The notes beneath the pieces were generated by a model. That model did not search any database. It was not told the origin of the DNA and worked only from the letters and a program-made list of their open reading frames with translations. The position numbers and the translations under genes are program-made. Shown here one piece after another: positions 1-64,000 of a stretch of 64,000 nt of DNA; the first letter of the stretch is position 1, and the number at the start of each line of letters is the position of its first letter. This DNA is from Bacteroidota bacterium (GTDB lineage Bacteria > Bacteroidota > Ignavibacteria > Kapaibacteriales > UBA2268), in contig SCSM01000001.1 of assembly GCA_004322215.1 (NCBI GenBank), positions 1 through 64,000 on the forward strand, in the 5' to 3' direction.

Positions 1-1
1 T

Positions 2-397
2 AACGATAGTATTGTTTTTTATTCAAATGCAAGCGGTTTAGATAATATTTCATATTTGAGTGGAGAGGGCATTGATACTACCACATCAGTTATTGATGTA
101 GATGTTGAAGTTCAAAATTATCTTTATGCTTATCCCCCATTCCCGATGCCTGCAAAAAATTATATCAAAACCCTAATTTACTGGGATTTGAGTTTGGATA
201 TTGATAAAGATATTATCGAAGTCTATAATATTTATGGGGAAAAGTTAGAGGGAAGAGAAAGAATCAGAATAGATAAGCAAAATCAATACAGTGGCTGGCT
301 TGTTTGGGATTGTTCCGATGTGGAATCAGGAATATATTTTATAAAGATTAACCATGGTACAAGAACAATATATTTGAAAGTTATGGTTGATAGGTAA
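2..397 (+). CDS. C-terminal end of a T9SS-sorted secreted protein (partial)
   Basis: The reading frame is open from base 2 and has no convincing start, so the gene begins left of the window. The TTG at 56 is just an internal codon. The last ~85 residues have the layout of a type IX secretion type A sorting domain: an aromatic/proline-rich lead (YAYPPFPMPAKN), a strand pair around EVYNIYGEKLEG, then GWLVWDCSDVESGIYFIKI and a short basic end. In T9SS cargo this Ig-like domain directs export across the outer membrane and is then removed. The catalytic or binding part lies outside the window, so the protein's job is unknown. Confidence 0.75.
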   Translation, partial: NDSIVFYSNASGLDNISYLSGEGIDTTTSVIDVDVEVQNYLYAYPPFPMPAKNYIKTLIYWDLSLDIDKDIIEVYNIYGEKLEGRERIRIDKQNQYSGWLVWDCSDVESGIYFIKINHGTRTIYLKVMVDR

Positions 398-472
398 AAA
401 TTTTTTTTGCTTGTCATTCATTGCGGTGCTGAAGTGCAGTGGCTGAAAGTAATGAAAAGCGAGTAAAATAAA

Positions 473-499
473 CCGTGCCAGGAATAAATCCTGACACGG
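473..499. terminator. Hairpin between convergent genes, probable two-way terminator
   Basis: CCGTGCCAGGA and TCCTGACACGG pair with one C/A mismatch around a 5-base loop. On the plus strand ATTTTTATTT follows, and on the minus strand TTTATTTTA follows. The hairpin lies between two converging stops (397 and 526). A 24-of-30 match to the same element, in the opposite orientation, lies at 52075-52104, so it is also a dispersed repeat. Confidence 0.65.
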
Positions 500-525
500 C
501 ATTTTTATTTATTGTGTAATATTAA

Positions 526-2115
526 TTAAAGGTTTTTAAACATATCTTCTACCTCCTTTTTGTCAACGTCCATTATATATTGAATGCCGCTGATTTCGGA
601 AGCTTGTTTCGTAAGACAAGCAATATCATTTCTTGTGATATATTCAAGAGAGAATTTTCTTGCACCTGTCATCAACTGACGCAATCCCTGTGCTAATCTC
701 TCATAATAAGTGTATAACCCAAGTGCACCTGTGGGTAATTTTTCAAATTCAGCATCTCCAAGTTCTTTTCTCAGGTGGGCAGCGGTAACGAATACTTCAT
801 CTTTCGTGGTACCGAACCTTTCGACATAAACAGGAACCTGACCTTCATCAATTGACCTGCCGATTGTTTTGCCAACCATTGCTGCAGCAATCGGCGAACG
901 AGCCATACCAATCATTTTCACAAACGGAGCGCCAAGTGACAGTCCTTTGAAAATCTGGTCTTCAAAAGTGAAGCCACCTGCAAGTACGAGTGCAGGCACA
1001 TGTTTCTTGGCATCCTTCAATCTCTTTGCATACTGATAGAGTAATGAGTGTAATTCAACAGGAGGCACACCCCATTCATTCATCATTCGCCATGGGCTCA
1101 TTCCGGTTCCGCCGCCGGCACCGTCAACGGTCAACATATCCAATTTATATTTTGATGCGAATGTGATGGCTCTTGCCAAATCTCCAGGGACATAAGCTCC
1201 TGTCTTCAGGAATAAATATTTTGCTCCGGCTTTTCTCAATTCTTCGACACGTTGGGCAAAACCTTCTTCAGATACCATTCCAACCCGTGAATGTCTCTCG
1301 AATTCTTTGAATGCACCCCTCTCGAATGCCTTGATTACGTTTGGTTCTGTTGGATTAGGCAAAACAATATAACCCCTGTCATATAGTGTTTGAGCTTTTT
1401 TGAGGTCATTGATTTTTACTTCGCCTCCGATATTTTTTGCTCCCTGGCCCCATTTCATTTCTACTATTTCGACACCAAGCTTATCAATAGCATATTCCTG
1501 GACACCAAGCCGTGTGTCTTCGACATTTGCCTGGACAATTATAGCACCATAGCCGTCTCTTTGGTGGTCTTTATATAATTTGACCCTGCGTTTCAGGTCA
1601 ACGGTATCGCTGATTTTTCCATTCTTAATCGTGGCTTCCATATCCATTGCACCGACATTTTCACCGATTGTAAGACCAGTTCCCGCAAGAGCCGAACCGA
1701 TTGCCAGGCCCTCCCAGTTATTCTTCGCAACATTTGTCGAACCAATACCAGGAATAATCCATGGATAACGGAATTTAATTTTATTGTCATGACCAATTTT
1801 CACTTCAAGATTTACTGCCGGGAAAATAGCTTTATCACTATCCGCCTCGATTCCCTGGGCGCCAACTGCAGTTCCCATTATATTGAAATCCGAATAATCT
1901 ACAGGGTATTTCTTTTCGGATGCAGTTGTGATAACACCAAAAGGTTGCGGATAAATTACTTCATGTCCACGGTATGATGATTTACCTATTTCGCACATTC
2001 CAATACAACCGTCAACACAAGTTACACACATTCCCGATGCCGGGCTAATCGAATCTTCTGTTCTGTTTTTTGTTAAAGTAGCTGCCGATGAATTCACTCT
2101 CGAATACATTATCAT
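526..2115 (-). CDS. Glutamate synthase FMN-domain protein (GltB-like, no amidotransferase domain)
   Basis: This 529-residue protein matches the FMN-binding synthase domain of glutamate synthase. It has the phosphate/flavin loop DGAGGGTGMSPWRMM and a downstream LVLAGGF...GLSLGAPFVKMIG segment typical of the TIM barrel. It lacks the N-terminal class II glutaminase domain and the C-terminal GXGXG helix of full GltB (~1500 residues). The N-terminus has C30-x2-C33-x3-C37-x3-C41, a likely Fe-S site. It is last in a minus-strand operon, 87 bases after the Fe-S gene. A GltD-like partner is fused inside the upstream NuoF gene, so electrons probably reach its FMN from NAD(P)H. The substrate is not known; glutamate formation from ammonia or a different flavin reaction are both possible. 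A second Met (residue 3) is an alternative start. Confidence 0.8.
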   Translation of the reverse strand: MIMYSRVNSSAATLTKNRTEDSISPASGMCVTCVDGCIGMCEIGKSSYRGHEVIYPQPFGVITTASEKKYPVDYSDFNIMGTAVGAQGIEADSDKAIFPAVNLEVKIGHDNKIKFRYPWIIPGIGSTNVAKNNWEGLAIGSALAGTGLTIGENVGAMDMEATIKNGKISDTVDLKRRVKLYKDHQRDGYGAIIVQANVEDTRLGVQEYAIDKLGVEIVEMKWGQGAKNIGGEVKINDLKKAQTLYDRGYIVLPNPTEPNVIKAFERGAFKEFERHSRVGMVSEEGFAQRVEELRKAGAKYLFLKTGAYVPGDLARAITFASKYKLDMLTVDGAGGGTGMSPWRMMNEWGVPPVELHSLLYQYAKRLKDAKKHVPALVLAGGFTFEDQIFKGLSLGAPFVKMIGMARSPIAAAMVGKTIGRSIDEGQVPVYVERFGTTKDEVFVTAAHLRKELGDAEFEKLPTGALGLYTYYERLAQGLRQLMTGARKFSLEYITRNDIACLTKQASEISGIQYIMDVDKKEVEDMFKNL

Positions 2116-2202
2116 TTGAACACCTTAAATTTGTTATTAATTTTATTTACTTTATTTCTGTTTTTTTTAATATCATTACTTGTAAAAATTTATTAATCCA
2201 CA

Positions 2203-2895
2203 TTATAAATTAGAATAGTGCGTTCCCGAAATTTCACAGGCAACACATGGGTCCATATAGCACATCATTTCCTTGAATTTATCTTTTTCGACACATGGCA
2301 GAGACAAGTTGACACAACCATTGCAAATTGCATTTTCTTTGTCAGTAAAGGTGCATCTCAATTGACATGCAGGGCAGACGTATATACAGCCGCCGCATAA
2401 TCTACATTCTTCTGATTTTATGTTAAACGGTGTACCTATTGTTCTTGTTTCTCCTCTGCCATGATAACCCAAGGCATTTCCTGTCATTTGCTCGTGACAC
2501 ATTCTTACACATCTTCCGCATAAGATGCAGGTTTCCCATTCTTGTTTGAATCTTTGCTGCCTGACATCGTATTTTGATGCGAGGTCTTGAATTGTCTTCG
2601 ATTGAGGGCATGAAGCAAGAAGTAATTCAATTACCATTCTCCTTGCTTTCACAACTCTTGCAGTTGATGTACGAATCTTCATACCTTCTTCACATGGATA
2701 GGTACAACTCGATACAAGTTTGGCTCTCGCTCCTTCACCTATTTCGACAACACAAAGACGGCATGCACCGTAGGGAGTCAATCCCTCCAAATGGCATAAT
2801 GTCGGAATCGGAAATCCAAGAAACTGTGCCGCTTCGAGAATTGTCGTTCCTTTTTCAACAGCTAATTGTGCTCCGTTTATTGTAATATTAATCAT
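2203..2895 (-). CDS. NuoG/HoxU-type iron-sulfur electron-transfer subunit
   Basis: This 230-residue protein equals the N-terminal part of NuoG, or the diaphorase subunit HoxU. A plant-type [2Fe-2S] ferredoxin domain comes first (C34, C45, C48 and C64/C68 region, in PTLCHLEGLTPYGACRLC). Two [4Fe-4S] ferredoxin motifs follow (C123-x2-C126-x2-C129-x3-C133 and C164-x2-C167-x2-C170-x3-C174). The final 45 residues hold extra cysteines (C191, C194, C201, C212, C217, C220). There is no molybdopterin or H-cluster domain, so it is not a full NuoG, formate dehydrogenase or hydrogenase. Its start overlaps the stop of the NuoF-GltD gene (ATGA), which suggests coupled translation. It likely wires electrons between the flavins of this operon. 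Confidence 0.85.
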   Translation of the reverse strand: MINITINGAQLAVEKGTTILEAAQFLGFPIPTLCHLEGLTPYGACRLCVVEIGEGARAKLVSSCTYPCEEGMKIRTSTARVVKARRMVIELLLASCPQSKTIQDLASKYDVRQQRFKQEWETCILCGRCVRMCHEQMTGNALGYHGRGETRTIGTPFNIKSEECRLCGGCIYVCPACQLRCTFTDKENAICNGCVNLSLPCVEKDKFKEMMCYMDPCVACEISGTHYSNL

Positions 2896-5800
2896 ACTAA
2901 TACCTCTCCTTCCGGGACACTTTTATTTTGCATAATATCCCCCATAAATTCAGCTTGTTCTCTTTTAATTTTTTCAGCATAAGTGAAATCAAGGTCGCAC
3001 CGCATGCACCTCGATGCTTCGTAAACAGCAGATTCTTCGGATAAGGTCTGTTCCACCTCCTCCAGCGAGCTTCTCCGTTTATCAACAGAAATAGTGGGAA
3101 GTTTGATTCGCTTCAATTCCTCCTCACCTGTGTCTACTGTCACCATTGGTTCTATATAAATTGCAGGCATCTTTTTCTCAAGTGGTTTCGATAATTCTTC
3201 ACCGTTCAAAAAGCGGTTAATCATTATCGCTGCCTTTTTACCCGCAGCTATTGCTTCAATAACTGTGTTGGGTCCTGTTACTACATCGCCACCTGCAAAA
3301 ACACCAGCCCTGTTTGTTTCAAGAGTCTCCTGATTGACAATTAATGTTCCCCATTTATTTACTTCGATTCCCATATATGAAATATAACCGACATCTGGAG
3401 TATCTCCAATAGTTACGATTAAATTATCAAGACCTGCAAAAAACTCTGTTCCTTTCACCGGCTGTGGATTTCTTCTTCCGCTTGCGTCAACATCTCCCAG
3501 CATGTTTTTAATGAATTCAACACCTGTCAATTTGCCATTCTCTGAATTTATTTTAACCGGTGATACGAGTGTCTGCAATTCAATTCCTTCATCCAAAGCC
3601 GCATCAATTTCATGTTGCAATGCCGGCATCTCATTCCGTGTTCTCCTGTAAAAGATAGTAACGCTTTCGACATCTTTTTGTCTCAGAGCCACTCTCGCAG
3701 CGTCAATTGCCGAATCGCCTCCTCCAATCACACCAACTTTACCATGAGCAAGTTTTTTTCCTTCAATATTGAATGATTTCAGAAACTCAATAGCTGGGAA
3801 CACACCTTCGAGGTCTTCACCTTCTATGTTCAAGAGCTTGCTCTTATGTGCGCCCATTCCTAAGAAAATTGCTTTGAATCCATTATTCAGTAAATTGTCT
3901 ATTGTGATGTCTCTTCCAAGTGCGGTATTGCATTTCAGCGTAATATTTTCATCAATTAATTCTTTAATTTCCTCTTTTAAAATTTTTCTCGGCAATCTGT
4001 ATTCGGGAATACCACTGATTAGCATACCTCCCGCTTCAGAATCCTTTTCAAACACAGTTACTTTGTAACCCATCAGGGAAAGTTTATGAGCCGCAGTCAG
4101 TCCGGCAGGACCGGCACCAATAACAGCCACTTTATTATCCCCTGCATTATCCTTTACTTTTCTGACCGGCTTATAAACCGATGGCTCTATCATATCAGTA
4201 ATAAATCTTTTCAAAGCTCTGATTGCAACCGGTTCACCTGTCAACACACCCGCACGGCACATCTTCTCGCACGGATGACTGCATACCCTTGCACAAACTG
4301 ACGGGAAAGGATTTGCTTCTCTCAAAGCAATGTATGCTTCTTCATATTCACCTCGTGCAATATGTGCAATATAACGCCATGCTTCAGTACCAATCGGGCA
4401 GGTTGCCTGGCAGGGAGCTCCTACTATATCTTTACAAACTCCCGCTGTACAATGTTTATTTTTTATATGGTCAATATATTCATCTCTGAAATATCTTAAT
4501 GTCGAAAGTACTGGATTTGCTGCTGTCTGTCCAAGACCACACATTGTCGTATCCTTAACAACCAGTGCAAGTTCCTCCAACAAATCAAGCTGTTCCAATG
4601 TACCTTTGCCTTTTGTGATGTCATCCAGAATTTCAAACATTCTTTGAGTTCCTTTACGGCAAGTGAAACACTTTCCGCATGATTCGCTCTTAAGAAAATT
4701 CATGAAATATCTAGCTACATCAACCATGCAGGTTCTTTCATCCATTACAATCATGCCACCGGAGCCCATTATCGAACCGGCTTCAGATAACTTTTCAAAA
4801 TCAATCGGCAAGTCAAACAAACTTACAGGAATGCAACCACCTGAAGGTCCGCCACTTTGGACTGCTTTTATTTTAAAGTCTTCAGGAGCTCCACCTCCAA
4901 TATCATATACTAGTTCTTTAATTGTTGTACCCATTGGTATTTCAACAAGTCCCGTGTTTTTTATCTTTCCGACTAAGCTGAAAATTTTTGTTCCTGTACT
5001 GTTTTTTGTTCCGATTTTGGCATATTCGGCTCCACCGATTTCAATTATAATAGGTATATTAGCCCAGGTTTCTACATTATTAATTGCAGTTGGCTTTCCA
5101 TAAACACCTTTTTCAACAGGGTAGGGTGGCCTTTGTCTTGGTTCGCCCATCTTTCCTTCAACAGATTTGATTAATGCAGTTTCTTCACCACATACAAATG
5201 CACCTGCTCCCCTGACAATTTTTATATCAAAATTGAATTTCGTACCTAATATATTTTCGCCAAGCAATCCAATGTCTTTTGCCTGTCTTAAAGCAATTGT
5301 CAAATGTTTAATAGCCAATGGATATTCATTTCTTACATATACGACACCGTGAGTAGCACCTGTTGCAAAAGCTCCGATTAACATTCCTTCAATAATACTA
5401 TGCGGATTACCTTCCAGAACGCTTCTGTCCATATAAGCACCCGGGTCACCTTCGTCAGCATTGCATATAAGATATTTTCCCTTATCATTTGGTTGTTTAG
5501 ACAAATATTCCCATTTTATTCCTGTCGGAAAACCTGCTCCTCCGCGTCCTCTGATTCCTGAGGTTTTCACTTGTTCGATGATTTGCTTTGGTTCCATTGA
5601 ACTCAGAACTTTTTCAAGCGATTTATATCCGAAGTTTGTGAAATAGTCAACAATTCTTATTGGGTCAATATTCTGGTTCTTTGCTAATATAGTTCTTTGC
5701 TGTTTTTTGAAAAATGGAATATCATGTTGTTTATAATAAATTTCTCCGGTTTTCGGGTCCCTGTATAATAATTCTTCAACCAATTTACCTTCAATCGTAG

Positions 5801-6131
5801 CTTCAATTATTTTTGGTATAGCATCTAAAGTAACTTTATGATAAAATGCATCACCGGGTTTAGTTAAAATAAATGGACCCATTTCACAAAAACCGTGGCA
5901 TCCTGTTATCTTCAATGCCATCTTGTTTTGAAGAGATTTTTCGATTATGTATTTTTTCATTCCACGTATAATTTCCTGCGTACCGCTTGCATGGCATGCT
6001 GTTCCGGAACAAATTACAAGTTGTGGCTTATCATCATTCTTGATTTTTTCAAATAATGACCAATAAAGTTTCTTGAGGTCATCAATCGAATTCAACTTTT
6101 TAAGTTCTTCTATCGAAGATATATCACTCAT
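2892..6131 (-). CDS. NuoF-GltD fusion: NADH-binding flavoprotein joined to a GltD/NfnL-like FAD oxidoreductase
   Basis: This is a 1079-residue fusion. Residues ~35-110 form a thioredoxin-like [2Fe-2S] domain (C41-x4-C46, C78-x3-C82). Residues ~150-550 are NuoF, with GRGGAGFPTG at 195-204 for FMN/NADH, then C485-x2-C488-x2-C491 and C531 for [4Fe-4S]. Residues ~560-640 are the two-cluster Fe-S domain of GltD/DPYD (C561, C566, C574, C578; C613, C617, C621, C625). From ~668 on there is a two-dinucleotide-fold FAD/NAD(P)H module, with GAGPAG at 672-677, VIGGGDSAIDAARVA, and GVFAGGDVVTGPNTV near the end. It sits between nuoE and the Fe-S subunit, 39 bases after nuoE. It likely moves electrons between NADH and a second pyridine nucleotide or the GltB-like partner. 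Electron bifurcation is possible but unproven. Confidence 0.88.
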   Translation of the reverse strand: MSDISSIEELKKLNSIDDLKKLYWSLFEKIKNDDKPQLVICSGTACHASGTQEIIRGMKKYIIEKSLQNKMALKITGCHGFCEMGPFILTKPGDAFYHKVTLDAIPKIIEATIEGKLVEELLYRDPKTGEIYYKQHDIPFFKKQQRTILAKNQNIDPIRIVDYFTNFGYKSLEKVLSSMEPKQIIEQVKTSGIRGRGGAGFPTGIKWEYLSKQPNDKGKYLICNADEGDPGAYMDRSVLEGNPHSIIEGMLIGAFATGATHGVVYVRNEYPLAIKHLTIALRQAKDIGLLGENILGTKFNFDIKIVRGAGAFVCGEETALIKSVEGKMGEPRQRPPYPVEKGVYGKPTAINNVETWANIPIIIEIGGAEYAKIGTKNSTGTKIFSLVGKIKNTGLVEIPMGTTIKELVYDIGGGAPEDFKIKAVQSGGPSGGCIPVSLFDLPIDFEKLSEAGSIMGSGGMIVMDERTCMVDVARYFMNFLKSESCGKCFTCRKGTQRMFEILDDITKGKGTLEQLDLLEELALVVKDTTMCGLGQTAANPVLSTLRYFRDEYIDHIKNKHCTAGVCKDIVGAPCQATCPIGTEAWRYIAHIARGEYEEAYIALREANPFPSVCARVCSHPCEKMCRAGVLTGEPVAIRALKRFITDMIEPSVYKPVRKVKDNAGDNKVAVIGAGPAGLTAAHKLSLMGYKVTVFEKDSEAGGMLISGIPEYRLPRKILKEEIKELIDENITLKCNTALGRDITIDNLLNNGFKAIFLGMGAHKSKLLNIEGEDLEGVFPAIEFLKSFNIEGKKLAHGKVGVIGGGDSAIDAARVALRQKDVESVTIFYRRTRNEMPALQHEIDAALDEGIELQTLVSPVKINSENGKLTGVEFIKNMLGDVDASGRRNPQPVKGTEFFAGLDNLIVTIGDTPDVGYISYMGIEVNKWGTLIVNQETLETNRAGVFAGGDVVTGPNTVIEAIAAGKKAAIMINRFLNGEELSKPLEKKMPAIYIEPMVTVDTGEEELKRIKLPTISVDKRRSSLEEVEQTLSEESAVYEASRCMRCDLDFTYAEKIKREQAEFMGDIMQNKSVPEGEVLV

Positions 6132-6170
6132 TATTTTTCTCCTGTATTTTTTACATTATGGATTGATAAA

Positions 6171-7007
6171 CTAAAACAGATCCAATAAATGTCCTTTGCA
6201 ACCACGCTTCGGACAAACTTGTACAATACCGCCTCCTTTCAACATAAGAGGAATCATGTGTTCTCCACATTCGGGACAAATGGTATGACTTTTTAGCTCT
6301 GCATGACAATGAGGACAGAAGAAATTGACAGTTGCCTCATCAGGTAACTGATGTTCGCAAACAATATTATAACTTCCATACATACTTGACAGACGTAACG
6401 AGCCGTGTTTATCCTTAAATGAAATAGTCAGTCTTATTGATGGAAATTCATCAATTAGAACTTCTCTGTCCATCAGTGTGTGGTTGCACTTTGTACAACT
6501 GACTTCAACAGGAAAAATTCTTTTATCACCTTCCACCTTGATTGCGTCAAGTCCTTTCCTTGCTTCGTCAAGAATTTGTTTAACCTTGGTCGTTTTAACT
6601 TTTGAAAAGTAATGCCCGTCAACGACAGTAACAGGGCCCAAAGCACAAGCACCAAGACAATTAACCGTTTCAAATGTGAATTCCCGGTCTGATGTTGTAT
6701 CTCCGGGTGAAATCTTCAGTTGTTTTTGAAATTCATCTGCGATTGTCTGTCCTCCTCTAACATGGCAAGCAGTACCCAGGCAACAATTGATAAGATGTTT
6801 TCCTTTTGGTTTTAAGCTGAAATACCTGTAGAAAGTTGCTACTCCATAGATATCAACCAAAGATTTACCTGTTTTTTCGGCAACTGTCTTTAACGCATTT
6901 TCCGGCAGGTAACTATACTTCGACTGAATATCCTCAAGGATTGAGATTATCCCGTCACCTTCACTATTATGTTTCTCTACAATTTTTAGAACTGCATCAT
7001 CATTCAT
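6171..7007 (-). CDS. NuoE-like [2Fe-2S] subunit with a C-terminal zinc-ribbon extension
   Basis: Residues 1-160 are a NuoE/24-kDa subunit. They comprise a helical lead (SYLPENALKTVAEKTGKS), then a thioredoxin-like domain with C76-x4-C81 and C117-x3-C121 binding [2Fe-2S]. Usual NuoE is about 160 residues, and this one is 278. The added ~115 residues hold paired cysteines (C171/C174, C231/C234, C244/C247, C265/C270) that look like two or more zinc ribbons or a further Fe-S site. It is first gene of the redox operon, so it probably carries the promoter in the gap to its right. NuoE normally stands next to NuoF and accepts electrons from its FMN. Confidence 0.85.
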   Translation of the reverse strand: MNDDAVLKIVEKHNSEGDGIISILEDIQSKYSYLPENALKTVAEKTGKSLVDIYGVATFYRYFSLKPKGKHLINCCLGTACHVRGGQTIADEFQKQLKISPGDTTSDREFTFETVNCLGACALGPVTVVDGHYFSKVKTTKVKQILDEARKGLDAIKVEGDKRIFPVEVSCTKCNHTLMDREVLIDEFPSIRLTISFKDKHGSLRLSSMYGSYNIVCEHQLPDEATVNFFCPHCHAELKSHTICPECGEHMIPLMLKGGGIVQVCPKRGCKGHLLDLF

Positions 7008-7166
7008 AAATAACCATTATTACTGAATAATAACATTAATTATATTTATTTAAGTATAAAATTTCCTGCTACTATTTATTTTTTTTGTGCTGTTCTTTTT
7101 ACTGCAGTTATAAATAAAACTTGACTGACGATGTTCTGAGTTCGCCAACTATACAATACCTTTACT

Positions 7167-7209
7167 ATCCGGATGTCCGGATTTCAATAAGCTTCCTATG
7201 CCAGGAAGC
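7167..7209. promoter_or_regulatory. Two adjacent inverted repeats, candidate operator
   Basis: ATCCGGA-TG-TCCGGAT at 7167-7182 is a perfect 7-base inverted repeat with a 2-base centre. Nine bases later GCTTCCT-ATGCC-AGGAAGC (7191-7209) is a perfect 7-base stem with a 5-base loop. They lie about 160-200 bases upstream of the nuoE start. The first looks like a dimer-binding site; the second could be a small hairpin. No regulator is identified. Confidence 0.35.
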
Positions 7210-7630
7210 AATATTTAGAAAACTGCAGGTTTAATTTTTCTATTCTCACTGAAGAACAGAAAAGAACAATTCACAAATGTATTCTGAAATGATAATTCGA
7301 AAGGAAATTGAAGAGTAATTCTTTCATCCATTCTAATCAAAATCTTTGCAGCAGTACTTGCTTTACTTATTTTACAACAATCGCTAAGCATCAAATCTTA
7401 TCTTACCACTTATAACAACTCTATATTGACAAATTCCCCAAACTCTTACTAATCTTTCCTGTCAATATATAAAATTATCCCGTTCATATAAGCAAACTAA
7501 AAAAAATTCCTTAACTACCAAACAAAAATTATTATTTATAAATTTTTTTCTGATTTTTTTTCATAAAACTTTAATTATGGTCTATGAATGAAATGAAAAA
7601 TCAAACCTTTTCAATTTCCTTATAATTTTG

Positions 7631-7664
7631 TATGTTTGATAAATGTTTGATTCATAAATGTTTA
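7631..7664 (+). promoter_or_regulatory. Candidate Bacteroidota-type promoter and direct repeats before the HDOD gene
   Basis: TATGTTTG at 7631-7638 fits the TAnnTTTG -7 box of Bacteroidota, but no clear -33 TTTG at the right distance was found. ATGTTTGA recurs at 7643-7650 and ATGTTTA at 7658-7664. No Shine-Dalgarno sequence precedes the ATG at 7678, which is common in this group. Confidence 0.3.
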
Positions 7665-7677
7665 AAAATTATTATAT

Positions 7678-8559
7678 ATGTCTATTGTTGAAGATTTAAT
7701 CGGGACACAAGAGTTTGCAACATTACCACCGGTTGCAACAAAAATACTTAAATTACTTGAAAATGATAATATAGATTTCAGGGATATAGCCAGGATAGTA
7801 GAATCCGATGCATCCTTAACATTAAAGTTACTAAAAGTAGCGAATTCACCTCTTTATGCTTCACGAACTGAAGTTACATCTGTTCAGCAGGCAATAGTTA
7901 CGCTCGGATTAAACCGGCTTACAAATATCGTTCTTGGCATATCAATTTTTTCAAGATTTTTCTTCAGCTCGCAGAAACAGGCGGCTGATATAATTCAGAA
8001 ATTTTGGTGGCATTCTTCTTGCACAGGTATGGTTGCGAAATCACTTGCTATAAAACTTAATAGATTTTTCAAAGAGAATGAATTTATTGGGGGCTTGCTA
8101 CATGATATTGGCAAGCTTGCTATGATTCAATACAACTCAAAGATGTACAGAAGTGTAATCGAAATGGTCGAAAAACAAGGAATTTTCGACATTGAAGCCG
8201 AGCAGTCAATATTTGGTGTTGACCATATCGAAATTGGAAAAAGCATAGCAGAACACTGGAAATTGCCTCATGAGCTTTATTCAATAATTTCAGGGCATAA
8301 TAATCCTACGATTTTGCAGGAAAACAGGGAATTGACTGCTATCGTGCGTTTTGCTGATGTCCTTTGTGAAATTTGGGGTGCAGATGTTTACGAGGGATTT
8401 AAAACTGTTAATTTGCGTGAACAAGAGTCATGGTTATTATTATGTTCATCATATCCTGAACTTGCTTCTTTTGATGTCGAAGCATTCACATTTGAACTTG
8501 AAGAAGATTTCAAAAATTCTTCAACATTTCTTAGCTTGATATCTCAAAATCAATATTAA
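7678..8559 (+). CDS. HDOD domain signalling protein
   Basis: This 293-residue protein is an HDOD domain over most of its length. It opens with LPPVATKILKLLENDNIDF, then ARIVESDASLTLKLLKVANSPLY and VTSVQQAIVTLGLNRLTNIVLG. A GGLLHDIGKLAMIQ segment retains an HD pair, and DHIEIGKSIAEHWKLP follows. HDOD proteins are related to HD-GYP phosphodiesterases but usually lack full catalysis, and act as adaptors in signalling or motility. It is a single gene, converging on waaA only 17 bases downstream. Its partner and signal are unknown. Confidence 0.88.
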   Translation: MSIVEDLIGTQEFATLPPVATKILKLLENDNIDFRDIARIVESDASLTLKLLKVANSPLYASRTEVTSVQQAIVTLGLNRLTNIVLGISIFSRFFFSSQKQAADIIQKFWWHSSCTGMVAKSLAIKLNRFFKENEFIGGLLHDIGKLAMIQYNSKMYRSVIEMVEKQGIFDIEAEQSIFGVDHIEIGKSIAEHWKLPHELYSIISGHNNPTILQENRELTAIVRFADVLCEIWGADVYEGFKTVNLREQESWLLLCSSYPELASFDVEAFTFELEEDFKNSSTFLSLISQNQY

Positions 8560-8576
8560 TAGTGTTTATTAAATGT

Positions 8577-9884
8577 TTATTTAAGTTCCTGCTCGATAGA
8601 TTCAACAATCACTTTTGTAGAACCAAGACGGTCAGTTACATAGTGTCCTACTTTCGAACCAAGCTCCATTCTTGTTTCTGGAGATTTTAATAATTTGTTT
8701 AGCCATTCGATTAAATCATCTTTTTCTTTTATTATTTTTAAACCGCCGATGTGATGAAGCGAAATAGCATCAGGTGAATTGTGGTATTTTACTCCAGTAG
8801 CAAGTGGAATTCCATATCCTGCGGGTTCAGTTACGCTGTGAACACCAACACCGAAACCACCTCCTATGTATGCTGCATCGGCTAATGAATACAACCGTAG
8901 TAATTGACCAATCGAATCAACGATTAGATGATTCCAGCCCAGAAAATTTTTAATTTCATTTTCATCCCGATTAAATGAGAGAAAATTCAATATTTCACTT
9001 AATAGAAATGAATTAGGTAGAAGATGTTTGACATTTTCAACATGTTTTTCTGTTGGCTCATGCGGAACCAATATCAATCTTATTGCCTGGTGGTTTTCTT
9101 TCTCGAAATGTTTGATGGCATCGATAATTATTTCTTCATCGGGTTCCCAGGTACTTCCTGCAACAAGCACAAGTTTATTATCTTTAAACATATCTTTAGG
9201 AAGAATGGTTTTTCGTTTCGATTCGTTGACTTTCTCGACGATACGGTCAAACCTTGTATCAGAAGATGTAATGATTTGAGTTTTTAATTTCATTTTTTTG
9301 AAATGTTTTGTTTCATTTTCAGAAACTGTAAAGATTTTATCGAATAAATTATAATTAGATTTCATCAATGAACTTATAATTGGCAATTTATTTAGCATTT
9401 TATTTACCGGAGCAGTCGCACATATCAGGTATGTAAGGACAGCTCTTTTTTTCAATTGCCAAAGATGATTTCTCCATATTTCATAACGAACAAATAATGC
9501 AAAATCTGGATTAATAAGCTCAATTAACTTTTTTGCTCTGGAAATGGAATCAAAAGGCATGTATATTAATGAATCAGCAAATTTGTAATTTTTTTGATTG
9601 TTATAACCGGATGGGGAGTAGAATGTAACAATTATTTTAATTTTATCATTATTTTTTTTCAGTAATTCAATTACCGGTTTTGCCTGCTCGAATTCACCCA
9701 TTGAAGAAGCGTGGAACCATATAATTTTTGTATAATTATCCCGTTTGATTTTATCAATTTGCGATAAAAGCCGCTTCCAATTTTTTTCCCTGTCTTTGAC
9801 TTTCGGGTTATACAAGCGCATAAACTGCAAAATCAGCCAAAGCACAGGTACGAATAAAATATTATAAATTAAAGTCCAAATCAC
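8577..9884 (-). CDS. waaA: 3-deoxy-D-manno-octulosonic acid (Kdo) transferase
   Basis: WaaA (KdtA) adds Kdo from CMP-Kdo to the lipid A precursor at the inner face of the inner membrane. The 435-residue length is normal. An N-terminal hydrophobic anchor (LIYNILFVPVLWLILQFM) precedes WFHASSMGEFEQAKPVI, the conserved acceptor-site region with its catalytic Glu. FALFVRYEIWRNHLWQLKKR and the C-terminal donor region (GGGFGVGVHSVTEPAGYGIP) are also typical. Its presence shows that the organism makes lipopolysaccharide and is Gram-negative. No other LPS genes adjoin it. Confidence 0.92.
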   Translation of the reverse strand: MIWTLIYNILFVPVLWLILQFMRLYNPKVKDREKNWKRLLSQIDKIKRDNYTKIIWFHASSMGEFEQAKPVIELLKKNNDKIKIIVTFYSPSGYNNQKNYKFADSLIYMPFDSISRAKKLIELINPDFALFVRYEIWRNHLWQLKKRAVLTYLICATAPVNKMLNKLPIISSLMKSNYNLFDKIFTVSENETKHFKKMKLKTQIITSSDTRFDRIVEKVNESKRKTILPKDMFKDNKLVLVAGSTWEPDEEIIIDAIKHFEKENHQAIRLILVPHEPTEKHVENVKHLLPNSFLLSEILNFLSFNRDENEIKNFLGWNHLIVDSIGQLLRLYSLADAAYIGGGFGVGVHSVTEPAGYGIPLATGVKYHNSPDAISLHHIGGLKIIKEKDDLIEWLNKLLKSPETRMELGSKVGHYVTDRLGSTKVIVESIEQELK

Positions 9885-9953
9885 TTAATAATTACCAAAA
9901 ATTAAAATTCAAAAATATGAATATATGAATAAATAAAAACAATTATCAAATTC

Positions 9954-9982
9954 GGACTATTTAGTCCTTTTTTGTATTTTTG
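9954..9982 (+). promoter_or_regulatory. Palindrome plus candidate -7 box upstream of the hemerythrin-PAS gene
   Basis: GGACT-ATTT-AGTCC (9954-9967) is a perfect inverted repeat, followed by six T and then TATTTTTG (9975-9982), which fits TAnnTTTG. The palindrome occupies the place of a -33 region, so it looks more like a repressor site than a terminator; no plus-strand gene ends just upstream. The layout is reminiscent of Rrf2-family sites, but that is speculation. Confidence 0.35.
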
Positions 9983-10045
9983 TTTAATTATTAAATTAGA
10001 TATAGTAAAATTTGTTTGTTATTTATAAAAAATAGGATAAAAAAA

Positions 10046-10993
10046 ATGAATCAAAATTACCTCGATGTTTTAACAAATGACCATCTGCTAATAGAAAAGG
10101 CATTGCTACTTGTTGAGAAAGAATCGAAGAAAGCTGATAAGATGAATGTCAGTATGGTGAAAACACTTATTGAATTTCTTGATGCTTATGGCGATAAATG
10201 TCACAACATGAAGGAAGAGAAAATCTACTTTCCGTTGCTCCTTGAGAGAGGATTACCACCCCAAGGTCCAATCGGTGTTATGTTGCAGGAACACCAAATG
10301 GAAAGGGATTTTCTCGATAATCTAAGCCAAATGATTGATGAAATTGAAAAATCGGGAGAATTAAATCCGCAGTTCATTAAGCTTGTATCGGGATATGAAG
10401 AGTTAACCAAAAGTCACATCTGGAAGGAGAATGATATTCTCTATCCAATGGGAAAACACGTAATAAGTCCTGATGATGAAATTTATCTTTACGATGAATT
10501 TACAAAAATTGAGAATGATACTTCAGGTGCCGGAGCTTATGAAAGATATGTCGTGCAAATCAACACTTTTGAAAAACAAACAGGGCAGAGGGTTGATTTG
10601 CTCTCAGCAATATCAACAGAAATAATGACTAATATGCTCGATTCCATTCCAGTTGAGCTTTCATTTGTTGATGCTGATGACCGTGTGAGATATTTCAACA
10701 AAATTTATGAGAAGAAGATTTTCGGAAGAACTCTATCAGTCATCGGCAGGACAGTTCAGCAGTGCCATCCTCAGAAAAGCGTTCATCTTGTAACTCAAAT
10801 CATCGAAGAGATGAAAGCAGGAAAACGTGACCAGGCATCGTTCTGGATTAACTTCGAAAGCATGTTTGTTCACATTTCATATTATGCAGTCCGAAATGAA
10901 ACCGGAGAATACCAGGGCGTAGTCGAGATGGTGCATGATGTCAAACCATACCGTGAGCTTGAAGGGGAGAAGCGGTTGCTTGATGAGAATTAA
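10046..10993 (+). CDS. Hemerythrin-HHE and PAS domain sensor protein
   Basis: I place the start at the ATG at 10046, with AGGATA upstream, rather than the in-frame TTG at 10016. Residues ~5-145 form a hemerythrin-like four-helix bundle with iron-ligand type residues (LTNDHLLIEKA, HNMKEEKIYFPLL, LQEHQMERDF, KSHIWKENDILYP). This is the arrangement that binds a di-iron site sensing O2, NO or redox state. Residues ~185-300 are a PAS domain (LDSIPVELSFVDADDRVRYFNK...FGRTLSVIGRTVQQCHP...GVVEMVHDVKPYRELEG). There is no output domain, so it may act through a partner or directly on metabolites, like the DUF438/HHE-PAS family. Confidence 0.85.
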   Translation: MNQNYLDVLTNDHLLIEKALLLVEKESKKADKMNVSMVKTLIEFLDAYGDKCHNMKEEKIYFPLLLERGLPPQGPIGVMLQEHQMERDFLDNLSQMIDEIEKSGELNPQFIKLVSGYEELTKSHIWKENDILYPMGKHVISPDDEIYLYDEFTKIENDTSGAGAYERYVVQINTFEKQTGQRVDLLSAISTEIMTNMLDSIPVELSFVDADDRVRYFNKIYEKKIFGRTLSVIGRTVQQCHPQKSVHLVTQIIEEMKAGKRDQASFWINFESMFVHISYYAVRNETGEYQGVVEMVHDVKPYRELEGEKRLLDEN

Positions 10994-11034
10994 TTCTGAA
11001 TGCTGAATTGAAATTGTAAAATTTAGAATGTAGG

Positions 11035-11055
11035 GGGCAGAATCCAAATCTGCCC
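11035..11055 (+). terminator. Hairpin after the hemerythrin-PAS gene
   Basis: GGGCAGA-ATCCAAA-TCTGCCC is a perfect 7-base stem 41 bases past the stop. Only a weak T-rich stretch follows (TTGTGTTATT), so termination strength is doubtful. The region before it (10994-11033) is made of TGAATGCTGAATT and AAATTTAGAATGTAG words that recur elsewhere in the window. Confidence 0.4.
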
Positions 11056-11146
11056 TTGTGTTATTAGGAAAAATTAATTTTGAATTGCAATAATAAATTA
11101 GAAGTTCCGACTTAATTAGAAAAATATTTCATTAAGGGAATAGATT

Positions 11147-11332
11147 ATGAATAAACAATTTTTAGTAGATGAAAAAGGCAATGTGAAAAGCGTTTTACTC
11201 GATTATGAGGATTTTAAGCAAATCGAAGAATTGCTTCTCGATAACACTTTAGGTAAATTGATGAGTCAAATATCCAATGAAGAAGAATTTGATTTAGCAC
11301 ATGTTAAGAAGGAACTTAACATTGAGCTATGA
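11147..11332 (+). CDS. Small antitoxin of a RelE-type toxin-antitoxin pair
   Basis: This 61-residue acidic protein (starts MNKQFLVDEKGNVKSVLLDY) is preceded by AAGGGA. The pattern VKSVLLDYEDFKQIEELLLDN is typical of short Phd/RelB-like antitoxins in which a strand precedes a helix. The C-terminus (EEEFDLAHVKKELNIEL) would be the toxin-wrapping segment. It overlaps the toxin start by 11 bases, the usual arrangement for tight co-expression. The pair probably represses its own promoter in the 11056-11146 gap. Assignment rests on context and size more than strong motif identity. Confidence 0.7.
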   Translation: MNKQFLVDEKGNVKSVLLDYEDFKQIEELLLDNTLGKLMSQISNEEEFDLAHVKKELNIEL

Positions 11333-11594
11333 AATCATACTAAAAAAGCACGCAATAAAAGATATCGAAATTCTTCAACCAAGTTATCATAAAAGAATTG
11401 TTGAAACTATTTTTAAAATTCTACCAGCCATAAACAATTTGAATCAAATCAGTGACTGTCAAAAGATTAAAGGTTATGATAAATTCTACAGAATCAGAGT
11501 AGGTGATTACAGAATTGGCTTTGAACTTAGAGGTAACCAAATTGTTATTTACAGGATAATGCATCGAAAAGACATATATAAGCATTTCCCATAA
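11322..11594 (+). CDS. RelE/ParE-family toxin
   Basis: I choose the TTG at 11322 as start: AAGAAGGA lies 8 bases upstream, and the product then begins SYEIILKKHAIKDIEIL, matching the family N-terminus. An ATG at 11301 would add seven residues. The 90-residue protein shows the RelE fold signature: paired helices (KDIEILQPSYHKRIVETIF), KIKGYDKFYRIRVGDYRIGF, then VIYRIMHRKDIYKHFP. Such toxins cut mRNA in the ribosome or poison gyrase. The family is clear, but the target is not. The gene is translationally coupled to the antitoxin. Confidence 0.85.
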   Translation: MSYEIILKKHAIKDIEILQPSYHKRIVETIFKILPAINNLNQISDCQKIKGYDKFYRIRVGDYRIGFELRGNQIVIYRIMHRKDIYKHFP

Positions 11595-11697
11595 AAATTT
11601 CTTTTTCTTCACACTTCAGCACCACAAATGGTTTTGAATAGGTCATTGCTATTGAAATTTGCTATAAGGAAAAATATTCTTAAAATGTAAGAAAAAT

Positions 11698-12480
11698 TTA
11701 CTTCCCCTTGAACTCCGCCTTCCTTTTCTCTAAAAATGCATTCGTACCTTCCTTGAAATCGGCAGTACCGCAAACTTCGCCGAATTTGCGTGATTCAAAT
11801 GCCAAGCCTTCGAGTGGTGAAAGCTCTTCGGCGGCATTGATACATTCCACAGCGGCTGATACAGCAAGCGGACCTTTTGTTAGAATCAGTTTCATAAATT
11901 CTTCTGTTTTCGGGAGCAGTTCTTCTGGCTTATAAACTGCATTAACGAGACCGATTTTCTCTGCCTGTTCTGCATTCAGCATATTAGCTGACAGTATCAA
12001 TTCCATAGCTTTTGCTTTGCCGACAATCTGTGTTAGCCGTTGTGTACCTCCATATCCGGGAATGATACCGAGATTAACTTCGGGCTGTCCCATTTTTGCA
12101 TTTTCGGAAGCAAATCTCATCTGGCAGGCAAGTGTAAGTTCACATCCGCCTCCGAGTGCAAAACCGTTGATTGCAGCTATTGTCGGGATTCTCAATTCGG
12201 CAAGACGTTTCATAACTTTTGAACCGTACTCGGAAAATAATTTGCCTGAACGGTCATCTGAATCGTTCAGTTCTTTTATATCGGCTCCTGCGGCAAATGC
12301 TTTTTCACCTGTGCCTGTCAGGATTAAACCATGAACGTCGCGGTCTAATTCGATTTTTTGGAATGCATCGTCTAAGTCGTCGAACATTTGTTTGTTTAGT
12401 GCATTCAGCTTGTCCGGGCGGTTGAGTGTAATTACAACATAGTTCTCTTTCTTTTCAAAAATTATTGTTTGATAGCTCAT
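11698..12480 (-). CDS. Enoyl-CoA hydratase/isomerase (crotonase) family protein
   Basis: This 260-residue crotonase-fold enzyme has the AFAAGADIKEL oxyanion-hole segment and GFALGGGCELTLACQMRFA with the second oxyanion Gly and catalytic-type Glu. QPEVNLGIIPGYGGTQRL carries the second catalytic-type Glu. Both acids present favour a true short-chain enoyl-CoA hydratase that adds water to trans-2-enoyl-CoA. It stands alone; the usual partners (acyl-CoA dehydrogenase, thiolase, HbdA) are not in the window, so the pathway (fatty acid or butyrate type) is open. Confidence 0.88.
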   Translation of the reverse strand: MSYQTIIFEKKENYVVITLNRPDKLNALNKQMFDDLDDAFQKIELDRDVHGLILTGTGEKAFAAGADIKELNDSDDRSGKLFSEYGSKVMKRLAELRIPTIAAINGFALGGGCELTLACQMRFASENAKMGQPEVNLGIIPGYGGTQRLTQIVGKAKAMELILSANMLNAEQAEKIGLVNAVYKPEELLPKTEEFMKLILTKGPLAVSAAVECINAAEELSPLEGLAFESRKFGEVCGTADFKEGTNAFLEKRKAEFKGK

Positions 12481-12692
12481 TTATACTCCATTAAATATTA
12501 ATTGATAACTTATAATTTAAAATTAATTTATTAAATAATTTAAAATTATTAACACTAATTTAATCATAGAAATTTTCAGTTAAAAGCAAATTCAATTATA
12601 TTTGTTTTTTGATAAAATAATTAATTAAAAACGGATTTTTTCTGGACAATAAATTTATTATAAAATATAGGAAGTACTTACTCAAACTTGCA

Positions 12693-14156
12693 GTGCCACT
12701 GCTGATTCTCTCCCTATTCATTTCTTCGGATTTTATTTTATTTAATGGAAATGAACTTTTTGCAAAAGTTTCTTTAAAAAAGAAGCTAATATCAAAAAAG
12801 AAATTGCCGATAAAGAAATCTTTAAAGATATCACCTAAAATAAAATCAAAAGGTAAAAAAGGCAGGACAAGATATTCAACAAAATTTTCGATAAATATTG
12901 CAACAGATTCGATTTTATCCGACGGAATAAAATATAAGCATATTTATTTTGTTAAGGGAAAACTGAAACATTCGGTGCATGTCTTAGAAGCCGATTTGAT
13001 GAACCCAGGAGTTGATGTTGCAGTTCTGAAAGCCAAAGGACTTGCCTTCGAACTCGAAAAACTCCACGACATGATTCATGAGTATGATTCCATAAACCAC
13101 ACTCACATATTCGGAGGAGTAAATGGTAATTTCTGGCGTGCATTCAGCAATACACCAATAGGACCGACAGTAATTGACGGGGAAGTAATCGAAATGAAAA
13201 CGCATAAGAAGTGGAGTAGCTGCTTTTTCGATGAATACTCCCGTATGACAATCGATAACTTTTTCATGGACGGAATTTTATATAAAAAAGGAGGCCAAAA
13301 ATTCAGTATCGGTAATGTCAATCGCAGATTAGATTCTCTCGGAGTAGTGATGTACAACAAATTCGGTGGAGATACTATCCCATATATTACAAAAAGAGAA
13401 CTTGATAAAGCTTTGATGACAGCATTCGAAACTGCCATAGAATCGGCTTTGCAGGATACCCTGTTCAATGATACGACAGAAGTGCCTTTTGACACTGTAT
13501 CTTTGAGATATGACCTCACAATTACAAACCGTCTCTCTAAAATTGAACATTCTCTGAAAAAAATCAGATTGAAATATATTGACAAACCTTTAATCAATAA
13601 AGAATGGAGATGCGTAGTAACTTCGATTGATACAGGGATTGTAGCTATGCCAGAAAACGGGTGCATAATATCATTTGGTATGGATGCACCTGCAAACAAA
13701 ATCCCGAAAATCAAAGATACTCTGTTTGTGAAATTTTCGACAAATCTGAAATCGGATATAAGATTTTATAACTCGGTTGCCGGCACACCGAGATTAGTTA
13801 GAAATGGACTTGCGAGACATGAGGCATACGAAGAAGGTTCGAGGGGAAGAAGATTTATAGGGAAGCAATTGTCCAGAACTGCAATCGGTACTGATAAATC
13901 GAGGAGCAAGATTTATCTTGTTGCAGTAGAAACGACAATTAGAAGCGAAGGGAAAATTGGAGCTACCCTAAAAGAGATGTCAGGTATTATGAGGCAAATC
14001 GGTGCATATAATGCTATGAATCTTGACGGCGGCGGCTCTACGATTATGGTTATTGGAAATAAGAACATTTTTTATAAAAGCAGGCCTGAAATATCGAGGA
14101 GATTATCTGTTGGAATAGCTATAGTTAAAAAAAGAAATTCGACCGGCAGCAATTAA
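12693..14156 (+). CDS. Phosphodiester glycosidase (NAGPA/DUF2233) family secreted protein
   Basis: The 487-residue frame has an N-terminal hydrophobic signal, a Lys-rich stretch, and then a NAGPA-type domain (HSVHVLEADLMNPGVDVAVL, FGGVNGNFWRA, GRRFIGKQLSRTAIGTDKS, MNLDGGGSTIMV). The LDGGGST block near the end is diagnostic. Relatives split sugar-phosphodiester or glycan bonds on the cell surface. A ~120-residue insert lies between the conserved halves. The start is uncertain: GTG at 12693 gives a signal peptide without its basic head, while the same frame continues upstream (KYRKYLLKLAV) to a stop at 12618, with only CTG or ATT codons available. It converges on namZ with a 4-base overlap. Confidence 0.82.
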   Translation: MPLLILSLFISSDFILFNGNELFAKVSLKKKLISKKKLPIKKSLKISPKIKSKGKKGRTRYSTKFSINIATDSILSDGIKYKHIYFVKGKLKHSVHVLEADLMNPGVDVAVLKAKGLAFELEKLHDMIHEYDSINHTHIFGGVNGNFWRAFSNTPIGPTVIDGEVIEMKTHKKWSSCFFDEYSRMTIDNFFMDGILYKKGGQKFSIGNVNRRLDSLGVVMYNKFGGDTIPYITKRELDKALMTAFETAIESALQDTLFNDTTEVPFDTVSLRYDLTITNRLSKIEHSLKKIRLKYIDKPLINKEWRCVVTSIDTGIVAMPENGCIISFGMDAPANKIPKIKDTLFVKFSTNLKSDIRFYNSVAGTPRLVRNGLARHEAYEEGSRGRRFIGKQLSRTAIGTDKSRSKIYLVAVETTIRSEGKIGATLKEMSGIMRQIGAYNAMNLDGGGSTIMVIGNKNIFYKSRPEISRRLSVGIAIVKKRNSTGSN

Positions 14157-15415
14157 TCATAGAGTAAATATTTTTTTCTGAGAGTAATAAAATTATCTAA
14201 TCCTTTTTGTGAAATTGAAATAATTTCATCATCTGATTTGTTTTCCATGAATGCTTTTAACAATTCATCAGTTCCTGTAGCTTTGATAAACATTGATTGT
14301 TGCTGTGTTGAAAGAGTTTTCCTTAAATAATCGGGATGAAATTTTCTGATTGCAAGTGCTAATCTGATTCCGGCACGATAGGGCATAAATAAATTACTGT
14401 GTGTGAAATTCAATAACAGACCATTGCAATCTTTACCATTGTATATTCCATAAAAAGGGCGATATTTTGTTGGGAAGAGATTGATACCATAAAGATTTTG
14501 CCTGTCCATTTCATTTGCTATGGAATCAGATTTGAAATCGGGAGCTCCGCAATATTGAAAGGGTAAAGTTGTTCCTATACCAATGCTGAAAAGAGAGAGT
14601 TCACCCCAGATGCCAAGAACTGACGAACCGCGAACCGCATTAACCGATTGGATGTGAGGAGATGTGGGAAACCATTGTAAGCCGGTATCTTCCCATTGCA
14701 TTGAACGCCTCCAGTTTTCCATTTTGAGGATTGTTAAATTGCATTTGAGTTTCTTAGTCGAATCCCGGGAAAGCCAGCCCTCTTCGTTGAGCATTGTTGC
14801 AAGCTCACCGATTGTACACCCGTGTATATAAGTAACAGGTATGATTCCAATGAATGATTCTTTCCCCTTTTCTAGGACATTTCCGTCAACTACCAAGCCG
14901 CCGAGTGGATTGGGACGGTCGAGAATGAATACCTGTTTGTTGATTTCTGCACATGCTTCGAGCATTTTATAAACAGTGCTGATATATGTATAAGAACGAA
15001 TTCCAATATCCTGGATGTCAACAACAACAGCATCTATGTTTGATAAATCACTTGCAAAGGGTTTTCGTTTTGAACCATATAAAGAGACAACCTGTACATT
15101 GTCGAATTTGATATCAACGACCGATTCACCTGCCGGGACTGTTGTATAGAAGCCATGTTCGGGTGTAAAGATTTTAATTAATGAGCAAATATTTGTGTTA
15201 TGCAAAACTTCGGCAGTCAACCTACAGTCCCTTGTTCTTCCGGCGAAATTAGTAAGCAGTGCAATTTTTTTTCCTTTTAATGGCTCAAAGTTTTTTTCAA
15301 TGAGAACATCAATTCCGAGCTTAATTTGAGGATTATTTATTGATTGAGAATTGGATTTTCCAATGATAAATATTATGAGTATTACTATTAATAAATTTTC
15401 TATTTTCAATTTCAA
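14153..15415 (-). CDS. NamZ-like exo-beta-N-acetylmuramidase (DUF1343), secreted
   Basis: This 420-residue protein has an N-terminal signal (IENLLIVILIIFIIGKSNSQS). The DUF1343 body is complete: GIDVLIEKNFEPLKGKKIAL, TNFAGRTRDCRLTAEVL, IFTPEHGFYTTVPAGE, VVVDIQDIGIRSYTYIST and FILDRPNPLGG. Characterised members remove terminal MurNAc from peptidoglycan fragments, supporting wall turnover or recycling in the periplasm. The first codons (KLKIENLL) are written over an AAATTGAAAATTGAAAA repeat of the kind found in intergenic gaps, so the mature start may be slightly different. The stop codon overlaps that of the plus-strand NAGPA-like gene. Confidence 0.87.
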   Translation of the reverse strand: MKLKIENLLIVILIIFIIGKSNSQSINNPQIKLGIDVLIEKNFEPLKGKKIALLTNFAGRTRDCRLTAEVLHNTNICSLIKIFTPEHGFYTTVPAGESVVDIKFDNVQVVSLYGSKRKPFASDLSNIDAVVVDIQDIGIRSYTYISTVYKMLEACAEINKQVFILDRPNPLGGLVVDGNVLEKGKESFIGIIPVTYIHGCTIGELATMLNEEGWLSRDSTKKLKCNLTILKMENWRRSMQWEDTGLQWFPTSPHIQSVNAVRGSSVLGIWGELSLFSIGIGTTLPFQYCGAPDFKSDSIANEMDRQNLYGINLFPTKYRPFYGIYNGKDCNGLLLNFTHSNLFMPYRAGIRLALAIRKFHPDYLRKTLSTQQQSMFIKATGTDELLKAFMENKSDDEIISISQKGLDNFITLRKKYLLYD

Positions 15416-15441
15416 TTTTCAATCATTAATTAATAAATAAA

Positions 15442-16611
15442 TTAATGTCCGTACGGTCTTTTGATGAATCGTTCTGCCTGTGCTACAGAACCCTTGTAAT
15501 CTTTCCAGTCAAGCACTTTTTCGTATTGTTTTAAAGCATAATCACGTTTTCCTTGTTTATCATATATTTGACCAATATAAAGGTTTAATTGTATCATAAA
15601 ACCAGAGGGCTCTTTTTTATCGAGGTAACGGCATGCTTCGTCACATTTGTAAAAGTATTTGAGAGCATTATCCAAATCTCCTCGATACATAAGTCCAGTA
15701 CCGACATAATAGAGTGCTTCCCTTGCGGTAACGCGGTCATAACCGAGCTGTTTCTTAATGCAACGGTTAACCACTTCGCGCCATGTGTCTTCCCATAGTT
15801 GTCTCATGCCGAGTGCGACATAGCTCCTTCCGAGATACCTATGGAAGTATGGATTATTAGGATACTTAGTAAACAAATCCTGTGCAAGTGCAAGGGATTT
15901 TGTATAATTTTCCTCCCATTGGTAATAAATCTGAAGTAAAATTACTTTTGCTTCAACATTTGCATATCTTGCATATTTCCCGGCAGATTCAAGCTGAAGA
16001 ATTCCGATTTCCTTATCACCTTCGGGTAGAAAGACAGAAATAGCTTTTAGCCCTGAATATTTTTCAGGTAGAACAGCGGCAAAATAATTGTATATTCCAG
16101 TACCGAGCATAATATCATGATTTCCGGGAGCCAATTGCCAGCATCTAACGAGAATGTCGAACCCTTCTTTGCCGTCTTTGACAGAATTGAGCCATTTCTC
16201 GCGTATTGCATAGAATCTCCCGCGATAACCAACCGCACCACCCTTGAAGAATAATGCGGCAATATCAAATTCATTTGCTTCGAGCTTTTTATCGCAAACT
16301 GCTATTACTTTATCAATTTTTCTTAGGAATGAATTATCAATTGATTCTGTTTCCCTGTATAATACAATCTGCCACCAGTCAACCATAGCATCGAGAAAAT
16401 ACCCAGCTGGATTGTCGGGGTATAGTTTAATGACTTCCTGAAATGCATTTGATGCTTTGTCGAACTGAATGTTATAGATGTAATTTGTACCGAGACGGAC
16501 AAGAGAGTCGGCATCGGCATTCATAATGGACCACTGGGCTTTCATCTCAACTAAGGAAATGAGAATTAAAACAGGGATTAATATTTTAAGTAAACTTTTA
16601 TGAAACCACAT
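15442..16611 (-). CDS. Secreted tetratricopeptide-repeat protein of unknown function
   Basis: This 389-residue protein has a signal peptide (LLKILIPVLILISLVEMKAQ). TPR-like helix pairs occur at the N-terminus (FDKASNAFQEVIKLYPDNPAGY), the middle (YTKSLALAQDLFTKYPNNPYFHRYLGRSYVALG) and the C-terminus (LDNALKYFYKCDEACRYL, RDYALKQYEKVLDWKDY). Such proteins are usually periplasmic or outer-membrane scaffolds in this phylum. It sits 26 bases upstream of namZ on the same strand, so the two may be co-transcribed and act in the envelope. No catalytic motif is visible. Confidence 0.75.
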   Translation of the reverse strand: MWFHKSLLKILIPVLILISLVEMKAQWSIMNADADSLVRLGTNYIYNIQFDKASNAFQEVIKLYPDNPAGYFLDAMVDWWQIVLYRETESIDNSFLRKIDKVIAVCDKKLEANEFDIAALFFKGGAVGYRGRFYAIREKWLNSVKDGKEGFDILVRCWQLAPGNHDIMLGTGIYNYFAAVLPEKYSGLKAISVFLPEGDKEIGILQLESAGKYARYANVEAKVILLQIYYQWEENYTKSLALAQDLFTKYPNNPYFHRYLGRSYVALGMRQLWEDTWREVVNRCIKKQLGYDRVTAREALYYVGTGLMYRGDLDNALKYFYKCDEACRYLDKKEPSGFMIQLNLYIGQIYDKQGKRDYALKQYEKVLDWKDYKGSVAQAERFIKRPYGH

Positions 16612-16705
16612 AATAAATTTTCAATTTTCAATTTAATAATTTTCAATAAATTTTTATTTTTTACAATATTCAATAGATAATTTTAATGTCGGATTAAAGC
16701 AATTG

Positions 16706-16726
16706 ATTCTGAACCGAGTTCAGAAT
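16706..16726. repeat. Dispersed palindromic repeat (ATTCTGAAC type)
   Basis: ATTCTGAAC-CGA-GTTCAGAAT is a perfect 9-base inverted repeat. Read on the minus strand it begins TTTCATTCTGAACTCGGTTC, close to the element at 29333-29353. It is intergenic, between the TPR and CPBP genes. Confidence 0.6.
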
Positions 16727-16757
16727 GAAAAATTTCCATCTTCCCAATACAAATTTC

Positions 16758-17669
16758 CTAATTTCCATTATCAATTTTAAGTTTATTCAGAATCAAAGAT
16801 TCATTGTAACTTCTTTCAAAGAGTAATGACGCTAAATAAGGTGATGAATTTGAATATTTCAGAGAAATAAATCCCGAAATGAGAAGCAAAATTGTAGCAA
16901 AGAAACCACCTTCAAGTCCGAAACTGCCTCCGAAGAGCCATGCAGGAAGCTCCAGCCACTCTATGTTGGTTAGTGAAATCGGGAAATCAATACCACTGAC
17001 AGGTGAGCCGATTATTGCCGAAAGCCAGTTCCAGAAAAAGTGGAAAGAAATCGGCAGCCATAGAGATTTGGTTTTTATATACATTCCCGAGAAAAGTACC
17101 CCGGCAAGAATAATATTAATTATTGCATAAAAGTTTATGCTTGGATTTGCAAGATGTCCAAGACCGAATAGAATGCTGTTTAAAAGAATAGCAATCGTAA
17201 TTCCATACCTATCAAGCACTGCCTGAAATATTATACCCCGAAAAATCAATTCTTCTATTATGGCTTCTATGAAAATTATTATCGTTATATTAACAAAAAT
17301 ATCTTGCTTAGGAAGTGAATATTCGTCAGAGTAAGCTGAGAAAATTGTTGCAAAAATAAAAATGATAAAAACAAATATGAGATTTAAACCGGCACCCAAT
17401 CCAATGTCTTTTAACGCCCATTTATCAGGATTAATTCCAAAAGTGAACCATTTACCGTTTTTTCTTGAAACTTCAATTATAATGGATAAGCCAAGCAAAA
17501 TACAAAGCACTAATGCTTCTGTTATTATGGAATAAAAATAATCCGTATTAATTCCGTTGTACAGATTTTTTGTATAAAATAACAGCGGCAAAATCAAAGC
17601 ATTCGAAATGCCGAAAAAAAATAAAATTCTAATCCACCATCGGGCAGTCAACCGGTTTACTGTTTCCAT
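16758..17669 (-). CDS. CPBP-family intramembrane metalloprotease
   Basis: This 303-residue protein has about eight hydrophobic segments. The ABI/CPBP motifs are all present: EAIIEELIFRG (EExxxR), FGLGHLANPS (FxxxH) and ISFHFFWNWLSA (HxxxN/D). Family members cut substrates within the membrane or modify prenylated proteins; bacterial ones often act in bacteriocin immunity or envelope stress. It is not in a clear operon. Sequence alone does not give a substrate. Confidence 0.88.
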   Translation of the reverse strand: METVNRLTARWWIRILFFFGISNALILPLLFYTKNLYNGINTDYFYSIITEALVLCILLGLSIIIEVSRKNGKWFTFGINPDKWALKDIGLGAGLNLIFVFIIFIFATIFSAYSDEYSLPKQDIFVNITIIIFIEAIIEELIFRGIIFQAVLDRYGITIAILLNSILFGLGHLANPSINFYAIINIILAGVLFSGMYIKTKSLWLPISFHFFWNWLSAIIGSPVSGIDFPISLTNIEWLELPAWLFGGSFGLEGGFFATILLLISGFISLKYSNSSPYLASLLFERSYNESLILNKLKIDNGN

Positions 17670-17675
17670 TTCTTT

Positions 17676-17718
17676 TAATTTACAATTAATAATTCACGAT
17701 TAATAATTCACAATTAAA
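17676..17718. repeat. AT-rich 7/8-base intergenic repeats (AATTCAC type)
   Basis: Repeated words TTACAATTAATAATTCACGA, TTAATAATTCAC and AATTAAAC lie just upstream of the CPBP gene. The same words occur at 18008-18056 and, in frame, inside the gene at 18108. Confidence 0.65.
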
Positions 17719-17799
17719 CTTTTGGGTTTTAGCTTATAAGCTTAATAGACAGTTAGGGATTAAAAGCTAAACAGGTACAAACTAAATATCTAATTTCCA

Positions 17800-18003
17800 T
17801 TAATTTGATTGAATTTGTTTAGTGATTTCCGTAATATGCTTTTCTATATATTCTTTCATCAGATTACGAACCTGTTCGTGTTCATCACCTTTAATCATAA
17901 AATTAAGCTGAGGGCAATAGGAAGCATAGTTATTATCGCCTCTTTTGCGAATGAGTATTTCGTAATCGTCCGGATTAGTGCTGTTTGACGAGTTTGCAAC
18001 CAT
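17800..18003 (-). CDS. Small HicB-like protein
   Basis: This is a 67-residue protein. After a polar head, the part EILIRKRGDNNYASYCPQLN followed by FMIKGDEHEQVRNLMKEYIE matches the HicB half-barrel pattern: strand, YxAyCPeL, xGd, then helix. HicB proteins are antitoxins to HicA, but no HicA-like toxin is adjacent and no DNA-binding tail is present. It may be an orphan or a free-standing regulator of unknown partner. It is flanked on both sides by AATTCAC-type repeats. Confidence 0.6.
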   Translation of the reverse strand: MVANSSNSTNPDDYEILIRKRGDNNYASYCPQLNFMIKGDEHEQVRNLMKEYIEKHITEITKQIQSN

Positions 18004-18007
18004 ATTT

Positions 18008-18056
18008 TAATTACTCACAATTAATAATTCACAATTAACAATTCAAAATTAATTAG
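18008..18056. repeat. AT-rich intergenic repeat cluster
   Basis: ACTCACAATTAATAATTCAC, AATTAAC and AATTCAAAATTAATTAG words lie between the HicB-like gene and the start of the heparinase-like gene. They belong to the same family as the copies inside the neighbouring coding sequence. Confidence 0.65.
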
Positions 18057-18107
18057 ATTATGACTGAATTAAAATAAAATTATTATAAATACATATAATT
18101 CAAAAGA

Positions 18108-20576
18108 ATGTTGAATATAACCAATTTATACAATAATTTTGTTAGAATTAGAATTAATCAAAAGGAAAATTTGAGTCAATTAGGGAAATTAATTAGATTG
18201 TTCAATATTTCACCGGGGATTGCAATATCCAAGGTCTTAGAATTATTTAACCGAAGTCGTAATTACAAAAGACAAAAAAGAAGGTATTTACAAAATAAAA
18301 CCTATTCGGATATAGGAATTGGAAAGCAGGAATTCACAATTCACAATTCACAATTCACAATTAAAGAGTCATTAATCGTTAGCCAAATAGATGTGGAATT
18401 GATATTAAAAAAAGCCGGGGAGATTTTAGAGCATAAATTTGACCTTCTTGGCTCCTGTTTGAAAAAGGTAAAACGAGATAGTGATATTAATTCAGAAAAC
18501 CGGCATCCTAATTCCATTGAACAAAAGAAAATAAGAGGTTTAATTGATAAAGATTATGAACTGATTGATTGGCAGTTGGATTTCAAATCGGGATTTAGTT
18601 GGGATGAAAACACATGGTATAAGGACATTAAATATGGTTTTATCGAGGGAGCTGATATAAAGATTCCATGGGAACTTGGAAGGATGCAGCACTTACAAAT
18701 ATTAGCTAAAGCTAATTTAATTACTAATTATGAATTACGAATTACGAATGAAATATATAAAGAAGAGAATGTAAATCTTTATTTAAGAGAGTTTGAGAAT
18801 CAAATACTTGATTTTATTTCTTCGAATCCGCCGGGATTCGGTGTTCAGTGGGCTTCGGCAATGGATGTTGTGATTAGAGCAGTGAATTGGATTGAATCAT
18901 ACAATATTTTCAATTCAATAATAAAAAGAAGAAATGAATTCACAATTAAAGAGTCGGTAGTAGAAAGCAGGAAGGGAGAAAAAATAGATTCTTCGCTTTC
19001 GTCCGGAATGACAGGGAGTTTTGAGTATTACTTCTTAAGAAGCATTTATGAACATGGTAAGCATATAATCGAGAATCTTGAGTGGTCATCGGGGATGAGG
19101 GGGAATCATTATCTTGCTGATATTACAGGATTGATTTATATCGCAGCATTTCTACCTGAAACAGACGAAATTAATTCCTGGCTGAATTTTGGTATTAATG
19201 AATTATGCAATGAGATTCTTTACCAGTTTAATGATGACGGGAGCAATTTTGAAGCATCAATAAATTACCATTTTCTATCTGCTGAGATGGTCTTCCCCGC
19301 AATGGGGTTGTTATTGCATTTACCGCAAGAAAAGCTAATTGCTTTAGAAAAGCAGGGAAGTTCATATTATAATTATGCATTGAAAAGATACTGTATGCAG
19401 ACTGGACTTTGGGAATTCACAATAGACAAACCACAATTCACAATTGAAGCGTCGGATAGTGAAAGCATTCAGTTGGAAACGGGGATTGGGAAACGGGAAT
19501 TGGGAAACGGGGATAAGGAGCCAGGTATTAAATTCAATAGCATGATTTGGGAGCGATTGAAAAGAATACATGAGTTTTCTGCGACGATAATTAATGATGA
19601 AGGAATAATACCACAGATTGGGGACAATGACAGTGGTCAATTACGAATTACGAATTACGAATTACGAATTAACGGGCATTTGTCTAAGCTTAATTTGATG
19701 AGAGATGTTATCGGACAAATGGGTATTTCAATTGAAGATAATAATAAGAAGCGATTTGATGATTTTGGATTGTATATTTTAGAAGACAAAGATATAAAAA
19801 TGTTTGTCAGGTGCGGTAGTGTCGGGCAGAAGGGAAAAGGGGGACACAGCCATAATGACCAGCTGTCATTTGAAATGTTTGTTGGAAATAAGCCGGTTAT
19901 TGTTGACCCAGGAACATATAATTACACTGCTTATCCGATGTTGAGAAATGAATACAGGTCAACAAGGATGCACAATACTATGTGGATTGAAGGAATGGAG
20001 CAAAATGACTGGTGGGAAGAAATTACAGATGATTTATTCTGGATAAAGAAGGATAAGTCGAGAGCGAGAAAAGTTGAATTTTCCGATACTCATTTTATAG
20101 GTGAACATTATGGATACGGAATACCGCATAAAAGGGAATTAACAATTAACAATTCACATTTCACTATTAATGAGAAGGGGAGAGGAATTGGGAAAGTGGA
20201 ATCGGGAAATGGGAAATCAGAATTAACAATTGAAAAGCCGGAAGATGGTAGTCAGAAGCCGGAAGGTGGAATTATTGAATTGGATAATATTATGGTTACT
20301 GGTATTGATTTCTGTGAATTGAATAAAATAAAACATATATCTTTTCATTTTGCACCGGGTTTAAAAATAAATAAATCTAATGAAGGTATTGTAGTAATAG
20401 ATACAGGTGATAAATTAATAGAATTGTCCTGTCGGGACGGTAAAATAATATGTCAGCCCGAAGTGGAGAAATATTATTATTCACCCGGATATGGTGAAAG
20501 AGTGGAAGCAGAGAAAGTTATGTTTTCAAGTGCCAGGAACAAAATTGAGTGGAAAATTGAAATAAAAAAACAATAA
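18108..20576 (+). CDS. Heparinase II/III or alginate-lyase family protein with repeat-derived insertions
   Basis: The 822-residue frame carries a full polysaccharide-lyase body. An alpha/alpha toroid holds DIKIPWELGRMQHLQILAKA, SNPPGFGVQWASAMDVVIRA and GNHYLADITGLIYIAAFL. It is followed by the beta part with GGHSHNDQLSFEMFVGNKP, VDPGTYNYTAYP and YRSTRMHNTMWIEG. Such enzymes cleave uronic-acid polymers or help build exopolysaccharide; no glycosyltransferase cluster is adjacent. I see no signal peptide. At least six stretches between conserved blocks are made of short DNA repeats (18331-18362, 18717-18750, 19413-19446, 19475-19513, 19639-19671, 20137-20235) that add peptides such as ITNYELRITNE and QLRITNYELRI without breaking the frame. 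They probably fall in surface loops. Confidence 0.82.
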   Translation: MLNITNLYNNFVRIRINQKENLSQLGKLIRLFNISPGIAISKVLELFNRSRNYKRQKRRYLQNKTYSDIGIGKQEFTIHNSQFTIKESLIVSQIDVELILKKAGEILEHKFDLLGSCLKKVKRDSDINSENRHPNSIEQKKIRGLIDKDYELIDWQLDFKSGFSWDENTWYKDIKYGFIEGADIKIPWELGRMQHLQILAKANLITNYELRITNEIYKEENVNLYLREFENQILDFISSNPPGFGVQWASAMDVVIRAVNWIESYNIFNSIIKRRNEFTIKESVVESRKGEKIDSSLSSGMTGSFEYYFLRSIYEHGKHIIENLEWSSGMRGNHYLADITGLIYIAAFLPETDEINSWLNFGINELCNEILYQFNDDGSNFEASINYHFLSAEMVFPAMGLLLHLPQEKLIALEKQGSSYYNYALKRYCMQTGLWEFTIDKPQFTIEASDSESIQLETGIGKRELGNGDKEPGIKFNSMIWERLKRIHEFSATIINDEGIIPQIGDNDSGQLRITNYELRINGHLSKLNLMRDVIGQMGISIEDNNKKRFDDFGLYILEDKDIKMFVRCGSVGQKGKGGHSHNDQLSFEMFVGNKPVIVDPGTYNYTAYPMLRNEYRSTRMHNTMWIEGMEQNDWWEEITDDLFWIKKDKSRARKVEFSDTHFIGEHYGYGIPHKRELTINNSHFTINEKGRGIGKVESGNGKSELTIEKPEDGSQKPEGGIIELDNIMVTGIDFCELNKIKHISFHFAPGLKINKSNEGIVVIDTGDKLIELSCRDGKIICQPEVEKYYYSPGYGERVEAEKVMFSSARNKIEWKIEIKKQ
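18331..18362. repeat. AATTCAC x4.5 tandem repeat inside a coding sequence
   Basis: Four perfect AATTCAC units plus AATT. Because 7 is not a multiple of 3, the three reading phases alternate, giving EFTIHNSQFTI in the lyase frame. All three phases avoid stops here. Confidence 0.9.
18717..18750. repeat. AATTACT/AATTATG/AATTACG repeat inside a coding sequence
   Basis: Imperfect 7-base units encode LITNYELRITNE in the lyase-like protein. They are the same words that occur in intergenic gaps at 38957-39000 and 41213-41244. Confidence 0.85.
19475..19513. repeat. GGGAATTGGGAAAC repeat inside a coding sequence
   Basis: A 14-base unit of the form GGGAATTGGGAAAC recurs about 2.5 times and encodes ETGIGKRELGNGDKE. 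A related G-rich stretch is at 20190-20218. It differs in base content from the AATTACG family. Confidence 0.75.
19639..19671. repeat. AATTACG x4.7 tandem repeat inside a coding sequence
   Basis: Four perfect AATTACG units followed by AATTA. Encodes QLRITNYELRIN between the conserved parts of the lyase-like protein. Confidence 0.9.
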
Positions 20577-20619
20577 TCAGCGTAATACATATATTTTTTA
20601 GTACAATTTATTTAAAGTT

Positions 20620-21744
20620 ATGAGTTTTAAAATTAAGAGTTACCGTAAATCAATTTTTAGATTATTTTTAAGTACATTATTTGTTAGTTTAATATTTACT
20701 ATTTATTATTCATCATATAAAATAGTTGAAAAATACATTTCAGGAATCAGTGAGAATGTTATTATAACCGCAGTTGTAAAAGAGGATGTACCGGATGATT
20801 CATTGGCTACTACTGTAAAAGAAATCAGGAAGTATTATTGGGTAAAGAATGTACGTTTGATTAAACCGGAGAAGGGGCTTAGTAAGACAGACAGCAGTAT
20901 GGGAGGAATCCCCGGTGATTTGCTGCCCGAAAATCCGCTTCCCGCTCTGATAATAGTTACGATAAAAGAAGATTATCTGAATAAATTCAATTTGGCAAAA
21001 TATAATCTTCTTTTGAAGAGAATTGATATTGTCGGGAGTACAATGCAAAGGAAGGATTATGCTGATACAGTGTTTCTGATAAAAAGCCAGTTCTCTGTAT
21101 TATCAATCTTAATTGGAGTATTATTAGTGCTGATTGTTTTATTGATAATTTTCCTTTCGATCAATCCCGAATTTATAAAATCCGAACATTCGATTGCAAT
21201 TACTACAGAAATTGAAGAATACAACAGGACAGCAAAAGAAATTTTCGAATTGGTGTCATCAGTTGCATCAATTAGCATTGTTGTTTCGTCGGGAATAATT
21301 TATTTATTATGGTACCTGTTTGTTGGGAATCTACCCTGGTTTGAAGGAACAAGCTGGCAGATTTTATTATGGAATTTAGCATTTGTAATATTTACTTTTG
21401 AGTTGGTTAACCTGGTGCTATTTCTCACATATAAGCCGAAGAGGGGAGTAATAACAAAAGACGAATTACAAATTACAAATGAAGCTGAAAGCGAGGTTGA
21501 AGTAAAAACAAAAGACGAATTACAAATTACAAATGAATCCGAAAGTGAGGTGGAAGTAATAACAAATGTCGAATTACTAATTACAAATGAAGCCGAAAAC
21601 GAGGTTGAAGAATTAACAATTGAAAAATCACAATTAACAATAGATAAGCAGGGAGAAGAAAGACAAGGAGATTCCCTGATTCAAAATTCTGAGAGTCCTG
21701 TGGTCAATAAAGAAGAAGAGAATTGGGAAGATGACATTACTTGA
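20620..21744 (+). CDS. FtsX-like membrane protein with a repetitive cytoplasmic tail
   Basis: This 374-residue protein has a membrane span near the N-terminus (FRLFLSTLFVSLIFTIYYSS) and a ~120-residue extracytoplasmic domain containing LPENPLPALIIVTI, the FtsX-type NPLP element. Three more spans lie around 160-185, 210-240 and 250-270. This is FtsX topology; FtsX with FtsE activates wall hydrolases at division. No ftsE is near and the match is by topology and one motif. The tail after ~275 is three 18-residue repeats (KDELQITNEAESEVEVKT type) plus LTIEKSQLTIDKQ, clearly repeat-derived DNA. It overlaps lptG by 14 bases. Confidence 0.55.
   Translation: MSFKIKSYRKSIFRLFLSTLFVSLIFTIYYSSYKIVEKYISGISENVIITAVVKEDVPDDSLATTVKEIRKYYWVKNVRLIKPEKGLSKTDSSMGGIPGDLLPENPLPALIIVTIKEDYLNKFNLAKYNLLLKRIDIVGSTMQRKDYADTVFLIKSQFSVLSILIGVLLVLIVLLIIFLSINPEFIKSEHSIAITTEIEEYNRTAKEIFELVSSVASISIVVSSGIIYLLWYLFVGNLPWFEGTSWQILLWNLAFVIFTFELVNLVLFLTYKPKRGVITKDELQITNEAESEVEVKTKDELQITNESESEVEVITNVELLITNEAENEVEELTIEKSQLTIDKQGEERQGDSLIQNSESPVVNKEEENWEDDIT
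21454..21615. repeat. Three tandem 54-base coding repeats
   Basis: Units begin at 21454, 21508 and 21562, each 54 bases (18 codons). Each contains a GAATTACAAATTACAAATGA-like core, i.e. the AATTACA heptamer family, followed by an acidic block (EAESEVEV). Unit 3 is the most diverged. Confidence 0.92.
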
Positions 21745-22813
21745 CAAATACATATTGAAGCAAATTGCATTTACTTTGTTGTTTTCACTTATAGCATTGT
21801 GTATAATTTTTGTTATAGTCAATTTGCTTGAAAGCTTGGATGAGTTTCTGGACCAGAATGCAACTTTTCTAACGATTGTTAAATATTACATCTATTTTCT
21901 GCCTGAAATATTGAAATTACTGACACCGGTTGCCATGCTGATATCGACTTTGTTTTCAATTGGCCGTCTTTCTACAAATAATGAGGTTACTGCGATGAAA
22001 TCGGGAGGGATAAGTTTGTACAGGATAATGCTGCCGGTGGCGTTTTTCAGCGTATTCCTTAGTTTCGGACAATTATATTTCAATGGATGGATAGTGCCGG
22101 CGGCAAATGAAAGGAAATTGGATATCGAAAGAAAATATCTTAATAAGGCAGCAGGAGGCGGGCAGATATTTAATTTGTATTTCAGGGATAATCCGACCAG
22201 GAATGTCGTGATGCAATATTATGATGCGGATTTGAAGACAGGAAATAAAATTGCGGTAGAGGAGTACACAAGCCAAACTGAACCGAGGTTGACAAAAAGA
22301 ATTGAGGCAGATAAAATCAAATGGGATTCAGTTAAATCTGTCTGGAGGATAATAAATGGCATTGAGCGGTCATATTCTCAGGGTGCAGTTAATACAAAGC
22401 GTTTCGATACAATCAATTATTCGATAAATCTTTCGCATAATCAAATAGTGGAACTGAAACGTTCGACAGACGAAATGAATTATGACGAGTTGTGGAATTA
22501 TATAACAATACTCAAAAGAGGCGGTAAGGACGTCAGGAAGCAGGTTATTGAATACTACGGGAATTATGCATTTCCTTTTGCAAATCTGATTGTGATATTA
22601 TTCGGAGTGCCGTTTGCATCAATCCGTAAAAAAGGAGGACTGGCAATCCAGATGGGTGCTGCGATGATAATTTCATTCCTTTATCTTGTTTTCACAAAAG
22701 TAGGACAAACAATCGGTTATTCATCAGATATTAATCCTGTGTTTGCGGGCTGGATGGCAAATATCATTTTCTTCATATTTGCATTGGTGAATCTTTTCAG
22801 AACGAGAACCTAA
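21731..22813 (+). CDS. lptG: LptF/LptG family LPS export permease
   Basis: The 360-residue protein has the YjgP/YjgQ architecture. Three N-terminal spans include LDKYILKQIAFTLLFSLIAL, FLPEILKLLTPVAMLISTLF and LSTNNEVTAMKSGGISLYRI. A periplasmic beta-jellyroll follows (about 110-260), then three C-terminal spans (AFPFANLIVILFGVPFAS, GAAMIISFLYLVFTKVGQTIG). With LptBF it extracts lipopolysaccharide from the inner membrane. LptF and LptG are hard to tell apart by eye, so the symbol is tentative; the other subunits are not in the window. Its start lies within the end of the FtsX-like gene, which suggests co-translation. Confidence 0.85.
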   Translation: MTLLDKYILKQIAFTLLFSLIALCIIFVIVNLLESLDEFLDQNATFLTIVKYYIYFLPEILKLLTPVAMLISTLFSIGRLSTNNEVTAMKSGGISLYRIMLPVAFFSVFLSFGQLYFNGWIVPAANERKLDIERKYLNKAAGGGQIFNLYFRDNPTRNVVMQYYDADLKTGNKIAVEEYTSQTEPRLTKRIEADKIKWDSVKSVWRIINGIERSYSQGAVNTKRFDTINYSINLSHNQIVELKRSTDEMNYDELWNYITILKRGGKDVRKQVIEYYGNYAFPFANLIVILFGVPFASIRKKGGLAIQMGAAMIISFLYLVFTKVGQTIGYSSDINPVFAGWMANIIFFIFALVNLFRTRT

Positions 22814-22971
22814 ATCAAATAACTAATTAACTATACACAAAATATATAATATAATATGTTTGGAAATGTTTTTATTTATAATGTATTTATGATAAATTTG
22901 AATTTTACAGGCAGAACAAAATATTATTGCAGGAATTAGTGAAAATTAATAATTAATTATAGTCTGAAAAT

Positions 22972-23763
22972 ATGAAAAATATTGATACTCTTTCTTCCCT
23001 CGACGGCAGGGCGACTCTGGCTGAAATTTATAATGAGGTAAGGTTTGAGAAGCAGCTTTCAAACTTTTCAACCTTATTATTGACCTGGAGAATTTGCATT
23101 AGGGAACGTGAATTATTCAGGTATTTTAAAAAAGATGTAACTGTATTACATCCGCTGGGATTGTTTTCAGGCACCGGTTTATGGATGGAAGAGATTTTGA
23201 ACCGTTACTATTTTACTACAATCAATTCCTTCGTTTATTTTGGTGCTGCAATTTTACTTGTCCTGATTGGTTTGAGAAGATTTACTGATTATATTAATCC
23301 CGATATAGTGCTTGGAGGTGTGGCGTTCGAAGCATTGATGCTGATATTCTTATTCATTGTGATGCTTTTTACACCAAGCGAAGAACTTGAAACATTAAAA
23401 GCAAGAACGAGTGATAATCAAAATACAATAGAAGACCTGATAGTGGAAGTCGGTGAAATCAGCAGGGATTTTGCCGCTGTTGTAACTCAATTAGAAAAGT
23501 TGTCTGATTCATACCAGGAGGTATTGAAACAACAAAGCAATCTGACTTTTTTAATTGGAAAGCTAACAGAAAATTATTCAAATGCATCGGCTCCTAATCC
23601 ACAGATGCTCGAAATTATGAAGGAAACTAACTTTGCTTTGTCTGAATTTAAGAATACAGTCGGTAATCTGAATAGTGCCGCTGAATTGCTGAAGCGTGAG
23701 CAAATTGAGATTGCAGTAAGGAAAGAAGTTGAGAGGGTTTTGGTTAACAGAGTAACTCAGTAA
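22972..23763 (+). CDS. GldL-like T9SS motor protein candidate
   Basis: This 263-residue protein has two adjacent membrane spans, ~86-101 (SFVYFGAAILLVLIGL) and ~112-133 (GGVAFEALMLIFLFIVMLF), then a long soluble helical region (~135-255). GldL of the type IX secretion motor has the same plan: span, short loop, span with an in-membrane Glu in a (V/L)xxEAL context, then a coiled-coil tail. Here the Glu is E120. The N-terminus carries ~80 extra residues that GldL lacks. The next gene fits GldM. Several secreted proteins in this window carry T9SS signals, so such a motor is expected in the genome. The call is from topology and a short motif only. TATGTTTG at 22855-22862 may be the promoter. Confidence 0.55.
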   Translation: MKNIDTLSSLDGRATLAEIYNEVRFEKQLSNFSTLLLTWRICIRERELFRYFKKDVTVLHPLGLFSGTGLWMEEILNRYYFTTINSFVYFGAAILLVLIGLRRFTDYINPDIVLGGVAFEALMLIFLFIVMLFTPSEELETLKARTSDNQNTIEDLIVEVGEISRDFAAVVTQLEKLSDSYQEVLKQQSNLTFLIGKLTENYSNASAPNPQMLEIMKETNFALSEFKNTVGNLNSAAELLKREQIEIAVRKEVERVLVNRVTQ

Positions 23764-23813
23764 ATTCTGAATTCAGACCTTTGAATTCTGAATAAATTAA
23801 TTAGTTAAGAAAA

Positions 23814-25304
23814 ATGAAATTAAGATATAGAAAATCTATTGAAATATATTTTGTGTTGTACCTGGCTGCACTGATTTTCCTATTACCTTCACCTGAAGAC
23901 GACAAAAAAAAAGCAGATGAAAATAATTCCAAAGTATTTCAGATTCCTTTTTCGATACAACCTGAAAAAACAACGTTGAATTGCAGATTGATTCTCGATT
24001 CATCAGGAATTAAAATTATGTCCATTGATTCGATGAATACCGTGATTTATTTCGGAGATGTCGAGAAAGTTGATTTTGAATTCACTATCGAAGACCCGAT
24101 GCTGAGACAAAAGCTTTTTTTAAAAAACGAAGCAGACACATCAAATCCATATTTCAGGTTTGTTGATAACAAGGAATCCCAATCAGCAGTATTCTTCTGG
24201 AGTCCCCCGATTTTTGAAAGAGCAAACAAGACGTATAATGTTATTGTAACAGCTTATGCTACGCTTAAAGATGAGAGTATAGAAAAATCTGAATTATATC
24301 AAACGAACAGAATTATTAAGGCACAGACCAAATTCAGCTTGAATATGATTTATATGAATGCCGATTTGGTTGCAAGCAATCAAGCAAATTCTCAGAATCA
24401 GAACGGAACAAATACCGGGTTTACAAGTCAAAATCAGGTTTTTTCAGGTTTTCAACCTTCAGGTGAAATTGAAATAAAACCTGAACAGGGGTATATTAAA
24501 TCATTCGCTTATAATAAATGGACTAATACTGTTAACATTTACGGCGGTATTATTGGAAAGGATTTAATTAATCCCCGAATAAAAACACTACCAGATAAAG
24601 AAGATAATGGAGGTACGGCATCTATTTTAAAAATTGAGCAAAACCGGATTATTATTGGTGGAACAACTCCCGGATATGGTAAATTGAGAGTACTTTTTAC
24701 AGCCATCTCAAAATTTGATAAAAAAGAACATAGCGTTGATTTTATTGTTTTGACTGAAAAATACCAGGAACCGTTGTTTGAAAGAACAATGTATCCTGAA
24801 AAAACCTATACTATTGACCCAAGAATACCATTATTATTAGGTAATGAAATAAAAGCATTAATAAGAGATGAAAAAACAGTTCGGGTGCAAAGTGAACAGG
24901 GTAGTCAGTTCCAGTTTACTCCTGACATCAACGATACAAATCAAATATTTACTTTGGAATGTTATGTAGATGGAAACTTAATAGGACAAAAGCATCAAAT
25001 AAGGGTTTTGAGCTATCCTAACCCGGTAATAAAAGATGTACAGTATATAAGAAAAGGTGAAGTGAATATTTTAACTAATTCTTATGGATTATATAATGGC
25101 AAGGATAATCTTGCAGAAATAGAAGTAGAAGGTAATGCAATTGTACGTGAGTTAAGGGGGAGAATGCCAGATAAACCCGATAATATAACTAATGTACAGA
25201 TATTCAAGTGTACTCCGAGAAATCTGTCACAGCCATTTTCCTTCAGGATGTATGTAATGGATTCAAGAGGCAAGAAATCTGCACCGAGAAACTTTGAAGA
25301 GTAA
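23814..25304 (+). CDS. GldM-like T9SS motor protein candidate
   Basis: This 496-residue protein has one N-terminal span (IEIYFVLYLAALIFLLP, ~9-25), with a short basic cytoplasmic head and the rest predicted periplasmic. The remainder is beta-rich with Ig-like segments (GYIKSFAYNKWTNTVNIYGG, YPEKTYTIDPRIPLLL, RVLSYPNPVIKDVQYI). GldM of the T9SS motor is about 510 residues with one N-terminal span and stacked periplasmic domains, the last ones Ig-like, so length and order fit. It follows the GldL-like gene after 50 bases, as in gldLM operons. gldN does not follow; a tolC-like gene does. Function is inferred from topology, size and order. Confidence 0.5.
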   Translation: MKLRYRKSIEIYFVLYLAALIFLLPSPEDDKKKADENNSKVFQIPFSIQPEKTTLNCRLILDSSGIKIMSIDSMNTVIYFGDVEKVDFEFTIEDPMLRQKLFLKNEADTSNPYFRFVDNKESQSAVFFWSPPIFERANKTYNVIVTAYATLKDESIEKSELYQTNRIIKAQTKFSLNMIYMNADLVASNQANSQNQNGTNTGFTSQNQVFSGFQPSGEIEIKPEQGYIKSFAYNKWTNTVNIYGGIIGKDLINPRIKTLPDKEDNGGTASILKIEQNRIIIGGTTPGYGKLRVLFTAISKFDKKEHSVDFIVLTEKYQEPLFERTMYPEKTYTIDPRIPLLLGNEIKALIRDEKTVRVQSEQGSQFQFTPDINDTNQIFTLECYVDGNLIGQKHQIRVLSYPNPVIKDVQYIRKGEVNILTNSYGLYNGKDNLAEIEVEGNAIVRELRGRMPDKPDNITNVQIFKCTPRNLSQPFSFRMYVMDSRGKKSAPRNFEE

Positions 25305-25489
25305 TAAAAATATATTCTGAATTTTAAAAGCTGAATTCTGAATTTTTATAAGATGTAACAAATGGATTGAAATAACGTAATAAGAGAAAATTTCTATATT
25401 TTCATTGAGTATTTAATGAAAATTGGAATAGGATTTGTAGGATTAAAGTTTTTAAAATTAATTGAACGGTATATAGTTACAAATTCATT

Positions 25490-26836
25490 ATGGGAAAAAC
25501 AAGAAAAATTATATTTACTATATTATTTATTTTTTCATTAATTAATACTTCAATTTCGCAGGTAAAATCGGAACAAAAGGTATTTACAATTGACCAATGC
25601 ATTGAAACTGCTATAAAAAATAATTATGAAGTGCAGGCGGCAAATGCACAGGTAGTAGCTGCCAATGCTGATATAACCAATGCATTCGGTAAATTTCTTC
25701 CTTCGATTAATTTTGAAGCCGGATATAACAGGCAATTAAATGCGAAAAATATTAATGTGGGAGGACAGATTATTCCATTGTTTAACGATAATCCAAATTC
25801 CTATAATATGGGCGCTTATGGGAGTTATATGATTTTTAACGGTTTTTCAAGGAGTGCAAACTACAGCAGGGCACAAGAATCTTATAATGCAAGTTATAAT
25901 AATTCAATATATACAACTCAAAAAGTAAAATTAGATGTTTACAGGCAGTTTATCGATATTGTAAAGAAAGCACAAATCTTAAAAGCACGCCAGGAAAATC
26001 TTGAACTTGGTAAAAAGGAACTTGAAAGAATTCAGGCACAGTTTAATGCTGGTATTGTACCAATTGCTGTTGTTTATTCTCAGGAAGCTGAACTCGGCAA
26101 CAGCGAATATGATTTGACCAATGCTGAAAATGATTTGAATGTGGCTAAGGTTAAGTTATTGAATACGATGGGCATCAATACAGATTATGAGGCAGAATTT
26201 CTTGAATCGAGTATAAAAACCAATATTACCGAAGATGATGTAAGAAATTTTCGATTAAATATTGGAAGTGTAAATTCCTCAATTAATCAGGCATTTCAAA
26301 TAAGACAGGATTATTCGTCTATTAAATCAGAATTATCTGCTTATGAATCTAACTTGACGGTTTCCAAAAGCGGATATTATCCAACAATTGCAGCATCGGG
26401 TGGTTGGTCATGGACAAATACTGAGCTTGATAAATTTCGTGAATTAGGCAGGTCTTATATAGGGTTGAATTTTTCATTACCGATATTTGATAATTTCAAC
26501 ACAAGCTATCGTTCTGAAACTGCATATTACCAGTTGAAGCAAAAAGAAATTGAAAAATACCAGTTGGAGCAATCAATCAGAACGGCAGTGCAAACTTGTT
26601 ACATGAATTTGGATGCAGCTGAAAAACAACTTGATATTTCAAAACGTGCTTTGCGTTCTGCCGAACAGAATTTCGAAAGCTATAAGGAAAGATTCCGTGT
26701 CGGTTCTTCTAATATTACCGATTATCTTACAGCAAATAACCAGTTATTCACAGCCCAGATAAACAGGATTAATTCGATTTACAATTATCTTCAGGCACAA
26801 AAGGAAATTCTTTTTGCCATTGGGAAGCTTGAGTAA
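25490..26836 (+). CDS. TolC-family outer membrane efflux protein
   Basis: This 448-residue protein has a signal peptide (ILFIFSLINTSISQ). It carries the two-fold TolC repeat: DQCIETAIKNNYEVQAANAQ and ANADITNAFGKFLPSINFEAG in the first half, then LTVSKSGYYPTIAASGGWSW, LPIFDNFNTSYRSE and FRVGSSNITDYLTANNQL in the second. It forms the outer-membrane channel of a tripartite pump. It is the first gene of a set ending at 32775 with MacA-, ATPase- and MacB-type genes, which it most likely serves. The gap to the next gene is filled with repeats. Confidence 0.92.
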   Translation: MGKTRKIIFTILFIFSLINTSISQVKSEQKVFTIDQCIETAIKNNYEVQAANAQVVAANADITNAFGKFLPSINFEAGYNRQLNAKNINVGGQIIPLFNDNPNSYNMGAYGSYMIFNGFSRSANYSRAQESYNASYNNSIYTTQKVKLDVYRQFIDIVKKAQILKARQENLELGKKELERIQAQFNAGIVPIAVVYSQEAELGNSEYDLTNAENDLNVAKVKLLNTMGINTDYEAEFLESSIKTNITEDDVRNFRLNIGSVNSSINQAFQIRQDYSSIKSELSAYESNLTVSKSGYYPTIAASGGWSWTNTELDKFRELGRSYIGLNFSLPIFDNFNTSYRSETAYYQLKQKEIEKYQLEQSIRTAVQTCYMNLDAAEKQLDISKRALRSAEQNFESYKERFRVGSSNITDYLTANNQLFTAQINRINSIYNYLQAQKEILFAIGKLE

Positions 26837-27051
26837 ATTAATTAATAATTAACAATTGGAAATTGATAATGAAAAATTTAGAATGTAGAATTATAATTAG
26901 AATTATAAATTGTGAATTGAAAATTTATTGAAAATTGAAAATTTATTGAAAATTGAAAATTAGAAATTGAAAATTATTATTTATAGTCAAGAATAAGAAT
27001 GAAGTATAAGAAAATAAATTATTCACTATTCATTAAATAAGCGGGGACTTT
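26837..27051. repeat. 215-base intergenic gap filled with short AT repeats
   Basis: ATTGAAAATT and TTATTGAAAATTGAAAATT units recur at 26917-26970, with AATTTAGAATGTAGAATTAT at 26875-26894. No gene is seen. The core word AAATTTAGAATGTAG is shared with 11018-11032, after the hemerythrin-PAS gene. Confidence 0.7.
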
Positions 27052-27765
27052 ATGAAATGTGAAAAATGCGGGAATGAGTATTTGTCTCAGACCTATTTCG
27101 CAACTCCAACAGTTTGCAATGATTGTTTTAATAAACTATCCGATGAAGAAAAGCAGCAGTTGATGAGCCGGCAATACAATTATTATCCGATTGACCAATA
27201 TGCTTATCGAATTGGTTTCGGAAGAAGGCTCGGGGCTTATTTACTCGACTGGTGTTTTGTTAATATACTTTTTGTCGTTGCTTTTTTTGCAACTGGATTG
27301 TATGATGAATTCAAGGGATACTTCTATGATTTGAGCGATTTGATGAAGTTTTTCCAGGACCAGAGTTTGATGCAGGAATTTACTAATTCGATTCTGCCGA
27401 TTACATTTATTTTAACTTTCATGTATTATTCACTTGAAATAGTATTAGCTGCTACGCCCGGGAAAATAATACTCGGAATACAAATTGCAAACCAGGATCG
27501 GACACCGGCATCAATTTTGACATTGTTCACAAGATTTTTATTGAAACATTCTAATTCCATATTTAGTTTATTAGCTTTTGTCGTAGCTATTAAGGCATTT
27601 GATTTTGTCGGCTCATTGCTTGGCTTGGCTTTTATTGTTGGATGTTTTTTTGTTCTTGCTTCCAAAAGGCAGGGTTTCCACGATATGCTTGCTAAGACTG
27701 CAGTGTTCAGGAAGAAAGAGGTTCTTGAGAAGAATAACAATTTCATTAATGATGATTCAATGTAA
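27052..27765 (+). CDS. RDD-family membrane protein with N-terminal zinc ribbon
   Basis: This 237-residue protein starts with a zinc-ribbon-like motif (C3-x2-C6 and C22-x2-C25). An RDD domain follows: RIGFGRRLGAYLLDWCFVNIL at the first span (with Arg-Arg and Asp), a second hydrophobic stretch, and ATPGKIILGIQIANQDRTPA followed by further spans and RQGFHDMLAKTAVFRK. RDD proteins are often transporters or unknown membrane partners. It lies inside the TolC-MacAB gene set, so a link to export is possible. The exact role is not known. Confidence 0.85.
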   Translation: MKCEKCGNEYLSQTYFATPTVCNDCFNKLSDEEKQQLMSRQYNYYPIDQYAYRIGFGRRLGAYLLDWCFVNILFVVAFFATGLYDEFKGYFYDLSDLMKFFQDQSLMQEFTNSILPITFILTFMYYSLEIVLAATPGKIILGIQIANQDRTPASILTLFTRFLLKHSNSIFSLLAFVVAIKAFDFVGSLLGLAFIVGCFFVLASKRQGFHDMLAKTAVFRKKEVLEKNNNFINDDSM

Positions 27766-27839
27766 AGTAAAGAATGCTGAATTCTAAATGCTGAATTGAA
27801 AATAGGAGTAAGGAAATAGGAAATAATAAAACAAATTTA

Positions 27840-27925
27840 TCGAATAGCGATTATATATCTGTAACATATGAAGAACGCTACTAAACTTATCCCGTAGGGA
27901 TTATATATTGAAAGATACTATGTTA
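27840..27925. repeat. Intergenic repeat with GATTATATAT words
   Basis: GCGATTATATATCTGTAACA and, 50 bases on, CCCGTAGGGATTATATATTG share GATTATATAT, followed by GAA and GATAC/GAAC words. It is a two-copy imperfect direct repeat without coding potential, upstream of the MacA-type gene. Confidence 0.45.
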
Positions 27926-27938
27926 AAAACAGATAATT

Positions 27939-27963
27939 TCATCCTTCGACAAGCTCAGGATGA
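27939..27963. repeat. Dispersed palindromic element (TCATCCT...AGGATGA)
   Basis: TCATCCT and AGGATGA pair across an 11-base TCGACAAGCTC loop. It lies 47 bases before the MacA-type gene. Elements of this look are widespread intergenic repeats in this bacterial group; in this window I see one copy. Confidence 0.55.
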
Positions 27964-28009
27964 CTTAAAAAAAGAAAATAAATTTATAAGTTATTAAACA
28001 GGTTTAATA

Positions 28010-29299
28010 ATGGGTAAGAAAAAATCTAAAAAGAAATTATTTATAGTACTTGGAATAATTTTAATTTGTGTGATTGTAATCTTTGTATTCTTCTCGTCGC
28101 AAGGGCAAAAGGCAATTGCTGTACAAGTTTCTAAAGTAGAGAGAAGAACAATTACGCAGACTGTATCAGCAATAGGCAAGATACAACCGGAAACAGAAGT
28201 AAAAATTTCATCTGAAACAAGCGGTGAAATAATTTTTCTTTCAGTAAAAGAAGGAGATACTGTTAAAGCAGGGCAGATGTTAATCAGAATCAAGCCGGAT
28301 ATTATCGAGAGTCAGCTTCAACAGGTTTTAGCTGCGGCAGAAGCAACAAAGCAGGATATTGATGCCCGTAAATCCGAACTTGCCCGCACTAAAGCCGAAA
28401 TGCAGAGAATGAAGGAACTTTATGATAAAAAATTCGCTTCCCAGGAAGAGTTTGACAAATTGATAGCTGCATATAACCAGGCAGATGCCGCTTACAAAGC
28501 ATCTCTTTCACGCTATGACCAGGCGATGGCAAGTTACAGGCAAGTCAAAAGCAGTGCAGAAAGAACTATTATCTATTCTCCTATCAATGGAATTGTAACA
28601 AAGCTTTCTGTGGAACAAGGTGAGAAAGTTGTCGGTGTTGCTCAAATGACAGGAACCGAATTAATGACAGTATCCGATTTGAATCTGATGAATGCCGAAG
28701 TTGAAGTCGATGAAAATGATATAACTATGATTCATATCGGGGATACTTCACGGATAGAGATAGACGCATTGCCCGATATGCTTTATAAAGGTGTGGTTGT
28801 GGAAATTGGACATTCAGCTTTACTTAATCAGTTGGGAACTCAAGACCAGGTAACTAATTTCAAAGTGAAGATTCGGCTATTGGATAAGGAAGCCCGGCTG
28901 CGTCCTGGGATGAGCTGTAACGTAGAAATAGAGACAGAGACAAAACAGAATATTCTTGCAGTGCCCTTGCAGTCAGTTACTGTGAGGGATACAGTTCTCG
29001 GTATGAGAGCGATGGAAAACAAGCAGGATGATATGAAAGTTAATAAAGAAGAAGAAAAGGAATCCAAAGAAAAAAAGAAGAAACCACAGACTGTCATATT
29101 TATTAAAAACGGCAATGTAAGCAAGATGGTTGCCGTTAAAACAGGTATTAGTGATGACGGGTATATTGAAATCACTGATGGATTGAAAGAAAGCCAGGAA
29201 ATCATTAGCGGTAATTTTCTCGCAGTGAGTAAACTGCTTTCCAACGGTACTAAGATTCGCGTTGATACATTGCAGAAGAAGAAGAAAACAAAAAAATGA
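28010..29299 (+). CDS. macA: MacA/HlyD-type periplasmic adaptor
   Basis: This 429-residue protein has an N-terminal signal-anchor (LFIVLGIILICVIVIFVFFSS). The lipoyl halves are visible (GKIQPETEVKISSETSGEII and IIYSPINGIVTKLSVEQGEKV), joined by a long helical hairpin (~105-185). A beta-barrel follows (AEVEVDENDITMIHIGDTSR) and a membrane-proximal domain (VKTGISDDGYIEITDGLKES). A Lys/Glu-rich insert lies at ~345-365. It bridges the MacB-type permease and TolC. The gene precedes the ATPase and permeases of the same pump; the symbol denotes the family. Confidence 0.88.
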   Translation: MGKKKSKKKLFIVLGIILICVIVIFVFFSSQGQKAIAVQVSKVERRTITQTVSAIGKIQPETEVKISSETSGEIIFLSVKEGDTVKAGQMLIRIKPDIIESQLQQVLAAAEATKQDIDARKSELARTKAEMQRMKELYDKKFASQEEFDKLIAAYNQADAAYKASLSRYDQAMASYRQVKSSAERTIIYSPINGIVTKLSVEQGEKVVGVAQMTGTELMTVSDLNLMNAEVEVDENDITMIHIGDTSRIEIDALPDMLYKGVVVEIGHSALLNQLGTQDQVTNFKVKIRLLDKEARLRPGMSCNVEIETETKQNILAVPLQSVTVRDTVLGMRAMENKQDDMKVNKEEEKESKEKKKKPQTVIFIKNGNVSKMVAVKTGISDDGYIEITDGLKESQEIISGNFLAVSKLLSNGTKIRVDTLQKKKKTKK

Positions 29300-29332
29300 A
29301 TTAATAAGTATTAATTGAAAAAAAATTATGTC

Positions 29333-29353
29333 ATTCTGAAATTGGTTCAGAAT
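29333..29353. repeat. Dispersed palindromic repeat (ATTCTGAA type)
   Basis: ATTCTGAA-ATTGG-TTCAGAAT, an 8-base inverted repeat preceded by GTC. It is the second copy of the family seen at 16706-16726 (opposite orientation). Confidence 0.6.
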
Positions 29354-29386
29354 TCATAAGTAAAAAAATTGGTTAAGATAACAAAA

Positions 29387-30151
29387 ATGGATTTAAACGA
29401 AGAAAATAAAAACGGGAAACCGATTATAGATATAGAGCATATTGCGAAGATTTACCAGATGGGTTCAGAATTTGTTCATGCTATTAGAGATATAACATTG
29501 AAGATTTATAAGAATGATTATCTTGCAATAATGGGTCCTTCAGGTTCTGGAAAATCAACTCTAATGAATATTATCGGCTGTCTCGATACTCCGACAAAAG
29601 GCAAATATTTATTTAAAGATATGGATGTCAGTGAAATGACTGATAATGACCTTGCCTCGATTCGAAACAAAGAAATCGGTTTCGTTTTCCAGACTTTCAA
29701 CTTGCTTGCACGTTCATCTTCTTTAAAAAATGTAGAACTGCCTTTAATTTATGCAGGTGTCGGAAAATCAGAAAGAGATGATAGAGCTATGAAAGCAATG
29801 GAAAATGTTGGACTTGCTGACAGGGTAAATCATAAGCCGAATGAACTTTCAGGTGGACAAAGACAAAGAGTAGCGATAGCCCGTGCATTAGTAACGGAAC
29901 CATCCATTATTTTAGCAGATGAACCGACCGGTAACCTCGACTCTAAGACCGGGCTCGAAATAATGAATCTGTTTAATGAACTCTGGAAAGCCGGTAATAC
30001 TATCATTGTTGTTACTCATGAGGAGGAAGTTGCACGATTTGCCAAACGTATCATCAAACTTCGCGACGGATTGATAGAAAATGATTCTTTCAATCATCAT
30101 CAGAGAATCACTAATGACACTTCGACTACTTCAAGTGTGACAAATCAATAA
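29387..30151 (+). CDS. ABC transporter ATP-binding protein (MacB/LolD type)
   Basis: I prefer the ATG at 29387 (product [12 protein letters not shown]) to the in-frame TTG at 29369. The 254-residue ATPase has Walker [11 protein letters not shown]-loop [21 protein letters not shown], signature [15 protein letters not shown], Walker [14 protein letters not shown] and the switch His in VVTHEEEVA. The FNLL segment and ENVELPL-like block place it in the MacB/LolD branch. It energises the two permeases that follow, 16 and about 1390 bases downstream. The last ~18 residues are a Thr/Ser-rich tail without obvious role. Confidence 0.93.
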
Positions 30152-30167
30152 GGAACATGGCAATATT

Positions 30168-31424
30168 ATGAAATTAAGTGAAATATCGGAGAACATAAAG
30201 ATTGCTTTCGAAGCAATGAGCGTAAACAAGCTCAGGTCTTTACTCGCTTCTCTTGGTGTTGTAATCGGAATTTCATTTGTTATATTAATGGGATGGGTTT
30301 TATCCGGACTCGACCAGGCACTCGAAGATACATTCAATATTATCGGCACAGATATGCTTTATATTGACAAGTGGGACTGGGCAGGCGGCAGGAACTGGAA
30401 AAAAGTCAGGCAAAGAAAAAACATAACTTATAATCAAGCGACTGAATTTTGTGAGAAAATAAAAAATGCGGAATTAGCAATTCCTAATGCAAGGGAATTC
30501 GGTTATAGAATCAAATACAAGAATGAAGAATTCCAGGGGATGACTTTTATCGGAACTAAGTGGGAACATTCACTCACTCCGGCAGGTGCGACATTTATCG
30601 GTAGACATTTCACTCAGTTCGAAGATGATATTGGTTCTAATGTGATTGTTCTCGGGTATAAAGTCAATCAGGCATTGATGGTTGAAGGAGACCCGTTAGG
30701 ACAGTATGTCAAGATAGAAGGAAGAAAATTTCTCGTTATTGGCGTAATTAAAAAGCAGGGTACGATGCTTTTCGATTTTGTAGATAACCAATGCTTTATG
30801 CCGATTAAATCTTTTCAGTCGGTTTTCGGTAAATCGGGAAGGTCGGTGTCAATTGCTATCAAAGCAGGGAGCATTAATAACCTGGATGAGGTGCGTGCCG
30901 AATCTGAAGGTTTGATGAGACAAATCAGGAACATCAAGCCGGGTGAAGAAAATGATTTTTCAATTAACGAAACGAAAGCATTTGAAAGCACGGTAGAGGT
31001 ACTTCGGCTTTCAGTCTGGAGTGTCGGTATCGGAATGACAGTCCTCTCTTTTCTCGTCGGTATAATAGGAATAATGAATATAATGTTTGTTTCCGTTACT
31101 GAAAGAACAAAGGAAATCGGCATTCGTAAAGCAGTCGGTGCAAAGAAAAGAACTATATGGATGCAGTTCATTATCGAAGCGGCAATACTCAGTTTTGTCG
31201 GTGCGATTATTGCATTCATTGGGTGTTCAGCACTTGTTTATTTAGTTGCAACCTTTTTACCGAAGTTTGTACCAGAAACAGCTTTTCTTTCTCCGGTATT
31301 GCCTTATGAATTATTGCTGATTGCATCATTCGTTTCAATTTTTGTAGGTATGTTAGCCGGCTTGATACCTGCTGTTAGAGGTGCGAATTTAGACCCGGTG
31401 GAAGCATTAAGAAGAGAGAATTAA
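30168..31424 (+). CDS. MacB-type ABC permease 1
   Basis: This 418-residue protein has the MacB topology. Its first span is SLLASLGVVIGISFVILMGW. A large periplasmic domain follows (~50-285, including FLVIGVIKKQGTMLFDFVDN). Three C-terminal spans contain the FtsX-fold signature GIMNIMFVSVTERTKEIGIR and KAVGAKKRTIWMQFIIEAAI, ending in LDPVEALRREN. The N-terminal ATPase of full MacB is absent, being encoded separately just upstream. It pairs with the next permease, probably as a heterodimer. Confidence 0.9.
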   Translation: MKLSEISENIKIAFEAMSVNKLRSLLASLGVVIGISFVILMGWVLSGLDQALEDTFNIIGTDMLYIDKWDWAGGRNWKKVRQRKNITYNQATEFCEKIKNAELAIPNAREFGYRIKYKNEEFQGMTFIGTKWEHSLTPAGATFIGRHFTQFEDDIGSNVIVLGYKVNQALMVEGDPLGQYVKIEGRKFLVIGVIKKQGTMLFDFVDNQCFMPIKSFQSVFGKSGRSVSIAIKAGSINNLDEVRAESEGLMRQIRNIKPGEENDFSINETKAFESTVEVLRLSVWSVGIGMTVLSFLVGIIGIMNIMFVSVTERTKEIGIRKAVGAKKRTIWMQFIIEAAILSFVGAIIAFIGCSALVYLVATFLPKFVPETAFLSPVLPYELLLIASFVSIFVGMLAGLIPAVRGANLDPVEALRREN

Positions 31425-31484
31425 TAATTAAATTGTCTGAATTAGAATTTATAGGATTTTAGGATTATTCATAATATTTAAAAA

Positions 31485-31540
31485 TTAATTGTTAATTGTT
31501 TGTAAATTTATTGAAAATTGAAAATTTTAAATTGAAAATT
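31485..31540. repeat. Intergenic TTGAAAATTGAAAATT repeats
   Basis: TTAATTGTTAATTG followed by TTATTGAAAATTGAAAATTT and TAAATTGAAAATTAAA fills the gap between the two permease genes. It closely resembles 26917-26970. Confidence 0.7.
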
Positions 31541-31545
31541 AAACT

Positions 31546-32775
31546 ATGAACATTGGAGAGAGCATAACACAGGCATTTGATTCTGTAAGAATGAACAAGC
31601 TGAGAACATTTCTTACATTGTTAAGTATTTCTATAGGTGTATTTGCAATTATTGGTGCCGGCTCTCTCGTTGATTCGATTAATAGTTCTGTGTTCAGTGA
31701 AATGGAAGCTCTCGGCAGAAATTCTTTTTTTATTTATAGAGTTCCTGTACTCGAGATGGGCCATAGCTGGAGAAAATATGCCAAAAGGAAACCAATCACA
31801 TATACTGTTTTGAAGGAACTGAAAAAAGAATTGACGCTCGTGGATTTCGTTACAGCACACGGCTTCTCGATGGCTAATACTATCGAATACGGCGAAAACG
31901 AAACTGACCCGGATGTAAACTTAATGGGTGTTGATGAAAACTTTTTCGCTGCTCAAAATGTTGGGATTACAAAGGGAAGACCTTTTACTGCCGAAGACAT
32001 TGATTTTAATCGCAATTTTGCCGTTATCGGAAATGATATTGTCGTGAAGTTATTCCCGAATATTGACCCTATCGGTAAGAGAATTAAAATCAAAAACCAT
32101 TCTTATACTGTCATTGGTGTGCTTGAAACAAAGGGTGCTGTTCTGGGTGAACCGCAGGATAACAGGGTAATTATACCTCTTACAGAATTTCTCAGGTATT
32201 ATGCCTCGATGTGGGAGTATGATTTGTTTATTACAATCAAAGCTGTTGATTATGAATCATTAGATGATGCTATTGATGAAGCTATTGGTACAATGCGCTC
32301 AGTAAGAAATCTGAAGCCCTGGCAGGAAAACGATTTTGAAGTAGAAACAAACGAATCTCTTACAGAGCAATTTGCAAGCTTCACCGGCTTCCTTTCCTAT
32401 TTCGGTGCCTTTTCCGGATTAATAGCTCTCATTGCTGCAGGAGTCGGTATAATGAATATAATGCTTGTATCTGTCAAGGAAAGAACACGTGAAATTGGCA
32501 TAAGGAAAGCAGTCGGTGCAAAACGGAGATGGATTCTGTACCAATTCATTATAGAAGCAATCACTCTCTGCCAGATTGGAGGATTTATCGGAATCGTAAT
32601 GGGACTTGTTGCAAGTGCTTTCTTCGGCTCACTGATGAACATCAATCTTATCCTCCCATATTCCTGGGTTATTTTCAGCATTGTAATCTGCACACTTCTC
32701 GGCATAATCTTCGGTGCCTATCCAGCATGGAAAGCTGCAAAGCTCGACCCTATCGATGCACTCAGATACGAATAA
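31546..32775 (+). CDS. MacB-type ABC permease 2
   Basis: This 409-residue paralogue of the upstream permease has the same plan: first span LTLLSISIGVFAIIGAGSL, a periplasmic domain, then the signature GIMNIMLVSVKERTREIGIR and KAVGAKRRWILYQFIIEAI, ending LDPIDALRYE. Identity to permease 1 is clear in the C-terminal signature but low in the periplasmic domain. This suggests a two-subunit pump in which each half contacts different sites on the adaptor or cargo. The substrate is unknown; peptides, lipids or macrolides are all possible for this family. Confidence 0.9.
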   Translation: MNIGESITQAFDSVRMNKLRTFLTLLSISIGVFAIIGAGSLVDSINSSVFSEMEALGRNSFFIYRVPVLEMGHSWRKYAKRKPITYTVLKELKKELTLVDFVTAHGFSMANTIEYGENETDPDVNLMGVDENFFAAQNVGITKGRPFTAEDIDFNRNFAVIGNDIVVKLFPNIDPIGKRIKIKNHSYTVIGVLETKGAVLGEPQDNRVIIPLTEFLRYYASMWEYDLFITIKAVDYESLDDAIDEAIGTMRSVRNLKPWQENDFEVETNESLTEQFASFTGFLSYFGAFSGLIALIAAGVGIMNIMLVSVKERTREIGIRKAVGAKRRWILYQFIIEAITLCQIGGFIGIVMGLVASAFFGSLMNINLILPYSWVIFSIVICTLLGIIFGAYPAWKAAKLDPIDALRYE

Positions 32776-32989
32776 TTCAATTATGGATTACGAAATAAAA
32801 ATTACTAATTATTTTATAATTTAATTCATAAACAAATAATTTTCTATTTACTTCGTTAAAAAACTTACAAGGAAATTTTAACTAAATTAAAACAATAATA
32901 TTCCAAATTCAGGAAATTAGTTCTTAGATATATTCTTATAAATTTGTATTTAATTAGTTTGTTATAAATTCACAAATTGATGAGCTCTT

Positions 32990-33805
32990 ATGAAAACGTT
33001 TCCTTACTTCTTGCTATTAATCATTACAGCACTGTTTTATTGCTGCCAAAGTGTAAACGGACCGGTTAATCAAAATACCTTCATTCCGCTCAATATTGGA
33101 AATTACTGGGTGTATGAGGTCAACTCAAAAGATTCGATTAAAAGTAATTTCAACAATCACATTGATTCGATGGTTGTTGTCGGTACGACAAAGGATTCAT
33201 TGGGAGATTTTTTTGTATTACTATATTTCAGGGATGGATTTTTAATTGATTCAATGAAAATGAAATATAATTCCAGTAACCTGGTATTATATACCAAATT
33301 ATTCCATCCATTCATTACATTAGATACCGCAAGCTGTCAATCTACAAGTCAAAATCATTTTCTGCAATTAGGATTCACAAACAAAAATTTTATTCATATA
33401 CGCGATTCTTTTCCCCAGGATGATTATTATATTTTAGTAAGTGATCCCGATACAGGTGAACTTAAACCAATAAGAACAGTTACTGCTCATATTTGGGATT
33501 ATGATATTATTAAAAATGAAAATATTCCAATATATTTAAATGATGGTTCGTATAATTCTACATTATTTGCATTCAATGGCAAAGATTATTATAAGTTAGT
33601 TTCTGAACCATGGAATGCCACGTTTATGCCAAACGAAAAATGTGAGTTTTTAGATAATAACAGAACGATTATTTTTTATAATTTTTATTTGAATCTATAT
33701 TATCAGGAGGGTATTGGATTAATTCAATCAACTGGAGTAATGAACCGTTGTGATGAATTATTCAGCGAACACACACGAAAATTAATAAGATATAAAATCA
33801 ATTAA
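32990..33805 (+). CDS. Putative lipoprotein of unknown function
   Basis: The 271-residue product begins with a signal ending in a lipobox-like LFYCCQS (Cys at 18 or 19), so it is probably lipid-anchored. The body opens with FIPLNIGNYWVYEVNSKDS, a pattern common in Bacteroidota/Ignavibacteria lipoproteins that measure out as small beta folds, and ends with GIGLIQSTGVMNRCDELF. No enzyme motif is visible. It is monocistronic and faces a hairpin and the convergent T9SS gene downstream. Confidence 0.7.
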   Translation: MKTFPYFLLLIITALFYCCQSVNGPVNQNTFIPLNIGNYWVYEVNSKDSIKSNFNNHIDSMVVVGTTKDSLGDFFVLLYFRDGFLIDSMKMKYNSSNLVLYTKLFHPFITLDTASCQSTSQNHFLQLGFTNKNFIHIRDSFPQDDYYILVSDPDTGELKPIRTVTAHIWDYDIIKNENIPIYLNDGSYNSTLFAFNGKDYYKLVSEPWNATFMPNEKCEFLDNNRTIIFYNFYLNLYYQEGIGLIQSTGVMNRCDELFSEHTRKLIRYKIN

Positions 33806-33817
33806 AATAATTAATAA

Positions 33818-33837
33818 CCCTATGTTTTAACATAGGG
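33818..33837. terminator. Hairpin between convergent genes
   Basis: CCCTATG-TTTTAA-CATAGGG is a perfect 7-base stem 13 bases past the lipoprotein stop. There is no U-tract after it on the plus strand; the minus-strand side is followed by TTATTAATTATTTTAAT. It may act as a terminator or be another dispersed element. Confidence 0.45.
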
Positions 33838-33904
33838 GAGTGTCATAAAGTGTTTGCCACAGCTACATACCAGCCATTACACTGAAGTGTGAGGTTTATC
33901 AGAT

Positions 33905-36900
33905 TTATCTCAACACCACAAACTTCACAACCTGATAATTTCCACCAGTACTGATTCTCATGAAATACATACCTGATAAAAGATTTGATGTATTAATCTC
34001 AAGTTTATGATTACCCTGTGACAAATTTGTTTTTTCTGATAGTAAAGCCAATTCATTTCCAAAGGAATTGAACAAAGAAATAGAAACAGTTTCTTCTTTC
34101 AGATTGCTATAAGTCAAAGTTGCAATGTCATCGCAGGGATTCGGTGAAATTTGAATGTTATAATTAAATGAACCGTCATCAACATTAACAGGATTATTCA
34201 CGGTAAAAACTGCAAACGCTCCAGTACTTGTGATTGATGTTCTAACGTAATAATTGACTGAATCCACGACACCACCAAGCAGGTTCCACTTCAATGAATC
34301 TTCATTCCATTTGAATATGCGAAGCCAGTCCTGTGGTTTGCGTTTAAGTTCTTCGGGAGAATATCCTATTTGCAGCATAGATGGTTTTTCTGTACTAATC
34401 GGAAACGGATATGTCGTAATTGAATGTACATTGCCTGATTGTTCTGCATCTAAATCTAATCCGTTTCTACTTGTAAGGAAGCCGCATGATAAAATTGCAA
34501 ATTTTGAAATTGTATCATTCGTCTGGTCAAGATATAAATTTACATCCCCATCGGGTCCGGTAATAAAAGAAGAAAAGCCAGTTATAGAATAACTGATTGG
34601 TACAAAGAATGAATCCTGTGAATCATCATAAGCATTTATTGATAATAATCCTCTTTTATTTAATGTCGTATCAAAAGTACAACTGTAAATAAGTTGATTA
34701 TTGTCGAAAGTCAAATCCCTGAAATCAGTAAAATCCAATCCGGTAGGTAATTCAAGTCTTGGAGATTGTGAAAATTCCTTGTTCACATAAGACTTGAAAT
34801 TAAGATTTGCATTTTCATCAAATTCCCATATATTAACCTGATTAAAGTACCCATTTACTTTTCTCATAATAATTTCATTCGCATCGTCAACTAATGTTTG
34901 TTCCTTCTTCTTATCAACTCCCGACACACTTTTGACTTTTTCAATTTGTGTATAAATTACATTTGAATCCCTATCAATAGTAACCATATTTAGTACATCA
35001 TCAATATTAGCACCTATTACTTTGAATGAACCGTCAGAAGTATTCATACCTTGTTGTATAATACTTTTAGGTTTGTATAAATCAATCCAGGTGCGAATTA
35101 AATCATTGCCTGCTGCGTCTTTAACTCTAATATTATAATCCCCGGCACCTGTATTTTTATCATAAATATTTGTAATAAGTTCCTTTCCAACATTCATTAT
35201 TGGTCCAGGCAAAAATGTTGACCCGGGATTTAATGTTCTTTCGGTGGGTTTAATAATAGGGCATAAAACACCATTATTAGTTTTTTCATATTCAGTTTCA
35301 AAATCTGTCCAACAATCTTTTATATTATAATACCATTGTTCTGTGATTTTATAAGAATCATTTGGATACCTTGTTGAGTTGGACATTTCGGAGGACCAAT
35401 CTCCAAATCCTGGATATTGAGTATCCATAAACCCGAAATTATAATTAAATAATATTGCAGGTTCAGCAATTGCTCTCCCAGCTCCATTAAGATACTTATA
35501 CTCATCACTAAAACCAAACAAATAATGCCCAAGCTCATGACCTATTGTTGTCCAAAAATCATCATTAGATTTTATGAGCCAGTCGTTTTGAGAAGTAAAG
35601 TATCTTGTATTATTGGTACTACCGAACCACTTACGGGGCATGTTAACATGGATGTCTTCATCAGTGCTGAAAATACCCCCTTTCTGAAGAAAATACATGG
35701 TATAAGGTACGAAATTATTGTTTGCTAACACACATATATCACATTCATCCCATTTCTGTTTATTATCATATATGTCAATTTGATTAAAGAATAATTGTCC
35801 ATCCGTAACATCATAATAATAATTCGATAATTCCTTTAACCAATTTGCAAGACTGTCAATATATTCACGCTTGGCATCCCATTCTAAGGAAATAATCAAA
35901 TTGAATTTTATCGTAGTATGGTCAACAATTAAAGTTGGATTCAAATCCGCACCAAGCTCGAAATATGAACGATTACCTACTCCATCAAATTTACCGTTAT
36001 CGAGTACAACATTGTACATTGTATCTCCGGCGCAGGAATCATGACCCGGTTTTACTGCTTTTCTTGAGAATGGATAATGTTCAACTTTTAGAGTGTCTCC
36101 GGCATAAGCTGACAGACTAAATTTCCCGGCGGCATCTGTTGTGATTGAATCAATTTTACAGCCATTCAAATATAGATAAAATAATTTTTCTGCAATTGGA
36201 TTGTTATTAATATCAACAAGGGTGATAGTGTATGGTTTATTACTTGCAATTACATCAGCCCACTGGACATCCTGAATATAGATTTTTTTCACATCTTTAT
36301 TCATTATTATTTGTCCATCTGAACATTCACGGGTGTATCCTAATGTTCCGTCTTCATCATTTTGGTATAATAATTTGCTACCATCCGAAGACCATGGGTT
36401 TAAAGCCCAATATTGCTTTGACGGGAAACCTGCGATGATACTGCCTATACCTCTGTCCCTACCTGAATTGCTTTTCTTGGGATTAGCCATGAAAATATGA
36501 ACTTTATTATTAAGTCCTGATACATTAAATGCCAAGGTCCTTCCTGTAGGTGAAAAGAAAAAGTTCTCAGGATGCTCGAATGAATAATTTTGAGTTTCAT
36601 AAATTGTTCTTACTTCACCGGATGATGTATTAACAACCAATATACCCTCTCTGCTTCTAGGATAGAGTGTAGTGTCGGGAGGAAATGTTATCTTATAATT
36701 GACTTGTCCATAACAGGCAATCATATCACCATTCTTAGACCAGCTAAGATGCCTTATGGTATTAGGATAAGAAGGACCAGCAACAAGATAGACCTTTCTT
36801 ACGAGGCTATCATCAACAGTGTTGTCTTCCATTGGTTTTACGAGCGGTTTTTCCTCACCGGTTGAAATTGAATAAATAAAAATCGCTGCACCCTTTAAAT

Positions 36901-37438
36901 ATGCAATTTTTGTTCCGTCAGGACTCAAAGCTCCTGCACCAAGACCAGGGTCAGATGCAGGATAATACTGGTCTCTAAGTTCCCCGATTTTTGTATCTGC
37001 ACCTGTAGATACATCAATGGACCTGCATTCAGAAACACCATTAGAAGGAGGTTTTTCGTAATATAATTTTCCTGAACTGCCAATCCATTGCGGATTAAAT
37101 CCTGTAATATCAAATCCGTTTATAGAATCTCCATTGGATGCTTTTCTGACAATTAATTTTGTTCCCTGAGGATTGGTTTCAAATCTTGCGAAGACATCAG
37201 AATTTCGTGAATACACAGGATAAGAAGCATAATAAACATTCTTCAGCCAATAGCTGTTATATGCAAAAGCAAAGCCACCGGAATTTAATGAATTTGTACC
37301 GTGAATTCCCGGTGGTTCTAAAGAGTTGCTTGACACAACAATTTTAAAGCTCTGAGCCGATAAATTTGAACTGAAAAATACAATTATTAATATCAATTCA
37401 ATAATTAGATTATACCTGTGCTTCATAATTCGCTCCAT
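33905..37438 (-). CDS. Secreted metallopeptidase-like protein with N-terminal propeller and T9SS sorting domain
   Basis: This 1177-residue protein has a signal peptide (IIELILIIVFFSSNLSAQS). Residues ~50-420 contain PD40/WD-like repeats (LGAGALSPDGTKIAYLKG, RHLSWSKNGDMIACYG, FFSPTGRTLAFN, NPWSSDGSKLLYQND), i.e. a beta-propeller. A carboxypeptidase-regulatory-like segment follows (ITLVDINNNPIAEKLFYLYL). At H634-E-L-G-H638 and D645-E-Y, the HExxHx6DEY arrangement matches the zinc sites of M64/CLCA-type metallopeptidases. The end (ISPNPCDDIATLTYSNLKEE and MYFMRISTGG...VKFVVLR) is a T9SS type A sorting domain, so it should be exported and attached or released at the surface. The substrate is unknown. 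An ATG 4 codons in is an alternative start. Confidence 0.82.
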   Translation of the reverse strand: MERIMKHRYNLIIELILIIVFFSSNLSAQSFKIVVSSNSLEPPGIHGTNSLNSGGFAFAYNSYWLKNVYYASYPVYSRNSDVFARFETNPQGTKLIVRKASNGDSINGFDITGFNPQWIGSSGKLYYEKPPSNGVSECRSIDVSTGADTKIGELRDQYYPASDPGLGAGALSPDGTKIAYLKGAAIFIYSISTGEEKPLVKPMEDNTVDDSLVRKVYLVAGPSYPNTIRHLSWSKNGDMIACYGQVNYKITFPPDTTLYPRSREGILVVNTSSGEVRTIYETQNYSFEHPENFFFSPTGRTLAFNVSGLNNKVHIFMANPKKSNSGRDRGIGSIIAGFPSKQYWALNPWSSDGSKLLYQNDEDGTLGYTRECSDGQIIMNKDVKKIYIQDVQWADVIASNKPYTITLVDINNNPIAEKLFYLYLNGCKIDSITTDAAGKFSLSAYAGDTLKVEHYPFSRKAVKPGHDSCAGDTMYNVVLDNGKFDGVGNRSYFELGADLNPTLIVDHTTIKFNLIISLEWDAKREYIDSLANWLKELSNYYYDVTDGQLFFNQIDIYDNKQKWDECDICVLANNNFVPYTMYFLQKGGIFSTDEDIHVNMPRKWFGSTNNTRYFTSQNDWLIKSNDDFWTTIGHELGHYLFGFSDEYKYLNGAGRAIAEPAILFNYNFGFMDTQYPGFGDWSSEMSNSTRYPNDSYKITEQWYYNIKDCWTDFETEYEKTNNGVLCPIIKPTERTLNPGSTFLPGPIMNVGKELITNIYDKNTGAGDYNIRVKDAAGNDLIRTWIDLYKPKSIIQQGMNTSDGSFKVIGANIDDVLNMVTIDRDSNVIYTQIEKVKSVSGVDKKKEQTLVDDANEIIMRKVNGYFNQVNIWEFDENANLNFKSYVNKEFSQSPRLELPTGLDFTDFRDLTFDNNQLIYSCTFDTTLNKRGLLSINAYDDSQDSFFVPISYSITGFSSFITGPDGDVNLYLDQTNDTISKFAILSCGFLTSRNGLDLDAEQSGNVHSITTYPFPISTEKPSMLQIGYSPEELKRKPQDWLRIFKWNEDSLKWNLLGGVVDSVNYYVRTSITSTGAFAVFTVNNPVNVDDGSFNYNIQISPNPCDDIATLTYSNLKEETVSISLFNSFGNELALLSEKTNLSQGNHKLEINTSNLLSGMYFMRISTGGNYQVVKFVVLR

Positions 37439-37503
37439 TACAAATTATAAAAATTATTTTCTTCAATTTGAATGACACTGCAAATTGGTTATATCACAAC
37501 CCG

Positions 37504-37522
37504 AAAACCGTTGAACGGTTTT
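37504..37522. terminator. Palindrome AAAACCGTT-G-AACGGTTTT
   Basis: A perfect 9-base inverted repeat around one base sits 127 bases past the lipid-kinase stop (minus strand). It ends in TTTT on either strand, so it can form a short intrinsic terminator (CCG-loop-CGG-TTTT) or be an operator for the downstream secreted-peptidase gene, whose start is at 37438. Confidence 0.4.
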
Positions 37523-37648
37523 ATTATTCAAAAGAGAAAATTTAATTAGCCGGTATAATTATTATAGACAGAAAAACTTCTGTATAATTCAATTTGCATA
37601 AAACTAAATAAATAATTAATCAAATCAAAATTTATTTTATGGAAATAA

Positions 37649-38572
37649 CTAAGGTATGAACACTTTCAGTGCTTTCGGTAAAATTTCAAAGCTGAAAGGG
37701 GAGTGTCCGACATATTCTCCGTCTAATTCTAAATGAATTGGAGTGTCAGATTTTATTTCAACTTTCTTTCCCTGGTATAAGGAAACACTTGGATGTTTAA
37801 TAAATGTACCATTGTAGAGATTTTTTGTTTGCTTGATTACATCGAATTTGCTGATTGTTTTTATGAGAGTAATATCTAATAGACCGTCATCGGCAACTGC
37901 ATTTGGCAATTGCATCATCCCGCCGCCGTTGTATTTGCCTATACCGACACACATACTGAATATTTCAGCATTTATTTTTTCATCATCAATCTTAATTTCA
38001 CAATTCACAAATTCAGATTTGAGCAGCGAAGTGAAAAGGTTTTTCAGATAAAGAAGTTTCCCTGTTCTGTTACTGTCTTTGTCATCATTAACTTTCTTTG
38101 CAACTGCAGCATCGAAACCCATGCCTGCCACATTGGCAAAGTATCTTGATGAGTTTGTACCATTATTTTGGAAATAAGCTAATCCGACATCCTGTAAAAA
38201 TGTTTTACCTGCTTTCACAATTTCAAGTGCATTGTTATAATCGCAGTGAATTTTCAAAGTTCTGCACCAGTCATTTCCAGTTCCAATACCGAATAATCCA
38301 AGCGTAATGTCTGTTGATGTGCAAATTTTTTGTGTTATTATAGCATTAACGATTTCGTTAAATGTACCATCACCACCAATTGCAATAATGTCACGAGTTC
38401 CATTTACAATTGCATTTAAAGCGAGATTATATGCATCGAGCCGACCACCTGTAAAACTGAATTCATATTTAAAGCCATTATTAGTAAGTAGATTAGATAG
38501 AATTATCCAATCTTTCTGTGCCTTTTTTTTTCCGGCATTAGGATTAATAATTACAAAAAATTTTTTACTCAT
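37649..38572 (-). CDS. Diacylglycerol/lipid kinase (DagK/YegS family)
   Basis: The 307-residue protein opens with KKFFVIINPNAGKKKAQ, has the nucleotide-binding IIAIGGDGTFNEIVNAII and GLFGIGTGNDWCRTL, and ends with IHLELDGEYVGHSPFSFEIL. This is the two-domain DGK-catalytic fold that phosphorylates diacylglycerol or related lipids. It may recycle diacylglycerol from envelope polymer synthesis. Upstream on the same strand are tatA-like and pur genes with small gaps; co-transcription is possible. Confidence 0.9.
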   Translation of the reverse strand: MSKKFFVIINPNAGKKKAQKDWIILSNLLTNNGFKYEFSFTGGRLDAYNLALNAIVNGTRDIIAIGGDGTFNEIVNAIITQKICTSTDITLGLFGIGTGNDWCRTLKIHCDYNNALEIVKAGKTFLQDVGLAYFQNNGTNSSRYFANVAGMGFDAAVAKKVNDDKDSNRTGKLLYLKNLFTSLLKSEFVNCEIKIDDEKINAEIFSMCVGIGKYNGGGMMQLPNAVADDGLLDITLIKTISKFDVIKQTKNLYNGTFIKHPSVSLYQGKKVEIKSDTPIHLELDGEYVGHSPFSFEILPKALKVFIP

Positions 38573-38659
38573 CAGTGATTTAGCATATTGAGTTTTGTAA
38601 AGTGTTTTACTTGATATTTATTATTAAATAAACGTCGCAAGTATATTATAAATTAATAT

Positions 38660-38956
38660 CTAATTACTCGATTTTTTATTTGGAGATTGACTGTTTTCGA
38701 TTACCGAATCTATTATATAATTATTCTGATTTGAGTTTTCTATTTTATTACCTGATTTATTATCATCAGAATCAGCAACATTTCTGATTTCTTGTTCGAG
38801 GTTTTGAATTTGACTTTGGAATTGGGCTTGTGCCTGCCGGACTTTACGCATACCTTTTCCCACCATATTCGCAACCTCCGGAATTTTCTTTGGTCCGAAG
38901 AAGACAATTATGGCAAGTACAATTAGTAATAATTCACCGCCTCCTATATCAAACAT
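38660..38956 (-). CDS. TatA/TatB-type twin-arginine translocase subunit 1
   Basis: This 98-residue protein opens with MFDIGGGELLLIVLAIIVFF, then GPKKIPEVANMVGKGMRKVR. An extended amphipathic/charged helix follows (QAQFQSQIQNLEQEI) and an Asn/Ser-rich end. The N-terminal span, FGPKKIPE hinge and amphipathic helix are diagnostic. Its longer charged region is TatB-like, but by eye TatA and TatB cannot be separated. A second, shorter copy lies upstream. TatC is not in the window. Confidence 0.85.
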   Translation of the reverse strand: MFDIGGGELLLIVLAIIVFFGPKKIPEVANMVGKGMRKVRQAQAQFQSQIQNLEQEIRNVADSDDNKSGNKIENSNQNNYIIDSVIENSQSPNKKSSN

Positions 38957-39026
38957 AATTAATTACGAATTATGAATTACAAATTACGAATTAATTTCTC
39001 TGTACTGACAGTACATTGTTCTGTCC

Positions 39027-39221
39027 CTACTTTTGGTTGTCTTCTTTTAATTTATTATTATTATTATTATCATTATCATCATCAACATTTGATGCTTTTT
39101 TGAACTCTTTGACACCTGAACCGAGTCCGCGCATAAGCTCGGGTATTTTCTTCGCTCCAAAAAGCAGAATAATGATAATCAGGATTAAAATCCACTCCCA
39201 ACCCCCAGGCATTCCAAACAT
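39027..39221 (-). CDS. tatA: TatA-type twin-arginine translocase subunit 2
   Basis: The 64-residue protein opens with [20 protein letters not shown], the span, followed by [20 protein letters not shown], the hinge and amphipathic helix, and an Asp/Asn-rich tail coded by a repetitive ATT/ATC tract (39057-39083). The short size fits TatA, the pore-forming component that exports folded proteins. It precedes the TatA/B-type gene by 70 bases filled with AATTACG repeats. Confidence 0.85.
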
Positions 39222-39277
39222 ATATCACCTCAAAAATTAATTACGATTTATAAATTATGAATTACGAATTTAACATA

Positions 39278-39970
39278 TTATTTTAATGAATGTGCAATAG
39301 ATTCAAATATTTTTAAGCCGTCATTGCATCCGAGCTGACTGTCGGAATATCTTTCGGGATGAGGCATCATACCGAGTATGTTCCTTCCCTTGTTCATAAT
39401 GCCGGCTATGTTGTTCAAAGAACCATTCGGATTACTCTCATCAGTAATCTCACCAACTTTTGTACAATACTTAAAAGCAATCAATTTTTCATCTTCAAGC
39501 ATTGCAATCGAATCATCATCGGCAAAATAATTGCCTTCTCCGTGGGCGATAGGAATTCTTATTATATCGCCAGTTTTCAGCTTTGACGTAAATATATTGG
39601 AATTATTCATTACTTTCAGATGAATGTCCGCACAAACGAAGTTCAATGATTTATTTCTCAATAAGGTACCGGGTAATAATCCTGCCTCGGTCAAAGTCTG
39701 GAAGCCATTGCAAATACCAATAACATAACCACCTTTATTAGCAAAATTTATTACTTCATTCATTATCGGAGAAAACCTTGCAATTGCTCCGCAACGCAGG
39801 TAATCGCCATAAGAGAATCCACCGGGAAGAATTATGCAGTCAATATCGGAAGGAATTGATGTGTCTTTATGCCACATAAAAACTGCTTCCTGTTTTGCAT
39901 TCTTCTTTGTTGCATGATAAGCATCATGGTCACAATTTGAGCCGGGAAATACAACTATACCAAACTTCAT
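39278..39970 (-). CDS. purQ: Phosphoribosylformylglycinamidine synthase, glutaminase subunit
   Basis: I place the start at 39970 ([17 protein letters not shown]); the frame extends 9 codons upstream, but those codons are repeat DNA. PurQ hydrolyses glutamine to feed ammonia to PurL in purine synthesis. The class I glutaminase triad is visible: nucleophile Cys in [12 protein letters not shown], and His-x-Glu in [10 protein letters not shown] near the end. The 231-residue length is normal. It is followed downstream by tatA and preceded by purS, its complex partner. Confidence 0.93.
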
Positions 39971-40044
39971 ATTTAATTCACAATTTACAATTAACAATTT
40001 CTTAGTTGAAAGACTTTAGTTGCTAGTACTTTCAACTATTGACT

Positions 40045-40299
40045 TTAGACTTCAGTTAAATTTATTTTGAAATCCTCGATTATAGGATTTGCAACCAATT
40101 TATTGCAAGCATCAGTTACCAAAGCATTTGCCTTTTCTTTATCCTCTGCTTCTACATTCAATTCGACATGTTTTCCGATTCTCAAATTTGTTAGCATTGG
40201 AAATTCAATAGCATGAAGGGCATTCTCAACTGCTTTGCCCTGAACATCCAATATACCTTTTTTTAATGTTATTTGTATTGATGCCTGATACATTTTCAT
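40045..40299 (-). CDS. purS: Phosphoribosylformylglycinamidine synthase subunit PurS
   Basis: The start is taken at 40299, giving MKMYQASIQITLKKGILDVQ. An in-frame TTG at 40317 would add six residues but lacks support. The 84-residue protein has the PurS pattern: strand, KKGILDVQGKAVENALHAI, a LTNLRIGKHVELNVEAEDKE segment, and a final helix/strand LVANPIIEDFKI. PurS links PurQ to the PurL synthase. It lies 74 bases before purQ, in the usual order. Confidence 0.9.
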   Translation of the reverse strand: MKMYQASIQITLKKGILDVQGKAVENALHAIEFPMLTNLRIGKHVELNVEAEDKEKANALVTDACNKLVANPIIEDFKINLTEV

Positions 40300-40385
40300 A
40301 AAATTTCTTTTTTTCAATAGTTAAAGACGAATTAAATTTATTTATCAATACAAAATTAAGTAATTAATTTAAAACGGATTGAATT

Positions 40386-40394
40386 TGTGGATAA
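40386..40394. promoter_or_regulatory. Perfect DnaA box (TTATCCACA on the minus strand)
   Basis: TGTGGATAA matches the consensus DnaA-binding 9-mer exactly, in the pssA-purS gap. It is the only perfect copy I found, about 1.8 kb from dnaN. One box does not make an origin. Confidence 0.35.
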
Positions 40395-40431
40395 TTTCAT
40401 TTGTAATTACAAATTTATAATTTGTAATGAA

Positions 40432-41205
40432 TTAGTCTGGTTCATATAACTCCGGTTCGGGCGCTTCTGATTCGTCAATATCAATTTCAGGTTCTCTGAG
40501 TTCCTTCAACCAGAAAAACACCTGTCTGAAGCCACTCGCAACTATGTAGAACATCATTAGAGGAAATACAAGTTTTCCTTTTGTAATAATAGACGCAATT
40601 ATTCCGATAGCAAAAAGGGATGTAACTACCGGTCTTTGTTTTATTGAACGCCATGTTAAGCGAGGCAGGTTGTCGAATTTTATAGTTGATACCATAGCCA
40701 AAGAAGTCAATGCAACAACAACAATACTTGTTATTGATTTGGTGTGGGCTGAAAAGTCGGGTGATAAATGATAAAACAGAACATATGATACAATTGTCAA
40801 TGCAGACGAGGGAATTGGCAATCCTGTGAAATAGATTTTATCCTTATGAGTAGATAGTTTAACATTGAATCGTGCCAATCTGATAGCTCCTGCAAGTGCA
40901 GGGAGCGCAGCAATCAAAATACCTGTTTCCTGGAGCTGAAAAAAATGTGCTTTATACAACATATAAGCAGGAGCAGCACCGAATGAAACAACATCAGAAA
41001 TAGAATCGAGCTCAGCCCCGAATTCACTTGTTGAATGGATAAGCCGTGCCATCACCCCATCCAGCATGTCGAAGATAGCGGCGAATAAAATAAAAATTGA
41101 TGCCTTATAAAATTCATCCTGAGAAATGAATACAATTGCTGCAAATCCGTTGAAAAGATTCAGCAGAGTAAACAAGCTGGGCACTATTGACCTTGTTATA
41201 CGCAA
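40432..41205 (-). CDS. pssA: CDP-diacylglycerol--serine O-phosphatidyltransferase
   Basis: This integral-membrane enzyme makes phosphatidylserine from CDP-diacylglycerol and serine. The CDP-alcohol phosphotransferase motif is complete: DGVMAR, eight residues, then GAELDSISD. The N-terminus RITRSIVPSLFTLLNLFNGF is typical, with a TTG start at 41205, since a stop lies four codons upstream. Six or more spans follow and an acidic tail. The 257-residue length is normal. It is followed downstream by purS and preceded by psd, its pathway partner. Confidence 0.92.
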   Translation of the reverse strand: MRITRSIVPSLFTLLNLFNGFAAIVFISQDEFYKASIFILFAAIFDMLDGVMARLIHSTSEFGAELDSISDVVSFGAAPAYMLYKAHFFQLQETGILIAALPALAGAIRLARFNVKLSTHKDKIYFTGLPIPSSALTIVSYVLFYHLSPDFSAHTKSITSIVVVALTSLAMVSTIKFDNLPRLTWRSIKQRPVVTSLFAIGIIASIITKGKLVFPLMMFYIVASGFRQVFFWLKELREPEIDIDESEAPEPELYEPD

Positions 41206-41212
41206 AAGATTT

Positions 41213-41244
41213 AATTACGAATTACTAATTACGAATTACTAATT
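41213..41244. repeat. Perfect alternating AATTACG/AATTACT tandem repeat
   Basis: AATTACG, AATTACT, AATTACG, AATTACT, AATT in exact 7-base register. It lies just upstream of the pssA start, and a stop codon inside it limits the pssA frame. Confidence 0.9.
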
Positions 41245-41300
41245 TAAAGAATTAAAAATGAATAATGAATAATTGTTGATATGAAAATTTACAATTTTCA

Positions 41301-41966
41301 TTATTGATTAATCATCTTTGCTATAATTGATTCACCTGCTATTACACTCTGATTTTCCTTGACAAATATTTCAGAATTTTCAGGTAAAATTACATCCATT
41401 CTCGAACCGAATTTCATCATTCCAAACCGCTGACCTGCCTTCAATGTGTCTCCAACTCTGATATCCCAAACAAGACGACGGGCAACAATACCGACAATTT
41501 GTTTAAAGAATATCTTTCCTGATGAATTCTCCATTCCTATATGTGACTGCTCATTCAATTCCGATGATTTCGGATGAGTTGCAATTAAATAATTTCCCGG
41601 ATTATATTTGAAATACTTTACAATGCCGCTAATCGGGACACGGTTTACATGGACATCGAGAGGTGATAAAAATATGCTGATTTGTACAGCATTTTGCTTT
41701 AAATAAACACTTTCATTCACTTTAATGATTTGTACTATTTTACCATCTGCAGGTGCTATTACTAAAGATTCGTCCTTTAATACACTTTCAGGAATAGTTC
41801 TTTCGGGGTCTCTGAAAAACCATAATGTAAAAAAGAGGAGCAAAATCCCGATACTCACGAATATTGAAGACACCCAAGCCCTTGATATAAATGCAGATGA
41901 GACAATTAAGACAGTGCTTAAGAATAATAAAATTATTATGTTATCAATACCGTATTTTGTAAGCAT
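41301..41966 (-). CDS. psd: Phosphatidylserine decarboxylase (archaeal/short type)
   Basis: The 221-residue Psd decarboxylates phosphatidylserine to phosphatidylethanolamine. Two spans open the protein, then APADGKIVQI, SIFLSPLDVHVNRVPISG, NPGNYLIATH and the self-cleavage region MMKFGSRMDVILP. The Ser of FGS becomes the pyruvoyl prosthetic group. The short length without C-terminal extension matches the proenzyme family common in Bacteroidota. It stands 95 bases before pssA on the same strand, so one operon probably makes the main phospholipid. Confidence 0.93.
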   Translation of the reverse strand: MLTKYGIDNIIILLFLSTVLIVSSAFISRAWVSSIFVSIGILLLFFTLWFFRDPERTIPESVLKDESLVIAPADGKIVQIIKVNESVYLKQNAVQISIFLSPLDVHVNRVPISGIVKYFKYNPGNYLIATHPKSSELNEQSHIGMENSSGKIFFKQIVGIVARRLVWDIRVGDTLKAGQRFGMMKFGSRMDVILPENSEIFVKENQSVIAGESIIAKMINQ

Positions 41967-42174
41967 AAAATATAATTAAAAATTTACTTATGACAAATTA
42001 CTGATGACACTATTTAACGCTCAGGGTGTCAAAAAAAAGTATTACAAAAATACAAATAATGGGGATAAAATGTGTAGTATTTAAGCAGGTTTTTTTGTAA
42101 ATTGCTAAGACCTAAAATCTGAAAAATTAAAGAATTATTTATTTAATTAACTATATAAAAAAAAGGATGGATAC

Positions 42175-43356
42175 ATGAAGTTTTCAGTTGCACTTCCTGA
42201 ATTGCAGAAGGCATTGCAAAAGAACTTGCCTGCTATACCAAGAAAATCAACACTTCCGGTTTTGGAACATTTACATTTCTCATTATCAGGAAAGGAATTG
42301 AGGATTGTTTCTACTGACCAGGATATTACAATTATGTCTCATATACAAGTGGATGGTTCTGAGGATGGGTCTATTCTTGTTCCGGGAAGAAAAATCGGGG
42401 ACCTTGTGAAAACATTATCAGAAGGTTCGATGGAATTTTCCGCTAATGAATCAACTAATGAAATCAAATTGAAGACATCAACGGGTAAGTATAGTTTACG
42501 CGGCTTGAGTACGAGTGAATATCTCGACATTCCCGAATTGTTTGAATCGGAAAAGCCGGATTTGGATAAAGTTAAAGAAAGCCAAAAGTCAGGCAAGCAG
42601 CCGGCAATGTTTTTCAGCAAGGATAATATCAGCTGGCTGGCAGATAAAACACATTATGCAGTATCAACAGATGAATTCCGTCCGGCAATGAATGGTGTGC
42701 TCTTCCAGTTCAGGGAGAATACAATTACAGCAGTCTCAACTGATAGCTACAGATTGGTCAAAGCAGTATCGCATGCGGAAAAAGCTTCTTATCCTTCTGA
42801 ACTCGATTTAATTATTCCTGCCAGAGCAATCGAATTATTGAGAAAAGTTGACAGCGATGTCGTTATGAGTGTGATTGAAACCAGGAACAAAATTACTCAT
42901 GCAAGATTTGATGTAGGAGACACAGTTTTTATCACAAGATTAATTGATGAAAAGTTTCCACCTTATGAATCTGTTATACCGTTGAATAACGAATTAAAAG
43001 CGACAATAAATCAGAAAGATATTATAAATGCTATTAACAGGGTAGCACATTGCACGAGTGAATTGAACCACCAGATAAGATTAATCATAGAAAAGAATAA
43101 TATTTCAATATCAGGACAGGATGAAGACAGCGGCAGCGAAGGAGATGAAGCAATAACCTGCGATTTCAGCGGCAATAAGATTACAATCGGATTCAATTAT
43201 AAATATTTATTCGATGCAATTTCAAATATTGATACAGACGATGAAAAACAGTCAGTACTGATGACTTTTTCAGAGCCAACAAGACCTGTACTGATTAAAC
43301 CGGTAAAAGAGGAATTAGATTTATTGATGTTGATAATGCCGGTTAGATTGTCTTAA
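42175..43356 (+). CDS. dnaN: DNA polymerase III beta sliding clamp
   Basis: The 393-residue clamp has three similar domains. Marks include NLPAIPRKSTLPVLEHLHFS, TDQDITI, the SMEFSANE core, AVSTDSYRLVKAV and the C-terminal MPVRLS. It encircles DNA and tethers the polymerase. A strong AGGATGG precedes the start. A Ser/Glu/Gly-rich stretch (EDSGSEGDEA) near ~325 is a short insert. It opens a plus-strand dnaN-recF-dciA-gyrB set, a common origin-near order, but dnaA is not in the window. Confidence 0.97.
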   Translation: MKFSVALPELQKALQKNLPAIPRKSTLPVLEHLHFSLSGKELRIVSTDQDITIMSHIQVDGSEDGSILVPGRKIGDLVKTLSEGSMEFSANESTNEIKLKTSTGKYSLRGLSTSEYLDIPELFESEKPDLDKVKESQKSGKQPAMFFSKDNISWLADKTHYAVSTDEFRPAMNGVLFQFRENTITAVSTDSYRLVKAVSHAEKASYPSELDLIIPARAIELLRKVDSDVVMSVIETRNKITHARFDVGDTVFITRLIDEKFPPYESVIPLNNELKATINQKDIINAINRVAHCTSELNHQIRLIIEKNNISISGQDEDSGSEGDEAITCDFSGNKITIGFNYKYLFDAISNIDTDDEKQSVLMTFSEPTRPVLIKPVKEELDLLMLIMPVRLS

Positions 43357-43464
43357 GAGTGAATAATGAATAGTGAATAAATCCTATTATATAATAAAAT
43401 TTTACTTATAATATTTTTATTATTCATTTTTCATTATTAATTAAAAAAAGCAGCATAAAGGAAA

Positions 43465-44607
43465 ATGTACATAAATTATATTTCGATGGTCAATCTTCGG
43501 AATCATAAGCAAACACAGGTTGATTTCGGAAAAGGATTGAATGTTTTGTATGGCTTGAACGGTTCAGGTAAAACAACCATTCTCGAAGCAATTTCTTTAT
43601 GCGGCTTTTCAAAAAGTTTTTTACGGGTAAGCGATAGTTCTTTGATAAAACAAGATGAGAATTTCTGGAATATAACTCTGAATTCAAGAACAGATTTGGA
43701 TGTCCCTTATAAAATCAACATTAGGTTGAACGGAAATTCAAAAAAGCAGATTTCATCAACATTCGGTGATAATTTACTTCCAAAGGACATTATCGGTGAG
43801 TTGCCGGTTGTTATTTTATCACCTGATTACAAGAGCATAACATCCGGTTCTCCTGCAGACAGGAGAGAATTTATCGATAAAATATTAGCACAATCGAGTA
43901 AAATCTATGTTGATGATATTATCAGATTTAAAAAAGCTCTGAAACAGAGGAATAACTTGCTTATAAAAGGGAAAACCGAGAAACATTTTAATCACCAGGT
44001 TATCGAGCCGTGGACTGAAATTCTGATAAATACGGGGTCGTCAATTATTAAAAAAAGAAAAGAATTTGAATCGGATTTTCAATCGACTTTTCAGAATATT
44101 TACAAGAATGTTTCAAATGGTAAGGAAGAGGTTTCGATTGAATATTTACCAAATGGTGTAGGTGAATTGAATACAAAATCTGATAAAGAAGAAATTAAAG
44201 AAAAATTAAGAGAGAAATTCATAAGTGCAGGAAATGAAGAAATGAGGCGCGGTACTACATTGTTTGGACCGCAAAAGGACGAACTGAAAATTTCAATCAA
44301 TTCTGGGGTTTCAAGGGAATTTGCATCGCAGGGACAACATAAATCACTTTTAATTAGCTTGAAATTTTCAGAATTCCAGTATTTGAAAGAAAAGAAAAGG
44401 GAGACTCCTGTTGTTTTGCTCGATGATATTTTCTCAGAGCTGGATATTGAAAGAGCAGCCAAAGTTCTTGAGCTGGTAACAACAAATTCTGCTCAGACAT
44501 TGATAACTGTTACTGATGGAGAGACGATGAAGAAGTTAATGCCGAACAACGCAAACTGTAATTATTACAGAGTTGAAAATGGAACCGTCTCTCAAGAGAA
44601 AATATAA
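43465..44607 (+). CDS. recF: DNA replication and repair protein RecF
   Basis: This 380-residue SMC-like ATPase loads RecA at gaps. Walker A GLNGSGKTTILEAISL, the RecF hallmark VVILSPDYKSITSGSPADRR, signature FASQGQHKSLLISLKF and Walker B VVLLDDIFSELD are all present. It lies between dnaN and a dciA-like gene, in the classical order. Confidence 0.96.
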   Translation: MYINYISMVNLRNHKQTQVDFGKGLNVLYGLNGSGKTTILEAISLCGFSKSFLRVSDSSLIKQDENFWNITLNSRTDLDVPYKINIRLNGNSKKQISSTFGDNLLPKDIIGELPVVILSPDYKSITSGSPADRREFIDKILAQSSKIYVDDIIRFKKALKQRNNLLIKGKTEKHFNHQVIEPWTEILINTGSSIIKKRKEFESDFQSTFQNIYKNVSNGKEEVSIEYLPNGVGELNTKSDKEEIKEKLREKFISAGNEEMRRGTTLFGPQKDELKISINSGVSREFASQGQHKSLLISLKFSEFQYLKEKKRETPVVLLDDIFSELDIERAAKVLELVTTNSAQTLITVTDGETMKKLMPNNANCNYYRVENGTVSQEKI

Positions 44608-44664
44608 ATTTTGAATTTTAAAATTTGAATTTAATTATAAGAAATAGTAATTAGTATTTAAATA

Positions 44665-44964
44665 GTGGTTTCATCATTTAATAAACCGGCTCATTCTCTG
44701 AAGGAAGTATTCGATACGATGATTTCGGGCTTCGGATGGGATGAACTGGTCAAACAGGAGAAAGTGCCTGTAATGTGGCGGGAAATTGTCGGTGAAAAAA
44801 TAGCAGATAAAGCAGCTTATGTCAGATTCGAGAATGGAATTCTTTTTATTCGGGTTGAATCCTCGGTTTGGCGTTCTGAATTGTACCTGAGAAAAGAATC
44901 ATTTAAAAATGAAATAAATAAAAGATATGGTAGTAAAATAGTTGACGAAATCGTCATTAGATAA
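44665..44964 (+). CDS. DciA/DUF721-family protein
   Basis: The 99-residue protein starts at GTG 44665. The pattern HSLKEVFDTMISGFGWDELV, then VPVMWREIVGEKIADKAAYV, ILFIRVESSVWRSELYLRKE and KNEINKRYG, is DUF721, the KH-like part of DciA that helps load the DnaB helicase. Position between recF and gyrB is the usual one in this phylum. Full DciA is longer in some groups. Confidence 0.85.
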   Translation: MVSSFNKPAHSLKEVFDTMISGFGWDELVKQEKVPVMWREIVGEKIADKAAYVRFENGILFIRVESSVWRSELYLRKESFKNEINKRYGSKIVDEIVIR

Positions 44965-44974
44965 ATATGTTTAA

Positions 44975-47065
<2,091 letters not shown>

Positions 47066-47087
47066 AATTAATTACATATTACAAATT

Positions 47088-48455
47088 ATGAATAACAAAT
47101 TAAAAAGATTATTTCGGTCAATAGGTTATTTAACAATAATACTTACATTTATTTCAACATCATTTGCACAGAAGGATGATGACAAGAAAATAACAGAATT
47201 AAAACCTTATGTAGATAATTTTATGAATTACCTGAGCAAGGAAGATTTGTCAAAAATACCTCCAATGCTCGATTCTATAACGTCAAAACAATTGAACAGT
47301 TACCAGCTTGAAATGATTAGCACCCAATTAACATTTCAATACGGAAAGTTCAATGAGATTAAGGAATATAAATATAAGCCGTATCAAAAATACGATATGC
47401 TCGAAATAAAATGTGATTATGACAGGGCAGTATTGGGTTATAGGTTCGTGTTTGATAGTGTAAGAAAAATTGCAGGATTCATTATCATATCGAAAACGGA
47501 TAAGGATTTCTATAAAAATCCGGAATATGTAGATACAACCTCGTTCACTGAAAGAAAATTCGATTTCGGTGTCGAGGGCTGGCGATTACCCGGTGTTCTT
47601 ACGATACCAAATGGCGAGGGACCATTTCCTGTAATTGTTTTAGTCCATGGTTCAGGTCCTAATGACAGGGATGAAACATTAGGTCCCAACAAACCCTTCA
47701 GGGACATTGCATGGGGTCTGGCTTCAAGGAAAATTGCAGTATTCCGCTATGATAAGAGGACATTGACTCACAGGAATAAACTCATGCAGATAACAGATTC
47801 GATTACACCGTTCCTGGAAACCGAACAAGATGCACTGAAAGCTGTTGATACATTGAAAACGATTCCTGAAATCGATATTAATAAAATCTTCGTGTTGGGT
47901 CATAGTTTGGGTGGAACTTTATTACCGAGAATTGCAAAAGCTGATACATCAATTTACGGAATGATAGTTATGGCTGGTTCTGCAAGACCATTTGAAGACA
48001 TTTATTACAGCCAGATTAAATATATTTTGAGCTTAGATAGTGTTCTCACAAAGGAAGAAAAAGAAGAATTGAAAAAAATTGAGAAACAGGTGAAGTTAGT
48101 AAAAAGTAAGAAGTTATCGGTTAATACATCCTCAAAAGATTTGCCTATGAATATTAATGCACTCTACTGGCTGGATTTGAGGAATTATAAGCCGCAGGAA
48201 GTTGCAAAGAAATTGAACAAGCCCATGCTGATATTACAGGGACACAGGGATTACCAGGTTACTTATGAGGATTTTAAACTGTGGGAAAAAGCATTAATTA
48301 GTAAGAAAAATGTAGAATTGAAGAGCTACCCTAAGTTGAACCATTTATTTATGGAAGGGCAAGGAGTATCTACGCCTAATGAATATAATATAGAAGGTCA
48401 CGTCTCTGAATTGGTGATAAAGGCAATAGCGGGCTGGATTCACAAGCAAAAGTAA
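47088..48455 (+). CDS. Secreted alpha/beta hydrolase with N-terminal DUF3887-like domain
   Basis: I set the start at 47088 (NNKLKRLFRSIGYLTI signal), not 46995, which lies inside gyrB. The start falls in an ACAAATTATGAATAACAAAT repeat. After the signal a ~90-residue DUF3887-like segment (DNFMNYLSKEDLSKIPPMLD) precedes the hydrolase: LVHGSGPNDRDETLGPNKPF, HSLGG with nucleophile S273, QGHRDYQV with the likely Asp, and a final LNHLFM with His. The 455-residue enzyme is probably periplasmic, cutting esters or amides. Similar proteins are annotated as acyl-CoA thioester hydrolase or peptidase-like; the substrate is open. Confidence 0.85.
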   Translation: MNNKLKRLFRSIGYLTIILTFISTSFAQKDDDKKITELKPYVDNFMNYLSKEDLSKIPPMLDSITSKQLNSYQLEMISTQLTFQYGKFNEIKEYKYKPYQKYDMLEIKCDYDRAVLGYRFVFDSVRKIAGFIIISKTDKDFYKNPEYVDTTSFTERKFDFGVEGWRLPGVLTIPNGEGPFPVIVLVHGSGPNDRDETLGPNKPFRDIAWGLASRKIAVFRYDKRTLTHRNKLMQITDSITPFLETEQDALKAVDTLKTIPEIDINKIFVLGHSLGGTLLPRIAKADTSIYGMIVMAGSARPFEDIYYSQIKYILSLDSVLTKEEKEELKKIEKQVKLVKSKKLSVNTSSKDLPMNINALYWLDLRNYKPQEVAKKLNKPMLILQGHRDYQVTYEDFKLWEKALISKKNVELKSYPKLNHLFMEGQGVSTPNEYNIEGHVSELVIKAIAGWIHKQK

Positions 48456-48475
48456 TTTTAAATCCTGAGTGTTGA

Positions 48476-50899
48476 ATGTTGAATTTTAATTATAAATATT
48501 GTCTTTCTTTAATTATAATTCTTGCTGCGTTATCTTCTTATATTTTTTGTCAAACAATTGAAAATAAATCTGAAAATATATCATATCATTTAATAAGAAT
48601 TCATTTTGATTCTTCATATTCTTATAAGGATTTTCTAAAATCAGGTTTTGATTTGGAAGGAATAAATTTCAATAAAAGCTCGGTAGAACTTGCATTGAAT
48701 GATTATGAATTGAATGGAATCAAATTGAAAAAAATCAAATATGAAATACTCATTGATGATTATGAAAAATATATTGAAAATAAATTAAACAGTTCAAAAC
48801 AAAACATTCCTTTAATTTGCAGTGAAAAAAACTTCAAGATTGGCTCTATGGGCGGTTCTTATAAAATCGAGGAAGTTTATGCCGTTTTTGACTCGATGCG
48901 TAATAAATACCCGGATTATATGGCTAATCCGGAGGTAATCGGTTATACAATTGAAGACAGACCGATAATGGCTTATTGCTTTAGCAGTAAAAACGGATTG
49001 AATAAAAAAGAAGTATTAATCACTGCATTACATCATGCACGTGAGGGTGGCGGATTGACAACGGTAGTTTATTTTTTATGGAATTTGCTCGAAGGTATTG
49101 ATTCGGGTAATCCTGAATCATTATTTTTACTGAATAACAGGAAAATTTGGGTAATACCTGTTGTAAATCCCGATGGAGTTGCATTTAATGAATCGAGGTC
49201 ACCAAACGGTGGTGGGTTTTGGAGAAAGAACAGACGAAAAATAAATGATACGACTTATGGGGTTGACCTGAACCGGAATTATGGTCCACAGCAATTTTGG
49301 GAAGTTGGTAATAGCAGTTCGGCAACAGACCCAAGATATGATACATACAGAGGAGAATCTCCGTTTTCTGAACCTGAAACTCAGTCGGTTAGAGATTTTT
49401 GCATGAAGCACGATTTTAAAATTGCCTGTAATTATCATACATTCGGAGGACAAATAATTTTTCCATGGGGAGCATTGAGTAGTGAAACTTCTGATTCTAT
49501 CTGGTTCCGTTCGTTTACCGAAGATGTTACATTTAATAATAAATATAATTTTGGCAGGGGCATTCAGACTGTGGGTTATGAAGTATCGGGTGTTTCCGAT
49601 GATTGGATGTATTTAGCAACATCCGGTAAAGAGAAAATTTTTTCTATTACTCCTGAAGTAGGTTCTGTAATTGATGGATTTTGGCCCTTACCTGAGAGGT
49701 ATATTCCGATAGCCAAAGATAATTTATATATGAATTACCAATTATTATGGTCTGCCGGAACTAATCTGAGGCATGTGAAATCGGAATATGATTATGATTC
49801 ACTTAATAAAACAGGTGTACTCACTGTAACCGTAAAAAATATCGGAATTGATGATATGACATCATCTTCAAGCCTAATCATTAAATCCCTCGATTCCAAT
49901 GTTAAAATCGAATCACCTGAAAAAGATATTCTTCCTTTAATGTCAACAGAAACACAAACAGAGAGATTTAATATACCATATCCATATAATTTCAGAAATG
50001 GGAGTGAAGTTGCATTTACCTGTTCAATTATTCAGGATGGTATTGAACGTATAGATACCTTCAAACTGCAACTATACAGATATACAACAGTTAATATTTA
50101 TAAAGGCGGTTCGTTGGGAAGTGGTTGGAAAAACAATAACTGGAATACTTTTGAAGACAAGACAATAGGCAGAAAAATACTTACTGACAGCCCCGGCGGT
50201 AATTATACCGATATGAACAGTAATTATCTGATATATGATAAGCCGATTTCTATCACTGGAATTAACGCCACCTTGGAATTTAATACGCATTGGAGTTTGG
50301 AATCGAATTATGATGTTGTCTATATAGAAGCATCGTCTGATTTGGGTAAAACATGGAATAATTTAAGAGCATCAAGAATGAAGATGGGAGTTGGATTGAA
50401 TTACAGCCGCCAGGATTCGGGTAAATATGGATTTGACGGTTATCAGCCGGATTATATAAGACAAGAGTGCGATTTGTCTCAGTTTTTAAATAAAAGCATA
50501 ATTTTCAGATTTGGTATATTAAGCGATAATGCACTAAATTTTGACGGTATTTTTATGGATGATATTAAAATTCGCTTTTATGAGGATTTGACAGGTGTTA
50601 ATGAAGGTAAAGCAGGTACTGAAAATGATTATTTATCAATTGAATGTTATCCTTCACCTGTGAAAATTGGAGAGCCGGTTTCAGTATTCATTAATTCCGA
50701 TGAAAATAATGAATCCGAAAATGTAAAAATAACATTGTATAACTCTATCGGTGAGAAAATTTATTCGAGTGAAGATAATTTGATTTTAAATAATAAGAGT
50801 GTTGAAATATCAACAAAAAATATGACAGAAGGATTTTATTATTTACAGATTGAAGGACGAACAAAAGTATATAATCGTAAAATCATTGCAATCCGTTAA
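48476..50899 (+). CDS. Secreted M14 zinc carboxypeptidase with T9SS sorting domain
   Basis: The 807-residue protein has a signal (LSLIIILAALSSYIFCQ). The M14 catalytic core holds H187-A-R-E190 (in ALHHAREGGG), GVDLNRNYG, H321 in NYHTFGG, and E394 in TPEVGSVID. Two beta-rich domains follow, and residues ~720-807 (IECYPSPVKIGEPVSVF, ITLYNSIGEKIYS, TEGFYYLQIEG, KIIAIR) are a T9SS type A sorting domain. It should trim peptide C-termini outside the cell. The start codon lies in a GAGTGTTGAATGTTGAATTT repeat 20 bases past the hydrolase stop. Confidence 0.9.
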   Translation: MLNFNYKYCLSLIIILAALSSYIFCQTIENKSENISYHLIRIHFDSSYSYKDFLKSGFDLEGINFNKSSVELALNDYELNGIKLKKIKYEILIDDYEKYIENKLNSSKQNIPLICSEKNFKIGSMGGSYKIEEVYAVFDSMRNKYPDYMANPEVIGYTIEDRPIMAYCFSSKNGLNKKEVLITALHHAREGGGLTTVVYFLWNLLEGIDSGNPESLFLLNNRKIWVIPVVNPDGVAFNESRSPNGGGFWRKNRRKINDTTYGVDLNRNYGPQQFWEVGNSSSATDPRYDTYRGESPFSEPETQSVRDFCMKHDFKIACNYHTFGGQIIFPWGALSSETSDSIWFRSFTEDVTFNNKYNFGRGIQTVGYEVSGVSDDWMYLATSGKEKIFSITPEVGSVIDGFWPLPERYIPIAKDNLYMNYQLLWSAGTNLRHVKSEYDYDSLNKTGVLTVTVKNIGIDDMTSSSSLIIKSLDSNVKIESPEKDILPLMSTETQTERFNIPYPYNFRNGSEVAFTCSIIQDGIERIDTFKLQLYRYTTVNIYKGGSLGSGWKNNNWNTFEDKTIGRKILTDSPGGNYTDMNSNYLIYDKPISITGINATLEFNTHWSLESNYDVVYIEASSDLGKTWNNLRASRMKMGVGLNYSRQDSGKYGFDGYQPDYIRQECDLSQFLNKSIIFRFGILSDNALNFDGIFMDDIKIRFYEDLTGVNEGKAGTENDYLSIECYPSPVKIGEPVSVFINSDENNESENVKITLYNSIGEKIYSSEDNLILNNKSVEISTKNMTEGFYYLQIEGRTKVYNRKIIAIR

Positions 50900-52020
50900 G
50901 AATTCAATAATTCATTATAAAGTGTTTCATATTTTGGTACTATTAAATTCGTATCAAACAATTCAACAGCTCTTTTTCTGGCATTAGAAGAGAAAATATG
51001 CCATTTTTTTGAATTTTGCAGGAGTTCGAGAGCATATTTTGCCATTCTTTTGACATCTCCCAGTTCAGCTACAAAGCCGGTTTCGTTGTGTTCAACAACT
51101 TCAGGTATTCCACCAATATTAGAGCCGATAACGGGTACACCGCAGCTCATTGCTTCCAGAGCTGACAAACCAAAGCTTTCGGATTGGCTGGGGAGTAAGA
51201 ACACATCGGAAACTGAGAGCAGTTCTACCAAAGAGGTTTGCTTTCCAAGAAATTTAATGTGATTTTGAATGCCGAGTTCCCGGGCGAGATTTTCGGCAGG
51301 TATTCTGTCAGGACCGTCACCGACCAATAATAATTTAGAAGGAATTTGTTTATTAACTTCGTTGAAAACTTTAATTACATCACAAACTCTTTTGACAGTT
51401 CTGAAATTGGAGATATGAATAAAGATTTTTTCATCATTTGGTGCAATGTTTTTTTTCAATCCTGGTTGAGCAAATCTGTTGTAGAGAGAGGTGTTGACAA
51501 AGTTCGGAATGACATCTATTTCCTTACCTGTGTTGAAGTGCTGAATGGTTTTTTCACGGAGAAAGGAGGAGACGGCAGTGATTCTGTCGGAATGTTCGAG
51601 CGAGAATTTGATTATAGGATGGAACCCGGGTTCGAGCCCAAGTAATGTAATATCGGTACCATGTAATGTAGTAACCAATTTGAGACTGTAATCCTTTTGT
51701 AAAATTTGATTGGCAAGATAGCCGCTGACAGCATGAGGGATGGCGTAATGGACGTGGAGTATATCAATTTTTTCGTATTTTACTACGTCAATAATTTTGC
51801 CAACTAAGGCAAGTGTGTATAAATGAAATTCGAATAGGGGATAATTTGGTATTTCGACGTCGTGGAAGAACACATTATCCTGGAATGTATTGAGCCGTGT
51901 GGGAAGAGCATAACTTATGAAATGGACATGATGTCCTTTTCTTGCAAGCTCTAATCCGAGTTCTGTGGCAACAATGCCGCTCCCACCATAGGTGGGGTAA
52001 CATACGATTCCGATTTTCAT
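50896..52020 (-). CDS. bshA: N-acetyl-alpha-D-glucosaminyl L-malate synthase (bacillithiol pathway)
   Basis: This 374-residue GT4 glycosyltransferase joins GlcNAc to L-malate, the first step to the thiol bacillithiol. The BshA-type N-terminus (KIGIVCYPTYGGSGIVATEL), HHVHFISYALPTRLN, HVHYAIPHAVSGYLA, LHGTDITLLG and the C-terminal ALEAMSCGVPVIGSNIGGIP are all seen. This is the pattern of BshA and not of other GT4 enzymes. bshB and bshC are not in the window. The 3' end overlaps the M14 stop by 4 bases. Confidence 0.92.
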   Translation of the reverse strand: MKIGIVCYPTYGGSGIVATELGLELARKGHHVHFISYALPTRLNTFQDNVFFHDVEIPNYPLFEFHLYTLALVGKIIDVVKYEKIDILHVHYAIPHAVSGYLANQILQKDYSLKLVTTLHGTDITLLGLEPGFHPIIKFSLEHSDRITAVSSFLREKTIQHFNTGKEIDVIPNFVNTSLYNRFAQPGLKKNIAPNDEKIFIHISNFRTVKRVCDVIKVFNEVNKQIPSKLLLVGDGPDRIPAENLARELGIQNHIKFLGKQTSLVELLSVSDVFLLPSQSESFGLSALEAMSCGVPVIGSNIGGIPEVVEHNETGFVAELGDVKRMAKYALELLQNSKKWHIFSSNARKRAVELFDTNLIVPKYETLYNELLNS

Positions 52021-52038
52021 TTTATTCCTTATATTGTG

Positions 52039-52061
52039 GTGTCAGTAACTGGTGCTGACAC
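52039..52061. repeat. Hairpin in the bshA/YigZ divergent gap
   Basis: GTGTCAG and CTGACAC pair across a 9-base TAACTGGTG loop, and both flanks are A/T-rich (ATATTG, AATTTG). It lies 19 bases upstream of the bshA start, so it could affect bshA mRNA or be part of the following repeat. Confidence 0.5.
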
Positions 52062-52074
52062 AATTTGAAATAAA

Positions 52075-52104
52075 GCAGTGTCAGGAGTAAGACCCGGCAC
52101 GGTT
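52075..52104. repeat. Copy of the GTGTCAGGA...GGCACGG element
   Basis: GCAGTGTCAGGA...CCGGCACGGTT matches the reverse complement of 471-500 at 24 of 30 positions without gaps, and the mismatches fall mostly in the loop. It is followed by TTGATTTTTTAATAA. Here it lies between divergent starts, so it is unlikely to serve only as a terminator. Confidence 0.7.
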
Positions 52105-52151
52105 TGATTTTTTAATAATTCCTGATAAGGGTAGAAATTATTTTTTTATTT

Positions 52152-52778
52152 ATGGAAGCAATGTCGAAAGAAATTGATATTTATTATACGATTGAAAAAT
52201 CCGGAACTGCAGAAATAAAGATTTTGGGCTCGAGGTTTATTGCACATGCAAATAATGCCTCTTCAAAGGATATTGCGATGGATTTTGTGAATAATATTAA
52301 ATTGCAGTATCATGATGCAACTCATAATTGTTTTGCATATAAAATAGGTAAGGACGGATTGGAGTTCCGTGCAGTAGATGACGGGGAACCTGCCGGCTCT
52401 GCTGGCAAACCTATTTTATTTGCAATAAATAAGCATAAACTCAGCGATGTTATAGTTGTTGTTACAAGATATTTTGGAGGTAAGAAGCTGGGTGTGGGTG
52501 GGCTCGCAAGGGCATACTCACAGGCAGCAGATGAAGTACTAATGAAGTGTGAAAGAAAAAGAATACATATAACAACACCCGTGAAAATTATTTGTACTTA
52601 TGAGGATTTGGATGTCGTTAAAAGAATTTTAAGTAAAGATACTGTTTCTTTTGAGGAAAAGTATCATGATGTTGCCGAATTTGTCGCACATGTTCCATCA
52701 ACAGATACAGATAGTTTTATTGAACGCATCATTTCTTCAACAAAAGGCAGAGCAGGGGCAAATTTGATTAATGTTTAA
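52152..52778 (+). CDS. YigZ/IMPACT-family protein
   Basis: The 208-residue protein opens with an N-terminal domain typical of UPF0029: GSRFIAHANNASSKDIAMDF, THNCFAYKIG, DDGEPAGSAGKPILFAI and VVTRYFGGKKLGVGGLARAY. A second small RNA-binding-like domain (VKIICTYEDLDVVKRIL) follows. IMPACT proteins have been linked to translation and stress; the bacterial role is not settled. It begins 131 bases from bshA in divergent orientation. Confidence 0.9.
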   Translation: MEAMSKEIDIYYTIEKSGTAEIKILGSRFIAHANNASSKDIAMDFVNNIKLQYHDATHNCFAYKIGKDGLEFRAVDDGEPAGSAGKPILFAINKHKLSDVIVVVTRYFGGKKLGVGGLARAYSQAADEVLMKCERKRIHITTPVKIICTYEDLDVVKRILSKDTVSFEEKYHDVAEFVAHVPSTDTDSFIERIISSTKGRAGANLINV

Positions 52779-52893
52779 TGAATAATGAAATATATGGATA
52801 ATGGGATTAGTTTGATAGATAGGAGATGTTTAGCCATACAGACAAAGATACAAGAAATCTGATATGCAAATTTAGAATTAATAATGGGGAATA

Positions 52894-53781
52894 ATGAGAG
52901 TAATAAGTAAGCCGAAGGAAATGCAAACAATCGCAGAATCGCTGAGAAAAGAAGGGAAGAAAATAACAGTTGTTCCAACGATGGGTTATCTGCATGAAGG
53001 ACATACCAGTCTTATTCAGAAGGGGAGAGAATTAGCCGATATAGTCATAACAACTTTATTTGTAAATCCAACTCAGTTTGGTCCAAATGAAGATTACGAA
53101 AAGTACCCGAGGGATTTCGCAAGAGATTTTCAGCAGGCAGAAAAAGCCGGCACTGATTTTCTTTTTAATCCGAAAATAGAAGATATGTATGAAAAGGGTT
53201 ATAATACTCTCATCAACATAATAGGAATAACAGATAAGTTTGAAGGAAGCTCCAGACCAGGGCATTTTGATGGAGTGGCAACTATTGTTGCAAAATTATT
53301 TAATATCACAAAACCGCATTTTGCGATTTTTGGACAGAAGGATTACCAGCAAATTCTTGTTATTAAACAAATGGTGAGAGATTTCTTTTTTGATTTGTCA
53401 ATTGTAGTTGCTCCTACAGTCAGGGAACATGACGGATTGGCACTTAGCTCAAGAAATGTATATTTATCAAACGAAGAAAGAAATAGAGCAGGAATTATAT
53501 ACAAATCTCTCGATGAAGCATTGCAGCAGATCCAAAAAGGAGAAAGCAGAAGAAAAATTTTGAATGCAATGCTTCATAATACATTAAGAACCGTTCCCGA
53601 AATAAAAATTGATTATGCGTCTTGTGCTGATGCCGATACCCTGGAAGAGCCAGACGTATTCTTACCGGGAGAAAGAATTATACTTATGATTGCCGTATAT
53701 AACGGTAAAACCCGGCTTATTGATAATGCACTCGTTACCGTACCCCAGGATTCAAATGTTAAAAAGCATTATTTTGTGTAA
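52894..53781 (+). CDS. panC: Pantothenate synthetase
   Basis: This 295-residue enzyme condenses pantoate and beta-alanine using ATP, for coenzyme A. Landmarks are VPTMGYLHEGHTSLIQKG (HIGH-like HEGH), LFVNPTQFGPNEDYEKYPR, SRPGHFDGVATIVAKLFN, HFAIFGQKDYQQILVIK and SSRNVYLS. Full length and all ATP-site motifs are intact. It runs 18 bases ahead of the methyltransferase-like gene. Confidence 0.96.
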   Translation: MRVISKPKEMQTIAESLRKEGKKITVVPTMGYLHEGHTSLIQKGRELADIVITTLFVNPTQFGPNEDYEKYPRDFARDFQQAEKAGTDFLFNPKIEDMYEKGYNTLINIIGITDKFEGSSRPGHFDGVATIVAKLFNITKPHFAIFGQKDYQQILVIKQMVRDFFFDLSIVVAPTVREHDGLALSSRNVYLSNEERNRAGIIYKSLDEALQQIQKGESRRKILNAMLHNTLRTVPEIKIDYASCADADTLEEPDVFLPGERIILMIAVYNGKTRLIDNALVTVPQDSNVKKHYFV

Positions 53782-53799
53782 TTTATTGATTAATTAATT

Positions 53800-54348
53800 A
53801 TGGATTTATTGATTTTCTTCCTCATTTTTTCGATACCTATTGTGATAATTTCCTGGCGTACAATATTCAATATTAATACTCACGGTTTTTACAGGTTTTT
53901 TGCTTGGGAAAGTATTCTTTGGCTTGCAATCAACAATTACAGATTCTGGTTTGACAATCCATTCGGATTAAAACAAATAATTTCATGGATTTTCTTATTT
54001 TATTCTGCAGGATTAATATTTCTCGGTATTTTCCATTTGATAAAGTTTGGGAAACCGAATAAAAGCCGGGATGAAAAACAATTATTCAATATGGAAAAAA
54101 CCACAAAGCTGGTAGATAATGGTATCTTCAAATTCATTAGGCATCCTATTTATGGTTCACTGATATTTTTAACATGGGGTATATGTTTCAAAAATTTAGA
54201 TTTGGTTTTATTGGTTATTTCAATGCTATCTACAGTTCTGCTTTTTATAACTGCCAGATTTGACGAGAAGGAATGTGTGGCTTATTTTGGGGAGAAATAT
54301 ATTAACTATATGTCCCGTAGCAAGATGTTTATTCCATTTATATTCTGA
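53800..54348 (+). CDS. Isoprenylcysteine methyltransferase-like membrane protein
   Basis: This 182-residue protein has four or five spans. The C-terminal half has the ICMT/PEMT motif GIFKFIRHPIYGSLIFLTWG, followed by the terminal FDEKECVAYFGEKYINYMSR. These residues bind S-adenosylmethionine at the membrane face. The bacterial family covers lipid, quinone and other methyl transfers, and no substrate can be read here. It is co-directional with panC, 18 bases after it. Confidence 0.85.
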   Translation: MDLLIFFLIFSIPIVIISWRTIFNINTHGFYRFFAWESILWLAINNYRFWFDNPFGLKQIISWIFLFYSAGLIFLGIFHLIKFGKPNKSRDEKQLFNMEKTTKLVDNGIFKFIRHPIYGSLIFLTWGICFKNLDLVLLVISMLSTVLLFITARFDEKECVAYFGEKYINYMSRSKMFIPFIF

Positions 54349-54364
54349 TATTTGAATTCAAAAT

Positions 54365-54583
54365 TTAATTATTGACCTGATTTTCCTTTTTTAATTTTCT
54401 TTTTTTATAAAAATGAAATATTATCAAAATGGATATAGTACTTACAAATGAGTTAATGATTGTTTTAATATCGTCATTTTTCTCGTTGAATATAAATTCA
54501 ATTCCAAATCTGCTCAAAATGATATTTAAAAAGGTAATTATTCCGATAATGCTGAAGAATAACAAAAAAAAATGATTGAACAT
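54365..54583 (-). CDS. Small two-span membrane protein, unknown
   Basis: This 72-residue protein has two hydrophobic segments (FLLFFSIIGIITFLNIIL and IINSFVSTISILIIFHFY) separated by FGIEFIFNEKNDDI, with a Lys-rich end. It is the only frame of size in the 350-base gap between the ICMT-like gene and the GYD gene. The composition looks like a real small membrane protein, but AT-richness makes chance ORFs likely, so this is a weak call. Confidence 0.4.
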   Translation of the reverse strand: MFNHFFLLFFSIIGIITFLNIILSRFGIEFIFNEKNDDIKTIINSFVSTISILIIFHFYKKRKLKKENQVNN

Positions 54584-54698
54584 ATTTTTTAATATTTTCT
54601 CTTATTATCATAATTAAAATAAAATTCTGAAATAAAATATATTTCCTCTTATTTGCAAGAAGAATGATTTATCAAATTATATATTGTTGTCAATTAAA

Positions 54699-54995
54699 TT
54701 AAAGTTCCTCTATCAACTCCAAAAACTGTTTATAGGGTAATGCAGTCAAACTCTGTGCTTCTGTAGCACCATATTCCCTGCTGATTAATGATATCTTGGC
54801 GGCAGTTTCGTCATCCGGTGCTTCATAAATATCGAGGAAATCGAATTGCCCGAGCAAAGCATAATGAGCAAGGAACTTTACATTCGGACATTTTTCTTTA
54901 ACATGCTCGAGCCATTCTCTTCCGATTTTACCACGTTCCTTCATCCTCTTGGTTACTTCGGGAGCAAGTTTTGTCATTAAAATGAAAGTTTTCAT
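54699..54995 (-). CDS. GYD-domain protein
   Basis: I set the start at 54995 (MKTFILMTKLAPEVTKRMKE), with GGAG placed 6 bases ahead. The frame extends nine codons further, but those lie in low-complexity DNA. The 98-residue protein matches the GYD family: KFLAHYALLGQFDFLDIYEA followed by the DDETAAKISLISREYGATE segment. These are small alpha/beta-barrel proteins of unknown role, perhaps metabolite binding. It stands alone. Confidence 0.82.
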   Translation of the reverse strand: MKTFILMTKLAPEVTKRMKERGKIGREWLEHVKEKCPNVKFLAHYALLGQFDFLDIYEAPDDETAAKISLISREYGATEAQSLTALPYKQFLELIEEL

Positions 54996-55089
54996 CATCA
55001 ACTCCATAGAATTAATAAACAACCCAAAGATAATAAAAAAATTAATAATTGAGAATTTAAAATTGATAATAAATTAAAAAAAAGGTTAA

Positions 55090-57621
55090 TTATTTACTTT
55101 TTTTATCTACTGCAGGAAATTGTACGAAGAAAGATGAACCCTTTCCTAATTCTGATTCAGCCCAAATTGTTCCGTCATGGAGCTCAACAAGTTGTTTGAC
55201 AATAGACAATCCGAGTCCTGTTGAGGATTCACCCCCGGTTGGTTGGGCGGATAATCTCTGGAATTTGCCGAATAGTTTTTTCATATCTTCATGAGACATT
55301 CCGGGACCCTCATCTCTCACTTCGCACCTTATAAAACGGTTCCGTTTGATTTTTATATAACTTGTATTAATATTTATCGGCATGGCTTTTGGAGAATATT
55401 TTATTGCATTGCTGACCAGATTATCGATTATTTCATATATTCTGATATTATCACCGTTTATGAAGCAATTCTCTTTATTCCCGGGGTTAAAAATTAATTG
55501 TTGCTGTTTATTCTCAGCACGGGAACGATTTCCAATAATAATATCTTCGACTACTTCATTCAAATCAATAACTTTTTTATCGATTGTTAACTTACCGCTT
55601 TCAAGACTTGCATTCTCGAGTAATTCATTAATTAAATTTGACATTAATGTCGATGACTCAAAAATCAGGTCAATCATTTCAGACTCAGTCGGGTCTTTAA
55701 TTCCCAGGTCTTTCAACATAACAGAAATCCCCTGAATCACATTCAAAGGATTTTTCAGGTCATGTACAGTCATATTAATGAATTGATTTTTTAATTCTAT
55801 TGCTTCCTGGAGTATTAAATTCACTTTAGTCAATCTCCTGAGTTTGATTAAAGTTTTTCCCCTTGCAATAAGCTCGTTGCCATCGAATGGCTTTAACAGG
55901 TAATCATTTGCCCCGGCTTCGAATCCCTCGACCAAATCTGCAATCTGATTTCTCGCGGTTAATATTAATATCGGCAACTCAAATAGGGAATAATTCTGCC
56001 GTATTTGTCTTGCAACATCCAAACCGCTCATATTTGGCATCATAACGTCGAGCACAATCAAATCGAAATCGGGATTCTGGCTTATAGTTTGTAATGCTGT
56101 TAATCCGTCATGGCATACAAGAATATTATAATTATATAAGCTGAAATAATTCTTTATCAATTGTGCCATGATCGGCTCATCGTCCACAACCAATACTTTT
56201 ATACCCTGCTGAATGATTCTTGTATCTATTTCTTCAGACTCTGAACTCGTGTCGAGAGGAGTCTCAAACGGTTTCAAATCCCGGTATTTTTTATTATACA
56301 GGTCTTCATTAAATATTGGGACAGAGAATGAAAAACAACTTCCTTTATTAACTTCTGATTCTGCCCATATTTTACCTTTGTGTAATTCGACGAGATATTT
56401 ATCTACAGCCAAACTGAAACCTGTGAATCCTTCTTTTTTTGTTGCCTCTTTTATATCTGAGATATTTTTAAATAAAGTTTCAAGTTTTTGCTGTGATATA
56501 CCAATACCCGTATCTCTTACCGAAATGACAACCATGCCGTCAGTAACGAGTGCTGATGTAGTTATTTCACCTGTTTGAGTGTATTTGACGGCATTGCTTA
56601 CCAGGTCATATAATACAAATTGGATTTTATTTTCATCTCCATATACAAACGGGGTATTCTTATCAATTGTATTTTTATATTTTATCTTTTTATCGCCGAT
56701 TAAAATCTTAGAAAGACCGGCTACGTAATGAGCAACCTTGCCGAGGTCAACCGGCTTTTTACGCACTACGATTTCACTTGTATCGAGTTTTGAAAAATCG
56801 AGTATGTCATTGGCAATAAAAGATAGCTGCTTACCGGCTGATGAAATTAATGATAAATTATATTCTACATCTCCCGGAAGCTGGCCGATGTTTCCTTTTA
56901 TTAACGATTCTGTGATTCCTATTATTCCGTTTAATCTGGTATTTAATTCAAGTGAAATATTAGACATTAATTCGTTTTTCAGTTCGAAATAGTTTTCTTC
57001 CTGCTGTCTCGAAATCCTCTCCTGCTCGAGAGATTTTTTTAGCGTTCTTATATTAACCGCCTTAATAATTGCAATAGCGATTGATGGAGCAAGAAAATTT
57101 ATTATTTCATTGAATTTTTCCGAATAAGTATTTATATCACGGCTGTCTGCAACAATTAAACCTATTATGCTTTTCTGATATACAACTGGACAGAAAATAA
57201 TCCATTTTATTGATTCGGAGATTATATACCAGTCATTTTTCAGATATTCTTTTTTAAATGGTGTTTTGTCTGAGATTTGTTTCCCGGATTTTAAAAATTC
57301 AAAGAGTAGTGAATCTGTTATGAAAGTTGATTCGCTAATCAGTAATGACCTGTAATTGATTATATCTTTTTTATCTCTGTCAAATCCAAATTCTAATTTA
57401 AAATCATTACTATTATTATCAGTATAAAAGAAATAAATCTTATCGGCACAATTGAATTCACTTAATAAACTCAGAGTTTTTTTAATTACTTTATCGTAAT
57501 TATTTTCCGATAAAATTTCGTTTGATAATACATTATATTTCTGGAAATCAAAATCTTCAGACTTTGACAAGTTCCCATTAACTTGCTCGTTACCAACATT
57601 CGTTTTCGATGGCTTTTCCAT
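55090..57621 (-). CDS. Hybrid histidine kinase: GAF, degenerate kinase core, receiver, second kinase core
   Basis: The 843-residue protein has, in order, a GAF-like sensor (~30-185), HisKA, HATPase, receiver (~490-605), HisKA and HATPase. In the first HisKA the phospho-His is Leu224 (NISLELNTRLNG), and its HATPase G2 box is GFTGFSLAV in place of GTGLGLAI. The second core is intact: H620 in TVHDLKNPLN, N box DNLVSNAIKYS, RDEGPGMS, and STGLGLSIVKQLVELHDG. The receiver phospho-acceptor is D525 (LDVMMPNMSG). No membrane span is visible, so it senses cytosolic signals through GAF. No response-regulator gene is adjacent. Confidence 0.9.
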   Translation of the reverse strand: MEKPSKTNVGNEQVNGNLSKSEDFDFQKYNVLSNEILSENNYDKVIKKTLSLLSEFNCADKIYFFYTDNNSNDFKLEFGFDRDKKDIINYRSLLISESTFITDSLLFEFLKSGKQISDKTPFKKEYLKNDWYIISESIKWIIFCPVVYQKSIIGLIVADSRDINTYSEKFNEIINFLAPSIAIAIIKAVNIRTLKKSLEQERISRQQEENYFELKNELMSNISLELNTRLNGIIGITESLIKGNIGQLPGDVEYNLSLISSAGKQLSFIANDILDFSKLDTSEIVVRKKPVDLGKVAHYVAGLSKILIGDKKIKYKNTIDKNTPFVYGDENKIQFVLYDLVSNAVKYTQTGEITTSALVTDGMVVISVRDTGIGISQQKLETLFKNISDIKEATKKEGFTGFSLAVDKYLVELHKGKIWAESEVNKGSCFSFSVPIFNEDLYNKKYRDLKPFETPLDTSSESEEIDTRIIQQGIKVLVVDDEPIMAQLIKNYFSLYNYNILVCHDGLTALQTISQNPDFDLIVLDVMMPNMSGLDVARQIRQNYSLFELPILILTARNQIADLVEGFEAGANDYLLKPFDGNELIARGKTLIKLRRLTKVNLILQEAIELKNQFINMTVHDLKNPLNVIQGISVMLKDLGIKDPTESEMIDLIFESSTLMSNLINELLENASLESGKLTIDKKVIDLNEVVEDIIIGNRSRAENKQQQLIFNPGNKENCFINGDNIRIYEIIDNLVSNAIKYSPKAMPININTSYIKIKRNRFIRCEVRDEGPGMSHEDMKKLFGKFQRLSAQPTGGESSTGLGLSIVKQLVELHDGTIWAESELGKGSSFFVQFPAVDKKSK

Positions 57622-57780
57622 TAAAATGCTGCATATTATAAATCGATAAATCAGAAAATAAGAAATTGGTAAATGAAAAAAAAATTAAATTTGATTTTAT
57701 GTATAAATATTGGGTATTAATACTTATGTTTTGCATAATCCCGAGCACATCCCTTTGCAATATTTCCCTTTACATCTTAA

Positions 57781-57850
57781 TTTTTTTAGTTTCTTTTTTT
57801 TTTCTTTTTTCCTTAATTTCTTTTTTAACTTTTTTTTATTTTTCCTTTTC
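57781..57850. repeat. Pyrimidine-rich tract
   Basis: Seventy bases almost wholly T and C (runs of 6 to 10 T broken by C and a few A), inside the 267-base gap before the methyltransferase gene. Several small ORFs overlap it in both strands with one-residue composition (F or K); I do not accept them as genes. Confidence 0.7.
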
Positions 57851-57888
57851 ATTATAATTATTTTCAGAATTAATATATATAATAAGAC

Positions 57889-58605
57889 ATGAAACATATA
57901 CTTAGACGAATAATTTTTCAAATTAATAAAATCATGCTTTCCGGGAATAAGTATTATTGTATTATTTGCGATAGGAATTACCGGAAATTCTTTTCTGTTG
58001 GAAAAAGGTCAAATGTAAGATGTCCCGGGTGTGGTTCTTTCGAAAGGCACAGACTATTGTTTTATTTTCTTAAAGAAAAAACAACAATTTTTAAATCAGA
58101 ATATTCCGTTATGGAGGTTGCCCCTTTGTTAACAATTCATCGTTTGTTTAATAAATTGGGAAATATTAAATATACAAGTATTGATTTGGAATCAGATTAT
58201 GTAACTTCAAAAGTTGACTTAACCAAACTTCCATTTGAAAATGATACTTATGATTGTATTTTTTGCTACCATGTACTCGAACATATTGAAGATGATATTC
58301 AAGCATTATCTGAAATGTTCCGAGTTCTGAAAAAAGGCGGTTTTGCTATTGTTCAATCACCCTTGGATAAGAGTTTGGAAAAAACATTGCAATATGATAA
58401 TACTAAAACACCTGAATCAAGATTGAAAGCTTACGGGCAAAAAGACCATGTCAGGATTTATGGCAGAGATTTCATATCGCGTATAGAATCGGTTGGATTC
58501 GGTGTTACAGAAGATAAATTTATTAATTCATTCAGTGATGAGGATATTAATAAATTTGCCCTCGATAAAGAAGAGTATATAAATTTTTGTTACAAACCTT
58601 TATAA
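57889..58605 (+). CDS. SAM-dependent methyltransferase with N-terminal zinc finger
   Basis: This 238-residue protein has a zinc motif C24-x2-C27...C45-x2-C48 at the N-terminus. The type 11 methyltransferase then has SVMEVAPLLTIHRLF as motif I, SIDLESDYV, LPFENDTYDCIFCYHVLEHI and MFRVLKKGGFAIVQSP. The methyl acceptor is unknown; relatives modify sugars, tRNA or antibiotics. It is followed immediately by an EamA gene, 1 base on. Confidence 0.85.
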   Translation: MKHILRRIIFQINKIMLSGNKYYCIICDRNYRKFFSVGKRSNVRCPGCGSFERHRLLFYFLKEKTTIFKSEYSVMEVAPLLTIHRLFNKLGNIKYTSIDLESDYVTSKVDLTKLPFENDTYDCIFCYHVLEHIEDDIQALSEMFRVLKKGGFAIVQSPLDKSLEKTLQYDNTKTPESRLKAYGQKDHVRIYGRDFISRIESVGFGVTEDKFINSFSDEDINKFALDKEEYINFCYKPL

Positions 58606-58606
58606 A

Positions 58607-59506
58607 ATGAAAAATCAAAATAAGGCATATATTTTTGCACTTCTTTCGGTTTTATGCTGGTCAACAGTGGCTACAGCTTTCAAAATAGCCCTAAAATACC
58701 AGGATTTTGTTCAACTTTTATTATACTCTTCTTTAACATCCGTTTTAATCCTCTTTTCAATCTTATTAATTCAGGGGAAATTGAAATTATTAACAAATCA
58801 ATCGAAGAAACAAGTAACAACTTCATTATTACTTGGTTTGTTAAATCCATTCCTTTATTATTTAATATTGTTCAAAGCTTATTCATTACTTCCGGCACAA
58901 ATGGCACAACCATTGAATTATACATGGGGGATAATCGTAGTGCTGTTTTCAATACTGATATTAAAACAAAAAATCAGATTAATCAATATAATTGCCCTTT
59001 TAGTCAGCTTTTCTGGTGTTATTATTATCTCCTCAAGAGGTGAAATATTCAATTTTCATATTGTTGAACCTTACGGAGTAACACTTGCCGTTGGAAGTTC
59101 ACTTATTTGGTCCTATTACTGGATTTTGAATATGAAGGATGAAAGAGATGAAATAGTTAAATTATTTTTCAACTTTATTTTCGGTTTGATTTTTATAATA
59201 TCGTATATATTGACGTTTTCAAAATTTGAGTTACCAAATACAGAAGGAATCCTTGCTTCAGTATATGTGGGTTTATTTGAAATGGGGATAACCTTTGTTT
59301 TTTGGCTTAAAGCACTGAATTATTCCGAAACTACATCGCAGGTAAGCAATATAATTTATTTATCGCCTTTTATTTCTCTCGTTTTTATTTATTTCATTTT
59401 AGGTGAAAAAATACTCTTGTCATCATTCCTGGGTCTTGCATTCATTATCAGTGGAATTTTAATCCAACAAATAAATTATAAAATAATTCAAAATAATAAT
59501 AAATAA
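58607..59506 (+). CDS. EamA/DMT-family transporter
   Basis: This 299-residue protein has ten hydrophobic segments in two halves, each starting with the EamA pattern (FALLSVLCWSTVATAFKIAL, then VGSSLIWSYYWILN). DMT proteins export or import metabolites such as amino acids or nucleotide sugars; the cargo is unknown. It starts one base after the methyltransferase stop, so the two are probably co-expressed. Confidence 0.88.
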   Translation: MKNQNKAYIFALLSVLCWSTVATAFKIALKYQDFVQLLLYSSLTSVLILFSILLIQGKLKLLTNQSKKQVTTSLLLGLLNPFLYYLILFKAYSLLPAQMAQPLNYTWGIIVVLFSILILKQKIRLINIIALLVSFSGVIIISSRGEIFNFHIVEPYGVTLAVGSSLIWSYYWILNMKDERDEIVKLFFNFIFGLIFIISYILTFSKFELPNTEGILASVYVGLFEMGITFVFWLKALNYSETTSQVSNIIYLSPFISLVFIYFILGEKILLSSFLGLAFIISGILIQQINYKIIQNNNK

Positions 59507-59591
59507 TTTCAGCTGTACCAATACATTCTGATTAATTAAAATTTTATTCGTAAATTAGAAAAATTATCAAAAATCAGGATAGGGTTAAATT

Positions 59592-59780
59592 ATGAAAAAA
59601 GTGATTTCTTGGATTATTGCAATTGTTGCAGCTATTATTGTCTTTTCACTTTTATCACAACTAATTTGGGGTATGATAAAGATTGCCTTTGAACTTGGTT
59701 TTATTATTATTGCATTAATTTGTGTCTTTATAATTGCATTACCCATTTATATGATTGTTTCCAGGAGATTTTTAAGGTAA
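59592..59780 (+). CDS. Small two-span membrane protein
   Basis: The 62-residue protein has two predicted spans (WIIAIVAAIIVFSLLSQLIW and LGFIIIALICVFIIALPIYM) and a basic end. AGGATAGGG 7 to 15 bases upstream supports the start. No family recognised. It precedes an outer-membrane-type gene, 26 bases on, which may be co-transcribed. Confidence 0.65.
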   Translation: MKKVISWIIAIVAAIIVFSLLSQLIWGMIKIAFELGFIIIALICVFIIALPIYMIVSRRFLR

Positions 59781-59806
59781 TATTTTTAAAAAATATAAAA
59801 TACTAT

Positions 59807-61090
59807 ATGAGAAAAACTTTTATAACAATAATTTGTCTATTGATAAATTTAATATTATTAAAGGCGGAAGCAGACCCAAATACGGTGAATCTTGCTCGTA
59901 CATTCGGAAGGGATATATTTGAACTTAATGGTGTACCATATTTACAACCATTGGTTGAGACTCTTAATGCAACCTCAAATTCGAGGTTTTTTAATCAGGC
60001 ATTTGTCCCTGCTAAGGTTGATAAACCATATTTTAGATTCGGTATTCATACTATGCTCGGTTTTGTCAGGAATGATATGAAAACCTATGCACCTTCATTA
60101 CCTGCAGAACAATTAGATCCAAACAAACTTAATCAATATGTGGATGTTTTTCCTTCAGTAAACATCAAAGATACTGCCGGGCTTATGTATTATGCACTGA
60201 AAACTATTTTATATGATGGTATTCACGGTACAAATAAATATAATAAAGTATTCTTTGAAATTCCAGAAAGGTCTGCTACAATACTCGGGCATCAGGATGC
60301 AAGTTTTTTTTTCAGACACAGCGCTATGGATTCATTAATTCGCGGTCATTTTATCTTTCCCTATCTACCAAAGCAATTTCAGGATTCATTAATTAGTACA
60401 ATCTGGAAATTTCCGGAACTATTCACATTACCTCCCGGTGCGGATATGAATACTATATTTGCGGGTGTACCTCAATTTGAAATCGGTTCATTATTTGGTA
60501 CTGAAATGCTTATCAGGTTTATACCGCCGGTAAATATGGGAAAAAATATAGGGGATTTTGCATTTTGGGGTGTTGGTTTGAAACACAGCATTTCTCAATA
60601 TTTTGAAGAAAGGTATTTCGATTTAGCCATTCAGGCAGTTTACCAGGGAACATATTTGAAAAACAAGGTAGGTGAAACAAATTCTGACCTCAGGTCTGAT
60701 GCAACGTTTTGGGATTTTAATATTCACTTTTCAAAATCTTTTTTTGATGAGCAATTTAATGTATATGCAGGTATTTCTTATGAATTATTTAATATTAATT
60801 CAAATTTCACTTATTATTTACCTGTTCAGACTCAATGGCAGCTTGGTTTATTAGAAGGTAAGTATATTCACAAAATACCAACTGACAGTGTTTTTGTTAT
60901 TTTGCCTCCCGACCCTGAAAACGGTTTCCCGGGCGATACAGTACCACAAACCTCAAATCTCAGAATTACGGATGCAAATCTGAAACTCGTTTTCGGTATA
61001 ACCTATCAATTAGGTCCTTTGGCTGTTTTCTTAGATTATAATATCAGCAAATTCAACATCTTTACCGGAGGCATCGAAGTAAGATTTTAA
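59807..61090 (+). CDS. Predicted outer-membrane beta-barrel protein (DUF6588-like)
   Basis: I start at 59807 (MRKTFITIICLLINLILLKA signal), not 59720. The 427-residue protein has strand-rich C-terminal parts, ending LAVFLDYNISKFNIFTGGIE and a final aromatic Phe as is usual for barrel insertion. Blocks such as LNQYVDVFPSVNIKDTAGL, FWGVGLKHSISQYF and LAIQAVYQGTY look like barrel strands. Related sequences in this phylum are uncharacterised. It may be a porin-like or assembly protein; no operon partner gives a hint. Confidence 0.68.
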   Translation: MRKTFITIICLLINLILLKAEADPNTVNLARTFGRDIFELNGVPYLQPLVETLNATSNSRFFNQAFVPAKVDKPYFRFGIHTMLGFVRNDMKTYAPSLPAEQLDPNKLNQYVDVFPSVNIKDTAGLMYYALKTILYDGIHGTNKYNKVFFEIPERSATILGHQDASFFFRHSAMDSLIRGHFIFPYLPKQFQDSLISTIWKFPELFTLPPGADMNTIFAGVPQFEIGSLFGTEMLIRFIPPVNMGKNIGDFAFWGVGLKHSISQYFEERYFDLAIQAVYQGTYLKNKVGETNSDLRSDATFWDFNIHFSKSFFDEQFNVYAGISYELFNINSNFTYYLPVQTQWQLGLLEGKYIHKIPTDSVFVILPPDPENGFPGDTVPQTSNLRITDANLKLVFGITYQLGPLAVFLDYNISKFNIFTGGIEVRF

Positions 61091-61133
61091 CTGAAATTCA
61101 CAAATTTAAATTCAAAATAATATCAGGTTAACA

Positions 61134-62015
61134 ATGGCTCAGATTATTGATGGTAAGCTGCTCTCAGCTCAAATAAAAGAAGAATTAAAAGAAAAAACAA
61201 AAATTTTAATTAATGAAAAAGGGATAATACCCGGTTTGGCATTGCTTTTAGTCGGTGATAATCCTGCTTCAAAATCTTATGTGTCCTCAAAAGAAAAATC
61301 ATGCTCCGAACTTGGTTTCAAATCTATTGTTGAAAGACTGCCTGATAATACAGATGAAGCCACAGTGTTGGGTTTTATAAATAAGTGGAATGCTGATGAG
61401 ACAATTCATGGAATTTTGGTACAATTACCCATTCCAAAACAAATTGATGAACAAAAGGTAATACAATCTATTTCTCCCAAAAAGGATGTTGATGGATTTC
61501 ATCCTGAAAGTTTCGGTCGGCTCGTTATTGGACTTCCCGGATTTGTTCCATGTACACCTGCCGGTATAGTCGAGATGATTAAACGATATAAAATTCCTAC
61601 GAAAGGAAAACATGTTGTTGTCGTAGGCAGAAGCAATATTGTTGGTAAGCCGATAGCAAATCTTATGTACCAAAAGAACCCTGATGCCAACTCGATAGTT
61701 ACTATATGCCATACTGCAACTTCCGATTTAAGTTATTATACTAAGCAGGCGGATATATTGATAGCAGCAGTCGGAGTACCTCGAATAATAAAAGCAGAAG
61801 ATGTAAAAGAAGGTGTGGTTATTATTGATGTAGGAATTAACAGGGTAGAAGACTCAACCACTGAAAAAGGATACAGAATAGTAGGCGATGTTGATTTCGA
61901 AAATGTAAAAAATAAAGCTTCTGCAATAACTCCTGTTCCCGGAGGTGTAGGTTTGATGACGGTTGCCATGCTCATGCAAAATACCTACAAATCTGCAGCA
62001 GGTGAGGTCTTATAG
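61134..62015 (+). CDS. folD: Methylenetetrahydrofolate dehydrogenase/cyclohydrolase
   Basis: This 293-residue bifunctional enzyme interconverts methylene-, methenyl- and formyl-tetrahydrofolate using NADP. Signatures: LLVGDNPASKSYVSSKEKSC (with the catalytic Tyr and Lys), ILVQLPIPKQIDEQKVI, VDGFHPESFGRL, VVGRSNIVGKPIANLM and TPVPGGVGLMTVAML. Full length and intact. Confidence 0.97.
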   Translation: MAQIIDGKLLSAQIKEELKEKTKILINEKGIIPGLALLLVGDNPASKSYVSSKEKSCSELGFKSIVERLPDNTDEATVLGFINKWNADETIHGILVQLPIPKQIDEQKVIQSISPKKDVDGFHPESFGRLVIGLPGFVPCTPAGIVEMIKRYKIPTKGKHVVVVGRSNIVGKPIANLMYQKNPDANSIVTICHTATSDLSYYTKQADILIAAVGVPRIIKAEDVKEGVVIIDVGINRVEDSTTEKGYRIVGDVDFENVKNKASAITPVPGGVGLMTVAMLMQNTYKSAAGEVL

Positions 62016-62067
62016 GTTATGTGTGTTAAATTACAGGTGTTGAGTCAAGCTAAGGTAAAATCAGTTA

Positions 62068-62820
62068 ATGTCTAATAAGAAAAATCCAATCAATAAAATT
62101 TATGAGGATGATTATATTCTCGTATTGAACAAACCGGCTGGCTGCCTGACTATTCCGGACAGATATGACAAATCAGCAATTAACTTATATGGCATTTTAA
62201 CTGAGATGTACCCCAAAATATTTACTGTTCACCGGCTCGATAAAGATACCAGTGGTGTTATTGTTTTTGCTAAAGATGCCGAATCTCATAAAAATATTAA
62301 TCAACAGTTTCAGGAATTTAAGGTTACTAAAATTTATCATGCTGTCCTGAGTGGAAATTTAAACCAAAATGAACTTGTTATTGATATTCCGATAACTGAA
62401 GATTTAAACCGCAAAGGTTATATGAAACCTAGTGCAAGAGGAAAAGAATCGCTGACGGTTTTGAATGTAATCGAAAGATTCAGAAATGCTACTCTTGTCG
62501 AATTGAATCTGGTAACAGGAAGACATCATCAAATCAGAGTACATTGCGCATCAATCGGATACCCATTACTTGTTGATGAATTATATGGGAAATCAAAAGA
62601 ATTTTATGTCTCTTCTTTAAAAAGAAAATATAATATAAAAAAAGGAGAATTTGAAAAACCTATTATTTCAAGAGTTTCAATGCATGCTAAATTGATTACT
62701 TTTCTTCACCCTGAGTTCAACGAAAAAGTCAGCTACGATGCTGATTATCCTAAGGATTTTTCAGCATTGCTGGAGGTACTGAAAAAATATTCAAATATAA
62801 ATTTCAATCCAAAAGTGTAA
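62068..62820 (+). CDS. RluA-family pseudouridine synthase
   Basis: This 250-residue protein has the catalytic Asp in HRLDKDTSGVIVFAK, the N-terminal INKIYEDDYILVLNKPAGCL and the RNA-side GRHHQIRVHCASIGYPLLVD. There is no S4 domain. It converts uridine to pseudouridine in rRNA or tRNA; the target cannot be read. It follows folD by 52 bases. Confidence 0.92.
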   Translation: MSNKKNPINKIYEDDYILVLNKPAGCLTIPDRYDKSAINLYGILTEMYPKIFTVHRLDKDTSGVIVFAKDAESHKNINQQFQEFKVTKIYHAVLSGNLNQNELVIDIPITEDLNRKGYMKPSARGKESLTVLNVIERFRNATLVELNLVTGRHHQIRVHCASIGYPLLVDELYGKSKEFYVSSLKRKYNIKKGEFEKPIISRVSMHAKLITFLHPEFNEKVSYDADYPKDFSALLEVLKKYSNINFNPKV

Positions 62821-62939
62821 TATTCTATTATTTACACTTCGATTTTATTATTATATCTTTTTTCTTTAAATTATAAGTTTGAACCAATAAAAAGTTGGTA
62901 TTTTCGATTATAATTATAGAATTTTAAAAGGATTATGAT

Positions 62940-64000
62940 ATGAGAAAAAATTTACTGTTTTTAATTTTTATTTTTCTTTCTTATTCTGCAGAACTTTTAT
63001 CCCAATATGATGCCAGGAAACTACCCGAATTTCTAGATATAAACCGGGAAAATTTTCCAGTCGCAGATAGCAGGGGAAGAAGTGTTTTTTATAAAAACCT
63101 TCCCCCACCTCCTAAAACAAAAATTAAAGTTCCCGACAGAATATTGGCTGACGGATTCGAAATAATTAATATTTCGGGTGGAAATAACAATAATCAATCT
63201 GAAACATGGATAACTTATAATCCTGTAAATCCGGAGAATATAGTAGCTGGAGCAAATGATTATAACTATTTAAGCATTCAGTCAGGTTATAGGATGAGTG
63301 CTTATTCGACAGAAAACGGATTCCAAAATTGGTCACATTCAACAACTCCCGACAATAATGGATTGTATCTTGAAATAACAAACGGATATAATATGCTTGT
63401 TTTTGACCCGGGAATTACATTTGATTCCCGCGGGTGGTGCTACTATTCTTATGGGGCTGCTGTTATTGATAATCAGGACAGAAATTATGATAACGGTTTA
63501 TTTGTTTGCAGGTCAAAAGACGGAGGTAAATCTTGGGAAGAACAAGTTGCCGTTGCATATACAAATCAGGGGACGCTTAACCAGGTTTTCCATGACCGTT
63601 ATAGTATTATGGCTGATGCTAATCCGGCTTCTCCGTATAAGGATTATATTTACCTGACATGGAAAAGATTCATTCAAAATGTCGGAATTTGTTTTTCTAA
63701 ATCTACCGATGCCGGCGACAACTGGTCACAGCCGACACTAATTCCCGGAGGAAATACCGGACAATCACAATCTCCTATTCCAGTTGTTGGTACGAATGGT
63801 GAATTATATGTGGTTTGGAGAAATCCTTATAATGAATTTGATGATGTAATGTTCCAGAAATCTATAAATGGTGGTAATACATGGTTAAGTACTGCAAAAA
63901 AGATTCAATCTGTGAAACCGATTGGTGTTCCTAATTCAATTAGCGGTCGTGATGTACTGGAAAATAAAGGAAGCATGAGAGTATCCTCACTTCCTTATAT
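62940..64000 (+). CDS. Secreted sialidase-like/BNR-repeat protein (partial, runs off the window)
   Basis: The frame is open from ATG at 62940 to the window end (about 353 codons), so the stop is not seen. A signal peptide (NLLFLIFIFLSYSAELLSQ) is present. BNR Asp-box motifs occur at S192-K-D-G-G-K-S-W, then STDAGDNW and SINGGNTW, spaced as in sialidase-like propellers; TWITYNPVNPENIVAGANDY and FDPGITFDSRGWCYYSYG fit the same fold. In this phylum such proteins usually end in a T9SS domain, which would lie beyond the window. Enzymatic activity is not proven. Confidence 0.85.
   Translation, partial: MRKNLLFLIFIFLSYSAELLSQYDARKLPEFLDINRENFPVADSRGRSVFYKNLPPPPKTKIKVPDRILADGFEIINISGGNNNNQSETWITYNPVNPENIVAGANDYNYLSIQSGYRMSAYSTENGFQNWSHSTTPDNNGLYLEITNGYNMLVFDPGITFDSRGWCYYSYGAAVIDNQDRNYDNGLFVCRSKDGGKSWEEQVAVAYTNQGTLNQVFHDRYSIMADANPASPYKDYIYLTWKRFIQNVGICFSKSTDAGDNWSQPTLIPGGNTGQSQSPIPVVGTNGELYVVWRNPYNEFDDVMFQKSINGGNTWLSTAKKIQSVKPIGVPNSISGRDVLENKGSMRVSSLPY

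Follow-up and report, generated by a model that had tools for sequence, protein, structure and literature searches.

Two adjacent genes, here called L1 and M1, lie within the 64,000-nucleotide stretch of an Ignavibacteria genome that was analyzed (herein referred to as the window) and encode proteins that, from profile comparison, are likely to be remote homologues of GldL and GldM. Most likely these proteins form an inner-membrane, proton-driven motor of the GldLM kind, and on balance we favor the explanation that this motor is one of two paralogous sets belonging to a diverged T9SS. Both sets probably belong to a single T9SS machine; the other set, L2/M2, is the more widely distributed, and L1/M1 would be an additional motor, perhaps the secondary of the two. 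A first-pass annotation of the window had proposed a diverged GldL–GldM pair at this position; the observation of the pair itself is confirmed and its interpretation partly supported, and the reading was right in kind and incomplete, the paralogous set not being visible from the window.

The L1 and M1 open reading frames share a strand and are separated by 50 bp, with L1 first (table 1), which is the order of gldLM. L1 comprises approximately 80 N-terminal residues, a hairpin and a long helical tail, with E120 in the second helix of a structure model of low confidence (mean pLDDT 58); the Glu is kept in all 39 distinct L1 sequences, and the turn position of R103 is occupied by Arg in 37 and by Lys in 1 of the 39. 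The model of M1 (mean pLDDT 75, pTM 0.43) has one N-terminal helix (residues 6–23) and four beta domains, the limits of which we set at about residues 45–181, 217–315, 320–401 and 402–496. Residue 6 of M1 is basic in most sequences (R in 25 and K in 4 of 30), in a stretch where the alignment to GldM R9 is not secure. The frames and models agree with what had been read from the letters alone: two close spans, an in-membrane E120, a helical tail and an N-terminal extension unlike GldL in the first gene, and one N-terminal span with a long Ig-like periplasmic part of similar length to GldM in the second.

Table 1. Coordinates of the L1/M1 gene pair and its features in the window
Feature	Position	Strand	Basis
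L1, GldL-like protein, 263 aa	22972..23763	+	ORF, conserved in relatives; GldL profile match, P 3.3e-6
L1 two-span hairpin, residues 85–132	23224..23367	+	Low-confidence model helices 85–104 and 110–132; hairpin alone vs GldL, P ~4e-5
E120 codon, invariant Glu aligned with GldL E49	23329..23331	+	39/39 L1 sequences; alignment
M1, GldM-like protein, 496 aa	23814..25304	+	ORF, conserved; GldM profile match over 163 columns, P 5e-4
M1 single N-terminal span, residues 6–23, with invariant E10	23829..23882	+	Model; E10 in 30/30
M1 periplasmic part, four predicted Ig-like domains (boundaries ours)	23946..25301	+	Model, mean pLDDT 75; generic Ig PDB matches

The window neighbors of L1/M1 are not T9SS genes. 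Downstream of the pair lie a TolC-like gene, an RDD gene and an HlyD/ABC/MacB-type exporter, and FtsX-like and LptG-like genes are found elsewhere in the neighborhood; at this locus neither a gldK before the pair nor a gldN after it was found, and the lack of a following gldN had been pointed out previously. The FtsX-like protein (20620–21744), which adjoins the LptG-like gene, carries a C-terminal near-repeat tail (ITNE/EVEV). Of three T9SS cargo proteins that had been counted in the window, two were recovered by a sorting domain (CTD) over cut-off (33905–37438 and 48476–50899) among the nine window ORFs scanned, and the third was not identified.

The relationship to GldL and GldM was assessed with profiles built from 20 Bacteroidota gld clusters, 19 of which gave a GldL. 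Of the nine reference families that resulted, five (GldL, GldM, GldN, GldK and PorP) were confirmed by one member each. Fourteen lineage families (L1, M1, a first L2 set and 11 neighbors of the window pair) were compared with these nine and their reversed copies, giving 252 comparisons; hhalign P values are uncalibrated for membrane hairpins, and weight was placed on rank and on the reversed controls. L1 against GldL ranked first (P 3.3e-6, hhalign probability 87.8) and M1 against GldM second (P 5e-4, probability 31.5, with an alignment of 163 columns in the middle domains), whereas the best of all the remaining comparisons reached P 0.0038. The L1 signal resides in the hairpin, which by itself matched GldL at P ~4e-5 (reversed control 0.39); the tail adds little (P 0.003–0.005, reversed 0.01), and the N-terminal part gave no profile signal. 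The profile alignment is collinear and places E120 on GldL E49, with a counterpart Glu in 28/28 L2 and 19/19 GldL sequences. This second-span Glu of GldL is reported to be strictly conserved, and SprB secretion to depend on it (PMC8986121). In our reference sequences the GldL turn residue K27 and GldM R9, the Arg before the span, are likewise present in 19/19.

Curated models did not recover the pair. TIGR03513 (GldL) matched neither L1 nor anything in its own genome, whereas a canonical GldL reaches 260.5 (cut-off 68.3), and TIGR03517 (GldM) matched neither M1 nor, over cut-off, any protein in the 100 same-class genomes searched, whereas a canonical GldM reaches 395.9 (cut-off 180); it is for this reason that the genes are not filed as GldL or GldM.

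L1 resembles GldL/PorL in its two-span hairpin, its second-span Glu at the position of E49, its basic turn residue, its cytoplasmic helical tail and the location of its gene directly before an M gene; it differs in the ~80 extra N-terminal residues, in a longer second span, in lacking an equivalent of E59 at the corresponding alignment position and in leaving TIGR03513 unmatched. The first periplasmic domain of GldM is helical, whereas that of M1 is beta in the model, and M1 differs further in the invariant E10 at the start of its span and in leaving TIGR03517 unmatched. M1 is nonetheless similar to GldM/PorM in its single N-terminal span, its length, the profile similarity of its middle domains and its four-domain periplasmic part, four such domains being described for GldM (PMC9389320). 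A more general likeness would be to MotAB, ExbBD and TolQR, through the presumed ion-driven 5:2 principle (PMC9389320); Pfam/NCBIfam scans with L1 and M1, taken to E 1, listed none of the MotA/ExbB/TolQ or ExbD/MotB families.

Both genes are conserved. Six relatives on named contigs, whose records bear the titles Ignavibacteria, Ignavibacteriae or Bacteroidetes bacterium, align over their full length with 39–91% identity for L1 and 28–77% for M1, and both genes occur in 34/34 genomes of the same order, which together argue that L1/M1 is more than a chance occurrence. The L1 profile matched 74 of 197 same-class genomes at E 0.001. By our reading 54 of the 197 encode true L1: all 34 of the order (the window genome included), 5 of family f10, 12 of f43 and 3 of f49. 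The remaining 20 matches are weak (E 2.8e-9 or worse), those that could be placed being mostly L2 paralogues, and the match in genome G116 is confined to the tail. M1 was found in 43/197 same-class genomes, again including 34/34 of the order, and by coordinates the two genes adjoin in 30 of these 34 (the exceptions being G109, G299, G305 and G325). L1 is absent from families such as f12 that have SprA together with L2/M2. In one f10 genome (G128), barrel-like proteins follow the L1/M1 pair.

GldLM has been described as exclusive to Bacteroidetes (PMC9389320), and a 2016 survey (PMC4793230) reported T9SS in 60 of 97 Bacteroidetes genomes and found none in other clades. In our samples, which were draws of 61–198 genomes, SprA was present in 196/197 same-class genomes (194 over cut-off). 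No GldL scored over cut-off in any of the 197 same-class genomes, no GldM or GldN in any of 100 and no GldK in any of 61, and none of 14 control genomes responded to the GldL, GldM or GldN models. The GldL genome search had its positive control in the phylum, where 48 of 198 genomes, all outside this class, scored over cut-off; for GldM, GldN and GldK the control consisted of models scoring canonical proteins of loci L101 and L102 over cut-off, the genome searches being within the class only. This distribution is among the points that support the first-pass interpretation.

Several weak candidates for canonical components were set aside. A class hit to GldL in G009 (2.4e-4) covered only the tail and was under cut-off; weak class hits to GldM (1/100 at E 0.01) and GldN (2/100) were, by eye, not beside L/M genes; and GldK hits in 26/61 genomes at E 0.001 were all under cut-off and probably reflect a general domain, 4/14 control genomes also responding. 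S3 proteins of the f6/f11-type clusters matched GldN at P 4.6e-5 in an alignment that starts at the signal peptide and extends little beyond it.

In the window genome itself a PorW/SprE-like gene follows SprA and a PorU2-like gene is present, and because both are under cut-off, the whole T9SS of this genome is read as diverged. The T9SS of the lineage comprises SprA, a PorU2-like sortase, a PorW/SprE-like lipoprotein and CTD cargo, without recognizable canonical GldL, GldM or GldN. Families f5, f8, f9, f13, f14, f44–f48 and f51 have SprA and no convincing L1 or L2 (two f8 hits are marginal).

A separate gldLM elsewhere in the genome had been named as evidence that would speak against the first-pass interpretation; no canonical gldLM was detected, whereas a paralogous set, L2/M2, is present in the same genome. 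L1 searches recovered L2 paralogues on contigs C25 (446 aa) and C30 (332 aa), and the M2 search matched a 769-aa frame on contig C5. L1 and L2 have a hairpin in common (P 3.6e-17), and the M proteins of the two sets have a common N-terminal motif (P 2e-4 over 16 columns). The sets are also alike in their invariant Glu and stand consecutively in f43 and f49; they differ in that the N-terminal part of most L2 is longer (by eye, types ii and iii have two additional spans) and in the size of M2 (720–820 aa in the window's order). Compared with GldL by itself, L2 is not significant (P 0.056 whole, 0.16 trimmed). In a hairpin tree L1 stands apart from L2 under midpoint rooting, with an L1 support of only 0.23, and nothing rests on this tree.

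The L2 profile matched 83 of 197 class genomes by our reading, three of these being marginal or L1 itself (in G224 the match is the L1 gene), and 28 of 198 in a phylum draw of the same size, all in this class and one marginal. M2 was first seen as a family beside L2 in G216, and its search found 72/197 class genomes and 33/34 of the order. Of the 12 order loci read, 10 have a pair of related barrel-like genes after M2, and in the other two M2 lies beside L2. The barrel-like proteins have no family match, the barrel reading being by eye. The L2/M2 sets are unnamed in the family libraries searched.

The loci of the second set vary in content. In the window genome, contig C5 (L133:7391–14485) carries M2 (761 aa) and, after it, a pair of related barrel-like proteins of 567 and 486 aa and a 463-aa VWA-OmpA protein, with no informative family match for M2 or the barrel-like pair. 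Contig C25 (L068:8160–16915) carries in succession the 446-aa L2, a C25 peptidase of 1951 aa that is PorU2-like and has a sorting domain, and a FadL/PorV-like protein. In f6 and f11 (L100, L137, L139, L147), L2 is short (173–228 aa), M2 has 201–209 aa including a span, and a separate secreted protein, S1, of 363–381 aa is M1-like (P 2.2e-9); M appears to be split into two genes at these loci. Immediately after a type ii L2 gene in G059 comes the gene for a 1603-aa protein (L074:7645–12456) whose N-terminus looks ATPase-like by eye.

Gene order connects the sets with each other and with the secretion system. By our count, 12 of the 15 genomes of f43 and f49, two distant families, have L1, M1, L2 and M2 consecutively on a single contig, and the other three have them spread over two contigs; in G216 (f43) a barrel-like protein follows the quartet. 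In G302 the order is L1, M1, L2 and a C25 peptidase that the PorU2 and PorU models matched under cut-off. Of 20 further loci of the order, 10, G302 included, have L2 next to a C25 peptidase, as do the two loci read earlier. In G343, M2 comes after SprA with one ORF, on the other strand, between them. Taken together, these linkages connect L1/M1 with L2/M2, and each set with T9SS genes.

How the two sets divide the work is the point on which the main rival explanation differs. Because the paralogous set also occurs in SprA-positive families without L1, such as f12, L2/M2 may be the main T9SS motor and L1/M1 a second one; carried further, L2/M2 and its outer-membrane partners would be the T9SS motor, and L1/M1 a paralogous motor for another task, such as surface movement or outer-membrane upkeep. 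That L2 is the commoner (83 vs 54 of 197 genomes, with the three reservations noted above), that it lies beside C25 peptidases, that M2 follows SprA in G343 and that the window neighbors of L1/M1 are FtsX-like, LptG-like and exporter genes all fit such a division. However, L1–M1 stands in the same gene run as L2–M2 in most f43/f49 genomes and precedes L2 and the PorU2-like gene in G302, and it is L1, not L2, that has the significant match to GldL; we regard separate tasks as a serious explanation, yet distinctly the less probable one.

It is unlikely, in our judgment, that L1 and M1 are unrelated to GldLM altogether. In that case a coiled-coil protein with two spans would lie next to a protein of Ig repeats, and the resemblance would stem solely from membrane, coiled-coil and Ig bias. 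Chance similarity does arise with coiled coils and with Ig folds, and the P values carry the calibration caveat given above. Direct family scans assigned neither protein to a Pfam or NCBIfam family; L1 had matches of the coiled-coil type that are put down to chance, and M1 had no match. When the PDB was searched by sequence with the L1 profile, the matches listed were mostly coiled coils, and a hit to a GldL chain (7sax, E 0.5, tail only) was given no weight; the corresponding M1 search returned nothing credible. Foldseek and VIA-align with the M1 model gave generic Ig chains and no GldM/PorM chain among the matches listed, and the M1 fold search does not discriminate. Speaking against this explanation, the two expected pairs are precisely those that rank highest among the 252 comparisons, the hairpin matches GldL without the tail and the Glu at E120 is invariant.

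For the explanation that we favor, a GldLM-like motor forming one of two sets of a diverged T9SS, we count the top two profile ranks, the hairpin-only match, the invariant Glu, SprA without GldL and the gene linkages. Counted against it are the unmatched curated models, the weak M1–GldM comparison (probability 31.5), the beta first domain of M1, the families such as f12 with SprA and L2/M2 without L1, the non-T9SS window neighbors and the lack of a significant GldL match for L2. Under the favored explanation, several L1 subunits would surround paired M1 spans in the inner membrane, E120 would take up and release protons to drive movement, and the M1 rod of Ig-like domains would carry this movement through the periplasm towards the outer membrane. 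The gene pair, its conservation, the profile similarity, the invariant Glu, the linkage and the distribution are established here; we infer the complex, its stoichiometry and its proton use, and the role in secretion from genomic context. A broader proposal, which we put forward tentatively and with less confidence than the favored explanation, is that a class-level lineage operates a T9SS without canonical GldKLMN, two paralogous, non-canonical GldLM-like motors working on a single machine and being coupled to barrel-like and OmpA-type proteins of the outer membrane that take the place of the GldK/GldN ring.

Among the matches listed in a literature search (titles and abstract starts), we found no paper describing a GldLM substitute in Ignavibacteria. 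If true, our reading would explain why surveys that rely on profiles would overlook this lineage's motor. If the pairs power secretion, the motor can be kept while its sequence, its first periplasmic domain and its ring partners change, and the lineage would offer an outgroup for asking which T9SS motor parts are essential and how 5:2 motors diversify.
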